This document shows, one piece after another, positions 1-64,000 of a stretch of 64,000 nt of DNA. The notes beneath the pieces were generated by a model. That model was given only the letters and a program-made list of their open reading frames with translations. It was not told the DNA's origin and searched no databases. A program made the position numbers and the translations under genes. The stretch comes from Verrucomicrobiales bacterium. GTDB taxonomy: Bacteria > Verrucomicrobiota > Verrucomicrobiia > Verrucomicrobiales > DEV007. The stretch is taken from the NCBI GenBank assembly GCA_012960505.1, contig DUBC01000007.1, positions 186,001-250,000 on the forward strand, in the 5' to 3' direction. The number at the start of each line of letters is the position of its first letter. Position 1 is the stretch's first letter.

Positions 1-1630
1 GGAAGGGATCCGTAACGGCGGTAGTTAACGGTACCACAGAGTTGTTCTTCGTCGGGGGTGCAAAACAGTAGATCTCACCCTCAGTGGTACTGACAAGTAA
101 CCGCCCATCCGCAATAGCAAGCCCTCGTGCTTCCCCTTTAATCATTGACTGCCATTTCGGTTTCCCCGTTAAAATGTCCAGCACAGTCACCTCACCGATC
201 CCGCCGGCCACTACCGAATTTCCTGTCACCACCAGCGATGATTCATTCTTGGAGTTGAACCGCCATTTGATACCGACCTGTTTAAACTCCTCGATGCTCG
301 CCTTCAGTTCTTTATATTGTTCCTGTTTCGCATTGAAGTCCTGGCGGCTTTTTTCATATTTTTTCGCAGCTGTTGCATAGGCAGAGCTTGCTACTTTCAC
401 TGATTCTCGCGCCGCTGCATGGCCGGGCGTCGCGGATTCCCCCCTGTCGGTCAATTCCTCGAGTCGCAGCCTAGCCGTATCCAATTTGGCCTTGAGTGAT
501 TTTGCGTCCTTCAGTTCGGAGGGCGCCTTGTGGCGGGTAATCGCTCTTGTTAAATCGTTCATTTTCAGATCAAGCGGATGCCGTTTGCGTGTCGCTGCGG
601 CATGTTCACTGTGGTCAACGGCAATAATTTCTTGGCCGTTCGCCATGTAGGCCATGTCACCGGCCATGGTCATGCGCCGGGCAAGGAACCAGCCAAATCC
701 GGTCCTGCCCCGTTCCTGATCGAGAGCGAGCACATGGTGCTCGGCAAGGGAATAAAGCTGATCGTTGGCAAGCATTGCGTCCGTGCCGCCTATCTGCCCG
801 CCACCGTCACGCCTCCATGACGGCGCCGACTTATAGATTCGCTCGCCATTGGAGCGCTTGATTGCCGCCGGCATTGAACGCCCGGATGGAACAAAAAGAA
901 TATCCTTTGAAGCAAGCATGTAGCCTTGTGGAGATAGATCATCGCGGCCGGCATCGCGCTGACTGATCCGGTCGTTTTTCCAGATAATTTTCCCGGTCGC
1001 GGCATCGACCGCATAGAGGTAAACCGTTTCATGTGGAAAAACTCCCGCACCGAAATAAGCAATGCCGCTATCAATCAGAACACCGGTACGCACCGGCCAG
1101 CGTGAGGTCATTCGGGCACGGGCGAGGATGCGCTCATCCCTCGGGCCGGCTCGACGTTTCCAGATCAGTGCCCCCGATACAGCATCAAGGCAATAGACAC
1201 AGCCGTCATCTGACCCGGCATAAACTCGTCCATCGGCTACGGTTGGTGCCAGGCGGATCGGACCATCAGTAAAGAACGTCCAGTGCTCGGTTCCACTTGC
1301 CGCATCTCTGCAGTGCACCCTACCGTCAACCGATGACCCGAAATAAACCCGCTCCGCTGCAATCGCCACGTGGAACACGTCATCGAAGCGGATCCGGGAA
1401 CGCAGTTTCTTGCCCTCATGCACCTTGTCGTGAGGTCCAGAGAATGCGCGTTTCGGTGGTACTGGTGATTTATAGGTCCAGCTCAAGGTAAGCGGTGAAC
1501 CAAGTGAATCTGGAGTGGATCCAACACGCGAGTTGTCATGCATATAGGTCGGCCAGTCTGAAGCCGCGCAAATAGCTGTGGTGGCGATGGTAAAAACAAT
1601 TGCAAAAAATCCCCGCAAAGCATATCTCAT
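1..1630 (-). CDS. PQQ-type beta-propeller secreted protein, 3' end cut by window edge
   Basis: The frame is open from an ATG at 1630 down to base 1 with no stop, so about 543 residues are visible and the C-terminus lies outside. Residues 1-24 form a signal peptide ending near ICAAS. Blade-like repeats follow, each with a YxGSxDGxVYCLDAxSGxxIW pattern (about residues 95-150 and 215-230), typical of PQQ-like or BamB-type propellers. Residues about 355-450 are charged and helical (a likely coiled coil), interrupting the propeller, which resumes at about 460-525. Probably periplasmic or outer-membrane associated; substrate unknown. Such proteins are common as large paralogous sets in Verrucomicrobiota and Planctomycetota. 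It is codirectional with the CotH gene 128 bases upstream of it. A methyltransferase domain sometimes follows in this family, but that cannot be seen here. Confidence 0.85.
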   Translation of the reverse strand, partial: MRYALRGFFAIVFTIATTAICAASDWPTYMHDNSRVGSTPDSLGSPLTLSWTYKSPVPPKRAFSGPHDKVHEGKKLRSRIRFDDVFHVAIAAERVYFGSSVDGRVHCRDAASGTEHWTFFTDGPIRLAPTVADGRVYAGSDDGCVYCLDAVSGALIWKRRAGPRDERILARARMTSRWPVRTGVLIDSGIAYFGAGVFPHETVYLYAVDAATGKIIWKNDRISQRDAGRDDLSPQGYMLASKDILFVPSGRSMPAAIKRSNGERIYKSAPSWRRDGGGQIGGTDAMLANDQLYSLAEHHVLALDQERGRTGFGWFLARRMTMAGDMAYMANGQEIIAVDHSEHAAATRKRHPLDLKMNDLTRAITRHKAPSELKDAKSLKAKLDTARLRLEELTDRGESATPGHAAARESVKVASSAYATAAKKYEKSRQDFNAKQEQYKELKASIEEFKQVGIKWRFNSKNESSLVVTGNSVVAGGIGEVTVLDILTGKPKWQSMIKGEARGLAIADGRLLVSTTEGEIYCFAPPTKNNSVVPLTTAVTDPF

Positions 1631-1758
1631 AATAAACGATTGTGGCAGATAAGTTCCTGATAACAAGCAATTCCAAGGGATAGTGTAGTACATAACATGT
1701 CAATAACTTCGTGATCGGGTTAGGTTCTTCTGGAAATCATAAAGGCACTTTCCTGGGC

Positions 1759-4700
1759 TCAATGCGCACGAACTCGTTGTCGAACGTAATGAGGAAATTC
1801 CTCACCAACTGAAAGGAAAGATACTATCGCCGTGCCGTCGCCGAGATTTTCCTCGCCGACATACTCCCAGTTTTCACCAACAGTAGACCAGGTGCGCAGA
1901 TCTTTCGACGTCTCAAGTTCGAATGAAAGGCCTTTAGTGAGAAGGTTTCGTTTAAAGGATACAGTCAAAGAATCAGTTGTGTCCAATCGTATGTGGATCG
2001 TGTCGTTTGTGGTGTCAGTAACGGTGGGGTCGCTTGCGTCAGCGAATTCCAGTAAGGCGACCCGGCCGTCCCCGTCAAGATCGGAATCAGGATCAGGATT
2101 TCCAAACTGAAACGCCCAGTTAACATAACTCATCGTGTCGGTGTAGCCGGGCGTGCCACCGCCGGTAGCACTACTTCGCCAGTTTGCGGCAACATTATGT
2201 TTAGGGTTCGAATCGGGATCAATGAGAACAAGGCTATATCCACCGATGTCAGCGGCGACTGGCCAAGGCGCGCGGTCAGAATATGTAAATTCCTGCAGTG
2301 TTTCGCCTTCGGAAGATAATAGAGTTAATCGCTCTCCACCATTACTGAGTCCTGTATCGTTTAAAAACTCACCGGCGATACGATCGGCGAAATCCTTGCC
2401 ATAACGAAATTCGAATGCCGCGCGATTACGGACCAGTAGTGCACGTTCATCGGGTTGAAGTAGAATGAGTGGAATATTGTTAAACTCAAAATCAATGCCT
2501 CTGCTAAATTGTATCCCGAACAGACTCACCGGCTTGTCGCCTATATTAAGTAATTCAAGGTATTCGAACTGATCTCTGTCATCGTATCCTGCGGCAATCT
2601 CTTCGGCCGTGGGAGAATGGGGGCGATACAAAATTTCGGAAATGACAAGGTCAGTTGTGTTAGCAAGGTTTTCTGACGCAATAAGAGTAATCTTTTCAGG
2701 CGCGCTCCAAGTCGAGCCGTTGTAGGTCCGAGCAGTTATGACTTGGGTAGTGTTAATTCGTAGTGGTGTTGCTGAAATGTTGTGATTGATTTCGAGTGTG
2801 GCGCGTGTGAGGAAATCAGATCCTCCACGCGAACTGTTAATTCCGTGTACAGCTATCACGTTTGACCCATTACGCATATGTTCCTTGAATGGTGTAAGAT
2901 CAATTTCGATTGGTGTTTTTAATACGGCAGAGTCGCCTCCTGGGCGAGATCTTCCGTTTACTGTTCGGCTATCCCACATTGGGGGATCTGGTTTCAGGAG
3001 GCTACCAACTTCGATTCCGTTAAAGTAAGCAATGAACCCGTCATCGGGCCACACAGACAACAAAATCGTGTTAATGTTTTCAGTATTGTCAAAATTAAAT
3101 TCATACCGCACATAACAAGTCGAATTAATGCCCTTCATTAAATCCTTGATGTCTGTATTAATCAGTTCACTGATCCCACCAACGGATTCGAAGCCAATGC
3201 CGTTAATTGCATCTATCCAGTCAGAGTCATCAAATTTGTCTGGATTCTGTGTCCAGCTTAATTCTAAGAGCCCGTCCTGAGGGATCAGGTAACTGCAAGG
3301 TGACTCTGGATCTAATATATTTTCATTAATGGGGCCTCCGGGAAAACCTACTGATTCGGCTGAGGGCAAGCCTCCACTGGCTCGGGGGTCAGTTCCATCT
3401 GTAGTGTAGAATACTTGCCCGTCGGGAGAGTTCATGGTGAGTCCGAACCCTGGATCGACTGTGCCGCTAACAGCGTTGAAAATTGGCATAGCTGGATACT
3501 GCTCATCGACCCAAGATGTGCGTGCCTCTAACCAGTTTTTCATATGTGAAATTTCTGCTTCCCAACCACTTAGATCTGGGTCGGCAAATTTTCCTCCGTT
3601 CGGTGGATGTTGCTTCCATCTCTCAAAGTTTCGGGCCTGTGATTCACGAATCTTGTTTGCCATTGAATCGATGACTGAGTGAAGGTTGGATATCGAGAAC
3701 TCTTTTCTGCGCAACGCGAACCACCGATCTGTGTGGAGCTGGCGGATGTCTGGATAGTTTGCCCTTGCCGGGTCAGCTGTAGGACCTAGAAGGTTTCCAT
3801 ACCATGGGAACCTAGAATCGTACCAGGTGTGGCTTGAAACTGTGCCTACGCTGTTCACAACGCCGGCCCAGGCCCGTGGTTCATTGTCTCTGACGTCTTC
3901 ACAGCCGAGGGCTCGATCGTAGTCCCACACTGGTCCGCACACGATCTTTCCTCCGCGGTCCTTGTAGAAGAATGCACTGTGACGGCCCCAGTCTATATTC
4001 ATCACCATGATATTCAGCCAGTGATGATCGATCCAGGAATCAACGTCGATATAATCCGAGAAGTGGAGACCAGTTGAGCGGTTCATCCCGGTCGGTGCGT
4101 TGGTTAGTGCGGTATTAAGTTCGTTCAGATGGCTAGTGATCCAGGATCGTTGCTGGGAGGAAAGCTGCAGACCTCCAGGGTCTACGTAGGTAAGCTGACC
4201 CATGCCCCTGACATTCATGGTAGGTTCACCAGGATCAGGGCGATCGTTTTTGAAAATATAACCTCCGGTGATTTCCGGTTCAGAGTTCTCCCAAGGCATG
4301 AGATGCTCGATGTTGACTCGGTTAGGATCCATTTCAATTCTCTCAATCAGCGAATAGACTCCGAAGTAGTCATTGTCTGTGACTGTATTGCCGGACGTGT
4401 CGCTAAACACCTCAACGAATTTTGTGCGCGGTGCATAACGACCAATTTGACGGCTAATTTCATATACAAAAGGGTTTCGCATTAGTGCTAAATCCCACTC
4501 GTAACGTGCATTCAGGATCCAGTCCGCTTCCCTCGCCATACCAAAGGGTTCGATGTTTCGATCCTCTTCGTCACCATCCCTCCAGGTTTCGATAGATAAC
4601 GAATACTTCGGCCATCCGCCAGAACTGGAACCGCGCCTTCGTATACCCGCGCGCGTGGTAAGTTCCGGGCCCTGGGTAAGAATCGTTCGTCCGGTAACGG

Positions 4701-6189
4701 GATCAGGTTCAAAGAAAAACATATAAGCTGTCTGTCTCGTAGTGGAACCCGTGCTCGGAGGTGAACCTGTGCCGAGCGTTGAAATCACGATGATCGGTAA
4801 ATCTGAGGAAAATGCCGGCACGTTTTGTGACATTTTAAGAAAGGTCTCAGTCTTAACTGCACCGTCAAGGGCCCCGGCCCGAAAAGCACGGGCACGGATC
4901 TGGGTACTCTTATTGATTAGGATCGGGTCGGTGTATTCTGTAGAGGGGTTGGCGCTGTCATTATTTGGGATGCTGCGATTGGTAGTGTAGCGGATAATTG
5001 TTTCTGGCGTTGGTGAACTCAGTGACAATTCGAAGTTTTCAGTGAACATGTTACTTGTTTGGGAGAAAACGATGTCATCTGGTGGTGGGTTTTGTACGGT
5101 ATCGTTCGGTTTGCCTGGTGTCGGAACTTCCAAGTACCCGAACTGGATTCCGACGGAGGTGTCTTGTACTTCAGCCACCAACTCGGCGTCGATGATGAAG
5201 TCAGAACTGCTCCTGCTTTGATTCATGCCTTGGATTGCGAGGACGTTACGTCCACTAATCAGCTCAGTGTGATTGGCGGTCGCATCTATCACGATAGGAG
5301 TGGATTTGACTGTGTTGTCACTGCGGGTAGAAGTGGACGAAGAGTTCCAGAGAAATGGTGAGGGCTTCCCGAAACTGCCAATTTCAATTCCGTTGAGGTA
5401 GGCTACAAAACCATCGTCTATGGTTACCTTCAGCTGCAATGAGGAGACTTGTTTTCCGGTAAGATCAAAGGTGAAAGGGAAACGAAAATAACCGCTCGCG
5501 TTAGTGCCTCTCATGTCCTCTTTGATGTTGGTGGTGATAACGTCCTCGAGGATGCCGCCCGAAGATTCGAAACCGATTCCGGTCGCAGCTTCGGTCCAGG
5601 TTGAATCATCAAACTTTGCAGGGCTCTGCTTCCATGTGTTGCCGAGAGAATCGTCTGATGCTATAAAGTATTTAGTTATTGAGCCGAATTTGACTAGCGT
5701 TTCAATATTAGCGCCGTCTGATACTCCAATTCCATACGAAATATTTTCAAATTGTTCGGGATAAGTTGGCGCAATTTCGCTAACAATTGTTATTCCATCA
5801 GGTTGGATCAGAGCAATGTAGTCGCCGCCGCGGTCAAGCGTGAAGCTCGTATGAAGTTCGGTGTTATCTGATTTATCCTTACCTGAGGCAAAGACTACAA
5901 GTGAATTGCCAGCAGAGATATCAACTTTGGGGAATGTCCACCTTTTGAGGTCGTTCTTATTATTAGTTAGATGATATCCCTCTAATGAAACTGAATTATT
6001 CCCCGCATTAGTAATTTCGATCCAGTCTGAAGGTGCTCCGTCTGAATCCCGAAAGTTTTCATCAGCAGCTGCCATCAGTTCGGTGATAACTATTTGTGCT
6101 GGGGAAGAGCTTAGTAAAATCAGTGAAATGCCAACACTAGAGACCGCGCGTGCTAACGCTGCATGATTGAGTCTGTGGTAAGTAGCCAT
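1759..6189 (-). CDS. Secreted CotH-kinase / lamin-tail-domain protein
   Basis: This 1476-residue protein has an N-terminal signal peptide (to about residue 31) and then a lamin-tail domain (about 33-110, VITELMAAADENFRD). A galactose-binding-like module (176-341) is followed by a chitobiase-type beta segment (380-440), a CotH kinase-like domain (about 460-880) and another chitobiase-type segment (913-938). A second copy of the galactose-binding-like module (966-1137) and a second lamin-tail domain (from 1180) follow. Near 1363-1383 is a calcium-loop-like DSDLDGDGRVALLEF segment, common before sorting tails in Verrucomicrobiota. CotH signatures seen are NIDWGRHSAFFYKD and GPVWDYDRALG (about residue 760), holding the acidic metal-binding residues. 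Family members in spores phosphorylate coat proteins; extracellular versions like this have no assigned substrate. Start chosen at 6189, giving a clean signal peptide. Confidence 0.88.
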   Translation of the reverse strand: MATYHRLNHAALARAVSSVGISLILLSSSPAQIVITELMAAADENFRDSDGAPSDWIEITNAGNNSVSLEGYHLTNNKNDLKRWTFPKVDISAGNSLVVFASGKDKSDNTELHTSFTLDRGGDYIALIQPDGITIVSEIAPTYPEQFENISYGIGVSDGANIETLVKFGSITKYFIASDDSLGNTWKQSPAKFDDSTWTEAATGIGFESSGGILEDVITTNIKEDMRGTNASGYFRFPFTFDLTGKQVSSLQLKVTIDDGFVAYLNGIEIGSFGKPSPFLWNSSSTSTRSDNTVKSTPIVIDATANHTELISGRNVLAIQGMNQSRSSSDFIIDAELVAEVQDTSVGIQFGYLEVPTPGKPNDTVQNPPPDDIVFSQTSNMFTENFELSLSSPTPETIIRYTTNRSIPNNDSANPSTEYTDPILINKSTQIRARAFRAGALDGAVKTETFLKMSQNVPAFSSDLPIIVISTLGTGSPPSTGSTTRQTAYMFFFEPDPVTGRTILTQGPELTTRAGIRRRGSSSGGWPKYSLSIETWRDGDEEDRNIEPFGMAREADWILNARYEWDLALMRNPFVYEISRQIGRYAPRTKFVEVFSDTSGNTVTDNDYFGVYSLIERIEMDPNRVNIEHLMPWENSEPEITGGYIFKNDRPDPGEPTMNVRGMGQLTYVDPGGLQLSSQQRSWITSHLNELNTALTNAPTGMNRSTGLHFSDYIDVDSWIDHHWLNIMVMNIDWGRHSAFFYKDRGGKIVCGPVWDYDRALGCEDVRDNEPRAWAGVVNSVGTVSSHTWYDSRFPWYGNLLGPTADPARANYPDIRQLHTDRWFALRRKEFSISNLHSVIDSMANKIRESQARNFERWKQHPPNGGKFADPDLSGWEAEISHMKNWLEARTSWVDEQYPAMPIFNAVSGTVDPGFGLTMNSPDGQVFYTTDGTDPRASGGLPSAESVGFPGGPINENILDPESPCSYLIPQDGLLELSWTQNPDKFDDSDWIDAINGIGFESVGGISELINTDIKDLMKGINSTCYVRYEFNFDNTENINTILLSVWPDDGFIAYFNGIEVGSLLKPDPPMWDSRTVNGRSRPGGDSAVLKTPIEIDLTPFKEHMRNGSNVIAVHGINSSRGGSDFLTRATLEINHNISATPLRINTTQVITARTYNGSTWSAPEKITLIASENLANTTDLVISEILYRPHSPTAEEIAAGYDDRDQFEYLELLNIGDKPVSLFGIQFSRGIDFEFNNIPLILLQPDERALLVRNRAAFEFRYGKDFADRIAGEFLNDTGLSNGGERLTLLSSEGETLQEFTYSDRAPWPVAADIGGYSLVLIDPDSNPKHNVAANWRSSATGGGTPGYTDTMSYVNWAFQFGNPDPDSDLDGDGRVALLEFADASDPTVTDTTNDTIHIRLDTTDSLTVSFKRNLLTKGLSFELETSKDLRTWSTVGENWEYVGEENLGDGTAIVSFLSVGEEFPHYVRQRVRAH

Positions 6190-6193
6190 TTCG
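6175..6193. repeat. 19-bp exact repeat, copy 1
   Basis: The 19 bases GTGGTAAGTAGCCATTTCG occur here across the start codon of the CotH protein (encoding MATYH on the minus strand) and again at 12360-12378 in the same orientation. The flanks do not match. See the second copy. Confidence 0.7.
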
Positions 6194-6236
6194 AATGCAT
6201 ACTATCCTTACCGACGGGTGCGCTCAACCTCGTATT

Positions 6237-6464
6237 TTAAAGGTCTTCTAATTCCTTCTTGGCTTTTGCTTCTTTTGCCGACTTTTCCCTCGTCTTTACT
6301 TTGACAATTTTGTCCATCACGTGATTTTCAGGAACAAACCAGTATCTGATTTTGAGGTAGTATACGCTAAACGCATTTTTTATTTCAGCCGACAAATCAA
6401 AAACACCTTCTTCTCTCTTTTTGCTTGGCCAGATTGCAGTGAGAAGTCCACAAGTCTGGAACTT
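6237..6464 (-). pseudogene. Possible gene remnant without start codon
   Basis: A 75-codon minus-strand frame runs from just after a TGA (6465-6467) to a TAA at 6237. It reads as plausible protein: a hydrophobic/aromatic part (AFSVYYLKIRYWFVPENHV) followed by a highly charged Lys/Glu/Ala helix ending KELEDL. No ATG or GTG occurs before the second half. It may be the 3' end of a decayed gene or a small gene with an unusual start; I do not recognise a family. Confidence 0.3.
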
Positions 6465-6564
6465 TCAAAACATTGAAAATGTTCGGAGAGGTTCAGCCGG
6501 ATACAAAAAAAGCGCGCGTTGTTCGCTCTGTAAACAGGAGGGAAAAGACAAAACTGGAAATAAC

Positions 6565-6594
6565 TTGCCTCTTTTGATGCTGAAGTAGTATTAT
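6565..6594 (+). promoter_or_regulatory. Possible promoter of the LamG gene
   Basis: TTGCCT (6565-6570) and TATTAT (6589-6594) are separated by 18 bases and resemble -35 and -10 boxes. The ATG at 6602 lies where transcription would begin, and no Shine-Dalgarno sequence precedes it, so the message could be leaderless. Sequence match only. Confidence 0.35.
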
Positions 6595-6601
6595 CCCGGG
6601 C

Positions 6602-8623
6602 ATGAGTTTTTGGAGAATTTGTTTCACAGCTACTTGTTTGGTTTTGATTGGGTTAGTGACACGGCTCGAGGCCGGTGTCTTGAGCCTTAATGGAACTTCC
6701 CACGTTGAACTTGCCAATCCATCAGGTGTTTTTCCGATTGGCAATGATTCCTTTACCATTGAAGCTTGGATTAACCCGACAAGTATTCCTGCGGGCGGTG
6801 GATCTGGTGGTCAGATTACGTTTTGGGGGAACCAGTCCGGGAACCAGTCCAACGGGTTCCGAATGGCGGGGAATGCAGGAGTTGTGCATTATTTCTGGGG
6901 GAACGACCACGCCGTTAGCGGCCTCGGTGATATGCTGGATGACTCGACAGGTCCGAACGGAGACGGTTGGCATCACGTGGCTATTTCTTATGACGGCGAT
7001 TCCAGTCAGTCTACCTGGTATAAGGACGGTGAGGTTATTGGCGCAGCGAACCAAACCCGTAATCCTGGAGTTAACGTTGCTGATGCAAATTACCGGATCG
7101 GTTCGCGGCTCAACGGAGAGTTCTTTCATGGATACATTGATGAGTTAAGGGTCTGGTCCAGTGCTCGTTCGGATTCTGAGCTTCTTTCCAATTTTGATTC
7201 ACAGATTAATCCTTCGAGTTCCGATCTTGTTGCTTATTATCAGTTTGAAGGTGCCGACGATTTTTCCGATTCAACAGAAAATGCCAATGATGGGACTCCG
7301 AGAGGCGTTGGGGCAACAGTGGACACCGGTATTGATTCGCCGGCACAACCTCAATTGGATGCAGATGAAGATGGGATTCCGGATTTCTGGGAAGACGAAA
7401 ATAACGTTGATGATCCCGATGGTGACCCCGACAACGACGGGCTGAGCAATGCGGCTGAATATGCAGCAAAAACGAATCCGAACGCAGAAGACTCGGATGA
7501 AGATGGGCTTGGCGATGCAGCGGAGATCAACGACCACAATACCGACCCCACTTCAGCGGATACGGATGGTGACGGCCTTGAAGACGGAGAAGAAGTTAAC
7601 GGCACAAATGGATTCACTTCTGACCCAAACTTGATCGACACAGACAATGATTTCGTGAATGATTTTGCCGAGGCTGAGGGAGGATCTGATCCCAATGATC
7701 CCTCTGATCCGGTTAAGAAGGGAGGAGTTCTTGAACTTGATGGTCAAGTCGCCAACTTTGTGACTTTTAACAATGATTCAGGACTCATCCCGATCGGCGC
7801 TTCTTCATTTACTATCGAGGCATGGATTAACCCGACCAGCATTCCTGACGGCGGGGGAAGCGGAGGGCAGATTACTTTCTGGGGGAACCAGAGCGGTCAG
7901 AAAGCGAACGGTTTCCGTATGGCAGGCAATCAAGGTCTGAGACATTATTTTTGGGGGAATGACCACGATGCCAATACTTCTGAGGACATGTTGAGTGACA
8001 CAACAGGTCTGAATGGGGACGGTTGGCACCACCTAGCTCTTTCTTACGACGGTGATACCAACAGCTCGACATGGTTTCACAATGGAATTCCTGTTGGAAC
8101 GAAAGTGCGGAGCACTGATCCTAACGTTGATGATGCCAATTACCTCATTGGAAAGAGAACCACAGGGGAACCGTTCCACGGTTTCATCGATGAGTTGCGG
8201 ATCTGGAACGTATCTCGCACAGACGAGGAGATTGTTGAAAATTTCGAGCTTGAACTCTCTGGCGAAGAAAACCTCGTGTCCTACTGGAACTTTAATACCG
8301 GCCTAACCGATATTACAGGTAACGGCCATGACGGGATCGCGGTAGGAAGTGCCAGTATTAACAGTATGCTGAATGCTCCGGTCAGTTCATCGGGTTCTTT
8401 AGAAATTACTGAAGTTGCTTATGATCTTTCCGGTGACGAGGTTACGATTGCCTGGACATCACGTTCTGGTAGAACCTATGCTCTTGACTACTCGGAGGAC
8501 CTGATGGACTGGATCGAGATTGATGACGGCATTGCCGCGGACGGGGACTCGACAGAATTCACCGATGTCTTGCCTCCCGGGACAATGATGCGTTTTTGGC
8601 GAGTCCGCGAAATGGATCCCTAA
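6602..8623 (+). CDS. Secreted protein with two LamG domains around TSP3-like calcium repeats
   Basis: The 673-residue protein starts with a signal peptide (1-25, cleavage near LEAG). A LamG/concanavalin-like domain follows at about 26-225. Thrombospondin type-3-like repeats rich in DxDxDGxxD (such as DTDGDGLEDGEE) occupy about 250-370, and a second LamG domain about 376-590. The two LamG domains are very similar (both have SFTIEAWINPTSIP, GGSGGQITFWGNQSG and NGFRMAGN), so one arose by internal duplication. The C-terminus (about 605-673) is the beta segment common at the ends of Verrucomicrobiota secreted proteins (ALDYSEDLMDWIEID). It probably binds carbohydrate or matrix in a calcium-dependent way; ligand unknown. 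Its stop overlaps the stop of the convergent lipoprotein gene. It is the only plus-strand gene in the first 14.9 kb. Confidence 0.88.
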   Translation: MSFWRICFTATCLVLIGLVTRLEAGVLSLNGTSHVELANPSGVFPIGNDSFTIEAWINPTSIPAGGGSGGQITFWGNQSGNQSNGFRMAGNAGVVHYFWGNDHAVSGLGDMLDDSTGPNGDGWHHVAISYDGDSSQSTWYKDGEVIGAANQTRNPGVNVADANYRIGSRLNGEFFHGYIDELRVWSSARSDSELLSNFDSQINPSSSDLVAYYQFEGADDFSDSTENANDGTPRGVGATVDTGIDSPAQPQLDADEDGIPDFWEDENNVDDPDGDPDNDGLSNAAEYAAKTNPNAEDSDEDGLGDAAEINDHNTDPTSADTDGDGLEDGEEVNGTNGFTSDPNLIDTDNDFVNDFAEAEGGSDPNDPSDPVKKGGVLELDGQVANFVTFNNDSGLIPIGASSFTIEAWINPTSIPDGGGSGGQITFWGNQSGQKANGFRMAGNQGLRHYFWGNDHDANTSEDMLSDTTGLNGDGWHHLALSYDGDTNSSTWFHNGIPVGTKVRSTDPNVDDANYLIGKRTTGEPFHGFIDELRIWNVSRTDEEIVENFELELSGEENLVSYWNFNTGLTDITGNGHDGIAVGSASINSMLNAPVSSSGSLEITEVAYDLSGDEVTIAWTSRSGRTYALDYSEDLMDWIEIDDGIAADGDSTEFTDVLPPGTMMRFWRVREMDP

Positions 8624-11600
8624 CGCTTCAGCGTGAGGTTTTTTGTTCCTGCCTGAACCTTTTGTTCTCTTATTTTTCCGTCCGGCCAGTGGACTGTTAA
8701 GGTTGTGTTTTTTCTTGGCATAGCAAAGAACAGCACCGGGGCGGACTGTGAGAGGTATCCTGATCCGAGGTAGAGCTCGGCGGACTGTATTGGATTGGAG
8801 TTTAATGTAAGCTTGATGCCTGGCATTACTGGTAGTCGGACGGAAAGAATGCCGGGCGCGGTTGATTTGAAGCTGCGCACCCGGTCACTGTTTATTCCAA
8901 TGTGCAGGTCCGGGAGGCTGTCTCCGTTTGTGTCAGACAATGTGGCCGACGTGGCATCACCGGAAACCGATATGCCGCTCTGAGCCGACCTGATTGCATT
9001 AAATTTTCCATTTCCCATTCCAGTCATCAATAATGAGATGCCTCCATCCATACGTCCCGTTTCGGGTTGCGGGCTAAAAAAATTCTGTGCGATGACGAGG
9101 TCCGGGATCCCGTCACCGTTGAATTCACCGGAGACGATTCCGAATCCAGGAGCTATCTGGGCAAGGCGGGGGAACGGGTTGAATTTAAATCCTGCCTTCC
9201 CGTCATTGACCAGCAAACCACTTTCTAGGGCACGAGTCTCGAGCTGTATTGCGCGATCGAGTAGCTGAGGACTATAGATGTCTTTCAGCTCGGATACGGC
9301 GAAGGAGCGATAAGTGTCGAATTTATTCCCCAGTGAAGGGATTGCTCGGGTTGAGCAACTCCGTCCTCTGATCGGGTAGCAGATTGTTCCTTCAAACTCG
9401 GCTTCCACCAGTCGTTTTTTCCGGGAACTGTCAAATTCTCCATAGTAAAGCAGTATCGGGCGTTCTGCGCTGGCATGATACTTGGTGTTGAGTCCAAAAT
9501 TGGTAACTGCGTAGTCCATGTCGCCGTCACCGTCAGCGTCCGTGCCGGTGATCCCGTTCCACCATCCGGTCCTTTCGGCTAGACCTGCCTCTATGGTGCG
9601 GTCTTCGAGTTTACCCTCAAAGTTCAGATACAAGGCGACAGAACCCCACTCCCTTGTTAACAGCAGGTCAAGCCAACCGTTATTATCAGCGTCAGACCAT
9701 ATTGCTCCGGTAACCATGCCGGCTTCTTTTAATGTTGGAGCTAATATAGTGGTCTTATCTATAAAGATTCCCTTCCCGTCGTTAATTAGAAGTCGGCTCC
9801 CTGGTGCCATAGGATATTGGCTGGGGATTACACGCCCGCCGACGAACAAATCAAGATCACCGTCGCGGTCGAAGTCCGCAGCACAGGCCGGTCCACTGCT
9901 GACGGGCGGGCCAGGGATCGACGCAGGTGTCCGGTTGAAGTAACCACTGCCATTATTCATGTAGAGCCGGTCTGAATAGATTTGGTGGCCGGGAGGAGCC
10001 TCAACACCGCCACTGGCTACAAACAGGTCCAGGTCACCGTCACCGTCGGCGTCGAAAAACAGCGTTGCCATGTCCTCAGCACCCCGGTCAGTGATCGACG
10101 CGGTCCAGTTCTTAATCTGCCGAAAAGAATTCCCCTCGTTAATGTGCAGCTGACCCATATATCCACAGCCTCCACCTAGAAAAAAATCATCATCGCCGTC
10201 ATCGTCGACGTCACCCCAGGCGGACCCGGGCCCGAGGAAGGACAACTTATTAGGCAAAAGCGGTTGGAACTGGAAGTCGTTGAATTCCTGTTCTCCATGC
10301 ACAGCCATTTTCAGGGACGGAGTCTTCTTAAACAAAGGATCAGGTTTTTGAGGTGGTTTTCCTATAGGATCACCGCTTTCCATTATTGTGTAGAGTGTAT
10401 CAGCTTTGAGTTTTCGTAGTTCCTGTCGCACTCCACTTGGCCAGTGAATTGTCAGGAGGTCGATCTGCCGAGCATCTTTGAGTCCGAAGTGTGCCAGTGG
10501 CTCATCGCCGGACTTGAATCCTGAGAGTGGTCGCAACCATCGCTGCTGAATTCGTCCGTTAATTTCTGCTTCTAACCGGGCACCGAACCCGGAGCGGTTG
10601 CTACGGGTTCCGACAAGACGCACTGAGACACGCCTGCCTCCACCGAGATCATTGCGATACAGAGTCACAGGTTCGTCCATGTTCACTACTACAAGGTCAG
10701 GATCGCCGTCCAGATCAAAGTCAGCTGTTGCGGCGGCGTAGCTGATACCCACGTGCGCCAGTCCCCAAGCCTTAGAGACATCACGAAGGTTTAATTCACC
10801 GACATTGTGGAAGGCTAGGTTTTGTTCCTTGCGCGGCGGAGTGTTTTCATAAGGAATCCATTCACTGCGGCCAATGAATAGTTTTTTAGAAAAAGGCAGG
10901 TCCGAATTGTTAAAGTTTCTGGTCATTCCGTTGGAAAGGAACAGATCGTCACGACCATCACCATCGAAGTCAGCGAACTTCACCGCCCAGGTCCAATCTG
11001 AGTCCGCAATTCCAGTCAGATAAGCCGCTTCCATCATGCGTCCGGTGCCGGTTCCGAGGTAGAGCGCGTTGCGCATATACTGGCGCGGGTCGGTTGTTGT
11101 CACCCATAACCTTGTTCCCATTGCTCCCATGGTGGTCTTGTCCTTGTAATGGGTCGTGCCTGACATGTCGGCGGCGAGCAGGTCCGGCCAGCCATCGCCA
11201 TCGATGTCTGTAGAATCCGCTCCCATCGAAAACCAAGCTGTATGTGGCAGAACCTGTGCGGTAACATCAATGAAAGTTCCGTCCTTTTCGTTATGATAAA
11301 GAGCATCGGGGTCATCAAAATCGTTGGAAACGTAAAGGTCCGGCCAACCGTCCTTGTCATAGTCCCACCAGGTTGCGGCGAGTCCATGGTGAGGGTTACG
11401 GGTTATTCCAGATTCCTTGGACACATCGATGAATTTGCCATTGTCGTTGCGCAGTAATCGATCGGACCGAGGCACGATGTTAAGGGTTCGTTCTCCCAGG
11501 GGAGTTGTAATGAACCGGAAATACTTCTGTTGTTTTGGGGTCAGTTCCTCAGGTTCAGTGGATGGAAAACCTGTTGCTGAGTAATAACGGTTCGTCAGTA

Positions 11601-12246
11601 AGTAAAGGTCCAGATCGCCGTCCCGGTCGTAATCACAGAATGCAGGAGCCAGCGAGGCGTCAACGAGATCAAGACCAAATTCCGCAGCATTCTCAGTAAA
11701 AATCCCCTTCCCGTTGTTCAAATGAAGTGTGTTTGGAGAATCATAATTGGCAATGTAAACGTCCAAGTCTCCGTCATTTTCAATATCAATCAGAGTCGCT
11801 GCAGAGGCCCAGTTCCCTTTCCCTCCAAGATTGGATTTCATGGTTGCGTCCTCGAAGCGAAAATCTCCCTGATTGCGGTAAAAGCGGTTTTTCTGATCGG
11901 TTCCGGCAAAAAACAGGTCCGGTCGATCGTCACCATCTAGATCTCCCGCAGCCACTCCACCGCAGGCGAACCCACTCACGTAGAGATGCTTATTAGGGGA
12001 AGAGAGATTAATTGAATAATTTAGATCAAGACCACTGAATTCTGCGGGCAGCGCGATGAACTTTCCGGATGCCGGAGACCCAGAGGATTGCAGAGGTCGG
12101 GCTGTTAAGATTTCTGCTGTCTGCTTAACATTTCTTTGATCTTGTTTCTCTGCCTGTTGTAGCTTGCCGTTATCAGTTGACTCTGATTGCCTGCCACACC
12201 CCACAACAAAGAGCAGAGAAACAACGGCAAGCGACAGGTGGCGCAT
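8620..12246 (-). CDS. FG-GAP/VCBS and ASPIC/UnbV-domain lipoprotein (CRTAC1-like)
   Basis: I start this 1208-residue protein at the ATG at 12246 because it gives a lipoprotein signal, MRHLSLAVVSLLFVVGC, with the lipobox cysteine at residue 17; an upstream ATG at 12285 would add 13 residues that spoil the signal. Many FG-GAP/VCBS repeats are visible, each with a DxDxDGxxDLxxxN calcium loop (for example DYDRDGDLDLYLLTNR and DIDGDGWPDLLAADM), in two blocks around a UnbV domain (about residues 550-640, with FGARLEAEINGR and HWPSGVRQELR). The C-terminus carries a second short UnbV-like piece (HWPDGKIREQ). This is the CRTAC1-like architecture abundant in Verrucomicrobiota, Planctomycetota and Acidobacteriota. 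Probably a membrane-anchored surface propeller; ligand unknown. Confidence 0.9.
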   Translation of the reverse strand: MRHLSLAVVSLLFVVGCGRQSESTDNGKLQQAEKQDQRNVKQTAEILTARPLQSSGSPASGKFIALPAEFSGLDLNYSINLSSPNKHLYVSGFACGGVAAGDLDGDDRPDLFFAGTDQKNRFYRNQGDFRFEDATMKSNLGGKGNWASAATLIDIENDGDLDVYIANYDSPNTLHLNNGKGIFTENAAEFGLDLVDASLAPAFCDYDRDGDLDLYLLTNRYYSATGFPSTEPEELTPKQQKYFRFITTPLGERTLNIVPRSDRLLRNDNGKFIDVSKESGITRNPHHGLAATWWDYDKDGWPDLYVSNDFDDPDALYHNEKDGTFIDVTAQVLPHTAWFSMGADSTDIDGDGWPDLLAADMSGTTHYKDKTTMGAMGTRLWVTTTDPRQYMRNALYLGTGTGRMMEAAYLTGIADSDWTWAVKFADFDGDGRDDLFLSNGMTRNFNNSDLPFSKKLFIGRSEWIPYENTPPRKEQNLAFHNVGELNLRDVSKAWGLAHVGISYAAATADFDLDGDPDLVVVNMDEPVTLYRNDLGGGRRVSVRLVGTRSNRSGFGARLEAEINGRIQQRWLRPLSGFKSGDEPLAHFGLKDARQIDLLTIHWPSGVRQELRKLKADTLYTIMESGDPIGKPPQKPDPLFKKTPSLKMAVHGEQEFNDFQFQPLLPNKLSFLGPGSAWGDVDDDGDDDFFLGGGCGYMGQLHINEGNSFRQIKNWTASITDRGAEDMATLFFDADGDGDLDLFVASGGVEAPPGHQIYSDRLYMNNGSGYFNRTPASIPGPPVSSGPACAADFDRDGDLDLFVGGRVIPSQYPMAPGSRLLINDGKGIFIDKTTILAPTLKEAGMVTGAIWSDADNNGWLDLLLTREWGSVALYLNFEGKLEDRTIEAGLAERTGWWNGITGTDADGDGDMDYAVTNFGLNTKYHASAERPILLYYGEFDSSRKKRLVEAEFEGTICYPIRGRSCSTRAIPSLGNKFDTYRSFAVSELKDIYSPQLLDRAIQLETRALESGLLVNDGKAGFKFNPFPRLAQIAPGFGIVSGEFNGDGIPDLVIAQNFFSPQPETGRMDGGISLLMTGMGNGKFNAIRSAQSGISVSGDATSATLSDTNGDSLPDLHIGINSDRVRSFKSTAPGILSVRLPVMPGIKLTLNSNPIQSAELYLGSGYLSQSAPVLFFAMPRKNTTLTVHWPDGKIREQKVQAGTKNLTLKR

Positions 12247-12359
12247 ATTAGAACTATCAGAGGTAGAAACAAAAAAGACCAACACTTTACGGGTTCAACT
12301 CAATCCATTATTGTTAAAAATACAATTGAGGCATGAAAAATTTAATGTTTGTATGCTTA

Positions 12360-12378
12360 GTGGTAAGTAGCCATTTCG
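12360..12378. repeat. 19-bp exact repeat, copy 2
   Basis: Same 19 bases and orientation as 6175-6193. Here the minus-strand ATG is followed after five codons (MATYH) by a stop, so it encodes no gene. It lies about 115 bases upstream of the lipoprotein start and looks like a recombination or duplication scar. Confidence 0.65.
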
Positions 12379-12414
12379 GGGGCACCTATCTCCCTGGCAA
12401 TCTTGGTATAGCTT

Positions 12415-12786
12415 TCATCGCGTTGCGGTCTGTGTCTGCTCCCCGGCTTTGATCTGGAAATATAGGTTTCTCGGCGCGCTCTCGTAGTATCTGTCGAGGG
12501 CCGGGCACAACCAACCCTCCATGCCATTCTCTTCCCACTCATAGGTGTTGCCCGGGGGATCTTCACGCTTCCAGATGAGGCGGGCGGTGTGCCCGGGGAA
12601 TGGATCGCCCGAGAAAAGGCAAATGAAGCCGTTTTCCGCGTTGGGGATGTCTTCGGTGATGACGTCGAGAATGGTGTCCATGCCGGCGACGAACGCCTCG
12701 CGTTCAAGGTCAACGGCGGGATCATCAAAGACCCACTGACCGTGGTATTTGTAGGGCCTTATTACGTTTATCTGGTTGCTGTTCAT
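12415..12786 (-). CDS. DUF6717-like small cytoplasmic protein
   Basis: About 123 residues from the ATG at 12786 (MNSNQINVIRPYKYHGQWV); an upstream ATG at 12834 would add 16 residues of low-complexity sequence. The INVIRPYKYHGQWVFDDP start, the EAFVAG core and a WLCPALxxYYxxAPxxLYFQ end fit the DUF6717 family as I remember it (function unknown). There is no signal peptide or membrane segment, so it is probably cytoplasmic. A 123-codon frame at 12357-12728 on the same strand overlaps it but is compositionally a frame shadow. It sits just left of the tRNA-Arg fragment, at the edge of the possible integrated segment. Confidence 0.65.
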   Translation of the reverse strand: MNSNQINVIRPYKYHGQWVFDDPAVDLEREAFVAGMDTILDVITEDIPNAENGFICLFSGDPFPGHTARLIWKREDPPGNTYEWEENGMEGWLCPALDRYYESAPRNLYFQIKAGEQTQTATR

Positions 12787-12837
12787 TTCAGTCTTTCTTC
12801 TATTGTTGTTCCTGTCTTGTCCGGGGTAGGTCATATC

Positions 12838-12889
12838 TTAGCAGTACACCCACTAGGAATCGAACCTAGACCTACGGTTCCGGAAACCG
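12838..12889 (-). repeat. tRNA-Arg 3' fragment, attachment-site-like direct repeat
   Basis: These 52 bases match 14813-14864 with one mismatch (C at 12871 for T at 14846, in the tRNA variable loop). They cover tRNA nucleotides 28-72 (anticodon loop, T arm, 3' acceptor strand) plus seven bases beyond the 3' end. The D arm and 5' acceptor strand are absent, so it is not a working tRNA. The copy has the same orientation as the intact gene, as expected for the displaced end left by a tRNA-targeting integrase. Confidence 0.85.
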
Positions 12890-13052
12890 AATAATGCAAT
12901 GTTAGTATTGCTTGTTGGTACATATTTTAAAGGGTTAAGGGAGATTGTTGGGATTTTGTTGATGGTCGGTGTGATGAAATGACCGCTTACTTAATGAAAG
13001 TTGTTTTGCACCCTCCTCATCAGCCCTTGAGTAGGCGTAATGATTTTCGCGA

Positions 13053-14657
13053 CTACACTTTCAACAAACGTTTGGCCTCCTCATATCCCGGCGCGCGGTG
13101 GCCGGAGCCCTTGCCGCGATTATCATCGACGGTGAAACCGTAGCAACTCGCGGTAACGCGTGCCAGGGAGACCATTTGCCGCCATCGGAAGGCCTTGCGG
13201 ATGGTGGTGAACTCCTCAGTCGCGGTGCGGTAGTATTTCTCCGCGTGCAATCGACCATCCTCGCTGGTGCCGAATTGGATCAACACGTTCAACAGCGGGC
13301 GTTGTGCATGGCCCAATTCGCCATAACGATGCACAAGCGCGCAGGCGCGCAGCTGATTGTTCTCGCGAATGGCGCCATCCAATTCGCGCAACAGCGCCTT
13401 GGGCGTGGCAGCCTTCACGTGCTCCAGCTGCACGGTTTGCGGGAAGGGATTCTGGCGATGGCCCTGTAGCTTGTCGCCCTTCGGCCGACTGTGGCTGTTC
13501 GAGACATTTTGAGCGGCGATGATTAACCCCGTCACCGCATGGCGATGGCTACACACCCGCGCGATGTTGCGCCAGGCGTTGATCATGTCGGAGGCGTGAA
13601 CGCCACGCGAATCACCGTGTGTGCGGCGGCCGTAACCCTCCCAAACCTCGACCTGCCGGAGGATGAGCTGGTTGGCCGCCAGAGAGATGGCCTCGCCGAC
13701 GTGCTCGGGCAGAATGCCCTCGGCCAAAGCCGCCGCCGTCGACTCGGCTGCCTGGTTCGAGTCCAGCGTGAGAATGTTCAGGGCAAATTTATCCACCCAC
13801 GCATCGTCCGCCTTGCGCTTGCCAGCGGGATGACTGAGCAATTTGTATTCATCGAGCAGCTTCGGAATAAACGCGCGTCGGCGCTCCACCGTCCGATTCG
13901 TGCCCCGTGAATTATGGCCGGCGCATTGGCGTACAGACTGGCGCAGAAACGTTAGCGCATGCTCTTTGCCCGTCAACTCCAGCACGTCCCACGCGCGCCA
14001 CGGCATCACGATGGTGTGCACGTTGTGGTTGTCCTCCACGTGATGCAACACACCGTTGAACGCCGACTCAAGCGACTGTTCCGCCAGTGCAGCGAGTAAT
14101 TTCTCGGCCTTGGTCTTGTCCATGGCATTCGTGGCCGCACGCAACTGTTGCGCGGCTTTGTCGATCGCGGTCTCTGAAATGTCAAAGGAAATCTTGGCGG
14201 CCTTGACCGGCTTGAGCACATCCTTCGCATGCCCGCCAGTTTTCCCCGTGTAAAAGGAATTGCGATAGAGCACCTTCAAAACCGGCAACGCTTCCTGCCC
14301 CTTCGGCATTTCCTTTGACATGTCAAACGCCGGCGCCAGCGCCATGAAGGTGTGGAAGCCGTGATAATTTTCGCCACCAAACGTGCGCGCATTGGCCAGC
14401 GCGCCAGCGGCGACCAGTTGCCTCAATGGCACGCCCGCGTTGAGCTTGCCAACGAGCGCAGTCAATATTTTTGGGGTCGGGGTTTCCTGCATTAGCCCAA
14501 CCAGTGGCTCAAGCTTGCCGAACAATAGTCGAGGGTCGTCCTCGGCGGCATACGCCGTGGACACGCCTAGGTCACTGGCCAGCGACGTTCCCAAGCTGGC
14601 CACCAGCATACCTTGACCAACATCAGAGAGAAATTCGCGCCGGGAGTGGATATTCAT
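13053..14657 (-). CDS. Tat-exported protein of unknown function
   Basis: About 534 residues from the ATG at 14657, chosen because MNIHSRREFLSDVGQGML starts a twin-arginine signal (SRREFL plus a hydrophobic stretch to about residue 36); the ATG at 14696 only adds an unlikely leader. The rest is mostly alpha-helical by composition with many His, Arg and Ala residues (GGENYHGFHTFMALAP, HHVEDNHNVHTIVMPWRAWD). The clustered histidines suggest a metal or cofactor site, but I cannot name a family with confidence. Tat export implies folding in the cytoplasm, often with a cofactor. One sampled 60-base line (13501) is 58% G+C against 42-45% in sampled lines to the right. It is the only gene between the intact tRNA-Arg and its fragment. 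Confidence 0.7.
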   Translation of the reverse strand: MNIHSRREFLSDVGQGMLVASLGTSLASDLGVSTAYAAEDDPRLLFGKLEPLVGLMQETPTPKILTALVGKLNAGVPLRQLVAAGALANARTFGGENYHGFHTFMALAPAFDMSKEMPKGQEALPVLKVLYRNSFYTGKTGGHAKDVLKPVKAAKISFDISETAIDKAAQQLRAATNAMDKTKAEKLLAALAEQSLESAFNGVLHHVEDNHNVHTIVMPWRAWDVLELTGKEHALTFLRQSVRQCAGHNSRGTNRTVERRRAFIPKLLDEYKLLSHPAGKRKADDAWVDKFALNILTLDSNQAAESTAAALAEGILPEHVGEAISLAANQLILRQVEVWEGYGRRTHGDSRGVHASDMINAWRNIARVCSHRHAVTGLIIAAQNVSNSHSRPKGDKLQGHRQNPFPQTVQLEHVKAATPKALLRELDGAIRENNQLRACALVHRYGELGHAQRPLLNVLIQFGTSEDGRLHAEKYYRTATEEFTTIRKAFRWRQMVSLARVTASCYGFTVDDNRGKGSGHRAPGYEEAKRLLKV

Positions 14658-14762
14658 GATTTTATTGGAGAGGGGGTTTTGGTGGAGGCAAGTCAAGTCC
14701 GTAGGATCGGCCAGTCCTTGGTTTCATGTTTGAAGTGTATCCCGTGGACAGCGTTGCGCCAT

Positions 14763-14786
14763 AAAAAAAGTTGCACTTGAGTGCAA
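14763..14786 (-). terminator. Rho-independent terminator of tRNA-Arg
   Basis: On the minus strand TTGCAC/GTGCAA form a perfect stem around a TCAA loop (14771-14786), extendable by one pair, followed by C and seven T residues (14763-14769). It lies 33 bases beyond the tRNA 3' end, in the right orientation to end tRNA transcription and insulate the Tat gene downstream. Confidence 0.8.
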
Positions 14787-14812
14787 ACGTCTAACTACCA
14801 GTTGCTGTTATA

Positions 14813-14864
14813 TTAGCAGTACACCCACTAGGAATCGAACCTAGATCTACGGTTCCGGAAACCG
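14813..14864 (-). repeat. Attachment-site-like repeat inside tRNA-Arg
   Basis: This is the intact-gene copy of the 52-bp direct repeat found at 12838-12889. The distance between copies is 1975 bases. It spans the anticodon loop to just past the 3' end, the usual crossover zone of tyrosine integrases. Confidence 0.8.
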
Positions 14865-14891
14865 TTGTACTATCCATTATACTATGGGTGC
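14820..14891 (-). tRNA. tRNA-Arg (anticodon CCG)
   Basis: The 72-nt cloverleaf reads from G1 at 14891. The acceptor stem GCACCCA pairs with TGGGTGT (G-U at the first pair) and the discriminator is A at 14820. The anticodon arm ACGGT-TTCCGGA-ACCGT gives anticodon CCG, reading CGG codons. The T arm is CTAGG-TTCGATT-CCTAG. No CCA is encoded. The gene marks the boundary between GC-richer accessory DNA to the left and AT-rich housekeeping DNA to the right. Confidence 0.95.
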
Positions 14892-14987
14892 ATGTTATAT
14901 ATTTAAGCTAACTACAAAATAGTCTAAATCAAGATTGAGCGATACCTCTAAAACAATACCTTTACACATTCTAAAAGAGGAGATTTA

Positions 14988-15764
14988 GTGCCGATTCCCA
15001 TTATGTCTAAAGCTAAAGACATTATAGTAATCAAGTTTGGTTCTGGTATTCTGACTCGACCAGATGGAATTGCGCTTGATGATAGTCAATTTGACGGTCT
15101 CGTGACTGCAGTTTCCAATGTACATTCCATGGGAAAGCGACCCGTTATCGTTTCGAGTGGAGCTGCCGCTGCCGGCATGATGGCTTTCGGTATTAAGGAG
15201 CGGCCTGACGATTTGTCCGAACTTCAGGCCTGTTGTGCCGTGGGGCAGGCTCGGTTAATGCACTTTTATGAAACGCTATTCCGTCAATACAGTTTAAATG
15301 TTGCTCAGCTTCTTTTGACAAACGAAGACTTCTCTACTCCAAATCGAATCTTAAATGTTACTAATACATTTGAAAATCTACTGAGGCACGACGACGTCAT
15401 TCCTATAGTTAATGAGAATGATTCGGTTGCTACTGAAGAGTTGAAATTTGGTGATAATGATTCACTCTCAGCGTCGCTCTCTATTTTGATAAGGGCCTCG
15501 TTACTAATAATTTTAACCGAGGTTGATGGGTTGATGGACGAAGATGGAAATTTAATATCTGACATTAGTGACATTGATGAGGTTTCTCAACACGTAAGGA
15601 GTGAAACTGGATCTTATTCCGTTGGTGGAATGTCCACGAAACTTGAAGCGTTAGGTATGGCGGCAAATTCTGGGGTCCCTGCCTTGATTGCTAATGGGAG
15701 AAATTTCGAACAACTTCCTGAACTAATAAACGGTGGTGGTCTATGTAGTAGAATAACAATTTAA
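14988..15764 (+). CDS. proB: Glutamate 5-kinase
   Basis: ProB phosphorylates L-glutamate with ATP, the first step of proline synthesis, in the cytoplasm. The N-terminus has [14 protein letters not shown] (lysine/glycine ATP-binding region), followed by [10 protein letters not shown], the NENDSVA motif and FGDNDSLSA, all typical amino-acid-kinase-fold signatures of Pro[10 protein letters not shown] lies near the end. At 258 residues it lacks the C-terminal PUA domain of the 367-residue E. coli enzyme, as in other short ProBs. I use the GTG at 14988 because AGGAG (14978-14982) is five bases upstream; the ATG at 15003 has no such site. It is followed after two bases by proA. Confidence 0.93.
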
Positions 15765-15766
15765 AT

Positions 15767-17032
15767 ATGAGTGAGGACATTAAAGACAAGATTGAAAATA
15801 TGGGTGCTGCAGCGTTGTCTGCTTCGAGGGTGCTTGCAACTTTAGGAACGGATAAGAAGAATCAAATACTGTTGGCCATGGCAGACAAGTTGTTGAGCGA
15901 TTCAGATTCAATAATTGAAGCCAATAAGGTAGACATTTCTGCAGCGGAGGAAAATGGGCTAACGAATGCTATGATTGATAGGCTCAGGCTAGATGAGTCC
16001 AGAGTCGAAGCCATCGCTGACAGTATACGTCAAGTCGCATCATTGCCTGATCCTGTTGGCCAGATAATGGATGACTGGGAACGACCAAATGGTATGCAAA
16101 TCAGGCAGATCCGCGTCCCTATCGGGGTCATTGGAATCATTTATGAGTCTAGACCTAATGTTACTAGCGATGCTGCTGTTCTATGTCTAAAAACCGGCAA
16201 TGCAACGATATTACGTGGAGGTAAAGAATCGATTCATTCGAATAAGGCTATTGCTGCTTCCTTGCAAAGTGGCGGTGAGGTTGCCGGACTGCCGAAAAAT
16301 TGCATTCAACTTATTCCGTTCACGGAGAGAGAAAGTGTTAATCATCTTGCGCAAATGGACCAGTACTTAGATCTGATTATACCCCGAGGAGGTGCAGGGC
16401 TCATTGAAGCGGTCGTTTCAATGGCTAGGATGCCAGTCATAAAACATTATGATGGGATTTGTCATTTGTATATTGATGATGAATGTGATTCAGACATGGC
16501 ACGAAAACTTGTCATTGATTCCAAGACTCAGAAACCAAGTGTCTGTAACGCACTCGAAACTCTTTTAGTTTCAGAAACGATCGCTGAATCATGGCTCCCA
16601 TTAATTGCAGCAGATTTAATCGAAAAGGATGTTGAGCTTCGTTGTGATGAAAAATCACTAACTATTATTGGGGATTCAGCGCTTGCTGCTAAAGATGAGG
16701 ATTGGAGAGCTGAATATTTGGATCTGATTCTATCAATTAAGGTAGTTAAAGATATTAATGAAGCGATTGATCACATTAATGAATATGGCTCACACCATAG
16801 TGATTGCATTGTAACTGGATCAGATAGAAAAGCCCAACAATTCATGAGTGAGATTGATTCGGCGACAGTTTTCTGGAACGTTTCTACCAGGTTCAGTGAT
16901 GGTGAGGAGTTTGGGTTTGGAGCTGAGATTGGAATCAGCACTGATAAGCTTCATGCTAGGGGCCCTATGGCATTACGTGAACTTACATCTTATAAATACC
17001 TGATCACTGGTAATGGCCAGACTAAGGCTTGA
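15767..17032 (+). CDS. proA: Gamma-glutamyl phosphate reductase
   Basis: ProA reduces gamma-glutamyl phosphate to glutamate semialdehyde with NADPH, the second proline step, in the cytoplasm. The 421-residue length is standard. Signatures seen are VPIGVIGIIYESRPNVTSDA, LRGGKES, and the catalytic cysteine region KTQKPSVCNALETLL (about residues 246-260). The C-terminal FGFGAEIGISTDKLHARGP is the family's nucleotide/substrate loop. The start lies two bases after the proB stop, so the genes form a proBA operon. The 3' end faces mnmH with only 15 bases between. Confidence 0.95.
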   Translation: MSEDIKDKIENMGAAALSASRVLATLGTDKKNQILLAMADKLLSDSDSIIEANKVDISAAEENGLTNAMIDRLRLDESRVEAIADSIRQVASLPDPVGQIMDDWERPNGMQIRQIRVPIGVIGIIYESRPNVTSDAAVLCLKTGNATILRGGKESIHSNKAIAASLQSGGEVAGLPKNCIQLIPFTERESVNHLAQMDQYLDLIIPRGGAGLIEAVVSMARMPVIKHYDGICHLYIDDECDSDMARKLVIDSKTQKPSVCNALETLLVSETIAESWLPLIAADLIEKDVELRCDEKSLTIIGDSALAAKDEDWRAEYLDLILSIKVVKDINEAIDHINEYGSHHSDCIVTGSDRKAQQFMSEIDSATVFWNVSTRFSDGEEFGFGAEIGISTDKLHARGPMALRELTSYKYLITGNGQTKA

Positions 17033-17047
17033 TTTACCGTAATGGTA

Positions 17048-18109
17048 TTAGGTATCTAAAGTGGCAACGATTTGTTTGGCCACTTCGCTAAGTGAAGTGG
17101 CATTGATCTCATTCATGCTGAAGGTGTGATCTGGTTCACTGATGTATGTTTTTCTTCTAGAGCTCAGGTAAGCGGCATCATAATGATCTTTTAAGATAGA
17201 TTCGACAAAACTCTTATGATTATTTTGCTCTACCATTGAGATCCAATTATTAAAAATTGATTCGGACTTAAGGTGTTTGATTTTTTCAAGCTTAGTTTTA
17301 AGAAGTTCCTTGTCTTCAGTGAAGTGACCATATTCACTCAGGAGAAAATTAACTCTATAATTAAGGTCCACCTCTAGTTCTAATACGGGGGAATTTTTCA
17401 TTATTGTCCAGAAATTTGAAGGGATTTGAAGATTTCCTATGCGTGAGCTTTCAGATTCCAAAAAAATGGGCTGATCGTTGCTGAATTTAAGTAACTCCTC
17501 ATACAAAATACGCTCGAACATTTTTTGGCTTGGCTGATCAATGGTAGTTTCTTCACCTAGGGCAGATCCTCTATGGGCTGCCAAACCCTCGAGATCAATT
17601 GTTTGCATGCCACAATCGTTGAGATTTTTTAATAGTTTAGTTTTTCCTGAACCTGTGAGGCCGGAGATGATTTTAAAATGGAAATCATTTTGTAGAATAT
17701 TGTCTAATGATTCTACTATATGCTTTCTGTATGCTTGATATCCCCCTTCAAGTAATGTTGGTTTCCAGCCGATCGACTCTAGGATCGTAGCAATTGATCT
17801 TGATCTCTCACCTCCTCTCCAGCAATAAATGAGTGGAGAATAATCCTTTTCTTTATCAAAGAAATAGCGGTCAAGGTGTTCAGATATGTTACGTGAAACG
17901 AGTGCCGCTCCACGCCGCCTGGCTTCGAAAGGGTTGATTTGTTTATATGTTGTTCCGACCTCTTCCCGCTCTGAATTTGATAGAACCGGTAAATTGATAG
18001 AACCAGGCAAATGGTCTTCGGCAAATTCCAAGGGTGAGCGAACATCTATAATATCATCATATTCAGGGAGATGTATATCTTTTGATGGTATGTATTTAAT
18101 ATGTCGCAT
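17048..18109 (-). CDS. mnmH: tRNA 2-selenouridine synthase
   Basis: MnmH (SelU/YbbB) geranylates and then selenates 2-thiouridine at tRNA wobble position 34, using selenophosphate. An N-terminal rhodanese domain (1-130) carries the catalytic cysteine in YCWRGGERSRS (about residue 96) and IDVRSPLEFAEDHLPGSINL. A P-loop domain follows with SGLTGSGKTKLL (about residue 148) and GLAAHRGSALG. Its 353 residues match the family. Its presence implies a selenophosphate synthetase elsewhere in the genome. It is divergent from the ketosynthase gene, with about 70 bases between. Confidence 0.92.
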   Translation of the reverse strand: MRHIKYIPSKDIHLPEYDDIIDVRSPLEFAEDHLPGSINLPVLSNSEREEVGTTYKQINPFEARRRGAALVSRNISEHLDRYFFDKEKDYSPLIYCWRGGERSRSIATILESIGWKPTLLEGGYQAYRKHIVESLDNILQNDFHFKIISGLTGSGKTKLLKNLNDCGMQTIDLEGLAAHRGSALGEETTIDQPSQKMFERILYEELLKFSNDQPIFLESESSRIGNLQIPSNFWTIMKNSPVLELEVDLNYRVNFLLSEYGHFTEDKELLKTKLEKIKHLKSESIFNNWISMVEQNNHKSFVESILKDHYDAAYLSSRRKTYISEPDHTFSMNEINATSLSEVAKQIVATLDT

Positions 18110-18178
18110 TAAAAATTTAACCTATTATACAAGGTTTGCGATGTTGATTACGATAAGCGAATATCAATGTAAGAATTG

Positions 18179-19393
18179 ATGGATATTTGGATTACAGGAA
18201 TAGGGTCAATATGTTCAGCAGGTGCAGGTGCAAATGCATTATTTGATGCTGCGCACGCTTCATCGATTAATACTAGAATCATTAAAGTAAGATCTGGGGA
18301 AGTAAAATCTAATATTCCTGTATGTTCAGTTGATGATACTTCATTGTGTTTACCTGAATTTAAAGGAATTAATAAGCTCGATAGAACCTCTAAACTTGCC
18401 ATTGTCGCTGGTAATGAAGCGTGGCGTCAATCCGGGTTACATGAAGCTCAAATCGATACTGACAGGATTTCAGTAATTGCAGGTACCTCTAGGGGGCCGG
18501 TCGGTAAATGGGAAGAAACGTATAAAAGGCAAGTTTCCGGAAAGGCCCAGCTCCCATCATTTGCAGCTACAGGGACGATGGCAGCATTGAGTGGTTCGAT
18601 GTCACAATTCATAGGGGCAACAGGCACTTCCTTGACTCTGTCATCAACTTGCTCATCGGGTGCATCAGCTATTGGTATTGGTGCGGGTCTGATAATTGGT
18701 GGCAGTTGTGATGTTTCAATTGTCGGAGGCGCTGAGTCAGTCATTAATGAATCGATCATTAGCGTAATGAAATCTGCAGGTCTGCTTGGATATGATGCGA
18801 TTGATGAGAGGACGTGTAAGCCATTCGATGTTGAAAGGAATGGGTTGGTCGTTGGCGAAGGTGCTGGATTTTTGGTCATTGAATCATCTGATCATGTAAG
18901 ACAGAGAGATGGTAATCCTATCGCGAAATTGTCGGGTTGGGCTAGTGCACTCAGTCAGAGTGGAAAAGTTGGCGTTGAAGAAAGTGGGTCAGGACTTGCT
19001 AAGACCATCAATAACACAATAACGATGGCTAAAATTGATCCTTCAGAAATAAATTACATAAATGCACATGGTACAGGCACAGTCCTTAATGACTTATGTG
19101 AATCGAAAGCATTTAATCAGATAGGAGCATTATCAAATGTTCCTGTCAGCTCGATTAAGCCTATCACTGGTCATTGTTTGGGGGCATCGCCTGCCCTTGA
19201 AGCGGTGCTTTCTGTGATGTCGTTGAGAGAAGGTTCATTGCCTCACACGGCAAACCTTGAAACTGCTGACCCTAAAATAGACTTAAATTTGGTGAAAGGA
19301 GCATCTCAAGTGATGGAAAAGAATCATGTCCTTTCAACTTCACTTGGGTTCTGGGGAAATCATGCGTCGATTCTCTTTTCAAGCGTGTCGTAA
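18179..19393 (+). CDS. Beta-ketoacyl-ACP synthase II (FabF-like)
   Basis: The 404-residue thiolase-fold enzyme has the complete Cys-His-His triad of decarboxylative ketosynthases: LSSTCSSGASAIG (Cys about residue 158), NAHGTGTVLND (His about 296) and KPITGHCLGAS (His about 330). It should condense malonyl-ACP with an acyl-ACP. It stands alone, with no acyl carrier protein, reductase or dehydratase beside it, so a role outside normal fatty-acid synthesis is possible but not shown. I start at the ATG at 18179; a TTG three bases earlier is less likely, and no strong ribosome-binding site is seen. The last 34 bases overlap the 3' end of the convergent menE. Confidence 0.87.
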   Translation: MDIWITGIGSICSAGAGANALFDAAHASSINTRIIKVRSGEVKSNIPVCSVDDTSLCLPEFKGINKLDRTSKLAIVAGNEAWRQSGLHEAQIDTDRISVIAGTSRGPVGKWEETYKRQVSGKAQLPSFAATGTMAALSGSMSQFIGATGTSLTLSSTCSSGASAIGIGAGLIIGGSCDVSIVGGAESVINESIISVMKSAGLLGYDAIDERTCKPFDVERNGLVVGEGAGFLVIESSDHVRQRDGNPIAKLSGWASALSQSGKVGVEESGSGLAKTINNTITMAKIDPSEINYINAHGTGTVLNDLCESKAFNQIGALSNVPVSSIKPITGHCLGASPALEAVLSVMSLREGSLPHTANLETADPKIDLNLVKGASQVMEKNHVLSTSLGFWGNHASILFSSVS

Positions 19394-20463
19394 AGTTCCT
19401 TTAGTGCTAACTTTCCAAGTGAGGTTCGCGGTATCTTGTCGATGACAATAAGTTCGTCTGCTCGTTCTATACTTTTAACGGAGGAATTGTATTCATTGAA
19501 GGCGCTTGTGTGATCTGATGATTTATCGGCAACCATAACTATCTTACTCCCCTTTCGCGAATCTGGAATGGACATTAAAGTGATTGATTGGCCGTATAAA
19601 GAACTAACGGACAACCTTAATTGTTTTAAATTAATTTTTACGCCTAAAATTTTAACCTGCTCGTCCTTTCGGCCAGTGATGGTGATGTTATTATTGTTGA
19701 GTTCAGCGATGTCACCAGTTAAGAACCAGCCATCATCTGAAAAGGGTTCAGTGAAGTGCCAATTCTTTCCCGTTTGTTCAATGTAGCCATCGAACAGTGC
19801 ATCTCCTCTGACTAGTAATTCGTCCTCGCTACTGAACTTTATATCCCATAGATCTAAAGCTTGCATGCCTTCTCCGGGACTAATTTCGGTGGCAACTTGA
19901 GAGCAGGTTTCTGTCATTCCGTAAGTAAGAATGACTGGCCAACCAAGATTAAGCGCCTTGTTGCGAGTTTCCTCATTGAGTTTGTCCCCACCAATAATTA
20001 GTGCCCTCAGCTCAGCGTTAGGTTCATGGTCCAAACTCATCAGGTCATAGAGTTGTGAAGGGACTAAAGAGCATAGAGTGATCTGATGATCATTAATGTG
20101 TTTTATGAAATCATTTGGTGACCATTTATGAGTTAATTCAACAATATTTGAGTTACTTAGGGATGCTCTTGCATGGATTGAGAGACCGCTCACATGAGTT
20201 GTAGGTAGACAGCATAGCCATTTATCACTCGAACATATGTTTAGATGACTGTTAACCGAAGATGCGGAGCATAACATGGCATGCTTAGAGATTACTGATA
20301 ACTTAGGTGACGAGGCTGTACCTGATGTGGATAGGATTATTTTACCGATCATTTTTAGTTCAGATGTAGTTCGGTAAATTGAATCTAATATGCTTTCATC
20401 GAACTCATTTGAGTGAAGGGTATTCTCAGATGAATCCCAGTACCTTCTATCGAAATTGCTCAT
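19360..20463 (-). CDS. menE: o-Succinylbenzoate-CoA ligase
   Basis: MenE activates o-succinylbenzoate to its CoA thioester with ATP in the menaquinone pathway. Acyl-adenylate-forming motifs are present in order: STSGTASSPKLSV (P-loop), ILTYGMTETCSQ, GWFLTGDIAEL and ITGRKDEQVKILG, then the C-terminal catalytic lysine region PRTSLGKLALKEL. At about 367 residues it is shorter than many MenE proteins (430-500), with a reduced N-terminal subdomain. I use the ATG at 20463, which forms an ATGA overlap with the menC stop; an ATG at 20478 is possible. It is the last gene of the men operon, and its 3' end overlaps the ketosynthase gene. Confidence 0.9.
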   Translation of the reverse strand: MSNFDRRYWDSSENTLHSNEFDESILDSIYRTTSELKMIGKIILSTSGTASSPKLSVISKHAMLCSASSVNSHLNICSSDKWLCCLPTTHVSGLSIHARASLSNSNIVELTHKWSPNDFIKHINDHQITLCSLVPSQLYDLMSLDHEPNAELRALIIGGDKLNEETRNKALNLGWPVILTYGMTETCSQVATEISPGEGMQALDLWDIKFSSEDELLVRGDALFDGYIEQTGKNWHFTEPFSDDGWFLTGDIAELNNNNITITGRKDEQVKILGVKINLKQLRLSVSSLYGQSITLMSIPDSRKGSKIVMVADKSSDHTSAFNEYNSSVKSIERADELIVIDKIPRTSLGKLALKELYDTLEKRIDA

Positions 20464-21323
20464 GCGAGTTCCTCCCATTGAAGTTCCTCTAAGATTTCAG
20501 TCATACCCAAACCATAACCATTCTTTAACTCATCGAAAATTCCTGTTCCGTGAACAGAAACAGCATTGTCTGTTATGGCTGATTGGTAGGTCGCATAACG
20601 CCTGCCAAGTTCATGATCCATGTTATGAGTAACGCAGATAGGCATGCTATCTGGAAGTTGTGGAAATATAGTAGGCTTCCATATTCTAACGGCAAATCCA
20701 AGGGTGGCATCTTTAGGTCCCCTATCTAAAGCAAAGTTAAGACCTGTTTGATTTGAGTATTGCTCCCAAATATTGGAATCGTAGGGGAATGGGTCTTCGA
20801 TAAAGTCTATGCGCTGCAAGCAGTTTGGGCTCAATTCACGTGTAAATTCAATGAATTCATTTGGCCTAAGAGATGAATTGAAATCCACTCTTATTGATAT
20901 TTTTTCCGGAATCATTTCTAGGTAATGGGCAACTTTTAGGATTTCATTATTTCCTTTTACCTTTATGTGAGTGAAGTCTTCTCTAGCGTCATTACTAATT
21001 TCGCGTATAGGGAATAAAGGAACAGACAAATGAGACCGAGGGATAATAAGGTCATCAAATAGGTCAATGCCTCTGGTCCGAGCATCAGCATCTATTTCAC
21101 AGCACTTTAGACATGCGAGAACCTGCTCAGTTGGATCGCTCTTTACGATGGACTGTAAGTGATAATTAAGATTTTCATCACCGAGGCTGGGCCATGGTTG
21201 AAGGCAGCCATAGCCTCCGTCACACCTGATGAGAGCTCCTTCAATTAAGCCGGTTGTGGATAATGCATTTGGAGGTGATTCAAAATGGGTCGTATATTTG
21301 TGAATCTGCACCGTATCCTTCAT
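20460..21323 (-). CDS. menC: o-Succinylbenzoate synthase
   Basis: MenC dehydrates SHCHC to o-succinylbenzoate. The 287-residue protein has the enolase-superfamily layout: HIKVKGN (lysine of the KxK motif), RVDFNSSL (first metal ligand), IEDPFPYDS (second), FALDRGPKD (third) and a second catalytic lysine in RIWKPTI. Length and motif order fit short MenCs of this superfamily, which are diverse; the operon context settles the assignment. It overlaps menA upstream by four bases and menE downstream by four. Confidence 0.88.
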   Translation of the reverse strand: MKDTVQIHKYTTHFESPPNALSTTGLIEGALIRCDGGYGCLQPWPSLGDENLNYHLQSIVKSDPTEQVLACLKCCEIDADARTRGIDLFDDLIIPRSHLSVPLFPIREISNDAREDFTHIKVKGNNEILKVAHYLEMIPEKISIRVDFNSSLRPNEFIEFTRELSPNCLQRIDFIEDPFPYDSNIWEQYSNQTGLNFALDRGPKDATLGFAVRIWKPTIFPQLPDSMPICVTHNMDHELGRRYATYQSAITDNAVSVHGTGIFDELKNGYGLGMTEILEELQWEELA

Positions 21324-22213
21324 TTTAATTGTAAACCAAAGTATAAGAGAATGGAGAAGTTCAAGTATGCAATGACTGAAAGGCCAAGGAATTTGTTATA
21401 TGAAGTGCTTGGTTCATTTTTGACAACTAAAAACGCTATTCTAGCAGATAAGGGCATTCCCATGAGTGGAATGAGTGCCATAAATTTATGGCCGAGCGGG
21501 ATCCAAAGAAGGCCTAATAAATAAGGAAGTATACTTAGAATCAATATTTTCATCCTAGCAAATGTGATGCCGTGCCTGGCAGCTAATGTCAGTTTGCGGC
21601 ATTTTCTATCCTCTACGATATCCCGAGCATTGTTTATAGATATAATTATTGCACACAAAAGACCGGACTGAGAGCCGAGCAAGACAGATTCAGGGCTGAT
21701 GACCCCTGTAAATACATAAAAAGTGCCATTCACTGCTATCAATCCAAAGAATAGAAACACGAAAATTTCACCAAGCCCTTTGTAAGCGAGTGGCCATGGC
21801 CCACCAGTGTATCCATAAGCGAGAAGTAAGGAGATCATGCCAATAATAATTATTGGTATCCCTCTAGCCACGATGAGGGGTAACGAAAATGTTATTGCCA
21901 TGAAGCAGAAAGTTAATCCCGCGATGATAAGGCTTTGTGGAGACAATAGGCCTGAGGAAGCCATTCTTTTTGGTCCAATTCGTTGATCCGTATCAGCACC
22001 TTTTTTACTGTCTAAAGCGTCATTAAATAAGTTGGTAGCTATCTGAATGCAGAGTGTACTTAGAATGATTGAACCGAATAAAATGTAATTAAAAGATTCA
22101 GTACTTGCATATGCTAGTACTGTTCCAAGAGACACAGGCAGTACTGCTGCCATGAGTGTTTTTGGTCGTGACGCAGCTAAGAGTGCAGGAAAGAACAGAC
22201 TCTCATCATCCAT
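21320..22213 (-). CDS. menA: 1,4-Dihydroxy-2-naphthoate polyprenyltransferase
   Basis: MenA attaches the polyprenyl tail to DHNA in the inner membrane. The 297-residue UbiA-family protein has 8-9 hydrophobic segments and both Asp-rich motifs: NLFNDALDSKKGADTDQR (about residue 63) and NNARDIVEDRKCRKLT (about residue 195). The N-terminal ASRPKTLMAAVLPV is typical of MenA. It begins two bases after menB and overlaps menC by four, so expression is coupled. Confidence 0.94.
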   Translation of the reverse strand: MDDESLFFPALLAASRPKTLMAAVLPVSLGTVLAYASTESFNYILFGSIILSTLCIQIATNLFNDALDSKKGADTDQRIGPKRMASSGLLSPQSLIIAGLTFCFMAITFSLPLIVARGIPIIIIGMISLLLAYGYTGGPWPLAYKGLGEIFVFLFFGLIAVNGTFYVFTGVISPESVLLGSQSGLLCAIIISINNARDIVEDRKCRKLTLAARHGITFARMKILILSILPYLLGLLWIPLGHKFMALIPLMGMPLSARIAFLVVKNEPSTSYNKFLGLSVIAYLNFSILLYFGLQLK

Positions 22214-22215
22214 AA

Positions 22216-23028
22216 TTAAGGGAGCCTCGGAAATTTTGAGAAGTCAGGACTTCTCTTTTCATTGAAAGCAGTTTTGCCTTCTTTGGCTTCCTCGGACATG
22301 TAATAAAGAAGAGTCGCATTACCAGCAAGTTCTTGTAGTCCGATCTGACCATCACAGTCAGCATTCATTGCTGACTTAATACATCTTAAGGCTAGTGGTG
22401 AGTGTTGTAGCATTTCTCGTGACCATTTGAGTGTTTCATCTTCAAGTTTTTCCAAAGGGACTACGGAATTAACTAGTCCCATGTCCAAAGCTTCTGAAGC
22501 ATTGTATTGACGGCAAAGGAACCAGATTTCACGGGCCTTTTTCTGACCGACGATTCTTGCAAGATAGCTTGAGCCAAGGCCTCCATCAAATGAGCCTACC
22601 TTAGGGCCTGTCTGTCCGAAGATTGCGTTATCGGCAGCTATCGTCAGGTCACATACAACATGAAGAACGTGTCCCCCTCCAATCGCATAGCCAGCAACCA
22701 TTGCGATTACAGGTTTTGGAAGTGAACGAATTTTTTTTTGCACTTCAAGTATATTTAGTCTGGGAATTCCATCCTTGCCGATATAACCAGCGTTTCCCCT
22801 TACCTTTTGATCTCCTCCAGAGCAGAATGCTTTATCTCCTGCTCCAGTTAATATTAAAACACCGACCGTTTCGTCATTTTGGACTATGTCCAAAGCTTCA
22901 ATGATTTGATCGACTGTTTCTGGTCTGAAAGCATTCCTGACTTCTGGCCTGTTAATAGTAATTTTGGCAACTCCATCGTGAGTCTTCTCAAAAAGAATAT
23001 CTTCAAAATCACTAATTTTATTCCACAT
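22216..23028 (-). CDS. menB: 1,4-Dihydroxy-2-naphthoyl-CoA synthase
   Basis: MenB, a crotonase-fold enzyme, closes the naphthoquinol ring from o-succinylbenzoyl-CoA. The 270 residues have the family length. Seen are [19 protein letters not shown], the oxyanion-hole segments [10 protein letters not shown] and [13 protein letters not shown], the MenB-type [19 protein letters not shown] loop, and the C-terminal [11 protein letters not shown]. It lies between menH and menA in the men operon. Confidence 0.96.
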
Positions 23029-23051
23029 GGTTTCTATCGATACACGATTAA

Positions 23052-23732
23052 TCAGGAAATGAAAACATTGATCGCATCGGCTGTCTCTTTTGGATTATCC
23101 CAGGGAACTCTATGTCCTGAATTAGTTATAACCTTAAGTTGTGAAAGTGGCAGCTGTTCGCATGCAAGTTTGGCGATTTTTGAATATTTTTCATCCAATT
23201 CACCTGTTATCCAAAGTGTAGGACTTTTAATTCGATCGAAGTTTGTAATTGGAGCGGGCTGCATCCCTGAAGACCAGTTAATGAATGTCTCTGAAATTTT
23301 TCCTTTAAGAGGCATTAATTGTTTTCGGTCGGCAATTGGTTTTGAGTGATCAAAGATAGATTGTCTTTCCCAATCAGATATGAATTGTGCCCAATTAGAA
23401 TTACATAGTTCAGACCATTGTAGGTCATGGTTAATGCGTACATTCCTGGATAGATTGTCAGTAATTCCTGTGTTAGCAGAGATGATGATTGCTTTTGACC
23501 AAGGCGAGTCATTCTCAAGTAACGCTTGAAGAGCGATTCTTGCTCCTAGGGAATATCCAACGATAACGTCACCAGGTCCTGCCAATGAGTTTATTTTTCT
23601 CGCGGCTACGCCTATGTTTTCAGAGCTATATGAATAGAGATCAATGGATTCACATTGAAAGGAGTTGAGAGAGTCGATGATAAGGTCCCAATCACTTGAG
23701 TGACCAACTGCACCATGAAGAAAGAAAATCAT
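23052..23732 (-). CDS. menH: SHCHC synthase (alpha/beta hydrolase)
   Basis: MenH removes pyruvate from SEPHCHC to give SHCHC. The 226-residue alpha/beta-hydrolase-fold protein has [12 protein letters not shown] (oxyanion region), a nucleophile elbow [10 protein letters not shown] (Ser about residue 81), [11 protein letters not shown] (Asp) and [12 protein letters not shown] (His), completing the triad. The pattern and the position between menD and menB support MenH over a generic hydrolase. The gap to menD is six bases. Confidence 0.9.
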
Positions 23733-23738
23733 GTGGTC

Positions 23739-25232
23739 TTATAATTCTCTCCAAAAATGTTCACTTGATTCAATGTCAGGAACCACCTCAATGATGACTG
23801 GTCCGTCTGGTATATCATTGAGATCAGAGTGCGTTTGTGCGTTGATGTAATTAATTCCCCACATCGAGGCCCAGGATTCAAATCCAATGCAGTGATTATT
23901 AATTATGGATTCTTTGATATCATCTGCCGATTCGTTCACGGCATCTATTCTGGAAAATATTTTTCCTCCACCATTATTAATTACAACGATTCTAATATTG
24001 TTTTCATTCTGATTCCTGATTATCCAAGGAGCGAAGAGATCATACATTGCTGTAAGATCTCCGAAAATACCCCATGATTCCTTTTCATTGTTAGCAATAC
24101 CAAGAAAAGTTGAAATGTTGCCGTCTATACCATTGGCACCTCTATTTGAATAACAACTTAAGTTCTTGCTGACTCTGGTAGCAGCAATTTCCCATTCTCT
24201 AGAAGGCAGGCTGTTGCCTAAAAAAACTAAAGAATTTCCCGGTATACATTCAGATAAGTGTCTTAACCAAGAAAGTTCTGCATTAGGGTATTTAGAAATT
24301 AGCTCATCAAGTAAAGTAATGGAATTGTGTTTTTGTTTTACTTCTTTTGTAAAACGATAACTGAGTCCATCCCAATTAACTTTCTTTGCAACCGTTGAAT
24401 TTCTGGAGAGTCCAGGGAGACCGTTCATGGTAACAGAAAAGACCTCAATGTGCTCGTCATTTTCCAGTTCTCTCCAATATCCACAAGACGGTAAAGCACC
24501 AATTCTAAGAATAAATTTCGCGTTAATATCGGAAGGTAACGCTGACGTGAGTTTTTCCCTTAGGCCCGACGTGGATTCGGCGTAGACAGATAAATTGTTA
24601 CTAATGATAAATTTGTACACGTCATCTTGAAGATCCTCATTAATGTTTCCGACTAGGACAAATAAATCTTCTGCCCTATTGAGGAATCTTTGTAACTCTA
24701 ATGTGTCTGCCTTGATCTGATCGTGGCAATTAGTGGTGATAGAAGGAATTTTGATTTCAGGTATTTGAATTAGCTCGTTAATCTCAGAAATCTTAGAAGG
24801 CTCTTCTAAATTAACATTTATATGTAGTGGCATATTCGCTGACCATGCCTTGATCTCACTCTGTGCGTAGGATCCGAATATGTTGATTTGATCGATCGTT
24901 TGCGGTGAACCTGTTCCTTGATATCTTTTGGGGCGATCAGCGGTTAAGAGTATGAGAGGGATTGATTGGTAAAAAGATTCAATGACGGCCGGGAAAAGCT
25001 CAGGTACTGCGGTTCCTGAAGTAGTAACTATAACTGTTGGAGAGCATTCCTTTATTGACCTTCCCATTGCAAAGAATGCAGCGCTTCTTTCTTCAGGGAA
25101 ATGATACGTATTAACGCCTTGAACTGATTGAATAAGGGAAATTAGCTCAAGATTTCTGGCGCCTGAACAAAGAACAAAATCTTTTGCCCCAAGCTCGAGG
25201 CAGTCCATGACGGCTTCCTTGGCTGCGTTCAT
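23739..25232 (-). CDS. menD: SEPHCHC synthase
   Basis: MenD joins isochorismate and 2-oxoglutarate with thiamine diphosphate, the committed menaquinone step. It has the N-terminal thiamine-enzyme glutamate in FPEERSAAFFAMG (about residue 50), then VTTSGTAVPELFPAVIE and RPKRYQGTGSPQTIDQ. The C-terminal cofactor site is GIFGDLTAMYDLFAPW followed by IVVINNGGGKIFS. At 497 residues it is somewhat shorter than E. coli MenD (556), mainly in the central domain. It follows menF after 14 bases. Confidence 0.95.
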   Translation of the reverse strand: MNAAKEAVMDCLELGAKDFVLCSGARNLELISLIQSVQGVNTYHFPEERSAAFFAMGRSIKECSPTVIVTTSGTAVPELFPAVIESFYQSIPLILLTADRPKRYQGTGSPQTIDQINIFGSYAQSEIKAWSANMPLHINVNLEEPSKISEINELIQIPEIKIPSITTNCHDQIKADTLELQRFLNRAEDLFVLVGNINEDLQDDVYKFIISNNLSVYAESTSGLREKLTSALPSDINAKFILRIGALPSCGYWRELENDEHIEVFSVTMNGLPGLSRNSTVAKKVNWDGLSYRFTKEVKQKHNSITLLDELISKYPNAELSWLRHLSECIPGNSLVFLGNSLPSREWEIAATRVSKNLSCYSNRGANGIDGNISTFLGIANNEKESWGIFGDLTAMYDLFAPWIIRNQNENNIRIVVINNGGGKIFSRIDAVNESADDIKESIINNHCIGFESWASMWGINYINAQTHSDLNDIPDGPVIIEVVPDIESSEHFWREL

Positions 25233-25246
25233 TATTTATTCGTGTT

Positions 25247-26311
25247 TCACTGATTAAGGCCAAAAGAACTTTTGACCCATCGCCTCTTGAATGCAAGCTC
25301 ATCCCACTCATTGCCGATCTTGCTGCCGTCTACTATTCCGCAACCTGTAGGGAGATGAATAGTGTCTTTATTGAAGAATAAACCTCGGATTAAAACAAAA
25401 GCTTCAAAAAAATTATCGACCTTTATTCCGAATGGAGAGCCGAACATTGGTGGGACTTTTAATCTATTTCTGATCTGATCAAGAACAGTAGAAGTTTCGT
25501 TCGTTCTAGGGACAGTGCCGAGTGCTGGTGTGGGATGAAGATTTCTAATGATTTCATCTATGGTAGGATCTTCATTAAGAGTCACAGTGAAATTGGATAG
25601 AAAGTGTACCATTCCTCCAATATCAAGGGTTTTCCTTTCCGACTCTTCAACCATTCCCAGACCACTTAGTCTTCTTCTGATTGATTCAACTACTAGTTGA
25701 TGCTCGTGTTGTTCTTTGGGGTCGTTCTCAAATAATGAATTTTCTTCTGAGACCGATGTGCCAGCGAGTGCCATTGTATGTAATTGAGAGGATTCGAGTT
25801 TGAATATTTGTTCAGGAGATAAACCAACAAAACCATTTCCTTTGACTGAGAACGCGTATGCAGATAATGACGATAAGTGAGGAAATGAAGCTTTGACTAA
25901 GTTCAAACAATAATTAGAAGGGTCAGAGATTGGGGAGGTTGAAGTTACGGCTGGGACCGCCTTTTGAAGCACTCCCTCTTCTCTTAGTTTGCTAATGTGA
26001 TCGAAGCATTCTTTAAAATCATTATAATTAGGATCCTTCCATTGAAGCCTTGGTAAGGCGTGGCCATTTGTTAAATGAGCAATGTCAGATGCCTTAATTT
26101 CTTCGTAAGATGATGGAATGAACCAAGGTCGACGTGAAGACAAATTGAAATCGTTCACATAAAATGAGATTCCACTCTGAGCCGGTGTAGTTGCACGATT
26201 GAATGGTCCCTTGCCCAGAAAAATACGACGGTCGGACAATTCAATGAGTGCAAAGTCCTCACTGAGTTGGTTAGAGGCTATTATTTCTGATTCTGATGAT
26301 TGATTATTCAA
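25247..26311 (-). CDS. menF: Isochorismate synthase
   Basis: MenF converts chorismate to isochorismate, the pathway entry point. The C-terminal chorismate-binding domain has LAGTSVSEE, DPKEQHEHQLVVESIR, NLHPTPALGTVPR and TGCGIVDGSKIGNEWDELAFK, the magnesium and substrate ligands of the family. At 354 residues it is shorter than E. coli MenF (431), with a reduced N-terminal half. As first gene of the men operon it lies 70 bases downstream of the TonB receptor, so a promoter may be in that gap or the operon may be read through. Confidence 0.94.
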   Translation of the reverse strand: MNNQSSESEIIASNQLSEDFALIELSDRRIFLGKGPFNRATTPAQSGISFYVNDFNLSSRRPWFIPSSYEEIKASDIAHLTNGHALPRLQWKDPNYNDFKECFDHISKLREEGVLQKAVPAVTSTSPISDPSNYCLNLVKASFPHLSSLSAYAFSVKGNGFVGLSPEQIFKLESSQLHTMALAGTSVSEENSLFENDPKEQHEHQLVVESIRRRLSGLGMVEESERKTLDIGGMVHFLSNFTVTLNEDPTIDEIIRNLHPTPALGTVPRTNETSTVLDQIRNRLKVPPMFGSPFGIKVDNFFEAFVLIRGLFFNKDTIHLPTGCGIVDGSKIGNEWDELAFKRRWVKSSFGLNQ

Positions 26312-26377
26312 GGTGGACGAAAAAATTTATTAAATCCGTCACTTAAATCCAGCGAAATTAATTATTTCTTTATCGAG

Positions 26378-26392
26378 GGGATTAGTAATCCC
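26378..26392 (-). terminator. Weak hairpin at the TonB receptor stop codon
   Basis: GGGATT and AATCCC form a perfect six-pair stem around three bases, spanning the receptor stop codon. No T-run follows on the minus strand, so it may only attenuate transcription before menF. Confidence 0.3.
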
Positions 26393-28442
26393 ATTTGACT
26401 TTTACTCCTACAAGTTGAGGTGCGCCTACGGTCCCAGCGTTAAGGTCTGGAGTCATGTTAAGATAAAAGACTTCGTCTGTTAAATTGGTACCAAACACAC
26501 TCAACTCTAAACCGGAATTAGCCTTGTAGCCTACTGCTGCATTAAGAATGGTGAATCCATCTTCAACGAATGTTCCGACATTTCTGTCATCAAAGAATAT
26601 CTCCCCCTTGTGGACCAATTCGACTCTAGCAAAGAGGCCCGTCTCATGTTGATATGTCGCAGAAAGTGATGCGTCAAGTTCAGGAACAAATGGCGCCTTG
26701 TTTCCTGAAAGATCGGCCCCTGTTAGCGGGTCGGTGTATTTTGTGAGTTCAGTATTAACTTTACCTAGAGATCCTTGAAGAGTTAGTCCGTCGAATAGTT
26801 CGGCGCTGAATTCAATCTCAACGCCATATGATTTAGCTTCTTCAGCATTGAGTACGGCATAGTCAGTGGCCACTAATGATCTTTCAATTTGGTAATTATC
26901 AATGTCATTATGAAATAATGCGATGTTGGTTTTTAAGTTACCATCTAACCATTTCTTCTTCAAACCGATCTCATTGTTCCATGACTCTTCTTCATCAAAT
27001 GCAGCGCTTTGTGGATTATCAATGAATGCGCTGAATCCACCTGGTTTAGTAGAAATTCCTGTGTTTACGTAGACTAAGGAACTGTCATTTAACTCAAAAT
27101 CGATTCCTGCTCTTGGACTGACAAATGAATAGTCGTTTTCAAGGTTAATTAGTGGAACCGGACCAGCTAGGCCAAACGCATTCCTATGTATACTTTTTTC
27201 TACCTGATCTAATCTGAGTCCCAAATGCATGCCTGTTCTCTCGATTCCATTATAGGTGATTTGACCAAATAAGGCATAAGCGTTCTCGCTTAGAATGTAA
27301 TCAGTCGTTGTCGAGACTGGCGCAAATCCTCCACCGAATTGTGGGGGAAGTGGAATAATGAAATTCCTCTTTGTGTTGCCATCTAGCTCGGTCTCACCAA
27401 AGTAAGCGCCGCCGGTCCATTCAAGTGTGGTGTTGTTAGCTGAGGAGAACCTGAATTCCTGAGAAACGGAGTCTTGTTCTTGATATATTTTAGACTCATT
27501 GCCGGGATTTGGACCAAAGTCTAAGTCGAAATGGTATGGGCTAATTTCCCAGTTCCTGCGTGAAGTGACTGATAGAAAATTTAATTCATCACTTTCATAA
27601 GACATTCTGAGAGATTGGCTTTGAGCGTTCTGCTTAGATGATCCTCTGACGTCAGAATTTAAGGTGAAAGGATCGGATGATAATGGTGTGAGTCTTGCAA
27701 TTCCATCATCGTAGTTATCATGGGAAGCGCTCAATGAGATTTCCCAATTTTCAGAAAGGTTCCAATATATTGATCCTGCCCCTGAAATATGCTCCTGATT
27801 GTCTGGGGATATTCCAAGTAGTGAATTGGTTAAATAGCCATCACGTTCGAAGTACTGTCCTCCTAAGCGAAAAGATAAACTGTTGTCATCATTTAGTGGC
27901 CCCATAATATAGGAATCAAAGGATTTAGTGTCATAGTTTGCATATGATGAGGAGATTGAACCTTCTAACTCATTTGAAGGGCGCTTGGACACGATGTTGA
28001 CAACGCCTGCATAGGAGTTAACTCCGAATAGGGTGCTTTGTGCTCCTCTCAATATTTCAACTCTATCAACTGCATGTAGGGGTGCGGTGTGTGAAAATAT
28101 ATTACCTGATGGAACATCATCGACATATTGAATTACTGAAGGTGAACTAAAGAAAGGAGTATTCGTCAAACCTCTCATGCTCGAAACATCACCGAATGAC
28201 CCAATGCCAGTATCTGTTTTTGAATAGCTTGGGATGAGATCAGCAAGCTCTCGGTCACTGAATCTGTTCATGACGCTAAGGTCAGTTCCACTAAATGCAG
28301 TTGCGCTCATTGGCCATGAAAGATAATCACTAAGATCTCCGTAAATATCACTCTGTTCTAGTTGAGGCGTGTTCTGAGCATTTGCAGTGAAAGCAAGGAA
28401 ATACGTTAGAGTACTGATTAATAGTAGGGGCTTAAAATTCAT
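26382..28442 (-). CDS. TonB-dependent outer-membrane receptor
   Basis: The 686-residue protein has a signal peptide (1-22, cleaved near FTANA), a plug domain (about 50-160, with VDRVEILRGAQSTLFGVNSYAGVVNIVSK) and a beta-barrel ending in an aromatic strand (GVKVKWDY). The plug and barrel are typical of TonB-dependent receptors importing siderophores, cobalamin or other large ligands across the outer membrane. I cannot tell the ligand; barrel C-terminal features (VFGTNLTDEVFYLNMTPDLN) resemble the siderophore type. It sits between a secreted-protein/ABC operon and the men operon, all on one strand, and has its own likely promoter. Confidence 0.92.
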   Translation of the reverse strand: MNFKPLLLISTLTYFLAFTANAQNTPQLEQSDIYGDLSDYLSWPMSATAFSGTDLSVMNRFSDRELADLIPSYSKTDTGIGSFGDVSSMRGLTNTPFFSSPSVIQYVDDVPSGNIFSHTAPLHAVDRVEILRGAQSTLFGVNSYAGVVNIVSKRPSNELEGSISSSYANYDTKSFDSYIMGPLNDDNSLSFRLGGQYFERDGYLTNSLLGISPDNQEHISGAGSIYWNLSENWEISLSASHDNYDDGIARLTPLSSDPFTLNSDVRGSSKQNAQSQSLRMSYESDELNFLSVTSRRNWEISPYHFDLDFGPNPGNESKIYQEQDSVSQEFRFSSANNTTLEWTGGAYFGETELDGNTKRNFIIPLPPQFGGGFAPVSTTTDYILSENAYALFGQITYNGIERTGMHLGLRLDQVEKSIHRNAFGLAGPVPLINLENDYSFVSPRAGIDFELNDSSLVYVNTGISTKPGGFSAFIDNPQSAAFDEEESWNNEIGLKKKWLDGNLKTNIALFHNDIDNYQIERSLVATDYAVLNAEEAKSYGVEIEFSAELFDGLTLQGSLGKVNTELTKYTDPLTGADLSGNKAPFVPELDASLSATYQHETGLFARVELVHKGEIFFDDRNVGTFVEDGFTILNAAVGYKANSGLELSVFGTNLTDEVFYLNMTPDLNAGTVGAPQLVGVKVKWDY

Positions 28443-28483
28443 TTTTTCAGTAGTGGAGATTAATCATTAAATGAGAAATAATT

Positions 28484-28512
28484 ATTATAGAAATACCGAT
28501 GTGAAGTATTAA
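28484..28512 (-). promoter_or_regulatory. Probable promoter of the TonB receptor
   Basis: On the minus strand a perfect TATAAT (28484-28489) lies 17 bases after TTAATA (28507-28512, four of six matches to the -35 consensus). The -10 box is about 40 bases upstream of the receptor ATG. No Fur-box-like repeat is obvious to me. Confidence 0.5.
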
Positions 28513-28526
28513 GTTCAATAATATAT

Positions 28527-28539
28527 CCTCAATATGAGG
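28527..28539 (-). terminator. Small hairpin after the ABC operon
   Basis: CCTCA-ATA-TGAGG is a perfect 13-base hairpin 13 bases beyond the stop of the preceding secreted-protein gene. An AT-rich stretch follows on the minus strand but not a clear T-run, so it is a weak terminator at best. Confidence 0.35.
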
Positions 28540-28551
28540 GTTATTAGGGGT

Positions 28552-29196
28552 TTATTTTGTATATTCTAGGATTAAATCATCAAATTGAATGACTTTTCCG
28601 GAATATGCGGTTCCCCACAATGATGCTTTGCCTTGGCCAGGAGATCCTTCGTGGAGATGTGTAATTAAATCATTCTTAGGGGCTTTAATATCATCGGTCC
28701 AAGCTGATCCTGATATCTTCCAATTGACGCCATCTTGCTCTATTTTAAGTCGTAGATTGACCCACTGATCTGGGGTCCATTTATAAGGGACGCTTTTAAC
28801 TGGTTCTTCATTCTTAACCAGTTCAATAACTTTTTTTGAAGGTACAACTCTGAGCCTGTAACCAGATATTCCGTGAAGGCCAATTCCAAAGCGAGGATAA
28901 CTTCTTCTTTTTCTGAAACCTTTGATCTTAGCTTGCGCGATAGCTGACTTTTTAACAGAGGGTCCAAATATTACAGCATTCTCGGTCAATGGTTCTGCAG
29001 ACATTTCTAGGTATCTACGGTTACCTACTTTATTAGAATCTGAAGTTTTGACTTTGAAGATACCGTCAATTTCCATCATTCCTTTAGGGAATGAATCTAT
29101 TTCAAGTGATTCAAAATCGTTTGAATATTTTTCCTGACTAAATATGAACGAGCAGTTAATCGATAGTAATAATAGAGTAAGTATGAGATTTTTCAT
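28552..29196 (-). CDS. Secreted beta-sandwich protein of unknown function
   Basis: The 214-residue protein has a signal peptide (1-20, LLLLSINCSFIFSQ; the cysteine at about residue 15 is a poor lipobox). The rest alternates like a concanavalin-type beta-sandwich (WTPDQWVNLRLKIEQDGV, KASLWGTAYSGKVIQFDDL), similar in pattern to DUF1080-like sugar-binding folds. No catalytic residues are evident. Its ATG overlaps the ABC permease stop (ATGA), so it is translated with the transporter and may be its periplasmic partner. I do not recognise the family with certainty. Confidence 0.7.
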   Translation of the reverse strand: MKNLILTLLLLSINCSFIFSQEKYSNDFESLEIDSFPKGMMEIDGIFKVKTSDSNKVGNRRYLEMSAEPLTENAVIFGPSVKKSAIAQAKIKGFRKRRSYPRFGIGLHGISGYRLRVVPSKKVIELVKNEEPVKSVPYKWTPDQWVNLRLKIEQDGVNWKISGSAWTDDIKAPKNDLITHLHEGSPGQGKASLWGTAYSGKVIQFDDLILEYTK

Positions 29197-32100
29197 TCGC
29201 TACGGATGCCTTGAATTAAGTTGCCATTGAGAGATAAACGAGCAGAAATAATACAGAAAGTAATACTCCCGATACTGATAAGCAAAACAATCCCAAAGAG
29301 AAAACCAATCGGGAACTGTGCTCCTTTGCCGCTGATGTTTGGGAATATGGATATGATTGAGGCTAAAATGCCTGAGATAATTCCGAACGCAACTAAGAAC
29401 AGATGTTCAGAAATAAGCATTCGTGTGAGGGTGGTTCTTCGAAATCCAAGGGCTGTCATTATTGAAAGTTCCGATCTTCTTTCAATGACGCTTCGAGCGA
29501 TTAACATTCCCACACCAAGAGTGCCTAGTAAAAGGCCCAGGCCTCCTAGAACACTGAAGATTGATATGTAAGTGTTCTGGACTTTGGTATATTCCTCTAG
29601 CTTTTTATCCGAGCTGACAAATTCCATTCCCCTTTGCTCGAGTGCTCTGGTTACATCTGCAATCATTTTCGATTCCGATATTTTGTTTAATGCGCCTGAG
29701 TTAACCAGAAACATTTGATAGCCTGAGGCGCTGGGAAAATATTTAATGAAGTTCGCTTCTGACATGACAAGATTGCCCTGTAGTGTGGAGTTTTCCAATA
29801 ACCCTACAACTTGTAATTTTAATGGCTGTCCATTGTCAGCAGTGTAATCAACGAAGTCGCCAAGCTTTTTTTTCATTGCCCACATCACTGAGGCTTTATC
29901 TCCAATGATTGGAATAATGTTTTGAGGTGACTCGTTATTGAGTGCCTCCCAATTGGATTTGGTTTGAGTGTGGGTAGTATTGGGTGCAGTAAGAACCGCA
30001 GCGAATCGGAACGACTTATCTCTTATTAGAGGCTCAGGGTTAACTCCGAGCACTCTGGGCTTTATAGCGTGGTTAAGGTTTTGGCAGCTGGCCTCTTCTC
30101 CATCTTTGATGACCCTGAAAGGGACGAAATTTATTTGGCTTGTCGTGTAATCTTCAAACCCAAAATTATCGCGTTCTTTTGTGTCGTTTAAATCTTCATA
30201 TATAGGGAGAGTTGATTTCGCAAAGAACTCATATCCTCCGGTGCCTGATTCGTTACTGCTATCATTTGTTGAGCTACTTAATCGGAATGCGTTAACTGAT
30301 ATTATAAGAAAGACACCTGAGGCTACAGTAGCTGCGACGGCTAAAGATCGGCCCAATCTTCTTGCCGCGTTCCTTCGAGCTATACTATTGAGACTGCTTT
30401 TTTTGTTTCTAGTAGATATAGAGAGGGTCTTCAGGTAATAAGAAAAAACTTGAATGAACCCGCACAGAAAAAAGAAACCCGCTCCAAAAAATGATCCTGC
30501 AAGCCTTTCCCCTTCTGATCCATATCCTAAAGCTACACAACACGCTCCTAAGGAAAAACTTATAATAATAACAATGTTCTTGAGGAGACTGGAGCTCCTT
30601 TTTCCTCTTCTCTTAGTGTTGGCGTTTAGCCCAATACCATTTGATGAAGCTAATAATATTCTCGGTGCTTGAGATGTGATTTTGTTCACGGAAAGTCGGA
30701 TCACAATCATAGCGAATAGGAAGATTCCCAATGTGCCGTAAATTAATGAGTCGAATTTAGCCTCAAAGACAAATTGAACGCCTGCAGCTGCATCTATCCA
30801 GATACTGCTCAAGGCCACTAGTGTGATTTTTGTGTAAAGGTAACCTCCTAATGCTCCCAATAAAGATCCTAAGAGAACAGAAATTAAAAATTCAACCAAG
30901 AGAAGTTTCCTCAATTTCTTTTGTGTGAAACCAAGAGCGCCCAGAGCTCCTAACTGTGTTGTTCTAGATTCAACGGCGAACAAGCAAAGCATTAATGAAA
31001 GTAACAATGATGCAAGTATAAGAAATCCGCTAAGTGAAGCAAATAGGGAACCGAAATTTAGAGCATTTGAAACTGAGCGTTCAGCTTCATTTTGGGGGTA
31101 GCGTATTTGCATCCCTAGATCAGTGAGCTTTAAATTCGGTGAGATCAGTTCGTGGAAATTTTCACTGTTGAGCTTACTAACAAGTATGGATGTTGTTTTA
31201 CCGAACCGGTTCCCCCAATAACCTCTAGCCAAATCGATGGAAATAAACATTTTGGGAGTTGCGCGATACTTGTCCCAATATTTTTCGTCTTTTGGACGAA
31301 TTCTTTTTGTATCAAGTGGCAGCCCGCTCTCCCAACTTGAGAGTGTCTTGGCTGTCTTTAGCCCCGGAAATTCAGGAACCCATTTCATTCTTAGTCCAGG
31401 GTTATCTGAAGGAATTATTGATGTGACCTTTAATTCTCTCTTATCTGATTCATCTTCTAGGCCATTCTCATCTAGCTGGTCTCCTACAGTTGTGAACTCT
31501 CTTGTGTTAATCACCGAGAAGTAACTAATATTAATTGTATCACCTGCTCCGATATCTAGACCTCCCTTCTCTATGTCATCTGATAACCAATGATGTATGC
31601 ACACTTCATTTTTACGAGGAACTTGGATTCCAAGTAGTTTTGCTGATTGTGGGCCGATTCCGGTTCCTACGGAATAAGGGACTGATTTGTCTTCAACTCG
31701 AATATCATTAACAAGATATGAGAGTATTGACTCGGCAGCGTTATCGACAGCCATGATTGTCGATTCAACTTTATCGCTGATAAATACTCTATCACTTTGG
31801 AACGTTGTAAAATTAATCCCAGAATCGGGGTTAGAAGTGTAATTGAGTTCTAGGTCACGATAAGTCCATGAATTTTGGACTGCTTTCTCAAAGTTGTTAG
31901 ACGATGAAGAGAGCATTATGTTTGCCCTGTTTTCTTTGGAGAGCTCTTCTTGTAATGTTTTTAAAGGAACAAAAACATTTAATGCTGAGCTTTGCTCTGC
32001 ACGAAGGCTGAAGCTGCCGCCACTCTGAGCACTTACAATATGAGTAATTTCAGAAGAAATTACAGCTAGCTTGCCTGACTCGCCTGACAGAGGTGCATCA

Positions 32101-32594
32101 CGTGATACATGGCCAGGCATTTCAACTTTTATGATAACTCGATCACCTATTTGCAATTGTTTTTGTTCTGCGAGGGCGCTGCCGATAGCTAAAAAGTTAT
32201 TGTCAGTAATAGTGATTTTATCATTGGAGTTACCTGCTAATTGCCAAAAGTCATTATCAATTCCGTAGAGATTTATTCGGTTTACTCTTTTTGTTTTGTC
32301 AGGAGTAGTTAATACCCCTGGTAGATTTAAAGCCGCAGTTGAAATATTATTTTGTATCGATTGCGTAACCTTCGAAGCTAAATCCGAAGTAAAAAAACGA
32401 TCTCCGGCAATTAGCGCTGATCTGACTGAGCCAATCCTCTGGAAGGCAGAATTTCTAAGCGTTTGATCGACTGAATCTCCAACAAATAGTGATCCAGTAA
32501 GTATTGATGATGCTAGCGTTATACCCAAGCAAAGGCATATAGAAATTTTCCAATAATGTAAAAATCCCTTAAAAGCTAATCGAATCATTGTCAT
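29193..32594 (-). CDS. ABC transporter permease, FtsX/MacB type, double-domain
   Basis: The 1133-residue inner-membrane protein has a first membrane segment at about 15-38, then a large periplasmic domain. An FtsX domain follows at about 510-640 (LLLSLMLCLFAVESRTTQLG and LGALGFTQKKLRKLL coupling helix), then further segments at about 665-780. A second periplasmic domain precedes a last FtsX domain at about 1000-1125 (IERRSELSIMTALGFRRTTL). About ten transmembrane helices resemble the fused, DevC/LolC-like exporter permeases that extract lipids or hydrophobic molecules. Its start overlaps the ATPase stop by one base (TAATG) and its stop overlaps the next gene by four. Substrate unknown; the linked CoA-ligase gene suggests a small hydrophobic or aromatic product. 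Confidence 0.9.
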   Translation of the reverse strand: MTMIRLAFKGFLHYWKISICLCLGITLASSILTGSLFVGDSVDQTLRNSAFQRIGSVRSALIAGDRFFTSDLASKVTQSIQNNISTAALNLPGVLTTPDKTKRVNRINLYGIDNDFWQLAGNSNDKITITDNNFLAIGSALAEQKQLQIGDRVIIKVEMPGHVSRDAPLSGESGKLAVISSEITHIVSAQSGGSFSLRAEQSSALNVFVPLKTLQEELSKENRANIMLSSSSNNFEKAVQNSWTYRDLELNYTSNPDSGINFTTFQSDRVFISDKVESTIMAVDNAAESILSYLVNDIRVEDKSVPYSVGTGIGPQSAKLLGIQVPRKNEVCIHHWLSDDIEKGGLDIGAGDTINISYFSVINTREFTTVGDQLDENGLEDESDKRELKVTSIIPSDNPGLRMKWVPEFPGLKTAKTLSSWESGLPLDTKRIRPKDEKYWDKYRATPKMFISIDLARGYWGNRFGKTTSILVSKLNSENFHELISPNLKLTDLGMQIRYPQNEAERSVSNALNFGSLFASLSGFLILASLLLSLMLCLFAVESRTTQLGALGALGFTQKKLRKLLLVEFLISVLLGSLLGALGGYLYTKITLVALSSIWIDAAAGVQFVFEAKFDSLIYGTLGIFLFAMIVIRLSVNKITSQAPRILLASSNGIGLNANTKRRGKRSSSLLKNIVIIISFSLGACCVALGYGSEGERLAGSFFGAGFFFLCGFIQVFSYYLKTLSISTRNKKSSLNSIARRNAARRLGRSLAVAATVASGVFLIISVNAFRLSSSTNDSSNESGTGGYEFFAKSTLPIYEDLNDTKERDNFGFEDYTTSQINFVPFRVIKDGEEASCQNLNHAIKPRVLGVNPEPLIRDKSFRFAAVLTAPNTTHTQTKSNWEALNNESPQNIIPIIGDKASVMWAMKKKLGDFVDYTADNGQPLKLQVVGLLENSTLQGNLVMSEANFIKYFPSASGYQMFLVNSGALNKISESKMIADVTRALEQRGMEFVSSDKKLEEYTKVQNTYISIFSVLGGLGLLLGTLGVGMLIARSVIERRSELSIMTALGFRRTTLTRMLISEHLFLVAFGIISGILASIISIFPNISGKGAQFPIGFLFGIVLLISIGSITFCIISARLSLNGNLIQGIRSE

Positions 32595-33277
32595 TAGACT
32601 TCAACGATACTAGTTCCCTCGAAGGCTAGATTTCTTTCCATACGAGAAGCGGTTTTGACGTCATGTGTAACTAGGATAAGACCTGTATTATGTTCGTCAC
32701 AAAGATGTAATAAAAGAGCAATCAATTCCTCGCTTCTTTCTCGGTCAAGAGCTCCAGTGGGTTCGTCAGCCAGTAGAAGCTCTGGTGAATTGATCATTGA
32801 GCGAACAACAGCGACCCTTTGCATTTCGCCTCCCGATATTTCTGAAGGCATTTTATGTGCATGGTCTGACATTCCTACACTTTCAAGTAATTGAATTGCG
32901 GTGTTACTGCATTCGCTCTGTTCTAATGGTGATGAAGAGGCCAAATTGGGCAATATTACATTTTCGATAACCGATATTTGCGGGAGTAGATGATGTGATT
33001 GAAATACAAAACCTATTTTGTCAGCTCGAAGCGCTGACAATCCTTTGTCATTAAGGTTAGATATATTGCTTCCGCATACTTCAACTTCTCCGGAATCAGG
33101 TGAATCTAATGTTCCAATAATATTTAGGAGGGTGCTTTTACCACAACCTGAAGGGCCGACGACTGAGACGCTTTGCCCAGTTTGAATGCTGAGGCTAAGA
33201 TCGTTAAATATCTCGCGTCTTTTGTTATCTGAACCCTCTGGATAACTTTTTGAGATTTTATCTAATTGAACAATCAT
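32594..33277 (-). CDS. ABC transporter ATPase, LolD/MacB type
   Basis: The 227-residue nucleotide-binding protein has Walker A GPSGCGKSTLL, the Q-loop in FVFQSHHLLPQ, signature SGGEMQRVAVVRS and Walker B LLLADEPTGALD, the LolD/MacB/FtsE pattern. It should power the FtsX-type permease that overlaps it. I start at the ATG at 33277 because it forms an ATGA overlap with the ligase stop and has GGA seven bases upstream; the ATG at 33289 is also possible. Coupling to a ligase upstream and a permease downstream is unusual for a housekeeping Lol system. Confidence 0.92.
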   Translation of the reverse strand: MIVQLDKISKSYPEGSDNKRREIFNDLSLSIQTGQSVSVVGPSGCGKSTLLNIIGTLDSPDSGEVEVCGSNISNLNDKGLSALRADKIGFVFQSHHLLPQISVIENVILPNLASSSPLEQSECSNTAIQLLESVGMSDHAHKMPSEISGGEMQRVAVVRSMINSPELLLADEPTGALDRERSEELIALLLHLCDEHNTGLILVTHDVKTASRMERNLAFEGTSIVEV

Positions 33278-34521
33278 TCTGTGATCCATCTCTTGGCTTT
33301 AAATTCAAAACTTTCTAACTCACCGTTTTTGACGGTTTTAACTGGTATCCTCAAGGAAAAAACTGAGCGTAATTTTTCTTCAATGTTTTTAATTAAAGTT
33401 TTTTCTTCTGAACTAGAATTAAGGTCAATAAGGATTTCAATCTCCTTCATGGATCGTTTCTCTTTTACTAGAACGCGGTACTCGGTCACCTGATCATACT
33501 CACCTATGACAGAGTCAATGGCAGACGGATAAATATTAACTCCCCTTATCACAACCATGTCATCGATTCTTCCAAGAACTCCCCCCTCCAAGCCTAACAT
33601 TTCTGTGCCATTAATATTACATGTAGCCTTTTTGACAAGGTCACCCGTCTTGTATCGTAAGAGAGCATTATCATTTCTTTTAAGTGTCGTTAAAACCAGT
33701 TCTCCTTCTTCATCAATATCTACTTCTTTGCCAGATTCAATTCCGATCACTTCTGCTAAATGAAAACCCGGGATAAGTGATAATGTGAAGGAATCAATGT
33801 GATTCTGCACGCTAACGGGTCCCACCTCTGTCATGCCGTGATGATCAATAACTTTTGCACCGGACCACAAATTACTGATACGTGTTCTTATTGAAGGAAT
33901 GCATCCTCCAGGTTCGCCAGCAACAATAATTGTATTTATGTTTGTAGCAGATCCCTTAGAATTTGCTTCACCTAGTCTAATCGCATAAGTGGGCGTACAA
34001 CAAAGAACAGTTGCTGAGCAGTCTATGATGGATTCAATCCTTGCATCAGAACTAAGGCCTCCTCCTGGCACTGTAAGGAATCCTTGCCGAACTGCAGCTT
34101 CATAAGCAGTCCAAAATCCAAGAAATGGGCCGAATGAAAAAGCAAAGTATATAACGTCATGTTCAGTATTGAGCTCTGATGAATTGTAAATTACATCCCA
34201 AGCATCGAGCATGTTGGACCAATCCTCAGGGGTGTCGAGCCATGAAATGGATTCACCTGAAGTGCCGCTAGTTTTAGATAGTCTGTTATAATTGTTAAGA
34301 TCCCTAATCAGATTTGATCCAAATGGAGGGTTCTTTTTATGATCAAGAACGATTTCGGATTTGGTTGTGAAAGGACAATTGTCAATGAATTGCTCTCTAC
34401 TAACTTCATCTGAATCAAATATACCGTTACTTATAAGTTTAGTAGCATTTAAGGAATTAGGGTTGCTTAGCTGATGTTTGATGAGCTTTTTGAGTGAATT
34501 TAATTCATTATCTTCAAGCAT
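33274..34521 (-). CDS. Phenylacetate-CoA-ligase-like (aryl-CoA) ligase
   Basis: The 415-residue adenylate-forming enzyme resembles the PaaK/coenzyme-F390-synthetase branch rather than fatty-acyl ligases: KTSGTSGESISWLDT (P-loop), HHGMTEVGPVSVQ, YKTGDLVK and the C-terminal hinge RIDDMVVIRGVNIYPSAID. PaaK relatives activate phenylacetate, hydroxybenzoates or anthranilates to CoA thioesters. In this context I infer a hydroxybenzoate made by the chorismate-lyase-like protein upstream; this is not shown by motifs. It lies 47 bases after the EamA-like gene and is translationally coupled to the ABC ATPase. Cytoplasmic. Confidence 0.82.
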   Translation of the reverse strand: MLEDNELNSLKKLIKHQLSNPNSLNATKLISNGIFDSDEVSREQFIDNCPFTTKSEIVLDHKKNPPFGSNLIRDLNNYNRLSKTSGTSGESISWLDTPEDWSNMLDAWDVIYNSSELNTEHDVIYFAFSFGPFLGFWTAYEAAVRQGFLTVPGGGLSSDARIESIIDCSATVLCCTPTYAIRLGEANSKGSATNINTIIVAGEPGGCIPSIRTRISNLWSGAKVIDHHGMTEVGPVSVQNHIDSFTLSLIPGFHLAEVIGIESGKEVDIDEEGELVLTTLKRNDNALLRYKTGDLVKKATCNINGTEMLGLEGGVLGRIDDMVVIRGVNIYPSAIDSVIGEYDQVTEYRVLVKEKRSMKEIEILIDLNSSSEEKTLIKNIEEKLRSVFSLRIPVKTVKNGELESFEFKAKRWITE

Positions 34522-34568
34522 CAGGAAACGTTCGCTAAAAATTGAAATATTATTGAGTGCTAAATTAG

Positions 34569-35123
34569 TTACTGATCAATTTTAACTGCAGGGGGTGGTC
34601 CGTGTGGTTTTGCTCCTTGCGGTTTAAATTTCGTGACGACACAGCCCCCAACTGCAGCCATAGCGACACCAACCCAAAATAGTTTCGGAACTGAACCTAT
34701 TCCGCCTGGTGGAGGATCCATGGCAATTGAGATTAGCGCATTAACGACTGGTGCTCCGGCAAAAATTATAGCCATTACGACAGCTGGATGACCCTTTGCA
34801 CCGAAAGCTAAAAGGACTCCAAAAGCACCAATTGCTCCAACTATGCCAGCAATGAATGAATAAGCTATTCCTGAGCTTGGCATTGACCAACTGGCTCCTT
34901 TAATCAGTAGTAACAAGAAAGGGGCTGCAACAGCAGTAACAAAGTATGCGATACCTACCCAAAGAAATGCTTTATACCTTCCATTTTCTGGGTCTCCCAT
35001 TCCCACTGCTCCCTTATGAAGGAAGATTCCATAGACGCCCCAAGCGGCTACTGTCATTAGCGCAAAAATTAACCAGGTCATACCTTTTTTGTTATTTGAA
35101 GTTTTGGATTTAACAGCACTCAT
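34569..35123 (-). CDS. Small EamA/DMT-like integral membrane protein
   Basis: The 184-residue protein has about five hydrophobic helices (around residues 16-33, 49-72, 85-108, 114-133 and 150-166), a short basic N-terminus and a Pro-rich cytoplasmic tail (PQGAKPHGPPPAV). The pattern (AAWGVYGIFLHKGA, GAIGAFGVLLAFGAKGHPA) resembles half of a drug/metabolite transporter of the DMT superfamily; such half-size proteins often dimerise. It could move a metabolite or only anchor the enzymes of this operon. The gap to the thioesterase gene is 11 bases. Confidence 0.7.
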   Translation of the reverse strand: MSAVKSKTSNNKKGMTWLIFALMTVAAWGVYGIFLHKGAVGMGDPENGRYKAFLWVGIAYFVTAVAAPFLLLLIKGASWSMPSSGIAYSFIAGIVGAIGAFGVLLAFGAKGHPAVVMAIIFAGAPVVNALISIAMDPPPGGIGSVPKLFWVGVAMAAVGGCVVTKFKPQGAKPHGPPPAVKIDQ

Positions 35124-35134
35124 TAAAACTAATT

Positions 35135-35566
35135 TTATGACTGTTCAGTTGCGTTAGTGATACTATTACGAATTGAGTCTGGAATAGTCGTAGATTTCAT
35201 TCCTGACTCAATAAACTTTACACACACAACAACTACTGACCCCTTAGCAAGTAACCGGTTGTCATCGTCAAAAAAGTTGAACTCATACTTAATTGTTTTG
35301 TCAGTGACATCAGAAACTATTAATTGAATTTCAAATTCGTCTTCGAAACGAATAGATTTAAGATACTCACAGGAGACGTTAACTCTGGGCCAACCAATAT
35401 TTACGCCATCATTATCGACCATATTGGTAACTGAGTGACCTAGTGACCTGTAAAATGAATGTTCACAGTCTTCCATGTACGGAAAGAATGAAGCAAAGTG
35501 CACTATACCGGCTAAATCCGTTTCAGAAAAAACGGCTTTTCTTCTTTGTTTAAAGTGACAGCCCAT
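35135..35566 (-). CDS. Hotdog-fold acyl/aryl-CoA thioesterase (4HBT family)
   Basis: The 143-residue protein has the 4-hydroxybenzoyl-CoA thioesterase start FSETDLAGIVHFASFFPYME, with the catalytic aspartate at about residue 17, and the central strands KSIRFEDEFEIQL and KTIKYEFNFFDD. Such enzymes hydrolyse CoA or ACP thioesters in the cytoplasm. In this operon (with a CoA ligase 3' of it) it could release an aromatic acid or a polyketide-like product; it might also serve as DHNA-CoA thioesterase, absent from the men operon. It is the first gene of a likely seven-kilobase operon. Confidence 0.84.
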   Translation of the reverse strand: MGCHFKQRRKAVFSETDLAGIVHFASFFPYMEDCEHSFYRSLGHSVTNMVDNDGVNIGWPRVNVSCEYLKSIRFEDEFEIQLIVSDVTDKTIKYEFNFFDDDNRLLAKGSVVVVCVKFIESGMKSTTIPDSIRNSITNATEQS

Positions 35567-35601
35567 GTTCTTTTACCTAGCAATCTAAGGTTCCTTTACT
35601 T

Positions 35602-35659
35602 CTATTCTATAGAATAGTTTAAATATGATTTAAACAGCTTTGATTGAAAGGATAAGCTG
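35602..35659 (-). promoter_or_regulatory. Three dyads upstream of the thioesterase operon
   Basis: The gap before the thioesterase gene holds three adjacent inverted repeats. CTATTCTATAGAATAG (35602-35617) is a perfect 16-bp palindrome, TTTAAAT-ATG-ATTTAAA lies at 35618-35634, and CAGCTT/AAGCTG (35635-35659) are spaced by 13 bases. On the minus strand TTTAAA and TATAGA, 17 bases apart, could be -35 and -10 boxes, so a repressor bound to the palindrome would cover the promoter. No regulator gene is adjacent. Confidence 0.5.
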
Positions 35660-35756
35660 TACTTTATTAGCTATAATCTCGTTATTACTAAATAGACATA
35701 AATAATAATGCAATACGCTTGCTAGCTAGGAATTATGATTAACTTACATGAGTGAG

Positions 35757-37001
35757 TTATGCAACCAAGCCGTGCTTAAGTTTGGAAGGAACGGTAGCAA
35801 AATCAGAAACTGCTCCAAATAACTTTGTGAAGTCTTTAAACACATCACCAATCAAACAATCTGTTAAGTCTCCTTTCAGATCAGGGTTCGACTTAATGAG
35901 ATCACCAAAACTAAAGCTTTCATCATAAAAGGCATATACGAGTGCGCGCATCGCCTCTATCCCTTTGCATAGTTCTTTGCCGTAATCGTTGAATTGCCCG
36001 GCACTAAAATCATTATTACTAATTGCATTTGATACTGCATCAGCTGCCATTTCACCACTTTTTAAAGCAAGAAAAACGCCTGACGAGAAAACAGGATCCA
36101 AGAAAGCATAAGCATCTCCGGCAAGTAACAGTCCGTTAGTGGCGCAAAATTCAGATCTGTAAGAGTATTCGCCCGTTGACCAATACTTACCAAATTGTTC
36201 ACCGCATTTTAGATGTTCATCAATCCATAGATTGTTCTTTATCTCACGGGCAAATATATCTGACAAATCTTTCGTGTCGTTATATAGATATTCCCTTTCA
36301 GCTACAATTCCTACACTGACAATATCTCCTTCGAGCGGGATGTACCAAAACCACCCTTTACCAGGAAGGTAAGCAACAGTAGTGGAACCTGCATCAAGTC
36401 CAGGATCTCTCTTAGCAGCTTTGTAATATGTCCATATAGCTATCTTATTAAGTTCAGGGTCACGCTTTTTCCATTTATGTTTATTTTGAGCAATGGTATC
36501 ACGTCCAGAAGCATCAATGACCATTGGAGCGTTCAATTGATAGGCTTCAGAATCAGGCGAGATAGCATTAACCCCAACAATATTACCTGACTCTTCGATA
36601 AATGATTTTACAGTGGTAAGTTCCCTTACCTCAGCACCATTCTCACGAGCCTTATCCATGATTAACTCATCAAATTGACTCCTTAATACCTGCCAAGTCG
36701 TTGATGAAGGATGGTCATAGTGTTGAAAAAAATAAAAGGGTCTGGATTGGCAACCGTCTTCAGTTACAAATTGAACGCTGAATTTTTTTGTGAAACCTAT
36801 TTCGTCCATTTGGTTCGTAAGTCCAAGACGTTCTAATGGGAAATAACAAAACGGCATGAGGGATTCGCCTACATGATAGCGAGGAAACTTAGTCTTTTCC
36901 AGCAGAGCTACATGATGCCCTTTCTCGGCAAGGAGTGCAGCTGCAGTTGATCCCGCAGGGCCAGCTCCAATCACAATCGTATCAAAATCGTCTGACTTCA
37001 T
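35757..37001 (-). CDS. Halogenase-like FAD-dependent monooxygenase
   Basis: The 414-residue flavoprotein has the FAD-binding GAGPAGSTAAALLAEKG (about residue 12), RYHVGESLMP, the WxWxIP signature (GWFWYIPL, about residue 216) and the second FAD motif LLAGDAYAFLDPVFSSG (about residue 292). This is the tryptophan-halogenase/geranylgeranyl-reductase-like group. Whether it chlorinates, hydroxylates or reduces cannot be told from these motifs; the WxWxIP is halogenase-like but is also found in non-halogenating relatives. It lies between the chorismate-lyase-like gene (58-base gap) and the dyad region. I infer that it modifies the aromatic product of this cluster. Confidence 0.85.
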   Translation of the reverse strand: MKSDDFDTIVIGAGPAGSTAAALLAEKGHHVALLEKTKFPRYHVGESLMPFCYFPLERLGLTNQMDEIGFTKKFSVQFVTEDGCQSRPFYFFQHYDHPSSTTWQVLRSQFDELIMDKARENGAEVRELTTVKSFIEESGNIVGVNAISPDSEAYQLNAPMVIDASGRDTIAQNKHKWKKRDPELNKIAIWTYYKAAKRDPGLDAGSTTVAYLPGKGWFWYIPLEGDIVSVGIVAEREYLYNDTKDLSDIFAREIKNNLWIDEHLKCGEQFGKYWSTGEYSYRSEFCATNGLLLAGDAYAFLDPVFSSGVFLALKSGEMAADAVSNAISNNDFSAGQFNDYGKELCKGIEAMRALVYAFYDESFSFGDLIKSNPDLKGDLTDCLIGDVFKDFTKLFGAVSDFATVPSKLKHGLVA

Positions 37002-37059
37002 TATTATAATAATAGCGTATGAATAACAGAATTGGTTTTAAATTAAGACAATTTATCTA

Positions 37060-37629
37060 TCAAATTGTTTCAACGGGTAAGATCTCAACAATATCAGCAA
37101 GTGTAAATCCTTCCGGGTTAGTTAGCTCATTGCATCTTCCGTAAAGGCTCACTCCCTCAGGCACTTGGAGTAGTGAGGCAATTAATTCATCGCATATAAT
37201 TTTAATGAAAGCTCTGGGGCCACTCTTGTAAGGAACGGAGTACTGTTCAAGTAACCCACCGAGGGGTTTTACTCCCTGCTCAATTTCGTTCCTAATGTCA
37301 GAATCAAATAGGTTCAAGTCCATGCCAATGGCACCAAATTCTACAGATTGCTGGCTTTCTTTGGATTTTAAAACAACCATCCTCAGTAGGTAGTTATCAT
37401 TAGAAACACACTCTAGAACTTCAATATAAAGTTTACTGTTATGATGATTGCTAAGCGTCGAAGTCATGTCCCGATCGTGATCGAGAAGGGTCCTTTCCCT
37501 CTCTGGCAGAGATTCAGCGTCGACCGGCTCTATGTTCGGTTTTGGGATTTCCTTAGATTTATAAAAAAAATCAAGCGGTAATAAATATGACTTCAGCTCA
37601 GGAGATAAAGAATCATGCATAACGTGCAT
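37060..37629 (-). CDS. Chorismate-lyase-like protein (UbiC/DUF98 type)
   Basis: I chose the ATG at 37629 because AAGGA lies eight bases upstream; it overlaps the radical-SAM stop, and ATGs at 37656 and 37620 are alternatives. The roughly 189-residue protein carries the pattern of the UbiC-like superfamily: LLDHDRDMTSTL (about residue 48), IEVLE, YLLRMVVLKS, VEFGAIGMDLNLF, KPLGGLLEQYSVPYKSGPRA (about 125-144). Chorismate lyases split chorismate to 4-hydroxybenzoate plus pyruvate; DUF98 members are less well known. The region after the SGPRAF segment is divergent. The assignment rests on pattern recall, so it could be an inactive or different relative. There is no ubiquinone pathway here, so any hydroxybenzoate would serve another end. 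Confidence 0.55.
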   Translation of the reverse strand: MHVMHDSLSPELKSYLLPLDFFYKSKEIPKPNIEPVDAESLPERERTLLDHDRDMTSTLSNHHNSKLYIEVLECVSNDNYLLRMVVLKSKESQQSVEFGAIGMDLNLFDSDIRNEIEQGVKPLGGLLEQYSVPYKSGPRAFIKIICDELIASLLQVPEGVSLYGRCNELTNPEGFTLADIVEILPVETI

Positions 37630-38932
37630 TTTGATGTTCCTTAAGAAAAAATTCATGTAGTAGACGGTCCACTTGAAGTAATCCCTCGCGGGTCATAGTG
37701 ATGCTGTTGTCATCTAATTTCAAATATCCTTCCCGTTCTAATAATTCAATAGGCTCACGGAATCTGTTAACTATGCTTTCGGAAAATTTCTTCTCAAAAT
37801 GTTTAAGGTCAACTCTCCCAAGTTTAAGTTGAAATATAAATTCTCGAATCAGTGTCTCGTCTTCATTTGTTGGGTAGGCACGATAAATTGGAAATTCATT
37901 TTCAGTTACACGTTCTAAGTATTTTCCAATGTCATGTTCATTTTGTACGTGGATTCCTCCGATGTGACCGAATGATGCGACTCCTGTGCCAAGCATGTCT
38001 GCGCCTCCCCACAATGCGTCACGATACACAAACTTTACAGTTTCAGGGTTTTTCACAACGGTATATGCACTTGTTACAGTGTAACCGGCCTCGACAAATG
38101 CATCGAAAGCTTCACTGACCCATCTTCTCTTAGTGGGCCAATCAGCAACTGGTGCTGTAAACTTTCCAGACTCTTTCATTTCCTTATAAATTGTAGTGTT
38201 ATAAGGAATTTCCATTTGGTATATGGTGACGCATTCAGGTTCCAAGCTTATTGCTTGCTGAACACATTCTTTCCAGTTCTCTTCAGTTTCATCAATCATT
38301 CCAGCTATCAAATCAATATTGATCTGAGGGAAACCAATTTCTTTAGCGTAGTTATAAGAGCGGATGATTTCTTTGCTCCGATGAGCTCGTCCGTTAATCT
38401 CTAATATGTGGTCATTGAAATTTTCGACACCTAAACTTAATCGCGTGACGCCTAGTTTGTGGATCTGGTCAAGTTTTTTTTCAGTTAGGGTGCCGGGCTC
38501 GCATTCAAAGGCGACTTCTTCGGCTTCATCCCAAGGGAAGACTGCCTTCATCCGATCAGTAAGATCTGTTAACTGTGAAACAGAAAGGTATGAAGGTGTC
38601 CCGCCACCAAAATATATAAACTTAGGCTTGCGGTTTTTGAGGTATGGCATTTGTCCATATTTCTCAATCTCCTTTATTCCAGAATCAATGTAAGCATTGA
38701 TCTCAGAGGCTTTCTTGTCAGTGTAGACTTTAAAGTAACAGAAGTGACACCGCTTCCGGCAAAATGGTATATGAAAATAAATACCTAGAGGTAACGGGTT
38801 GTTCTCTGGTGGGGAATTTAACAGTGAGAGCAATGTTGGCACATGTTCAGGCTTCCAAAACGAATACTGAGGGTAATTTGAAATGAAGTAGTTTCCTACT
38901 CCGGTTTCTTCCTCTGTGTTCGTATCAATCAT
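37613..38932 (-). CDS. Radical SAM protein, HemN/HutW-like
   Basis: The 439-residue protein has the radical SAM cluster motif FCRKRCHFCYFKVYTDK (CX3CX2C, about residues 58-65), then FGGGTPSYLS, FECEPGTLT, RLSLGVENFND and INIDLIAGM, in HemN order, and a HemN-type C-terminal helical domain. The fourth cysteine of the HemN CX3CX2CXC motif is absent (FYF instead), so it is probably not coproporphyrinogen dehydrogenase but a relative such as HutW, a methyltransferase or a cyclopropanase-type enzyme. Its stop overlaps the chorismate-lyase-like start, tying it to that pathway. Cytoplasmic; 30 bases after the PQQ propeller gene. Confidence 0.85.
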   Translation of the reverse strand: MIDTNTEEETGVGNYFISNYPQYSFWKPEHVPTLLSLLNSPPENNPLPLGIYFHIPFCRKRCHFCYFKVYTDKKASEINAYIDSGIKEIEKYGQMPYLKNRKPKFIYFGGGTPSYLSVSQLTDLTDRMKAVFPWDEAEEVAFECEPGTLTEKKLDQIHKLGVTRLSLGVENFNDHILEINGRAHRSKEIIRSYNYAKEIGFPQINIDLIAGMIDETEENWKECVQQAISLEPECVTIYQMEIPYNTTIYKEMKESGKFTAPVADWPTKRRWVSEAFDAFVEAGYTVTSAYTVVKNPETVKFVYRDALWGGADMLGTGVASFGHIGGIHVQNEHDIGKYLERVTENEFPIYRAYPTNEDETLIREFIFQLKLGRVDLKHFEKKFSESIVNRFREPIELLEREGYLKLDDNSITMTREGLLQVDRLLHEFFLKEHQNARYA

Positions 38933-38962
38933 TAAATTCCTTAAGTAAAAAAATGTTTTTTG

Positions 38963-40102
38963 CTATTTTTTAGATTCAGAAAAACAGTAGATTTTCCCAT
39001 CATCACATCCAATAACTAGCTTGCCAGATGTTATTGCTGGTGAAGATCTAATATTGTCTCCAAGTTCATAGCTCCATTTTTGTTTTCCAGATTTAACATC
39101 AACAGCATAAAGGGAACCGTCTCCTGAGCCGATAAAAACGGAGGCTCCTGAAACGACTGGAGAACTTTCAATGCCCTGACCGGTTTTGAATTCCCATATC
39201 CCCTCTCCTGTTTTGCGATTAATTTTATAAAGTCTTTTGTCTTTACCTGCAGCGTAAACTGAATCCTTGGTGACTGCCGGTGAAGAGAAAAAAGGGAAAT
39301 CCCTCTCGCCAAATTCCCAGAGTCTTGACTTCTTATTCAAATCGAATGCCGCTACTCGGTTACCATGATGAGCAACATAGGCAATTGAGTCTACTACTAC
39401 TATGGAATTAGCTATGTAGTTTTCAGCATCCATTGTAGTGTCGATTTTCCCAGTTTCAGTTTTTATCCCATAGATTTGGGCATCGCACCCACCAAAATAA
39501 ATTTTCCCATCTGAGATTCCTGGAGCCCCATTCACATAGTTCTGTGTTTCATATTTCCATTTTAATTTGCCATCAGCAAGGGCCACGCAATGCATGTAAT
39601 TATCATAGCTACCAACAAGTGCATAAAGTTTTTGATCGACGGTACTTTTAAATAGGTTCACGCCCCCAAGAATCTCTCCTTCGGTTTCATATTTCCATAT
39701 CAATTTACCATCACTTGAATTGAGCGAATAAAGATGCCCATCACCTGATCCAAAGAGCACTGAGTCCTTGGTTGCACAAGCAGTTCCCTCTATAATGTCG
39801 TCCGTCTTGAATTCCCATACAACTTTGCCCTCTGAGAGGCTTAAGCAGACAAAACGGCCCTCTTCGCTGCCTACGAACACCTTGTCATCAGAGATTACGG
39901 GTGTAGCAAATACACTACGCCCAATTTTAATGCTCCATTCCAATTTAAGAGGTAGTTTCAATTCAGCCTCAGCAACTCCCTTCATGTCCGGTGATCCACG
40001 GAAAAATTTCCAGTCGGCGTTAGACTGGGCTATGCCTATTAAAAAACAAAACAAATAGAGTGAAGGTTTCAATTTTAGGGCTTTTCTATTAACCATTTTC
40101 AT
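38963..40102 (-). CDS. PQQ-type beta-propeller protein (BamB-like)
   Basis: The 379-residue protein has a signal segment (KPSLYLFCFLIGIAQSNA, to about residue 29) and then about seven blade repeats with the YxGSxDGxLYAVDxxxGKxxW pattern. There is no quinone ligand set I can verify, so it is more likely a binding propeller than an alcohol dehydrogenase. It begins the minus-strand block leading into the radical SAM, chorismate-lyase-like and flavoenzyme genes; whether it belongs to the same pathway is uncertain. The ATG at 40096 is an alternative start. A perfect 14-bp dyad lies about 20 bases upstream. Confidence 0.85.
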   Translation of the reverse strand: MKMVNRKALKLKPSLYLFCFLIGIAQSNADWKFFRGSPDMKGVAEAELKLPLKLEWSIKIGRSVFATPVISDDKVFVGSEEGRFVCLSLSEGKVVWEFKTDDIIEGTACATKDSVLFGSGDGHLYSLNSSDGKLIWKYETEGEILGGVNLFKSTVDQKLYALVGSYDNYMHCVALADGKLKWKYETQNYVNGAPGISDGKIYFGGCDAQIYGIKTETGKIDTTMDAENYIANSIVVVDSIAYVAHHGNRVAAFDLNKKSRLWEFGERDFPFFSSPAVTKDSVYAAGKDKRLYKINRKTGEGIWEFKTGQGIESSPVVSGASVFIGSGDGSLYAVDVKSGKQKWSYELGDNIRSSPAITSGKLVIGCDDGKIYCFSESKK

Positions 40103-40122
40103 TGAATGTATTAATAACTGTA

Positions 40123-40136
40123 AAGGGACATCCCTT
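40123..40136. promoter_or_regulatory. 14-bp dyad in the divergent intergenic region
   Basis: AAGGGA-CA-TCCCTT is a perfect inverted repeat in the 100 bases between the propeller gene (minus) and the zinc-ribbon gene (plus). It could be an operator for either, or form an mRNA hairpin near the propeller start. Confidence 0.4.
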
Positions 40137-40202
40137 CAACTCATTGAATTGATAAAAGTTTTAAAGTTTAAGTTACTGAAATATTCTATATCTTATCTAT
40201 AA

Positions 40203-40724
40203 ATGGAGGAATCCAGCGATATATCACCCGAAAGTATACCTAAAGAACTTCATTCAGAATATGAGGAACGACCTTTTAGGAATTGCACTAGATGTGGTGA
40301 AACCCTTCTAGATTACAGTGAAGGATACCATATCGCGAAGATTTTTAAATTAGCTGAAACAATTTTTGAATATGCTCTTTGTTTTTCCTGTCACTCAGGA
40401 TTGATAAATGAATTTTCGGTAGATTCGAAACGAGCATTAGAAGAATATTACTCTACGAATATGAAACCAGGGATGAGATTATCCGGGTGCGGTTTATGCG
40501 GTTTATCAAAAAGTGAGTTTGTAGATTTAGAATATTCGGTAGGAGCTTTATTCCATGGAAGTGAAATGATCGAAGGATTTGTTATATGTGCACCATGTAT
40601 GGACTCTACAAACTCATTAATATCAATTAAGACTCAGGGCATTTGGGATGATTTCCTAAGTGAAAACTTCCCTGGTGTACCAGCTGATGCGCTTCCAGCA
40701 CCAGGAAAACTTGGAGTTATCTAA
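40203..40724 (+). CDS. Two-unit CxxC zinc-ribbon-like protein of unknown function
   Basis: The 173-residue cytoplasmic protein has four CxxC pairs: CTRC (about residue 30), CFSC (about 60), CGLC (about 97) and CAPC (about 136). They form two units of two pairs, so it probably binds two zinc ions. The C-terminus (PGVPADALPAPGKLGVI) is Pro/Ala-rich. I do not recognise the family. It heads a plus-strand group of three genes (gaps 26 and 23 bases) ending with a uracil-DNA glycosylase. Confidence 0.75.
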   Translation: MEESSDISPESIPKELHSEYEERPFRNCTRCGETLLDYSEGYHIAKIFKLAETIFEYALCFSCHSGLINEFSVDSKRALEEYYSTNMKPGMRLSGCGLCGLSKSEFVDLEYSVGALFHGSEMIEGFVICAPCMDSTNSLISIKTQGIWDDFLSENFPGVPADALPAPGKLGVI

Positions 40725-40750
40725 AATAATAAATTTAAATATTTATCAGA

Positions 40751-41053
40751 ATGAAAGAAGCAGATTTTAAATTAATTCGGAGAAGCTTTATTTGCAGGAT
40801 ACTTTTTACTTTGGTTTGCACATTCTTGTTAATGTCTGCCTCTTACTACAATATGATATATTTTGGAATAATAATCACTGGCATCATTTCATTGCCTTTC
40901 TTTTTCATTGTGGGCTCTAAATTCTACCCAGATTCTATCGACTTTTTCAGCTCCAAGTACAAAAACTTTTCAAGGAAAAAAAAGGGTTTGGATTTAATTC
41001 CTGAGGATTCCAATATCAAGGGCGATCACTTCGATGATTATCGAAGAGGATAA
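40751..41053 (+). CDS. Small membrane protein of unknown function
   Basis: The 100-residue protein has two hydrophobic helices (about residues 14-33 and 36-58) and a basic, then acidic, C-terminal tail (SKYKNFSRKKKG, then EDSNIKGDHFDDYRR). This predicts a two-helix inner-membrane protein with a charged cytoplasmic tail. The function is not recognisable; cotranscription with the neighbours is likely from the 26- and 23-base gaps. Confidence 0.6.
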   Translation: MKEADFKLIRRSFICRILFTLVCTFLLMSASYYNMIYFGIIITGIISLPFFFIVGSKFYPDSIDFFSSKYKNFSRKKKGLDLIPEDSNIKGDHFDDYRRG

Positions 41054-41076
41054 ACAATTCAAAGTACATAATTATA

Positions 41077-41886
41077 ATGGAGACGCAAAACCGATCGATA
41101 ATAAGCGCAGGTTTAAAATCCCTCTCCTCACATTTGCATAAGATCAATCGATCTGAAGTTAACTATATTAAACTGAGTGAGGGGTCCGCTGGAAAGTTGC
41201 ATGGTCTAAAAGAATCGATAAAATCGCGATTCAAGACTGAGAAAATTAATGCTCCGGCAAGCACTAAGAGTGAATTCATTGAAAATATAAAAAGTAAGGT
41301 TTCTCAGTCTAAGGAAATTAGAAACCTTGGAACGCTTCGTGAAAAACTCGTTTTTTCATCAGGGAGTCCAGAAGCTAAAATAATGTTCATTGGGGAAGCT
41401 CCTGGTCAAGAAGAAGAATTACAAGGCAAGCCTTTTGTTGGTCCATCTGGGCAACTACTAACTAAGATAATTAATGCTATGGGACTTAATCGTGATGACG
41501 TTTATATCTCTAATATTGTAAAGTTTCGACCGAAGATTGAGGGCGGTAATCAAGGTGCCGCTAATCGTAAACCAAACAATGACGAGATGAGAATATCACT
41601 CCCTTTTATACTTGAAGAAATTGAAGTGATTAACCCTATTGTAGTTGTCGCGCTTGGAGGAACTGCAATGCAAGGACTATTAAATATGAATGAAACTATA
41701 TCTTCTGCACGAGGGGAATTACATGAAGTCCAAGGCGCCAAGGTAGTCGTTAGCTATCATCCTTCTTTTTTGCTTAGGAGTAAAACACCTAACAAGGACA
41801 AAAGAAAAGTGTGGGAAGATATGTTGTTGGTTATGAATCTTTTGGGGATGCAAATAACTGAAAAACAAAAGAATTATTTCAAATAA
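41077..41886 (+). CDS. Uracil-DNA glycosylase, family 4-like, cysteine-free
   Basis: This enzyme should remove uracil from DNA. Family-4/5 motifs are clear: FIGEAPGQEEELQGKPFVGP (about residues 105-124), SNIVKFRP (about 146) and the late SYHPSFLLRS (about 227). Ahead of the core is about 90 residues of Lys/Ser-rich, probably flexible sequence. Family 4 enzymes usually bind a 4Fe-4S cluster through four cysteines, but this protein has no cysteine at all, so it must be an iron-sulfur-free variant. It faces gyrA, with six bases between stops. Confidence 0.85.
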   Translation: METQNRSIISAGLKSLSSHLHKINRSEVNYIKLSEGSAGKLHGLKESIKSRFKTEKINAPASTKSEFIENIKSKVSQSKEIRNLGTLREKLVFSSGSPEAKIMFIGEAPGQEEELQGKPFVGPSGQLLTKIINAMGLNRDDVYISNIVKFRPKIEGGNQGAANRKPNNDEMRISLPFILEEIEVINPIVVVALGGTAMQGLLNMNETISSARGELHEVQGAKVVVSYHPSFLLRSKTPNKDKRKVWEDMLLVMNLLGMQITEKQKNYFK

Positions 41887-41892
41887 TTATCA

Positions 41893-44508
41893 TTAGGATT
41901 TATCATCTTCCAAAGCCTCATTAGCCTCATTAGCCTCATTAGCCTCATTAGCCTCATTAGCCTCATCAGCCTCATCATCACGTACCACTGCTATGTCTTG
42001 AAGGCTTTCCTTGTCATTGAGTTTGACTAGTTTAACGCCTTGTGCATTTCTTCCAGTTTCTCTGACATCACTCACGCGAATTCTGATACTTTGGCCACCG
42101 CTTGTCATTAACATGAGTTGATCTTCATCAGATACTGCAGCTGCACCAACAACTTTACCCGTCTTGTCTGTGCATTTCATTGTTATGACACCCTTACCTC
42201 CTCTTGATTGGAGGCGATATTCATCAAACGAGGTTCTCTTACCTATGCCGTTTTCTGAGGCTACTAAAAGTTTTTTATCATCTGAAACTAATGCTAGTCC
42301 AATGAGGTAGTCTTTTGGAGCTGGTCGAATACCATAGACTCCTGAGGTGTTCCTTCCCTGGCTCCGTGCCTTCTCTTCGTGAAATCTCAAGCTCAATCCA
42401 TTCCTTGTTACAAGAATGACTTCGTTACCGCCTGTAGTTAATCTGACATCGATAAGTTCATTGTCTTCAACGAGCTTAATTGCAATGATGCCATCCCTTC
42501 TGTAATTACGGAAATCGTTAACTGCAGTCTTTTTGACTTTGCCGCTTCTAGTGGCAAATAGTACAAACCCAGCATCATTTGAGAACGTAATATCATTACC
42601 TTCATCATCCGTTGCATAAGCAAGACGGAGAACCGCGGCAATGCTTTCATCCGGTTGTAGATTTAAAACATTTTTAATGCTTCTTCCCCTAGATGATCTC
42701 GAAGCTTCAGGAAGTTCATAAACTCTCTCCACATATACGCGACCGGTATTGGTGAAGAACATTAAATAATCATGAGCATGCGCAGTGAATAAATGTTGTA
42801 CGAAATCTTGTTCATCATCATCTTTCGTTCGTGTTTCCATGCCTCTGACGCCCTTGCCTCCACGTGCCTGGACTCTATATTCACTAGAAGCGGTCCTTTT
42901 CACATAGCCTCTGTGGCTAAGTGTGACGATCATTCCTTCGTTGGCAATAAGATCCTCTATTCCTATTTCTCCTTCATCCGGAAGAATGGGGCAGCGCCGG
43001 GGTGTTGCATGTTTTTCCTTAATCTCAATGAGTTCTGCTTTAATTATTCCAAGGACCCTTGATTCCTTATCAAGGATATCCATGAAATCTTTGATCTCAT
43101 CAATTACCTTATCGTATTCGCCCTTTACCTTTTCGCGTTCCATTGCCGTGAGTTGATAAAGTCGCAATTCAAGGATGGAATTTACTTGTCTATCGGTGAA
43201 GATGTACTCATCGCCTTCAATGCTTGGTTGATCCCTTATCAGGACACCAAGTGATTTGGCTGTCTCACAAGAGAATTTATACTCCTTTAAGCGCTCTCGT
43301 GCTTCGTCCCTATTCTTAGAATCTCGTATTATTTTTATAAAGTCATCTAAGTGAGCTATTGCTAACAGGAAAGCTTCAAGGTTCTCTGCACGATCTTCAG
43401 CTTTCTGAAGTAAGTAACGTGTCCTTCGAATGATGACGTCCCTTCGGTGCTCAATGAATGCGTCTAATGCATCTATAATAGAAAGTTGCTTTGGTCTTCT
43501 TTCATGTATTGCCAACATGTTCACACCAAATGATGTTTCCATCGCAGTGAGCTTGAATAACTGATTGACTACGACCTGAGGTCGAGCATCACGCTTAAGA
43601 GTGATCTCAATGCATGTATTTTCATCAGATAGATCCCGCATTCCTGAAATATCAGTGAGCACCTTTTCTCTTACGAGCTCTGCAATTCGTTGTTGTAGGG
43701 TTGCTCTGTTTACACCATGAGGAACCTGTTTAATGAAAATTTGAGAAGTTCCAGTTGAAGTTTCCTGCACATCCATGACTCCGCGTATTTTGACGCTTCC
43801 TCTGCCGGTTCTGAAGTAATTATCAATTCCCTTATAGCCTCTAATTTCGCAAGCTCCTGCAAAATCTGGGCCCTTAATGAATTCCTTAATTCCTTCGATT
43901 TTTATTTCTGGATTTTCTATCTTTGCACATAATCCGTCAATGACCTCGCCTAAGTTGTGAGCAGGTATGTTAGTTGCCATCCCAACTGCAATTCCCGTGC
44001 CTCCGTTTACAAGAAGATTGGGTATAGATGCTGGTAGTACTTGTGGCTCATGAGAGTTGCCGTCATAGGTTTCTTGCGTGTCGACTGTACTTTTTTCTAG
44101 ATCAGACATCATAGATGAGCCTAATTCAGTAAGTCTAGCTTCGGTGTATCGCATGGCGGCTGGAGAATCGCCTTCGACGGATCCAAAATTACCCTGACCA
44201 TCAATGAGGGTCTCACGCATGGTCCATGGCTGAGCCATGTTGACCATTGTTTGGTATATAGATCCGTCACCATGAGGGTGGTATTTACCCATTGTCTCAC
44301 CAACAATTCTTGCGCATTTTAAGTGAGGTTTAGTTTTGGAGAGGGAAAGATCATGATGCATTGCATAAAGCACTCTCCTTTGAGAGGGCTTCAGCCCGTC
44401 ACGTACATCTGGAAGTGCTCGTGAAACGATCACTGACATCGAATAATCCAAGAAGGATTTCGACATCTCAACCTCTACTTTGATTGGTTTTATTTTGTCC
44501 TCAGACAT
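41893..44508 (-). CDS. gyrA: DNA gyrase subunit A
   Basis: GyrA cuts and rejoins DNA in the gyrase heterotetramer. The 871-residue protein has the breakage-reunion start SKSFLDYSMSVIVSRALPDV, the catalytic tyrosine in AAMRYTEARL, and the C-terminal beta-pinwheel repeats including a GyrA-box-like QARGGKGVRGM. In the quinolone-pocket region the sequence is HGDGSIYQTMV, where E. coli has HGDSAVYDTIV: Ser83 and Asp87 are replaced by Gly and Gln. The tail ends in a run of ANE repeats encoded by a 9-bp tandem repeat. It follows gyrB after 32 bases. Confidence 0.97.
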   Translation of the reverse strand: MSEDKIKPIKVEVEMSKSFLDYSMSVIVSRALPDVRDGLKPSQRRVLYAMHHDLSLSKTKPHLKCARIVGETMGKYHPHGDGSIYQTMVNMAQPWTMRETLIDGQGNFGSVEGDSPAAMRYTEARLTELGSSMMSDLEKSTVDTQETYDGNSHEPQVLPASIPNLLVNGGTGIAVGMATNIPAHNLGEVIDGLCAKIENPEIKIEGIKEFIKGPDFAGACEIRGYKGIDNYFRTGRGSVKIRGVMDVQETSTGTSQIFIKQVPHGVNRATLQQRIAELVREKVLTDISGMRDLSDENTCIEITLKRDARPQVVVNQLFKLTAMETSFGVNMLAIHERRPKQLSIIDALDAFIEHRRDVIIRRTRYLLQKAEDRAENLEAFLLAIAHLDDFIKIIRDSKNRDEARERLKEYKFSCETAKSLGVLIRDQPSIEGDEYIFTDRQVNSILELRLYQLTAMEREKVKGEYDKVIDEIKDFMDILDKESRVLGIIKAELIEIKEKHATPRRCPILPDEGEIGIEDLIANEGMIVTLSHRGYVKRTASSEYRVQARGGKGVRGMETRTKDDDEQDFVQHLFTAHAHDYLMFFTNTGRVYVERVYELPEASRSSRGRSIKNVLNLQPDESIAAVLRLAYATDDEGNDITFSNDAGFVLFATRSGKVKKTAVNDFRNYRRDGIIAIKLVEDNELIDVRLTTGGNEVILVTRNGLSLRFHEEKARSQGRNTSGVYGIRPAPKDYLIGLALVSDDKKLLVASENGIGKRTSFDEYRLQSRGGKGVITMKCTDKTGKVVGAAAVSDEDQLMLMTSGGQSIRIRVSDVRETGRNAQGVKLVKLNDKESLQDIAVVRDDEADEANEANEANEANEANEALEDDKS
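41915..41977. repeat. 9-bp tandem repeat in the gyrA tail
   Basis: Five exact units of GCCTCATTA (41915-41959) are followed by two GCCTCATCA units (to 41977). On the minus strand they encode the acidic tail repeats (ANE, then ADE). Changes in unit number would stay in frame, so the tail length is likely to vary between strains. Confidence 0.9.
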
Positions 44509-44540
44509 TATATATTCTTAAATTTGGTTAGGTGTGCTAA

Positions 44541-47111
<2,571 letters not shown>

Positions 47112-47495
47112 TTAGTAATTCTTAATTTTTGGAAATTTGTAAGGCTTAAATAACGTTTATTTCGTATTTAAATAATAACTCTAAATAGGTAATATTATCA
47201 ATACATTCAGCATCTATTTGACTGTTTTGTTTCGCTGTATAAAGATTTATAACTCGTTCATAAATAGAGATATGCAGAGTTCAGGAAGAATGTATATTTT
47301 GTCTTAGAGCAAATGCGATGAAATATTGCTAATCGAGTAAAGAATTGCATGATGATTTAAGATGATTAAATATCTAATATTTTCAAAATAAATCAAAATA
47401 AATCAAAATAAATACCAAAATTTCTTTTTCTCCTGAATGTTGCATCATTATATAGTAATGACTAACGTCAGTATAAATTAGAGGACATAAATTCG
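47112..47495. other. AT-rich divergent intergenic region gyrB / nadA
   Basis: About 384 bases without a gene. It holds a 10-bp tandem repeat (47383-47412), a small TGAC-TAAC-GTCA dyad 25-30 bases upstream of nadA, and AGAGGA about ten bases before the nadA ATG. No DnaA-box cluster or RNA gene is evident, so I see no replication origin here. Confidence 0.5.
47383..47412. repeat. 10-bp tandem A/T-rich repeat
   Basis: Three exact copies of TCAAAATAAA lie end to end. A-tracts spaced about one helical turn apart are expected to bend DNA; the region is upstream of nadA and gyrB. Confidence 0.75.
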
Positions 47496-48440
47496 ATGGT
47501 TACTACAATAAATTCAATCGACATAAAGGAGCAGATCCTTGAATTGAAAGACAAAAGGAATGCCGTCATACTCGTTCACAATTATCAAGTCGGTGAGATT
47601 CAGGACATAGCCGACTATGTTGGAGATTCCCTTGGATTATCTTATCATGCCAAAAAAACTGAAGCTAAAGTGATCGCCTTTTGCGGCGTTCACTTCATGG
47701 CCGAGACAGCTAAAATTATAAACCCTAGCAAGACTGTTATTTTGCCTGATAAGGATGCCGGGTGCTCATTAGAGCAATCCTGTGAGGGGAATAAGTTAGA
47801 TTCATTTTTAAAAGAAAATTCAGAAAAGAATTATTATGTTATCGCTTATATTAATTGCAGCGCACATGTAAAAGCACTGTCTGATTGTATATGCACAAGC
47901 GGCAATGCAGTAAAAATTGTTGAATCTGCTCCCAAGGATAGGCCTATTTTATTTGTCCCTGATCAGAACCTTGGTTCATGGGTAATGGAGCGAACTGGTC
48001 GCAAAATGGATCTGTGGCAAGGCTCCTGCTATGTTCATGTTGAGTACACAAGAGAAAGCATACTAAAGATTAGAGAAGAGTACCCGGATGCCGAACTCAT
48101 TTCGCATCCTGAGTGCACATATGCTGTGAGAATGCTATCCGATGAGGTTTGCTCCACGGAAAAGATGATTGATTATGCGCGTAGCTCTAACAGCAATGAT
48201 TTAATCATTGCCACAGAGAACGGGATGCTTCATCGCCTTAAAAAAGAAGTCCCAGAAAAGAATTTCATACCTGCTCCAACACAAAATTGTGCATGCTCTG
48301 AATGTCATTTTATGAAAATGAATACTTTGGAGAAACTTCGGGATTGTCTTGATAATTTAGACCCTCAAATCGAAATGCCTGAAGAGATTCGAGCCAGAGC
48401 CGAGGAGCCCATTCTTAGGATGCTGTCACTTAGCGCCTGA
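47496..48440 (+). CDS. nadA: Quinolinate synthase
   Basis: NadA condenses iminoaspartate with dihydroxyacetone phosphate to quinolinate in NAD synthesis. The 314-residue protein has the family's three-fold architecture: VILVHNYQVGEIQDIADYVG, FCGVHFMAETAKI, VIAYINCSAHVKA, and the 4Fe-4S cysteine regions (SHPECTYAVR, QNCACSECHFMKMN). Start at the ATG at 47496, with AGAGGA upstream. The 3' end overlaps the MauE-like gene by 11 bases. No nadB or nadC is nearby. Confidence 0.96.
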   Translation: MVTTINSIDIKEQILELKDKRNAVILVHNYQVGEIQDIADYVGDSLGLSYHAKKTEAKVIAFCGVHFMAETAKIINPSKTVILPDKDAGCSLEQSCEGNKLDSFLKENSEKNYYVIAYINCSAHVKALSDCICTSGNAVKIVESAPKDRPILFVPDQNLGSWVMERTGRKMDLWQGSCYVHVEYTRESILKIREEYPDAELISHPECTYAVRMLSDEVCSTEKMIDYARSSNSNDLIIATENGMLHRLKKEVPEKNFIPAPTQNCACSECHFMKMNTLEKLRDCLDNLDPQIEMPEEIRARAEEPILRMLSLSA

Positions 48441-48876
48441 AAAGTGATCGCAAGCGAAGCCTATGAACTGAATAGAGCAGATATAATGCACTTAAAAGAA
48501 GCAATGAATCTATAAAGATTTGCATTTGAATTGTAGTTCTTAGCCCGAGGCAACCGCATTCGATATCAATGCCTCTGAAGATCAGAGAGCTAAGTGTAAT
48601 GATAAATGCTGTCAGGAGTCCAACGCACATCAATACGGCTCCCTTAAAAAACAATTTAAGAAGCAGGCAAGTTCCTAAAATGATCTCAAATGGAGGCAAT
48701 GTAATGGCAGCGAGTGCGATGAATGGATCCGTTAGGATTTTATAGTTCCTTATGACAAGCTCAAGGCCCTGTGGATCACTGATTTTATAGATACCGGAAT
48801 AAATAAAAATTCCACCTAAAATGATCCTGAAAAGCAGATCTATTGGATCTAATCTAGATTTAAGCCAAACTGGCAG
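48430..48876 (-). CDS. MauE/DoxX-like membrane protein, non-ATG start
   Basis: An in-frame stretch without stops runs from 48888 to 48430 (152 codons). It encodes a complete MauE-like protein: FRIILGGIFIYSGIYKISDP (first helix), TLPPFEIILGTCLLL, FIITLSSLIFRGIDIECGCL and a last helix, four in all. The CGC cysteine pair is typical of this family, which helps form disulfides or mature redox proteins in the inner membrane. A naive annotation starts at an internal TTG and loses about 60 residues. There is no ATG, GTG or TTG in the first third; CTG at 48876 is my best guess. Just upstream is ATG CTT TGA, so an indel or sequence error could have hidden the true start. Confidence 0.72.
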   Translation of the reverse strand: MPVWLKSRLDPIDLLFRIILGGIFIYSGIYKISDPQGLELVIRNYKILTDPFIALAAITLPPFEIILGTCLLLKLFFKGAVLMCVGLLTAFIITLSSLIFRGIDIECGCLGLRTTIQMQIFIDSLLLLSALYLLYSVHRLRLRSLFRR

Positions 48877-48910
48877 TCGTTTTAATAGTCAAAGCATTTT
48901 AATTATAGGA

Positions 48911-50017
48911 TTATAGATTACTCAAAATAGCATCACCCATTTCATTTGTATTGACCCTTTGGGTTCCTTCATCATTGGTAAATATGTCACCGGTCCTGAA
49001 ACCTGAATCGATTGTTTTTCTTACCGAAAGATCAATGGCATCAGCCGCATCAGTGAGTCCGAACGAATAACGTAACATTAGTGAAGCAGATAGTATTTGA
49101 GCGCAGGGATTGGCAATCCCTTGGCCCGCAATGTCTGGGGCAGAACCGCCGCTAGGTTCATACATTCCAAAATAGAGCCCATTCCCTAGCGACTGACCAA
49201 GACTAGAACTAGCAAGCATGCCAAGTGATCCGGCAATCATCGCCATTTCATCACTCAAAATATCACCGAAGAGATTTGGAGCTAGTACTACATCAAAATC
49301 CCTGGGCCTTCTTATTAGCTGCATTGCAGCATTGTCGACGTAGAGGTGATCTAATTTAATTTCTGGGTATTTAGAGGCAACCCTTTCGACAGTTTCTCTC
49401 CACAATATACCGTTCATTAAAACGTTAGCCTTATCTATTGAAGTGACTCGTTTATTTCTCCCCATTGCTGCATCAAATGCAACAGATGCTATGCGCTCTA
49501 TTTCAGATTCCTTATAAACCATTGTGTCTATCGCAACTTTCTCATCTCCTTGATCTTTGATTTCTTTTGGTTCACCAAAGTAAATGCCTCCGGTCAGTTC
49601 TCGTACGCACAAGACATCGAACCCGCCTTCTACAAGATCAGGTCTAATTGGGGAAGCGTTAGTAAGTGATGGGAAACAAATGCTGGGACGTAAGTTTGCA
49701 AAGAGACCGAAATGCTTTCTCAAAGGGAGTAACGCTCCCCTTTCGGGCTGAGTATCAGGTGGTAATGATTCCCACTTTGGGCCGCCAACTGATCCGAATA
49801 GAATAGCGTCAGATTGTTCACAGGATTTAAGCGTTTCTTTAGGAAGTGGAGATGATGTTTTATCGATAGCTATGCCGCCTACCAATTGTTCATCAATGAT
49901 GAATTTTACATCAAATTCAGATGAAATCTTATCAATTACGCGAATTGCTTCGGCCATGACTTCTGGGCCAATGCCGTCACCTGATAGGACAGAAATTTTA
50001 TATTCTTTATTACTCAT
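48911..50017 (-). CDS. leuB: 3-Isopropylmalate dehydrogenase
   Basis: LeuB oxidises and decarboxylates 3-isopropylmalate with NAD in leucine synthesis, in the cytoplasm. The 368-residue protein has [69 protein letters not shown] and [17 protein letters not shown], the complete family set. I use the ATG at 50017 ([12 protein letters not shown]); the ATG at 50038 adds seven unlikely residues. It lies about 70 bases from trpF on the same strand; leuA, leuC and leuD are not here. Confidence 0.95.
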
Positions 50018-50088
50018 AAGGTGCAGAGAATCGATCATTGTTCACTGCATTGCAACTAAGTATATGCTTCTTAAAATGCTTATCTTAA

Positions 50089-50745
50089 TTATGATAAATT
50101 ATTAATAGCGGAGATAAATTGTTTGATCAAATCCTGATCTTTAAATCCATTATCATTCTCGACTCCGCTAGCAACATCCACTGCTGATGGACGAACTAAT
50201 TTGATGGCATCACTCACATTGCTGGGATTTAATCCTCCGGCTAATATGACATCAGTTTGAGGATTCTCTTTAACAAACCTTTCACCAATATCCCATTCAA
50301 ATGAGTGACCAGTGCCTCCATACTTATCTGGACAATATGCGTCTAAGAGAATCGTTCCAATATTGGATGAGCTGAGAGCATCAAGTGATTTAGCATCATT
50401 AACTCCAACCGAGCGAATAACTTTAAATCTTTCAGATATAGCTTCACAATATGAGGAGGACTCGTCGCCATGAAATTGGGCGACATGAATAATATTATCT
50501 TCAAGCAATGAAATGACCTCATTGGGATCAGCGTTAACGAACACCCCTACTCTCTCAATTTTATCATCTATGGACGGGATCCATTTCTGGATTTGATTGC
50601 GGGTAATGTAGCGTTTGGATTTGCTCCAAAAATTAAATCCTAAAGAATTAGCACCAAGATCAACGGAAAGCATGGCATCCTCAAGAGATCTTATCCCACA
50701 TATTTTGATTCCGACTTCATTACCTTTTACAAAGTCAGGTTTCAT
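50089..50745 (-). CDS. trpF: Phosphoribosylanthranilate isomerase
   Basis: TrpF isomerises phosphoribosylanthranilate to CdRP in tryptophan synthesis. The 218-residue TIM barrel has IKICGIRSLEDAMLSVDLGA (Cys general base), FNFWSKSKRYI, VGVFVNADPNEV, VAQFHGDESS, LLDAYCPDKYGGTGHSFEWD (general-acid Asp) and LAGGLNPSNVSDAIK. Its ATG overlaps the stop of the upstream receiver-like gene (ATGA), so the two are translated together. No other trp gene is in the window. Confidence 0.95.
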   Translation of the reverse strand: MKPDFVKGNEVGIKICGIRSLEDAMLSVDLGANSLGFNFWSKSKRYITRNQIQKWIPSIDDKIERVGVFVNADPNEVISLLEDNIIHVAQFHGDESSSYCEAISERFKVIRSVGVNDAKSLDALSSSNIGTILLDAYCPDKYGGTGHSFEWDIGERFVKENPQTDVILAGGLNPSNVSDAIKLVRPSAVDVASGVENDNGFKDQDLIKQFISAINNLS

Positions 50746-51188
50746 TCTTTATCATCCTCAGTTTTAGTTAAAGCCATTGAATTCTCAATGACGCCAATGA
50801 TTCGATCAATGGATAAAGGACGAATTAAGATATCTTTAACTCTTGCGTCCCGTTTGATTTGGTCGGCCGTCTTGATGTCCTTTTCTTCTCCTATAAAGAT
50901 AACGGCAGGGCATTTGCGAATACCATCGTATAAAGAAGGATAAACTTTATACAATAGATCATAAAGTAATACGCCATTGAGGTTGGGCATATGGAAACCA
51001 AAAATGAACAAAGAATAAGGGCGCCTAATAGCCATCTCATAGGCATATTCAGAGCTAGGCGACGTATCAATCTCAATGTTTAAGAGGTTTGACACGCTTT
51101 CGCGCAAGAGTCTAAGAGTTCCTGTGTCATGGTGTGACGCGAGAACACGAAATGAATCCTTATTTTCTATTGATTCTTTACCGCTCAT
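50742..51188 (-). CDS. Degenerate receiver-domain (CheY-like) protein
   Basis: The 148-residue protein has a CheY-like alternating pattern with the conserved MP step in FIFGFHMPNLNGVLLYDLLY. The phosphoacceptor aspartate is replaced by glycine (FG where family members have LD), and the late Lys is Arg (LIRPLS). It therefore cannot be phosphorylated in the normal way and would be a pseudo-receiver. No output domain or kinase is nearby. Its stop overlaps trpF by four bases. The DNA-binding or partner role is unknown. Confidence 0.75.
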   Translation of the reverse strand: MSGKESIENKDSFRVLASHHDTGTLRLLRESVSNLLNIEIDTSPSSEYAYEMAIRRPYSLFIFGFHMPNLNGVLLYDLLYKVYPSLYDGIRKCPAVIFIGEEKDIKTADQIKRDARVKDILIRPLSIDRIIGVIENSMALTKTEDDKE

Positions 51189-51241
51189 GAATTGTTAATT
51201 TAACCTGTAAATTATTTTTATCTACCTACAAAGATTTAACT

Positions 51242-54112
51242 GTGACAGATAAACAACATTCAAGTAAGGAAACTATTTCCATTCGTGGTGCTCGACAGCA
51301 TAACTTAAAAAATATTAGCGTTGATATACCCAGATCAAGCTTTGTTGTTATCACAGGAATGAGCGGATCAGGGAAATCCTCCCTAGCTTTCAATACATTA
51401 TACGCAGAAGGGCAAAGAAAGTACGTTGAAAGCTTATCGACTTACGCGAGGCAATTTCTTGATCAACTTGAAAAGCCTGATGTGGACTCAATCGAAGGGC
51501 TATCACCAGCAATTGCAATCGAGCAAAGGAACTCTTCCTTGAATCCTAGATCAACGATCGCCACATCAACGGAAATTTATGATTACTTAAGAATACTATA
51601 CTCATCGATAGGAACGCCTCATGACCCAGCAACCGGAGAGGTTATAAAGAGGCTCACTATAGGAGAAATAGTCGAAAAAATTATAGCGTTACCTGAACGT
51701 ACAAAAGTTATAATACTCGCCCCAATTCATACGCCTAAGGGAACTGACATTAAATCAGCTCTAGAAAAGTTAAAACGTAATGGTTTTGTGAGGGCCAGAT
51801 TGAATGGTAAAGATGTGGAACTAGATGCCGATCTGCCAGTCTGCTCAAGACATAAGAAAAATACAATAGAAGCAGTAATCGATAGAGTTGTAATTAAAGA
51901 AGATATCCGTTCACGATTATTTGGATCAGTCGAGACGGCCCTTCGGTGGGGAAATCAGAACATTGACCTGCTATGTCTTGATGAAGACAGTGCAGAGTGG
52001 GTACACTCGAGCTATACAACAACCTTTAAGAATCCAAAGACCGGGTTTTGTATGCCTGAGCTTACTCCTAAGCACTTTTCATTTAATAGTCACTTAGGGG
52101 CATGTGAAAATTGTCAAGGATTGGGTTCGGTGTTACAGGCTGACCCTGATTTATTCATAACTGATGATCAAATGACAATATCTGAGGGGGCAATTAAGTC
52201 GTGGTGGTCAAGAAATAAGAAATTGAAAGCCATTCATGATAGGCAAATGAATTCTCTTTGCGAGTCAATGAATGTGCCGATTGATACTAAGTACTGTGAT
52301 TTATGTGAAGATTTCATTGATTTAGTTTTTAATGGGGCCAACGACGAACAGGTATCAAAAGGCGTAAAACACGAAGGATTGCTAAAACAAGCTCGGAGGC
52401 TTCACAGCACAAGTAAGAGTGAAGTCACGAGACAAAACGTCAGGAGGTTTATGAATCCAAAGAAATGTCCATCCTGTCGCGGTAAGAGGCTAAGGCCAGA
52501 ATTTCTTTCAGTGACCTTAGAACATCCTGATCGTGGTAGTACATCGATAGATCAATTCGTCGCTTTTAATGTTAATGAATCATTGAAATTTATTGATGGG
52601 ATGAAATTGAGTAAGGAAGACAATTTGATTTGTAATGAACTTATAAATGAGATTTCAAAGCGACTTAAATTTCTAGAAACTGTAGGCCTCACCTATCTCA
52701 CCTTAGATCGGAAAAGCGGCACACTTTCTGGAGGTGAATCTCAAAGAATCAGACTCGCTACTCAAATTGGCTCAGGTTTGTCAGGTGTTTTGTACGTCCT
52801 GGACGAGCCAAGCATTGGGCTCCATCAATCAGATAATAAAAAACTTATTCAAGCATTCAAAGAGTTAAGGGACTTAGGAAACACGGTCATTGCTGTAGAA
52901 CATGACACTGAAACAATAGAGGCGGCCGACTACGTAATTGACCTCGGCCCAGGTGCAGGGCCTCGCGGAGGCGAGATAATAGCTGAAGGAACTCCGGCAC
53001 AAGTTAAGTCTAATGCTAAATCAATTACTGGAAAATATTTGAGTGGTGAACTTAAAATAAGTACACCCAAAACAAGAATAGTTCCTCCTGCTAACACCTC
53101 AGGAGACGATTCGTTCGATTGTGGATGGATCACTATAGAGGGGGCAGAGGAGAATAATCTTAAAAATGTTAAAGCATCATTTCCTGTAGGATGCATCACA
53201 TGCGTCAGTGGAATCTCAGGCAGTGGTAAGTCTACACTTGTTGACGATATTTTAAGGAAGGCTCTTTTTAGAAGGTTTCATCAGTCCAAGGAAATACCAG
53301 GAAAACATGACCGAATTACTGGTCTAAATCAGATAGATAAGGCGATTGTTATCGATCAGTCTCCGATTGGAAGGAGTCCAAGATCAAACCCTGTCACTTA
53401 TAGTGGAGCATTTACCGAAATTCGTAAATTATTTGCTCAGTTACCAACGTCAAAGATTAGAGGGTACGGGCTAGGAAGATTTAGTTTTAATGTTAAGGGT
53501 GGGCGTTGTGAGCATTGCCGAGGTGATGGTTCTCTAAAAATTGATATGCACTTCTTAAGTGATGTTTATGTGAGATGTGAAGTGTGTAATGGAAGTAGGT
53601 ATGATCAGGACACTCTCGATATTTCATACAAAGGTAAAAATATATCTGAAGTATTGGAAATGAGTATAGATGAAGCATCACAATTTTTTGTAAGAATACC
53701 GAAAATATACTCGAAGTTACGAACTATGAGTGAAGTCGGTCTAGGTTACATAAAGCTTGGACAGGCTGCAAATACACTGTCAGGTGGTGAAGCTCAACGC
53801 TTAAAACTGGCTTCAGAGCTATCAAAGAAATCAACTGGTGACACAATATATTTACTCGACGAACCAACGACGGGACTGCACTTATCTGATATCGATACTT
53901 TACTTAAAGTTTTAATGAAACTCAGAGACGCCGGCAACACGTTGATCATCATTGAACATAATTTAGATGTATTAAAGTGCGCCGACTGGCTGATCGACAT
54001 GGGTCCTGATGGAGGTCCAGATGGAGGGACTATTGTTGCTGAGGGTTCGCCTGAAGTTGTCTCTAAGAGTAATGAAAGCGTGACGGCTAAATTCCTAAAA
54101 CATTACCTATGA
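51242..54112 (+). CDS. uvrA: Excinuclease ABC subunit A
   Basis: UvrA recognises DNA damage and loads UvrB in nucleotide excision repair. The 956-residue protein has both ATPase sites: GMSGSGKSSLAFNTL (about residue 35) with SGGESQRIRLATQIG, and GISGSGKSTLVDD with LSGGEAQRLKLASELS. CxxC pairs are present at CENCQG, CPSCRG and the CEHCRG...CEVCNG zinc hook. In the UvrB-binding zinc module the first CxxC seems replaced (NPKTGFCMPELTP), a variant I believe occurs in related phyla. The start is a GTG at 51242 without a strong ribosome-binding site. It is divergent from the receiver-like gene. Confidence 0.97.
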   Translation: MTDKQHSSKETISIRGARQHNLKNISVDIPRSSFVVITGMSGSGKSSLAFNTLYAEGQRKYVESLSTYARQFLDQLEKPDVDSIEGLSPAIAIEQRNSSLNPRSTIATSTEIYDYLRILYSSIGTPHDPATGEVIKRLTIGEIVEKIIALPERTKVIILAPIHTPKGTDIKSALEKLKRNGFVRARLNGKDVELDADLPVCSRHKKNTIEAVIDRVVIKEDIRSRLFGSVETALRWGNQNIDLLCLDEDSAEWVHSSYTTTFKNPKTGFCMPELTPKHFSFNSHLGACENCQGLGSVLQADPDLFITDDQMTISEGAIKSWWSRNKKLKAIHDRQMNSLCESMNVPIDTKYCDLCEDFIDLVFNGANDEQVSKGVKHEGLLKQARRLHSTSKSEVTRQNVRRFMNPKKCPSCRGKRLRPEFLSVTLEHPDRGSTSIDQFVAFNVNESLKFIDGMKLSKEDNLICNELINEISKRLKFLETVGLTYLTLDRKSGTLSGGESQRIRLATQIGSGLSGVLYVLDEPSIGLHQSDNKKLIQAFKELRDLGNTVIAVEHDTETIEAADYVIDLGPGAGPRGGEIIAEGTPAQVKSNAKSITGKYLSGELKISTPKTRIVPPANTSGDDSFDCGWITIEGAEENNLKNVKASFPVGCITCVSGISGSGKSTLVDDILRKALFRRFHQSKEIPGKHDRITGLNQIDKAIVIDQSPIGRSPRSNPVTYSGAFTEIRKLFAQLPTSKIRGYGLGRFSFNVKGGRCEHCRGDGSLKIDMHFLSDVYVRCEVCNGSRYDQDTLDISYKGKNISEVLEMSIDEASQFFVRIPKIYSKLRTMSEVGLGYIKLGQAANTLSGGEAQRLKLASELSKKSTGDTIYLLDEPTTGLHLSDIDTLLKVLMKLRDAGNTLIIIEHNLDVLKCADWLIDMGPDGGPDGGTIVAEGSPEVVSKSNESVTAKFLKHYL

Positions 54113-54116
54113 GTCA

Positions 54117-56096
54117 TTAGATAACACGGTCATTGCCTCCATCTAAAGAGATTTGCGATCCAGTAGTTTTAGAAAATACAGGTCCACACATCGTGGAAAC
54201 CATAGAACCAACATCAGCGGATCGAATCTCAGTTTTCATCAGGTTCCTAGTTTTATATTCGTCAATGGTTATGCCGTATCTCTCTGCTGAACGAGCTAGG
54301 GCTTCTGGCGTCCACAGGTTTGTATCAAAGACAGCGTCAGGATGAATGATATTGCATCGAACACCATGAGGGGCTAGTTCTAGCGCAGCCACTCTGCACA
54401 ATTGAGTGAGCCCAGCCTTAGCGCACGAGTAGCTTCCAGCACCTGCTCCAGGAGCCATTACATTCCTTGACCCAACCAAAACGATTGAGCCATCGATCCC
54501 CTGCTTAATATGAGGGATAGAATGTTTTAGAAGCATTTGGTGGCTCGTAAGGTTAACGGCCATGGATTTGTTCCAGTTATCTTGATTCATTTTATCCAGA
54601 TAAGCGCCGGCAGTGAATATTCCTGCATTACTTACCAGTAGATCAAGGCCTCCAAACTTTTTAATGATGTTCTCTATGACTGATTTAAGTTTAGTTTCGT
54701 TAGTGAGGTTTATTACTTGGCCATGCGCGCTGATCTTAGACATTTGAGTTTCGATTTCCGGATTCAGATCTAATCCGATTACCACTGCTCCATCCTTCGC
54801 TAGGGCATGAGCGCAAGCAAAGCCGATGCCAGCAGCAGAACCAGTAACAACGGCAATTTTTCCTTGATGCGGGTTATCAGAGCAGGTCGATTTATTGAGC
54901 TTAGCCTGTTCAAGCTCCCAATATTCTATATCAAATAATTTTTTGGCGGATAATGCCTTCCACCCACCGAGCCCATACTCTGAATGCTGTATGCTCTTTA
55001 TAGTATGCTTTACTATGTCCGACACAATTTGTGATTCTTTAAGAGTTCTACCAAACGATATAATACCATGCCGTGGCCATATTGCCCAGCGTGGAGCAGG
55101 GTCAAGCATTGTCATTGAGGAATCTGAATACTTGTTAAAATAGGTAGAATAACTTTGAGCAAATTTATCGATTGCTTGCTGCGGATCAGAGCCAATTATC
55201 GCAGGAATTCGTTTAGTTCTGATAACATGATCGGGCGTCAGAGGTCCTCTGCAAGCTAGTGACTTAATGTTATTCAAATTGGAGTAACCGCAAGCAAGAG
55301 CGGAGTCATCTAAGGAAGCAATGACAGGCGATTGAGACCATTCAGAAACGATCTCTCTTATTAATGAAAGTGTCACATGATCAATGGGCTTGGGCTTGGA
55401 CTTGGCAAGCGATTTGCCTTTGAACGTTTTTTTTATTTTTCTTTCCGCTTTAGATACGAACTCAATCATTAATTCATAACTTTTCCGAGCATCATTGTGA
55501 AAAGTGAATATCCCATGATTCATTAGAATCAATGCATCTACCTTAGACAGGTCCGCTGACTTGAGTTTCTTCAATATTGTTTTAGCCAAGATAAATCCAG
55601 GCATAACGTAAGGAATGACTAGCGCCCTACTTCCATAAACTTCCTCAATCAGTTCTTTAGAATTAGGAGAGTTAGTTAATGAAAGAACGGCATCGGCATG
55701 CGTATGATCAACGAACCGCTGAGGTATGACAGCATGAACAATGGCTTCAATTGAAGGAGTCGAAGCATTAGGATCTTCCATTGAAGCTCTGCATTCTCGG
55801 ACCATGTCTGTATCGGACAAATTGTCAAATTCGGACAACCTTAGGAGTGTTTCTAAGCAGCAAGGGGAAAAGTTTTCCTTGTCGATAATTTCAAGATCAC
55901 AGCCGCTTCCCTTTACGTAAAGAATCTCCTTCTGGTTACCATAAAAGTCCTTCTTTCTGATTTTAACTGATGTATTCCCACCGCCATGAAGAACCAGATC
56001 AGAATCGGTTCCCAATAATCTTGAGGTATAAACTCGCTGCGCTAAAAGATTGTGCCCAAACTTCTTAGCATCTTTTTCGTTCCAGAGTGATTTCAT
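54117..56096 (-). CDS. Class II aldolase / short-chain dehydrogenase fusion
   Basis: The 659-residue protein fuses an N-terminal class II aldolase domain (about 1-390; DHTHADAVLSL and LILMNHGIFTF hold the zinc histidines) to a C-terminal SDR (about 405-659; GKIAVVTGSAAGIGFACA for NAD binding, LVSNAGIF and YSCAK for the catalytic Tyr/Lys). This is the architecture of bifunctional rhamnulose-1-phosphate aldolase/lactaldehyde dehydrogenase-like proteins (RhaE type) and relatives of unknown substrate. No rhamnose genes are nearby, so the substrate remains open. It overlaps glnS by four bases, so it is expressed with a housekeeping gene, an odd pairing. Confidence 0.88.
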   Translation of the reverse strand: MKSLWNEKDAKKFGHNLLAQRVYTSRLLGTDSDLVLHGGGNTSVKIRKKDFYGNQKEILYVKGSGCDLEIIDKENFSPCCLETLLRLSEFDNLSDTDMVRECRASMEDPNASTPSIEAIVHAVIPQRFVDHTHADAVLSLTNSPNSKELIEEVYGSRALVIPYVMPGFILAKTILKKLKSADLSKVDALILMNHGIFTFHNDARKSYELMIEFVSKAERKIKKTFKGKSLAKSKPKPIDHVTLSLIREIVSEWSQSPVIASLDDSALACGYSNLNNIKSLACRGPLTPDHVIRTKRIPAIIGSDPQQAIDKFAQSYSTYFNKYSDSSMTMLDPAPRWAIWPRHGIISFGRTLKESQIVSDIVKHTIKSIQHSEYGLGGWKALSAKKLFDIEYWELEQAKLNKSTCSDNPHQGKIAVVTGSAAGIGFACAHALAKDGAVVIGLDLNPEIETQMSKISAHGQVINLTNETKLKSVIENIIKKFGGLDLLVSNAGIFTAGAYLDKMNQDNWNKSMAVNLTSHQMLLKHSIPHIKQGIDGSIVLVGSRNVMAPGAGAGSYSCAKAGLTQLCRVAALELAPHGVRCNIIHPDAVFDTNLWTPEALARSAERYGITIDEYKTRNLMKTEIRSADVGSMVSTMCGPVFSKTTGSQISLDGGNDRVI

Positions 56097-57781
56097 TTTT
56101 TATTCATTTTTGCCCAGCTGTCACGAAGAGCAATGGTCCGGTTAAATACTAGAGAATTTTTAGATGAATTTTTGGAATCAACGCAAAAATAGCCCTTCCT
56201 TTCAAATTGGTAACTTGTTCCTATGATTGCCTCAGCCAATGATGGCTCAAGTTTACTATTTTTTAGTACCGTCAATGCGTCAGGATTTATGACTGTTCTC
56301 CAGTCATCTTCAGCACCAGGTTCATCAACCGTAAAGGTACGTTCATAGAGCCTTATTTCTGCGCTGAGAGCTTCATTAAAAGGCACCCAATGAATTGCTG
56401 CCCTGACTTTTCGTCCTTCTGGATTCTTCCCTAAAGTTAAAGGGTCATATGTGCATTTTAATTCTATTACAACACCTGCAGAGTCCTTAATGACTTCATC
56501 GCATGTGATGCAATAAGAATAACGTAATCTGACCTCTGAGCCGGGGCTCAATCTATAAAACTTTTTGGGCGGATCCTGCATAAAATCATCTCTCTCAATA
56601 TAGACATTACTGGAAAGAGGTATTGTTCGAGCTCCAAGAGAATCATCACCGGGATTATTAATGGCATTCATCTGTTCAGTGTGATCTTCACCCGGCCAAT
56701 TAGTGATACTAACTTTGATGGGGTCAAGTACGACCATCTTTCTTAACGCTTCACGATTTAACTGCTCCCTTATTGCATGCTCCAACAAGGCAATGTCCGT
56801 GATTCCAGTGAACTTAGTGACCCCAACAGTTTTGCAAAATGAGCGTAATGCTTCTGGTGGATAGCCCCTACGACGCATGCCAGAAATGGTAGACATTCGA
56901 GGATCGTCCCAAGCATCGACGTGTCCTTCTTCTACCATTTGAATTAAGCGTCTCTTGCTCATCAAGGTAAAAGTAGGCTGAAGCTTTGAAAACTCTATTT
57001 GGCGGGGCTTGTGAGAAACTGGTAAGTTATCAATGAACCAGTCATACAAGGGCCTGTGCTGCTCAAATTCGAGGGTACATAATGAATGAGTAATTGCTTC
57101 TATTGCATCGCATTGCCCATGAGCAAAGTCATAGCTTGGATATATGCACCAATCGGTCCCTGTGCGATGATGTTCTGCATGGAGTATTCTATAGATTACA
57201 GGATCCCTAAGATTGATATTTGGATCAGCCATATCAATTTTTGCTCTTAAAACCTTTTCGCCATTTTTGAACTGACCGCTCCGCATTTTTGAGAAGATCT
57301 CTAGACTCTCTTCAGCTGGACGATCCCTAAATGGGCTGTCCTTTCCAGGCTCCGTTAATGTTCCTCGATATTCCCGGATCTGGTCAGCCGTTAACTCGTC
57401 CACGTAGGCCTTTCCTTGATTAATTAAGAATACAGCCCATTCGTACAGCTGTTCGAAATTATCAGATGCAAAATACAGATAATCACCCCAGTCGAAACCT
57501 AGCCACTTTATGTCCTCTTGGATTGAGTCAACATATTCAGTTTCTTCCTTAGTAGGGTTAGTGTCATCGAACCGTAAATGACATCGGGAACCAGTGGATG
57601 CGTTTTCTTCGGCGATTCCAAAATTAAGACAGATGGACTTTGCGTGGCCAAGGTGCAAATAGCCGTTCGGTTCTGGAGGAAACCTAGTCACTGTTGTTGA
57701 ATGCTTGCCAGCATCTAAGTCCTCACGAATGATGTCTCTGATAAAATCAGAAGTTTCGTTAATGTTACTGTTTTCAGCCAT
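56093..57781 (-). CDS. glnS: Glutaminyl-tRNA synthetase
   Basis: GlnRS charges tRNA-Gln with glutamine. The 562-residue class I enzyme has the HIGH-type motif RFPPEPNGYLHLGHAKSICL (about residue 41), the YVDELTADQIREYRGT segment, YPSYDFAHGQCDA and the KMSKS-type TLMSKRRL (about residue 275), followed by two C-terminal beta-barrel anticodon domains. The length equals E. coli GlnRS (554). The start at 57781 is divergent from the GNAT gene, with about 100 bases between. Confidence 0.97.
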   Translation of the reverse strand: MAENSNINETSDFIRDIIREDLDAGKHSTTVTRFPPEPNGYLHLGHAKSICLNFGIAEENASTGSRCHLRFDDTNPTKEETEYVDSIQEDIKWLGFDWGDYLYFASDNFEQLYEWAVFLINQGKAYVDELTADQIREYRGTLTEPGKDSPFRDRPAEESLEIFSKMRSGQFKNGEKVLRAKIDMADPNINLRDPVIYRILHAEHHRTGTDWCIYPSYDFAHGQCDAIEAITHSLCTLEFEQHRPLYDWFIDNLPVSHKPRQIEFSKLQPTFTLMSKRRLIQMVEEGHVDAWDDPRMSTISGMRRRGYPPEALRSFCKTVGVTKFTGITDIALLEHAIREQLNREALRKMVVLDPIKVSITNWPGEDHTEQMNAINNPGDDSLGARTIPLSSNVYIERDDFMQDPPKKFYRLSPGSEVRLRYSYCITCDEVIKDSAGVVIELKCTYDPLTLGKNPEGRKVRAAIHWVPFNEALSAEIRLYERTFTVDEPGAEDDWRTVINPDALTVLKNSKLEPSLAEAIIGTSYQFERKGYFCVDSKNSSKNSLVFNRTIALRDSWAKMNKK

Positions 57782-57880
57782 TATAAAAATTACCCTCCAT
57801 TATGGCACAGGAGCATTCTTATTCCACTCGGATTTGTTACATACTTGTACATTGAGACATAAGAAATCAAAATTACTAAC

Positions 57881-58369
57881 GTGAGCGATTTAACAATTCG
57901 AGAAGCTATAGAATCTGACAGTGATAAGATACATCAATTGCTAATGGATTTAGCAGCTTTTGAAAAAATAGAACATACCGTAGAAGCTACTAACGAATCC
58001 ACTCACTCAGCACTATTTGGTGAGAGCCCTTCAGCTGAAGCGATCGTTGCTGAATTCGACAATCAGATCGTTGGTGCAGCGGTATACTTTAATAATTATT
58101 CGACCTTTGTTGGCAAGAAGGGCCTGTACCTTGAAGACATTTATGTTAGACCGGAATTCCGGGGAAAAGAAATTGGCAGGAAGATGCTTTTCAATTTAGC
58201 AAAAATTGCTGAACAGAGGGACTGTGGGCGAATGGAGTGGACAGTTATCGATTGGAATTCCAGAGCTATAGATTTCTACAATGAAATGGGAGCAGAGATA
58301 TTAAATGAATGGAAGATTGTGAGATTAGACGCGCAAGGCATACAGAACCTATCTAATAAATCGCAGTAG
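57881..58369 (+). CDS. GNAT-family N-acetyltransferase, SSAT-like
   Basis: The 162-residue GNAT protein has LTIREAIESDSDKIHQLLMD at the start, the acetyl-CoA-binding YLEDIYVRPEFRGKEIGRKM (about residue 87) and the late WNSRAIDFYNEMGAE (about residue 126). The DWNxxAIxFYxxxGA pattern is typical of spermidine/spermine or thialysine acetyltransferases (SSAT group). Start is the GTG at 57881 (MSDLTIRE). Substrate unproven. It stands alone between glnS and the molybdate operon. Confidence 0.85.
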   Translation: MSDLTIREAIESDSDKIHQLLMDLAAFEKIEHTVEATNESTHSALFGESPSAEAIVAEFDNQIVGAAVYFNNYSTFVGKKGLYLEDIYVRPEFRGKEIGRKMLFNLAKIAEQRDCGRMEWTVIDWNSRAIDFYNEMGAEILNEWKIVRLDAQGIQNLSNKSQ

Positions 58370-58400
58370 TTAATTCGTCTTAGGCAGCCGCTGGATCAGA

Positions 58401-59039
58401 TCAAGCTGAGATAACTTTACCTTCGGATATTCTGAACGCAAGTTCCCCCATCATCTCGGCCTCTGATGCGGAATGCGTTATATGAAGGACTGTAAAACCT
58501 TCCTTCTCGTGAAGCCTCTTAATCAAAGAGCAGGCCTTATCTCTGGTGTCTTCATCTAAAGCGCTCAATGGTTCATCTAGGCAAATCAGATTCGGCCTTG
58601 AGGCTAATGCTCTTGCGAGCGCAACTCTCTGCGATTCGCCACCACTAAGACCTAAAGGTTTTCTTGATAGTAAATGTTCTATCTCAAGTGATGAAGCTAA
58701 TTCCTTAGCCCTTTCAAATGCGTCTTCTTTTTTCCATCCTCTGACTATTGGGCCAAAAGCGATTTGATCTTTAACTGTCATAGTGGAAAAAAGAACACCT
58801 TCCTGAGGGACATAACCCAAATGACGATCACCTGGCCTGAGGTTCGTTACATCAATTTCATTAAGAATAATTTTACCGGATCTAATCTTTTTTAAGCCGC
58901 AAATAGATTCGAGTATTGTTGTTTTCCCTGAACCAGAACTTCCCATAAGTACACCATACTTTGATGTAGGTATTTCCATGGACACGTGATCTAAAGCGAA
59001 TTCACCTAACTTAATGGAGATGTTTTTTAATGATACCAT
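58401..59039 (-). CDS. modC: Molybdate/tungstate ABC transporter ATPase
   Basis: The 212-residue ATPase has Walker A MGSSGSGKTTILES, the Q-loop YVPQEGVLFSTM, signature LSGGESQRVALARAL and Walker B LICLDEPLSALD, then the H-loop HITHSASEAE. The NLRPGDRHLGYVPQ segment is typical of ModC/CysA-like importers. I use the ATG at 59039 (MVSLKNIS); the TTG at 59048 is less likely. The C-terminal TOBE (molybdate-binding) domain of E. coli ModC is absent. It is last in the operon with modB and the binding protein. Confidence 0.9.
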   Translation of the reverse strand: MVSLKNISIKLGEFALDHVSMEIPTSKYGVLMGSSGSGKTTILESICGLKKIRSGKIILNEIDVTNLRPGDRHLGYVPQEGVLFSTMTVKDQIAFGPIVRGWKKEDAFERAKELASSLEIEHLLSRKPLGLSGGESQRVALARALASRPNLICLDEPLSALDEDTRDKACSLIKRLHEKEGFTVLHITHSASEAEMMGELAFRISEGKVISA

Positions 59040-59041
59040 AT

Positions 59042-59911
59042 TTACCAAATTCTATTCTTGGACCCAAGCAATCGAACCATAATTAGAACAATTAGAGCTG
59101 CGCTAACCATAAGAAATGAAACAGCAACGGCGCCTTCTAAATTCCCAATGGATATTTCAAGAAAAACAGTAGTAGCAAGGACTTCAGTCTTTCCTCTGGT
59201 TGCACCAGCAAAAACTAGTATTGGACCAAATTCCCCTAGCGCTCTTGCCCAAGCCAATATGCCAGCAGTCATGATCCCGAAACTGGCCTGCGGTAATACA
59301 ACTTTCCAAAAAGCCTTACTTCTATTACAACCCAAAGTAAGCGCTACATTTTCTTGTCTGGGATCAAGGCTTTCAAAAGTGTTGCGCATAGTTCGAATCG
59401 CAAATGCGCATGAAACTGTAAATTGAGCAAGGATGATAGCGGGAACCTTGTAGGTTACACCCGTAGGCAGATCAAAGATTGGACTATTTGGTAAAATAGA
59501 CCGGAGTGAATTAAGTGCGGCGGCGCACAATTCTTCAATTGATTGATCAAAGAGAATTACCTGATTAAATAAAATCAATAGACTCAAACCTATAACGAGC
59601 GGTGGAAGAACAATCGGTATATCAATAATCGAATCAAAAAATCTTTTAAGTGGGAATTTAAATCTTGTTAGTATGTATCCGGTAGGAACAGCTACAATTA
59701 TTGAAAGAACAGCCGTTATCCAGCAGGTCTGCATCGTTAACCAGATCGATGCTCTAATTGATTTATTATTAAGCGCCTCATTAATATTCTCCAAAGAAGT
59801 GTAACTGGCGTCAGCATATAAAAGTGCAATTATCAGTATAAAATACATACCGCCCGCGGCCCACATCGCAGCGTAAAATGGAATGTCTGATGATACCTTT
59901 TTGCTGTGCAC
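59042..59911 (-). CDS. modB: Molybdate/tungstate ABC transporter permease
   Basis: The 289-residue inner-membrane protein has about six helices and the importer coupling motif in LTLGCNRSKAFWKVVLPQA, followed by ARALGEFGPILVFAG, a signature of ModB/CysT-type permeases. The first helix (about 14-32) follows a short cytoplasmic N-terminus. Start is a GTG at 59911. It lies four bases after the binding-protein gene and two bases before modC. Confidence 0.92.
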   Translation of the reverse strand: MHSKKVSSDIPFYAAMWAAGGMYFILIIALLYADASYTSLENINEALNNKSIRASIWLTMQTCWITAVLSIIVAVPTGYILTRFKFPLKRFFDSIIDIPIVLPPLVIGLSLLILFNQVILFDQSIEELCAAALNSLRSILPNSPIFDLPTGVTYKVPAIILAQFTVSCAFAIRTMRNTFESLDPRQENVALTLGCNRSKAFWKVVLPQASFGIMTAGILAWARALGEFGPILVFAGATRGKTEVLATTVFLEISIGNLEGAVAVSFLMVSAALIVLIMVRLLGSKNRIW

Positions 59912-59915
59912 AGAG

Positions 59916-61397
59916 TTAACTTTTAATTTCCCACTTAAATCCGTATTTTAGAAAATCCAATTTAGATTCGTTTTCAGTCAACGCATCAAGTAGTCGCATC
60001 ATTAAACTTTTATGATTAGAATTAGCACCGATTGCAAAGGGCTGAATTGCTACAGCCATGGGTTCATCAATATCCACGATGAAAGCATCATTAAGCGTGG
60101 AGGAATTTGCCAAAGCGTTACTTCTATAAACAATAACAGCGTCTAAGGATCCAGCCCTTAGTTGATTGACTAAAAAGTCACCCGTCGCAGAGTCTAAAAG
60201 CTTATTGTTATTCACATTAATTTTCAAATGGTCTAGAAGTCGAACAGTCAAAGCACCTAGTGCAGATTTTTCGGGGTGAGCTGTCCCAACCCGTATGTTG
60301 GGCTTAGTAAGATCGCTCAATGATCCTATAGTTCCTCTCATTTCATTTTTAACTAGAATAACCATATCATTTGAACTGACATTCGTAGGCGAATCGAAAA
60401 GCTCACTCACATCATCCATAAATGAAATATCACATGAAAAATATGCATCTGGGCGGGCTCCTGCCTTCATCTGTGAGACTAGGACCCCACAACCGTTAGG
60501 GACAAGTTGGATACTGACCCCTTCACGTGATTCAAATTCAGCGATTCTTTGCCTAATTGCAGGAGTGAGCATGGCTCCGGTATAGAGTAAAATTTCGGGG
60601 CTCTCTGACCACTCATCACCTTCAATTATCGTATAACCCTCTTCCGCAAATACCTTTTGCCCGCGATCCTTCGATGTAACGTACCTAGCAAATTTAAGAG
60701 AAGCTGAAGGGTTTTTTGTTGAGTTCAATATTCCAATAGTAACTGATTTCTTTTTGGATTCAAATTCGGGCAATGTCACAAAATCTAATTCTGCATACTG
60801 GTTAGCTATCGCATCCCATGCAAAACCAACATCAGCCGAGTTTAATTTTATGTCGTTAGCGACCTCGTTGACCGTAGGTTTCATGACAATAGCTTTTGAT
60901 GATAATAGTTCCCAATGACCCGATGCTGATAGGACTTTTTTAGTGAATTTTCCAATAGACGCAGCCTCTGGATTAGCTAATATGATCCTGCAGTCATCAT
61001 TCTTTATGAGCTCATTGAGACTATTAATATTTAAGGGATTCCCTTTCTTAACGATGAGCCCTGCCATGAGGCTACAAACTGGAACTGATTCATTGGAAAG
61101 GCCCTTCTGTTTAGCAATTACAAGGTAACTGGTATCAGCAGCAAGATACAAATCACCAATCTTGGAGGCTTCTATATTACCTAGTAAAGTGCCAGATCCT
61201 GCGAACTGAAGTCTTATTTTAGTATTGTATGAATTTTCGTACTGGTTTGCAATTCGCTCCATTGGAACCCTCATGCCCGCGGCACAATATACAATTAATT
61301 CAGAAACTTCATTATCCTTATCGTGATCGATAAAGAAAAAGATAGGCACCAACAATGTAACCAATAACGAAACAAAAATAACTTTTGATCTGTTCAT
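59916..61397 (-). CDS. modA: Tandem-domain molybdate-binding protein (double ModA)
   Basis: The 493-residue exported protein (signal or anchor helix at 7-23) holds two ModA-like periplasmic-binding domains in a row. Domain 1 (about 34-260) starts LIVYCAAGMRVPMERIANQY, domain 2 (about 272-485) starts LLYTGAMLTPAIRQRIAEFE; the two align over their length. Single-domain ModA is about 230-260 residues, so this is a fusion or internal duplication. Two binding sites in one chain may raise local ligand concentration for one permease, or one domain may bind another oxyanion. It heads the mod section, 11 bases after the MoeB-like gene. Confidence 0.87.
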   Translation of the reverse strand: MNRSKVIFVSLLVTLLVPIFFFIDHDKDNEVSELIVYCAAGMRVPMERIANQYENSYNTKIRLQFAGSGTLLGNIEASKIGDLYLAADTSYLVIAKQKGLSNESVPVCSLMAGLIVKKGNPLNINSLNELIKNDDCRIILANPEAASIGKFTKKVLSASGHWELLSSKAIVMKPTVNEVANDIKLNSADVGFAWDAIANQYAELDFVTLPEFESKKKSVTIGILNSTKNPSASLKFARYVTSKDRGQKVFAEEGYTIIEGDEWSESPEILLYTGAMLTPAIRQRIAEFESREGVSIQLVPNGCGVLVSQMKAGARPDAYFSCDISFMDDVSELFDSPTNVSSNDMVILVKNEMRGTIGSLSDLTKPNIRVGTAHPEKSALGALTVRLLDHLKINVNNNKLLDSATGDFLVNQLRAGSLDAVIVYRSNALANSSTLNDAFIVDIDEPMAVAIQPFAIGANSNHKSLMMRLLDALTENESKLDFLKYGFKWEIKS

Positions 61398-61408
61398 GAT
61401 TGATAGAT

Positions 61409-62143
61409 TTAGTTACAGGCTAAACAATCGACTCGTTTAGGGAGTAATTCTATTTTTTTAACTTCCATTGATGAAGCATCAATTCTTATAAGTTTTCCAA
61501 GTGAAGATTTTTGGAAATTACACAATAATTTAATCCCTTCAATGACTCCGATCTGAGCAACTAAAGATGATACGGCACCGATGACGGGGAACTTTCTTTC
61601 CCATTGAGTTGGCTTGTCAGGATAAATGCACTTCAGACATGGAGTTATCCCAGGCAGTATGGTCATTACCTGACCTTCCATTGAATACATGGCACAGTCC
61701 ACTAGCATCTTGCCCCCCTTAATAGCTGCTTCGTTTAAGAGAAAGCGCTCTTCGAAGAGAGGCGCACAACTGAAAATAATATCGGCATTACCTGCAATTT
61801 TATCTATATTTTCTTCAGTAATATTTTCATCAAATATCTCCACATCAATACTTGAATTAAACCTATTAAGAGTCTGCGCAGCGCATTGAACTCTTGACTT
61901 ACCTACATGGTCTCGAGACATCAATATTTGACGATTAAGATCATCTTCACGGAGATTGCCAGCGTGTGCTAAAATCAGCTTGCCAATTCCGGCCGCAGCA
62001 AGACTCAATGCTACTGGTCCACCTAAACCTCCTACTCTCGTCACCAATGCGGTACTGTTCTTGAGAGTCAATTGCTCAGATTCTCCAAATCCGGGAACAT
62101 CGAGTTGCCATGAGTAGGTAAGCTTCTCGCTTTCAGTTAACAT
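61409..62143 (-). CDS. MoeB/ThiF-family adenylyltransferase
   Basis: The 244-residue E1-like enzyme has the nucleotide-binding RVGGLGGPVALSLAAAGIG (about residue 36), the DDLNRQIL substrate arginine region and a zinc site (CLKCIYP about residue 168, CLACN at the C-terminus). MoeB adenylates the C-terminal Gly-Gly of MoaD for molybdopterin sulfuration; ThiF does the same for ThiS. The MoaD-like gene nine bases upstream and the molybdate transporter downstream favour MoeB. Cytoplasmic. Confidence 0.88.
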   Translation of the reverse strand: MLTESEKLTYSWQLDVPGFGESEQLTLKNSTALVTRVGGLGGPVALSLAAAGIGKLILAHAGNLREDDLNRQILMSRDHVGKSRVQCAAQTLNRFNSSIDVEIFDENITEENIDKIAGNADIIFSCAPLFEERFLLNEAAIKGGKMLVDCAMYSMEGQVMTILPGITPCLKCIYPDKPTQWERKFPVIGAVSSLVAQIGVIEGIKLLCNFQKSSLGKLIRIDASSMEVKKIELLPKRVDCLACN

Positions 62144-62152
62144 CGTTTACAA

Positions 62153-62434
62153 CTAGCCTCCAGCGATTGGAGGTAAAAGTGAAATTACGCAGTCATCCTT
62201 AATTAAGGTGTTTTGGAAATCAATTACCTGTTCATCATCAACTGCTACGAGCAAAGATCGCCTAGGTGAACCTTCAGCATCAAAAATGAAGTCACTGACC
62301 GCGTGCGTGGCCTTCGCAGACAATGCCTGTAAAAGTTCTATCAGCGGCAACGGCTCCTGAAAGCTCAGCTCTTCAGTATCTTCACCCACCTCAGTGGCAA
62401 TTTGCCCCTTATAATTAATTGTTACCGTTATCAT
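62153..62434 (-). CDS. MoaD/ThiS-like sulfur carrier protein
   Basis: The 93-residue ubiquitin-fold protein ends in LLPPIAGG, the Gly-Gly needed for adenylation and thiocarboxylation, after the ISLLPP strand typical of MoaD. It should carry sulfur to molybdopterin in the cytoplasm. The start overlaps the 3' end of the MacB-like ATPase gene by 20 bases; the MoeB-like partner follows after nine. Confidence 0.88.
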   Translation of the reverse strand: MITVTINYKGQIATEVGEDTEELSFQEPLPLIELLQALSAKATHAVSDFIFDAEGSPRRSLLVAVDDEQVIDFQNTLIKDDCVISLLPPIAGG

Positions 62435-63119
62435 TTATTAATGTTAGGATTGAGCCCTCATCCATTTGAAGGTGTTTGTTGCCGGTGTTAAATGCATCCA
62501 TATCATGAGTAGCCATCATCACAGTAGCTCCATCATTTGCATAACTTGTAAGGTGATCTAATACTCTCTGCCCATTTTCCTGATCAAGATTACCTGTAGG
62601 CTCATCAGCAAATATGATAGTTGGCTCAACTAGTAGAGCTCTAGCGAGCGCGGTCCTCTGTTTCTCTCCAGAACTCAGTTGGTCAGGGTAGTGATTCGAT
62701 CGATCTGAAAGCCCTAATGATTCAATAAGTTCAGCGGTGCGAGTTCCCCAATCATTAGAAGAATTAACAATGCCCGGGCAGAGAATATTTTCTCTGACAG
62801 TTAAATACGGAACAAGATTGAAGTCCTGGAAGACAAATCCAATGTTTTTAGATCTAAATTGGGCCCTATCTTTAGCGCTGAGCCTGTACGGAGAAATTCC
62901 ATCATATTCCACAGTTCCACTGTCAGGTTCTTGCAAGGCACCAAGGACCGCCAACAATGTTGATTTACCGCAGCCGCTTGGGCCGGAAATAGTGATAAAA
63001 TCACCATGTGATAATTCCAAATTAATGTGATTCAGGACTCTAATGAGACCTGATTCAGAAGAATAGCTTTTAGTTATTCCATCAGCCCTGAGAGTCACTT
63101 CTGATACCGTATTATTCAT
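62415..63119 (-). CDS. ABC transporter ATPase, LolD/MacB type
   Basis: The 234-residue ATPase has Walker A GPSGCGKSTLLAVLG, FVFQDFNLVPYLTV, signature LSSGEKQRTALARALL (SSGEK instead of SGGE) and Walker B IIFADEPTGNLD. It overlaps the permease upstream by eight bases and the MoaD-like gene downstream by 20, so the exporter and molybdenum genes share one transcript. This is a different transporter from the pair at 29-33 kb. Confidence 0.9.
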   Translation of the reverse strand: MNNTVSEVTLRADGITKSYSSESGLIRVLNHINLELSHGDFITISGPSGCGKSTLLAVLGALQEPDSGTVEYDGISPYRLSAKDRAQFRSKNIGFVFQDFNLVPYLTVRENILCPGIVNSSNDWGTRTAELIESLGLSDRSNHYPDQLSSGEKQRTALARALLVEPTIIFADEPTGNLDQENGQRVLDHLTSYANDGATVMMATHDMDAFNTGNKHLQMDEGSILTLINDNGNN

Positions 63120-64000
63120 TTCTTAAAATTACTGCCGGATCCTTTAAGGCCCCCTTAACTGCAGGTATCCATGCTGCCCCACAGGCGAGTAAAATTGGAA
63201 CACAAGTTAATACAAGCATGTTGCTTGGATCCATGAATATAGAGACAAAGATTGCATTACCCCAAAAAACAGGAACTAAAACAAATGATACAGCAAAGGC
63301 ACACAGCGTGCCTGCGATACCCATTAGCATGGCTCTCGAGATGATAAGTAAAATTAAATTGGATCCACCGAATCCCATTGCTCCTAATATCCCAATTTCA
63401 ACGGACCTGCTAGCGACATTTGAAAACGTTAAATATGAAATCCATCCGATGCTTAAGGCTGCAATTATTAGAACAAATAGTTTCGCAGTTAATGACTGAT
63501 TAACAATTAACTCCTTTTGACTGATAGCAAAATTCTGTATCTGCTTTTCGCCGGTCCTCTTTACCTTGTTTCGTGCCTCTGCTCTTGCTAAGGCCTTACT
63601 TTCCTTTTCTATAATTTTTGTATTTGGCAATATTTGAGCAATTTCCTTCTTTATGTCTCCGAGACGATCTATTGATTCGCAATTGCACTCCAAAGCAAGG
63701 ATGCCATTTATTAGGGAGGGCTTTTCTAGAAGTTCTTGAACCGTAGACAATGCCATCCACGCTGTAATATCATCAACGGTTCCCCGACTAGGGTGTGTCG
63801 CAGTAATCCTAAATTCTTTTCCCATGAATTTAATAATGTCACTCGGTTTGAGGTCATATTTATTATGCAATTCATGTCCTAAGACTATGTCTCCAATTTT
63901 GACTGGATCGATTAATGTTTTTTTCCTGTTTTCACCTCTAAACGCAATAGGAACCTCACCCCTGACCCCAATTAGTAAAACAGATTGATCCTTCTCTTCC
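63112..64000 (-). CDS. ABC transporter permease, FtsX/MacB type, 5' end cut by window edge
   Basis: The frame is open from 63999 to the stop at 63112, so the N-terminus lies beyond the window; the in-frame TTG at 63870 is not the start. The visible 295 residues include the end of a MacB-like periplasmic domain (VLLIGVRGEVPIAFRGE, VKIGDIVLGHEL, KEFRITATHPSRGTVDD) and an FtsX domain with three to four helices (about the last 140 residues; SVEIGILGAMGFGGSNLIL coupling motif). It should pair with the ATPase that overlaps it by eight bases. Confidence 0.88.
   Translation of the reverse strand, partial: EEKDQSVLLIGVRGEVPIAFRGENRKKTLIDPVKIGDIVLGHELHNKYDLKPSDIIKFMGKEFRITATHPSRGTVDDITAWMALSTVQELLEKPSLINGILALECNCESIDRLGDIKKEIAQILPNTKIIEKESKALARAEARNKVKRTGEKQIQNFAISQKELIVNQSLTAKLFVLIIAALSIGWISYLTFSNVASRSVEIGILGAMGFGGSNLILLIISRAMLMGIAGTLCAFAVSFVLVPVFWGNAIFVSIFMDPSNMLVLTCVPILLACGAAWIPAVKGALKDPAVILRNE

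Follow-up and report, generated by a model that had tools for sequence, protein, structure and literature searches.

Additive flexible genomic islands, in which gene cassettes are anchored at tRNA genes, have been described in Alteromonas (PMC4119200), in Candidatus Actinomarinales (PMC7771536) and in Methylophilaceae (PMC10872708); the literature on these islands includes the example of A. australica GI5, which ends in the last 52 nucleotides of a tRNA-Leu. The Islander definition of genomic islands (PMC4383910) requires an integrase gene within the island, and recognizes a class with an anticodon-centred crossover. The microcin H47 island of E. coli (PMC3191183) is 13 kb long and has no integrase inside: its excision was shown with enzymes from elsewhere. 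Finally, tycheposons, in the summary account given in PMC10872708, have a tyrosine recombinase and a size of 4-200 kb.

The locus that we compare with these systems lies in a window of 64,000 nucleotides, the whole stretch of DNA that was analysed, which corresponds to bases 186001-250000 of the 360-kb contig C7 in a draft genome (G000) of 4.0 Mb, 56 contigs and 94% completeness. Its features, from the tRNA gene leftward, are the following:

14820..14891, minus strand: intact tRNA-Arg(CCG) gene, single copy in the genome (the ARAGORN call, 14819-14891, is one base longer)
14813..14864, minus strand: 52-nucleotide putative att copy matching the displaced fragment, inside and just after the intact tRNA (repeat search)
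14771..14786, minus strand: terminator-like hairpin and T run, about 33-48 bp past the tRNA 3' end and ahead of the cargo gene, of a kind equally frequent in shuffled sequence
13053..14773, minus strand: extent of the DNA homology with isolate SZUA-1035 (74% nucleotide identity), gene and upstream sequence, nothing beyond
13053..14657, minus strand: cargo gene, Tat-signal protein of 534 amino acids from the likely ATG, all-helical model
12890..13052, no strand: AT-rich spacer between fragment and cargo gene, 163 bp, GC 0.39, no ORF
12838..12889, minus strand: displaced tRNA 3' fragment, nucleotides 28-72 and 7 more bases, putative distal att site (repeat search, genome DNA search)
12415..12786, minus strand: DUF6717 gene adjoining the fragment and probably belonging to an earlier layer
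1..12837, no strand: right part of a GC-rich accretion of about 22 kb in total, which begins about 7.3 kb left of the window and is absent from congeners G007 and G004

A preliminary description of this DNA reported a 52-bp repeat of tRNA nucleotides 28-72 and seven further bases, with one mismatch, in the orientation of the intact gene and 1975 bp away; the repeat search and ARAGORN agree on all of these points, the spacing being counted from start to start. The single mismatch between 12838-12889 and 14813-14864 falls at tRNA nucleotide 46, and a longer version of the repeat, 12834-12889 versus 14809-14864, covers 56 nucleotides at 96% identity. When the repeat is compared with the DNA of the entire genome, two matching places only are found, with E-values of 1.8e-36 (the query itself) and 2.7e-20, and the third-best match is 15 bp long, with an E-value of about 1. 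The gene calls also bear out that a single credible gene lies between the copies and that no integrase is seen there, genes with the PF00589 domain being found on other contigs only. The spacers of the segment contain neither an open frame nor a recognisable integrase remnant; spacer 12890-13052 occupies the place where the comparison with genome G028, discussed below, would put an att arm or an integrase. The 2-kb locus is very probably the footprint of a site-specific integration at a tRNA gene.

The tRNA itself is a mosaic. Compared with the tRNA-Arg(CCG) of four congeners, the intact gene differs at nucleotides 27, 39, 43, 44, 46, 48, 49, 63 and 64, and nowhere in 1-26; compared with that of G070, from another genus, it differs at nucleotide 26 only, which is of the congener type. 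The displaced fragment is identical over nucleotides 28-72 (45 nucleotides) to the tRNA of G072, again from another genus. Nucleotides 27-72 are thus of a foreign genus's type, and import is the most likely origin of the 3' half. Since both copies carry an imported 3' half, at least two events are needed. The bases that follow the tRNA (CTGCTAA; 7-10 bases) are common to congener G008, although the tRNA there has a native 3' half. Import of the 3' half by itself leaves this unexplained, and gene conversion between the two copies may have occurred.

The cargo gene could also start at TTG 14696, for a protein of 547 amino acids, but homology suggests the ATG at 14657. The protein has the twin-arginine motif SRREFL, and searches of Pfam and NCBIfam return no family match. 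With a GC content of 59.4% and a GC3 of 0.73, the gene contrasts with the neighbouring proBA genes, at 42.3% and 0.46. Relatives carrying the Tat gene and both repeats, which the preliminary description had named as an argument against integration, were not encountered: the gene is absent from nine congener assemblies, which are 53-91% complete, so that each absence is uncertain, and the tRNA is bare in G007 and G004. Homologs of the protein are sporadic, in scattered genera of the family, with 42-52% identity over the alignment. The closest relative found, at 77% amino acid identity, is in the MAG Verrucomicrobia bacterium isolate SZUA-1035, on a contig of 58% GC without tRNA, and the DNA homology extends from the stop codon to a point about 116 bp ahead of the likely ATG. 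No tRNA was called at the loci of the relatives, so that the gene has no tRNA link elsewhere. Neither the Tat family nor, in an exact search, the att core has a match in IMG/VR. The AF2 model of the protein has a pLDDT of 81, and its comparison with the PDB by Foldseek gives nothing below E 0.001. Two candidate resemblances were set aside, and we claim no function from either: a weak structural one to 8yxs, a non-heme iron dioxygenase (probability 0.92, TM 0.39), and the sole PDB sequence match, 5mfi, which covers about 50 residues and has a name that reads like that of a designed repeat protein.

The DNA to the left of the fragment is GC-rich as well. Contig C7 is mostly at about 40% GC, and from about C7:181 kb up to the tRNA it is at 47-55%. 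According to the preliminary description, an empty site that joins position 12837 to the tRNA in relatives would reveal the 2-kb insertion. Among the relatives examined, no allele lacks exactly the 2-kb piece; instead, congeners G007 and G004 have the bare tRNA followed, within about 250 bp, by the sequence found here at C7:178.5-178.7 kb: some 22 kb are missing from them, the fragment and the Tat gene among the rest. In congener G008, the 1476-aa gene found here at window positions 1759-6189 ends 1.1 kb from the tRNA, and the equivalent of window 6.6-14.8 kb is missing. The DUF6717 gene is 89-93% identical in nucleotides to DNA of another genus (g24) over two partial alignments, one of 209 bp and one of 55 bp, each of them at a contig end, whereas for proBA the identity to that genus is mostly 64-69%. 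A leftward search for an integrase and a third copy of the repeat, which had been proposed as a check, found neither; when the surrounding 25 kb was scanned with gaps allowed, using both native and imported 3' halves, no degenerate third copy rose above shuffled sequences. The imported type of both copies and the layered gene content would fit serial additions, yet a single fragment survives. In the accretion of about 22 kb, the 2-kb segment probably came last, its integrase having acted in trans or having since been lost.

Two neighbouring observations belong here. Congener G009 (L097:3870-8358) has a 4.5-kb insertion of two genes behind its tRNA-Arg(CCG), both co-oriented with the tRNA; it was not counted as a further case, since it has no tRNA fragment and the 3' flank of the tRNA resembles that of the uninserted G007. 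The other GC-rich stretches of contig C7, at 16-24 kb and 282-300 kb, lie downstream of tRNA-Leu(AAG) and tRNA-Phe(GAA), and have no detectable tRNA fragment.

An integrase-bearing counterpart exists in G028, a single-contig assembly of the same order, where an island of 50 kb occupies the tRNA-Arg(CCG) gene (C1:1793400-1843230; L122:8919-10088). The 3' fragment of that tRNA, 50 kb downstream, also begins at nucleotide 28, and a PF00589 tyrosine integrase lies 97 bp from the fragment. In G015, a third fragment breaks at about nucleotides 28-30. Edges that coincide in the anticodon stem are the expected outcome of a crossover in the anticodon loop. A gene similar to the G028 integrase was searched for in ten genomes of the genus, and none was found at E 1e-8. 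The genome studied here has three PF00589 genes: two on contig C16, called XerC/XerD-like on sequence resemblance, and one of 429 amino acids and phage type on contig C35. The latter was considered as a helper and rejected: its contig has no tRNA fragment, and it has no match at E<1 among the proteins of the G028 island. Nor does the genome show any other integrase with an att site that matches. This gene, the only phage-type integrase of the genome, sits beside a DUF1501 and PSCyt2/PSD1 pair (C35; L117:675-6435), like the pair found in the tRNA-Ser(CGA) segment listed below.

We now turn to the other tRNA genes of the genus, 107 in all, of which 37 belong to this genome and 70 to congeners; for the 37, up to 20 kb of downstream sequence was searched. 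For seven of the 107 tRNAs, six of these cases being independent, a displaced fragment of the tRNA's own 3' part lies downstream in the same orientation; no tRNA has such a fragment in the opposite orientation. The segments thus bounded are 0.2-4.6 kb long and hold from none to three genes, with no integrase found. This genome contributes four of its 37 tRNAs, Arg-CCG, Ser-CGA, Leu and Arg-TCT, again with no opposite fragment, and the congeners three of their 70: Ser-CGA in G002, Val-TAC in G006 and Thr-CGT in G003. Apart from the Arg-CCG locus, they are:

G000 C16:317249-321903 (L220:15250-19904): tRNA-Ser(CGA) segment, 4.5 kb, PSCyt2/PSD1 and DUF1501 genes
G000 C48: tRNA-Leu segment, 167 bp, no gene
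G000 C36: segment of the second tRNA-Arg, TCT, 0.9 kb, no convincing gene
G006 C499 (L305:3900-7381): tRNA-Val(TAC) segment, 3.3 kb, three genes, fragment 96% identical
G003 C13 (L306:2074-3095): tRNA-Thr(CGT) segment, 0.9 kb, single ion-channel gene, fragment 81% identical

The Ser-CGA segment has a GC content of 0.54, against 0.41 beyond it, and is common to G002 at 90% nucleotide identity, so that these two cases are not independent. None of the four segments of this genome has a PF00589 gene; among the four genes of the Val and Thr segments, two were assigned to a family, neither of them an integrase, and two to no family. The first gene of the Val segment encodes a BNR-repeat, sialidase-like protein. 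When each tRNA is compared with the regions downstream of other tRNAs, the only matches below 1e-5 are to the fragments already found. Every gene of the four gene-bearing units (Arg, Ser, Val, Thr) is oriented like the tRNA, a sample too small for any conclusion. Further partial tRNAs were also seen. The 5' half of tRNA-Ser(CGA) occurs as an orphan, with its end at nucleotides 42-48 and no 3' half, at L303:2583-2626 and at L304:2436-2484 and 3011-3052: these pieces are the complement of the 3' fragments. An exact copy of 31 nucleotides (42-72) from the 3' part of the tRNA at C32:41-112, probably a tRNA-Asn, lies at G000 C16:327957-327987 (L223:6958-6988); the intact gene is at the end of contig C32.

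How could such a locus arise? A small circular DNA, an intermediate that we infer, would have carried one Tat-signal gene together with a duplicate of the tRNA-Arg(CCG) 3' part, and a tyrosine recombinase, presumably of the anticodon-loop type, would have inserted it into the one tRNA-Arg(CCG) gene of the genome. The tRNA would have been completed again by the 3' part that came in, while the former one, displaced 2 kb downstream, would now mark the far end. This would be the latest of at least two insertions: in the order that we propose, an earlier one, presumably among those that built the GC-rich region of about 22 kb to the left, had already remodelled the tRNA. Because the segment has no integrase gene, the enzyme either acted in trans, supplied by a phage, an ICE or a sister element, or was deleted afterwards; for supply in trans, the microcin H47 island (PMC3191183) offers a precedent that was tested. 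That the repeats are of the attL/attR type, as first described, is supported by the single-copy mosaic tRNA, the same-orientation fragment, the foreign composition of the cargo, the lack of this gene in nine congener assemblies and the breakpoint shared with the integrase-bearing G028 island, and we regard integration as highly probable on these grounds. Of the possibilities that the preliminary description left side by side, two find support together, that of minimal cargo and that of an inner edge, the larger island to the left being in that case the accretion. As to what entered, entry as a small unit, with an enzyme in trans, has about an even chance of being right.

The explanation that comes closest departs from this one solely in what entered: a full-size island with its integrase would have integrated, then lost the integrase and nearly everything else, keeping both att sites and one gene. 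The 50-kb island at the same tRNA in G028 makes such an origin conceivable, the geneless 167-bp Leu segment of this genome looks like a remnant, and an integrase would be expected in the position now taken by the AT-rich spacer of 163 bp next to the fragment. However, the spacers hold no open frame or recognisable integrase remnant, no gene like the G028 integrase turns up in ten genomes of the genus at the threshold given above, and four independent segments (Arg, Ser, Val, Thr) have retained both ends and one to three genes, with no recognised integrase; we thus find internal deletion possible but somewhat doubtful. There is also the possibility that the fragment is what remains of a second tRNA-Arg(CCG) gene that lost its 5' half, the Tat gene having come by another route. 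Nucleotides 1-27 are indeed missing, but the part that is kept is identical at 44 of 45 positions while the 5' part is wholly gone, the edge is that of the G028 integrase island, congeners with the locus have one tRNA-Arg(CCG) copy, and other tRNAs too have fragments in the same orientation, with none in the opposite one: a decayed duplicate is extremely improbable. Hardly more credible is the exchange of a patch with another strain by homologous replacement, or the misjoining of contigs at the 52-bp repeat. The genome is a draft in 56 contigs and the adjoining DNA varies among congeners; against an artefact, the copies have two differences over 56 nucleotides, by which an assembler can distinguish them, and the locus is well inside a 360-kb contig.

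If integration of a small unit is the right reading, the locus offers a well-delimited example of single foreign genes that bring no integrase along and yet enter a genome of low GC content by way of its tRNA genes. A single-copy tRNA also appears to have exchanged its 3' half for that of another genus. Since several tRNAs of the genus show the pattern, the movement of cassettes in trans becomes a testable question, through circular forms and a helper integrase. One might go further and conjecture that the genus exchanges units of one to three genes, devoid of integrase and always co-oriented, between tRNA genes by means of a recombinase in trans, as a tRNA-based counterpart of integron cassettes, but we consider this unlikely.

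Insertion hot spots at tRNA genes are a known kind of locus; for Verrucomicrobia, a limited literature search found no earlier report of such tRNA cassettes. Tycheposons, which the account in PMC10872708 places in aquatic bacteria, are likewise cargo elements anchored at tRNAs, but the locus has neither the tyrosine recombinase of their own nor the 4-200 kb size given there. The microcin H47 island (PMC3191183) shares direct repeats as att sites and an interior without integrase; it is 13 kb long and its mobility was shown by experiment, while the present segment is known from its sequence. As in Islander islands (PMC4383910), the intact tRNA is regenerated, with its 3' fragment displaced downstream in the same orientation, and the repeat edge at nucleotide 28, in the anticodon stem, agrees with the anticodon/T-arm subsite and with the anticodon-centred class of crossovers, the crossover itself being presumed; what sets the locus apart is that it has no integrase inside. 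The additive-island cassettes come from other phyla. In the present case the repeat begins at the anticodon stem, the mosaic nature of the tRNA can be detected, and units of one to three genes are found at several different tRNAs within one genus. The likeness is as follows: tRNAs, including single-copy ones, serve as targets of small gene cassettes, a partial tRNA repeat marks the cassette end, a small variable cargo absent from close relatives lies directly behind the tRNA, and cargo moves between genera. Its sequence features would thus place the locus among the additive tRNA cassettes known in other bacteria.
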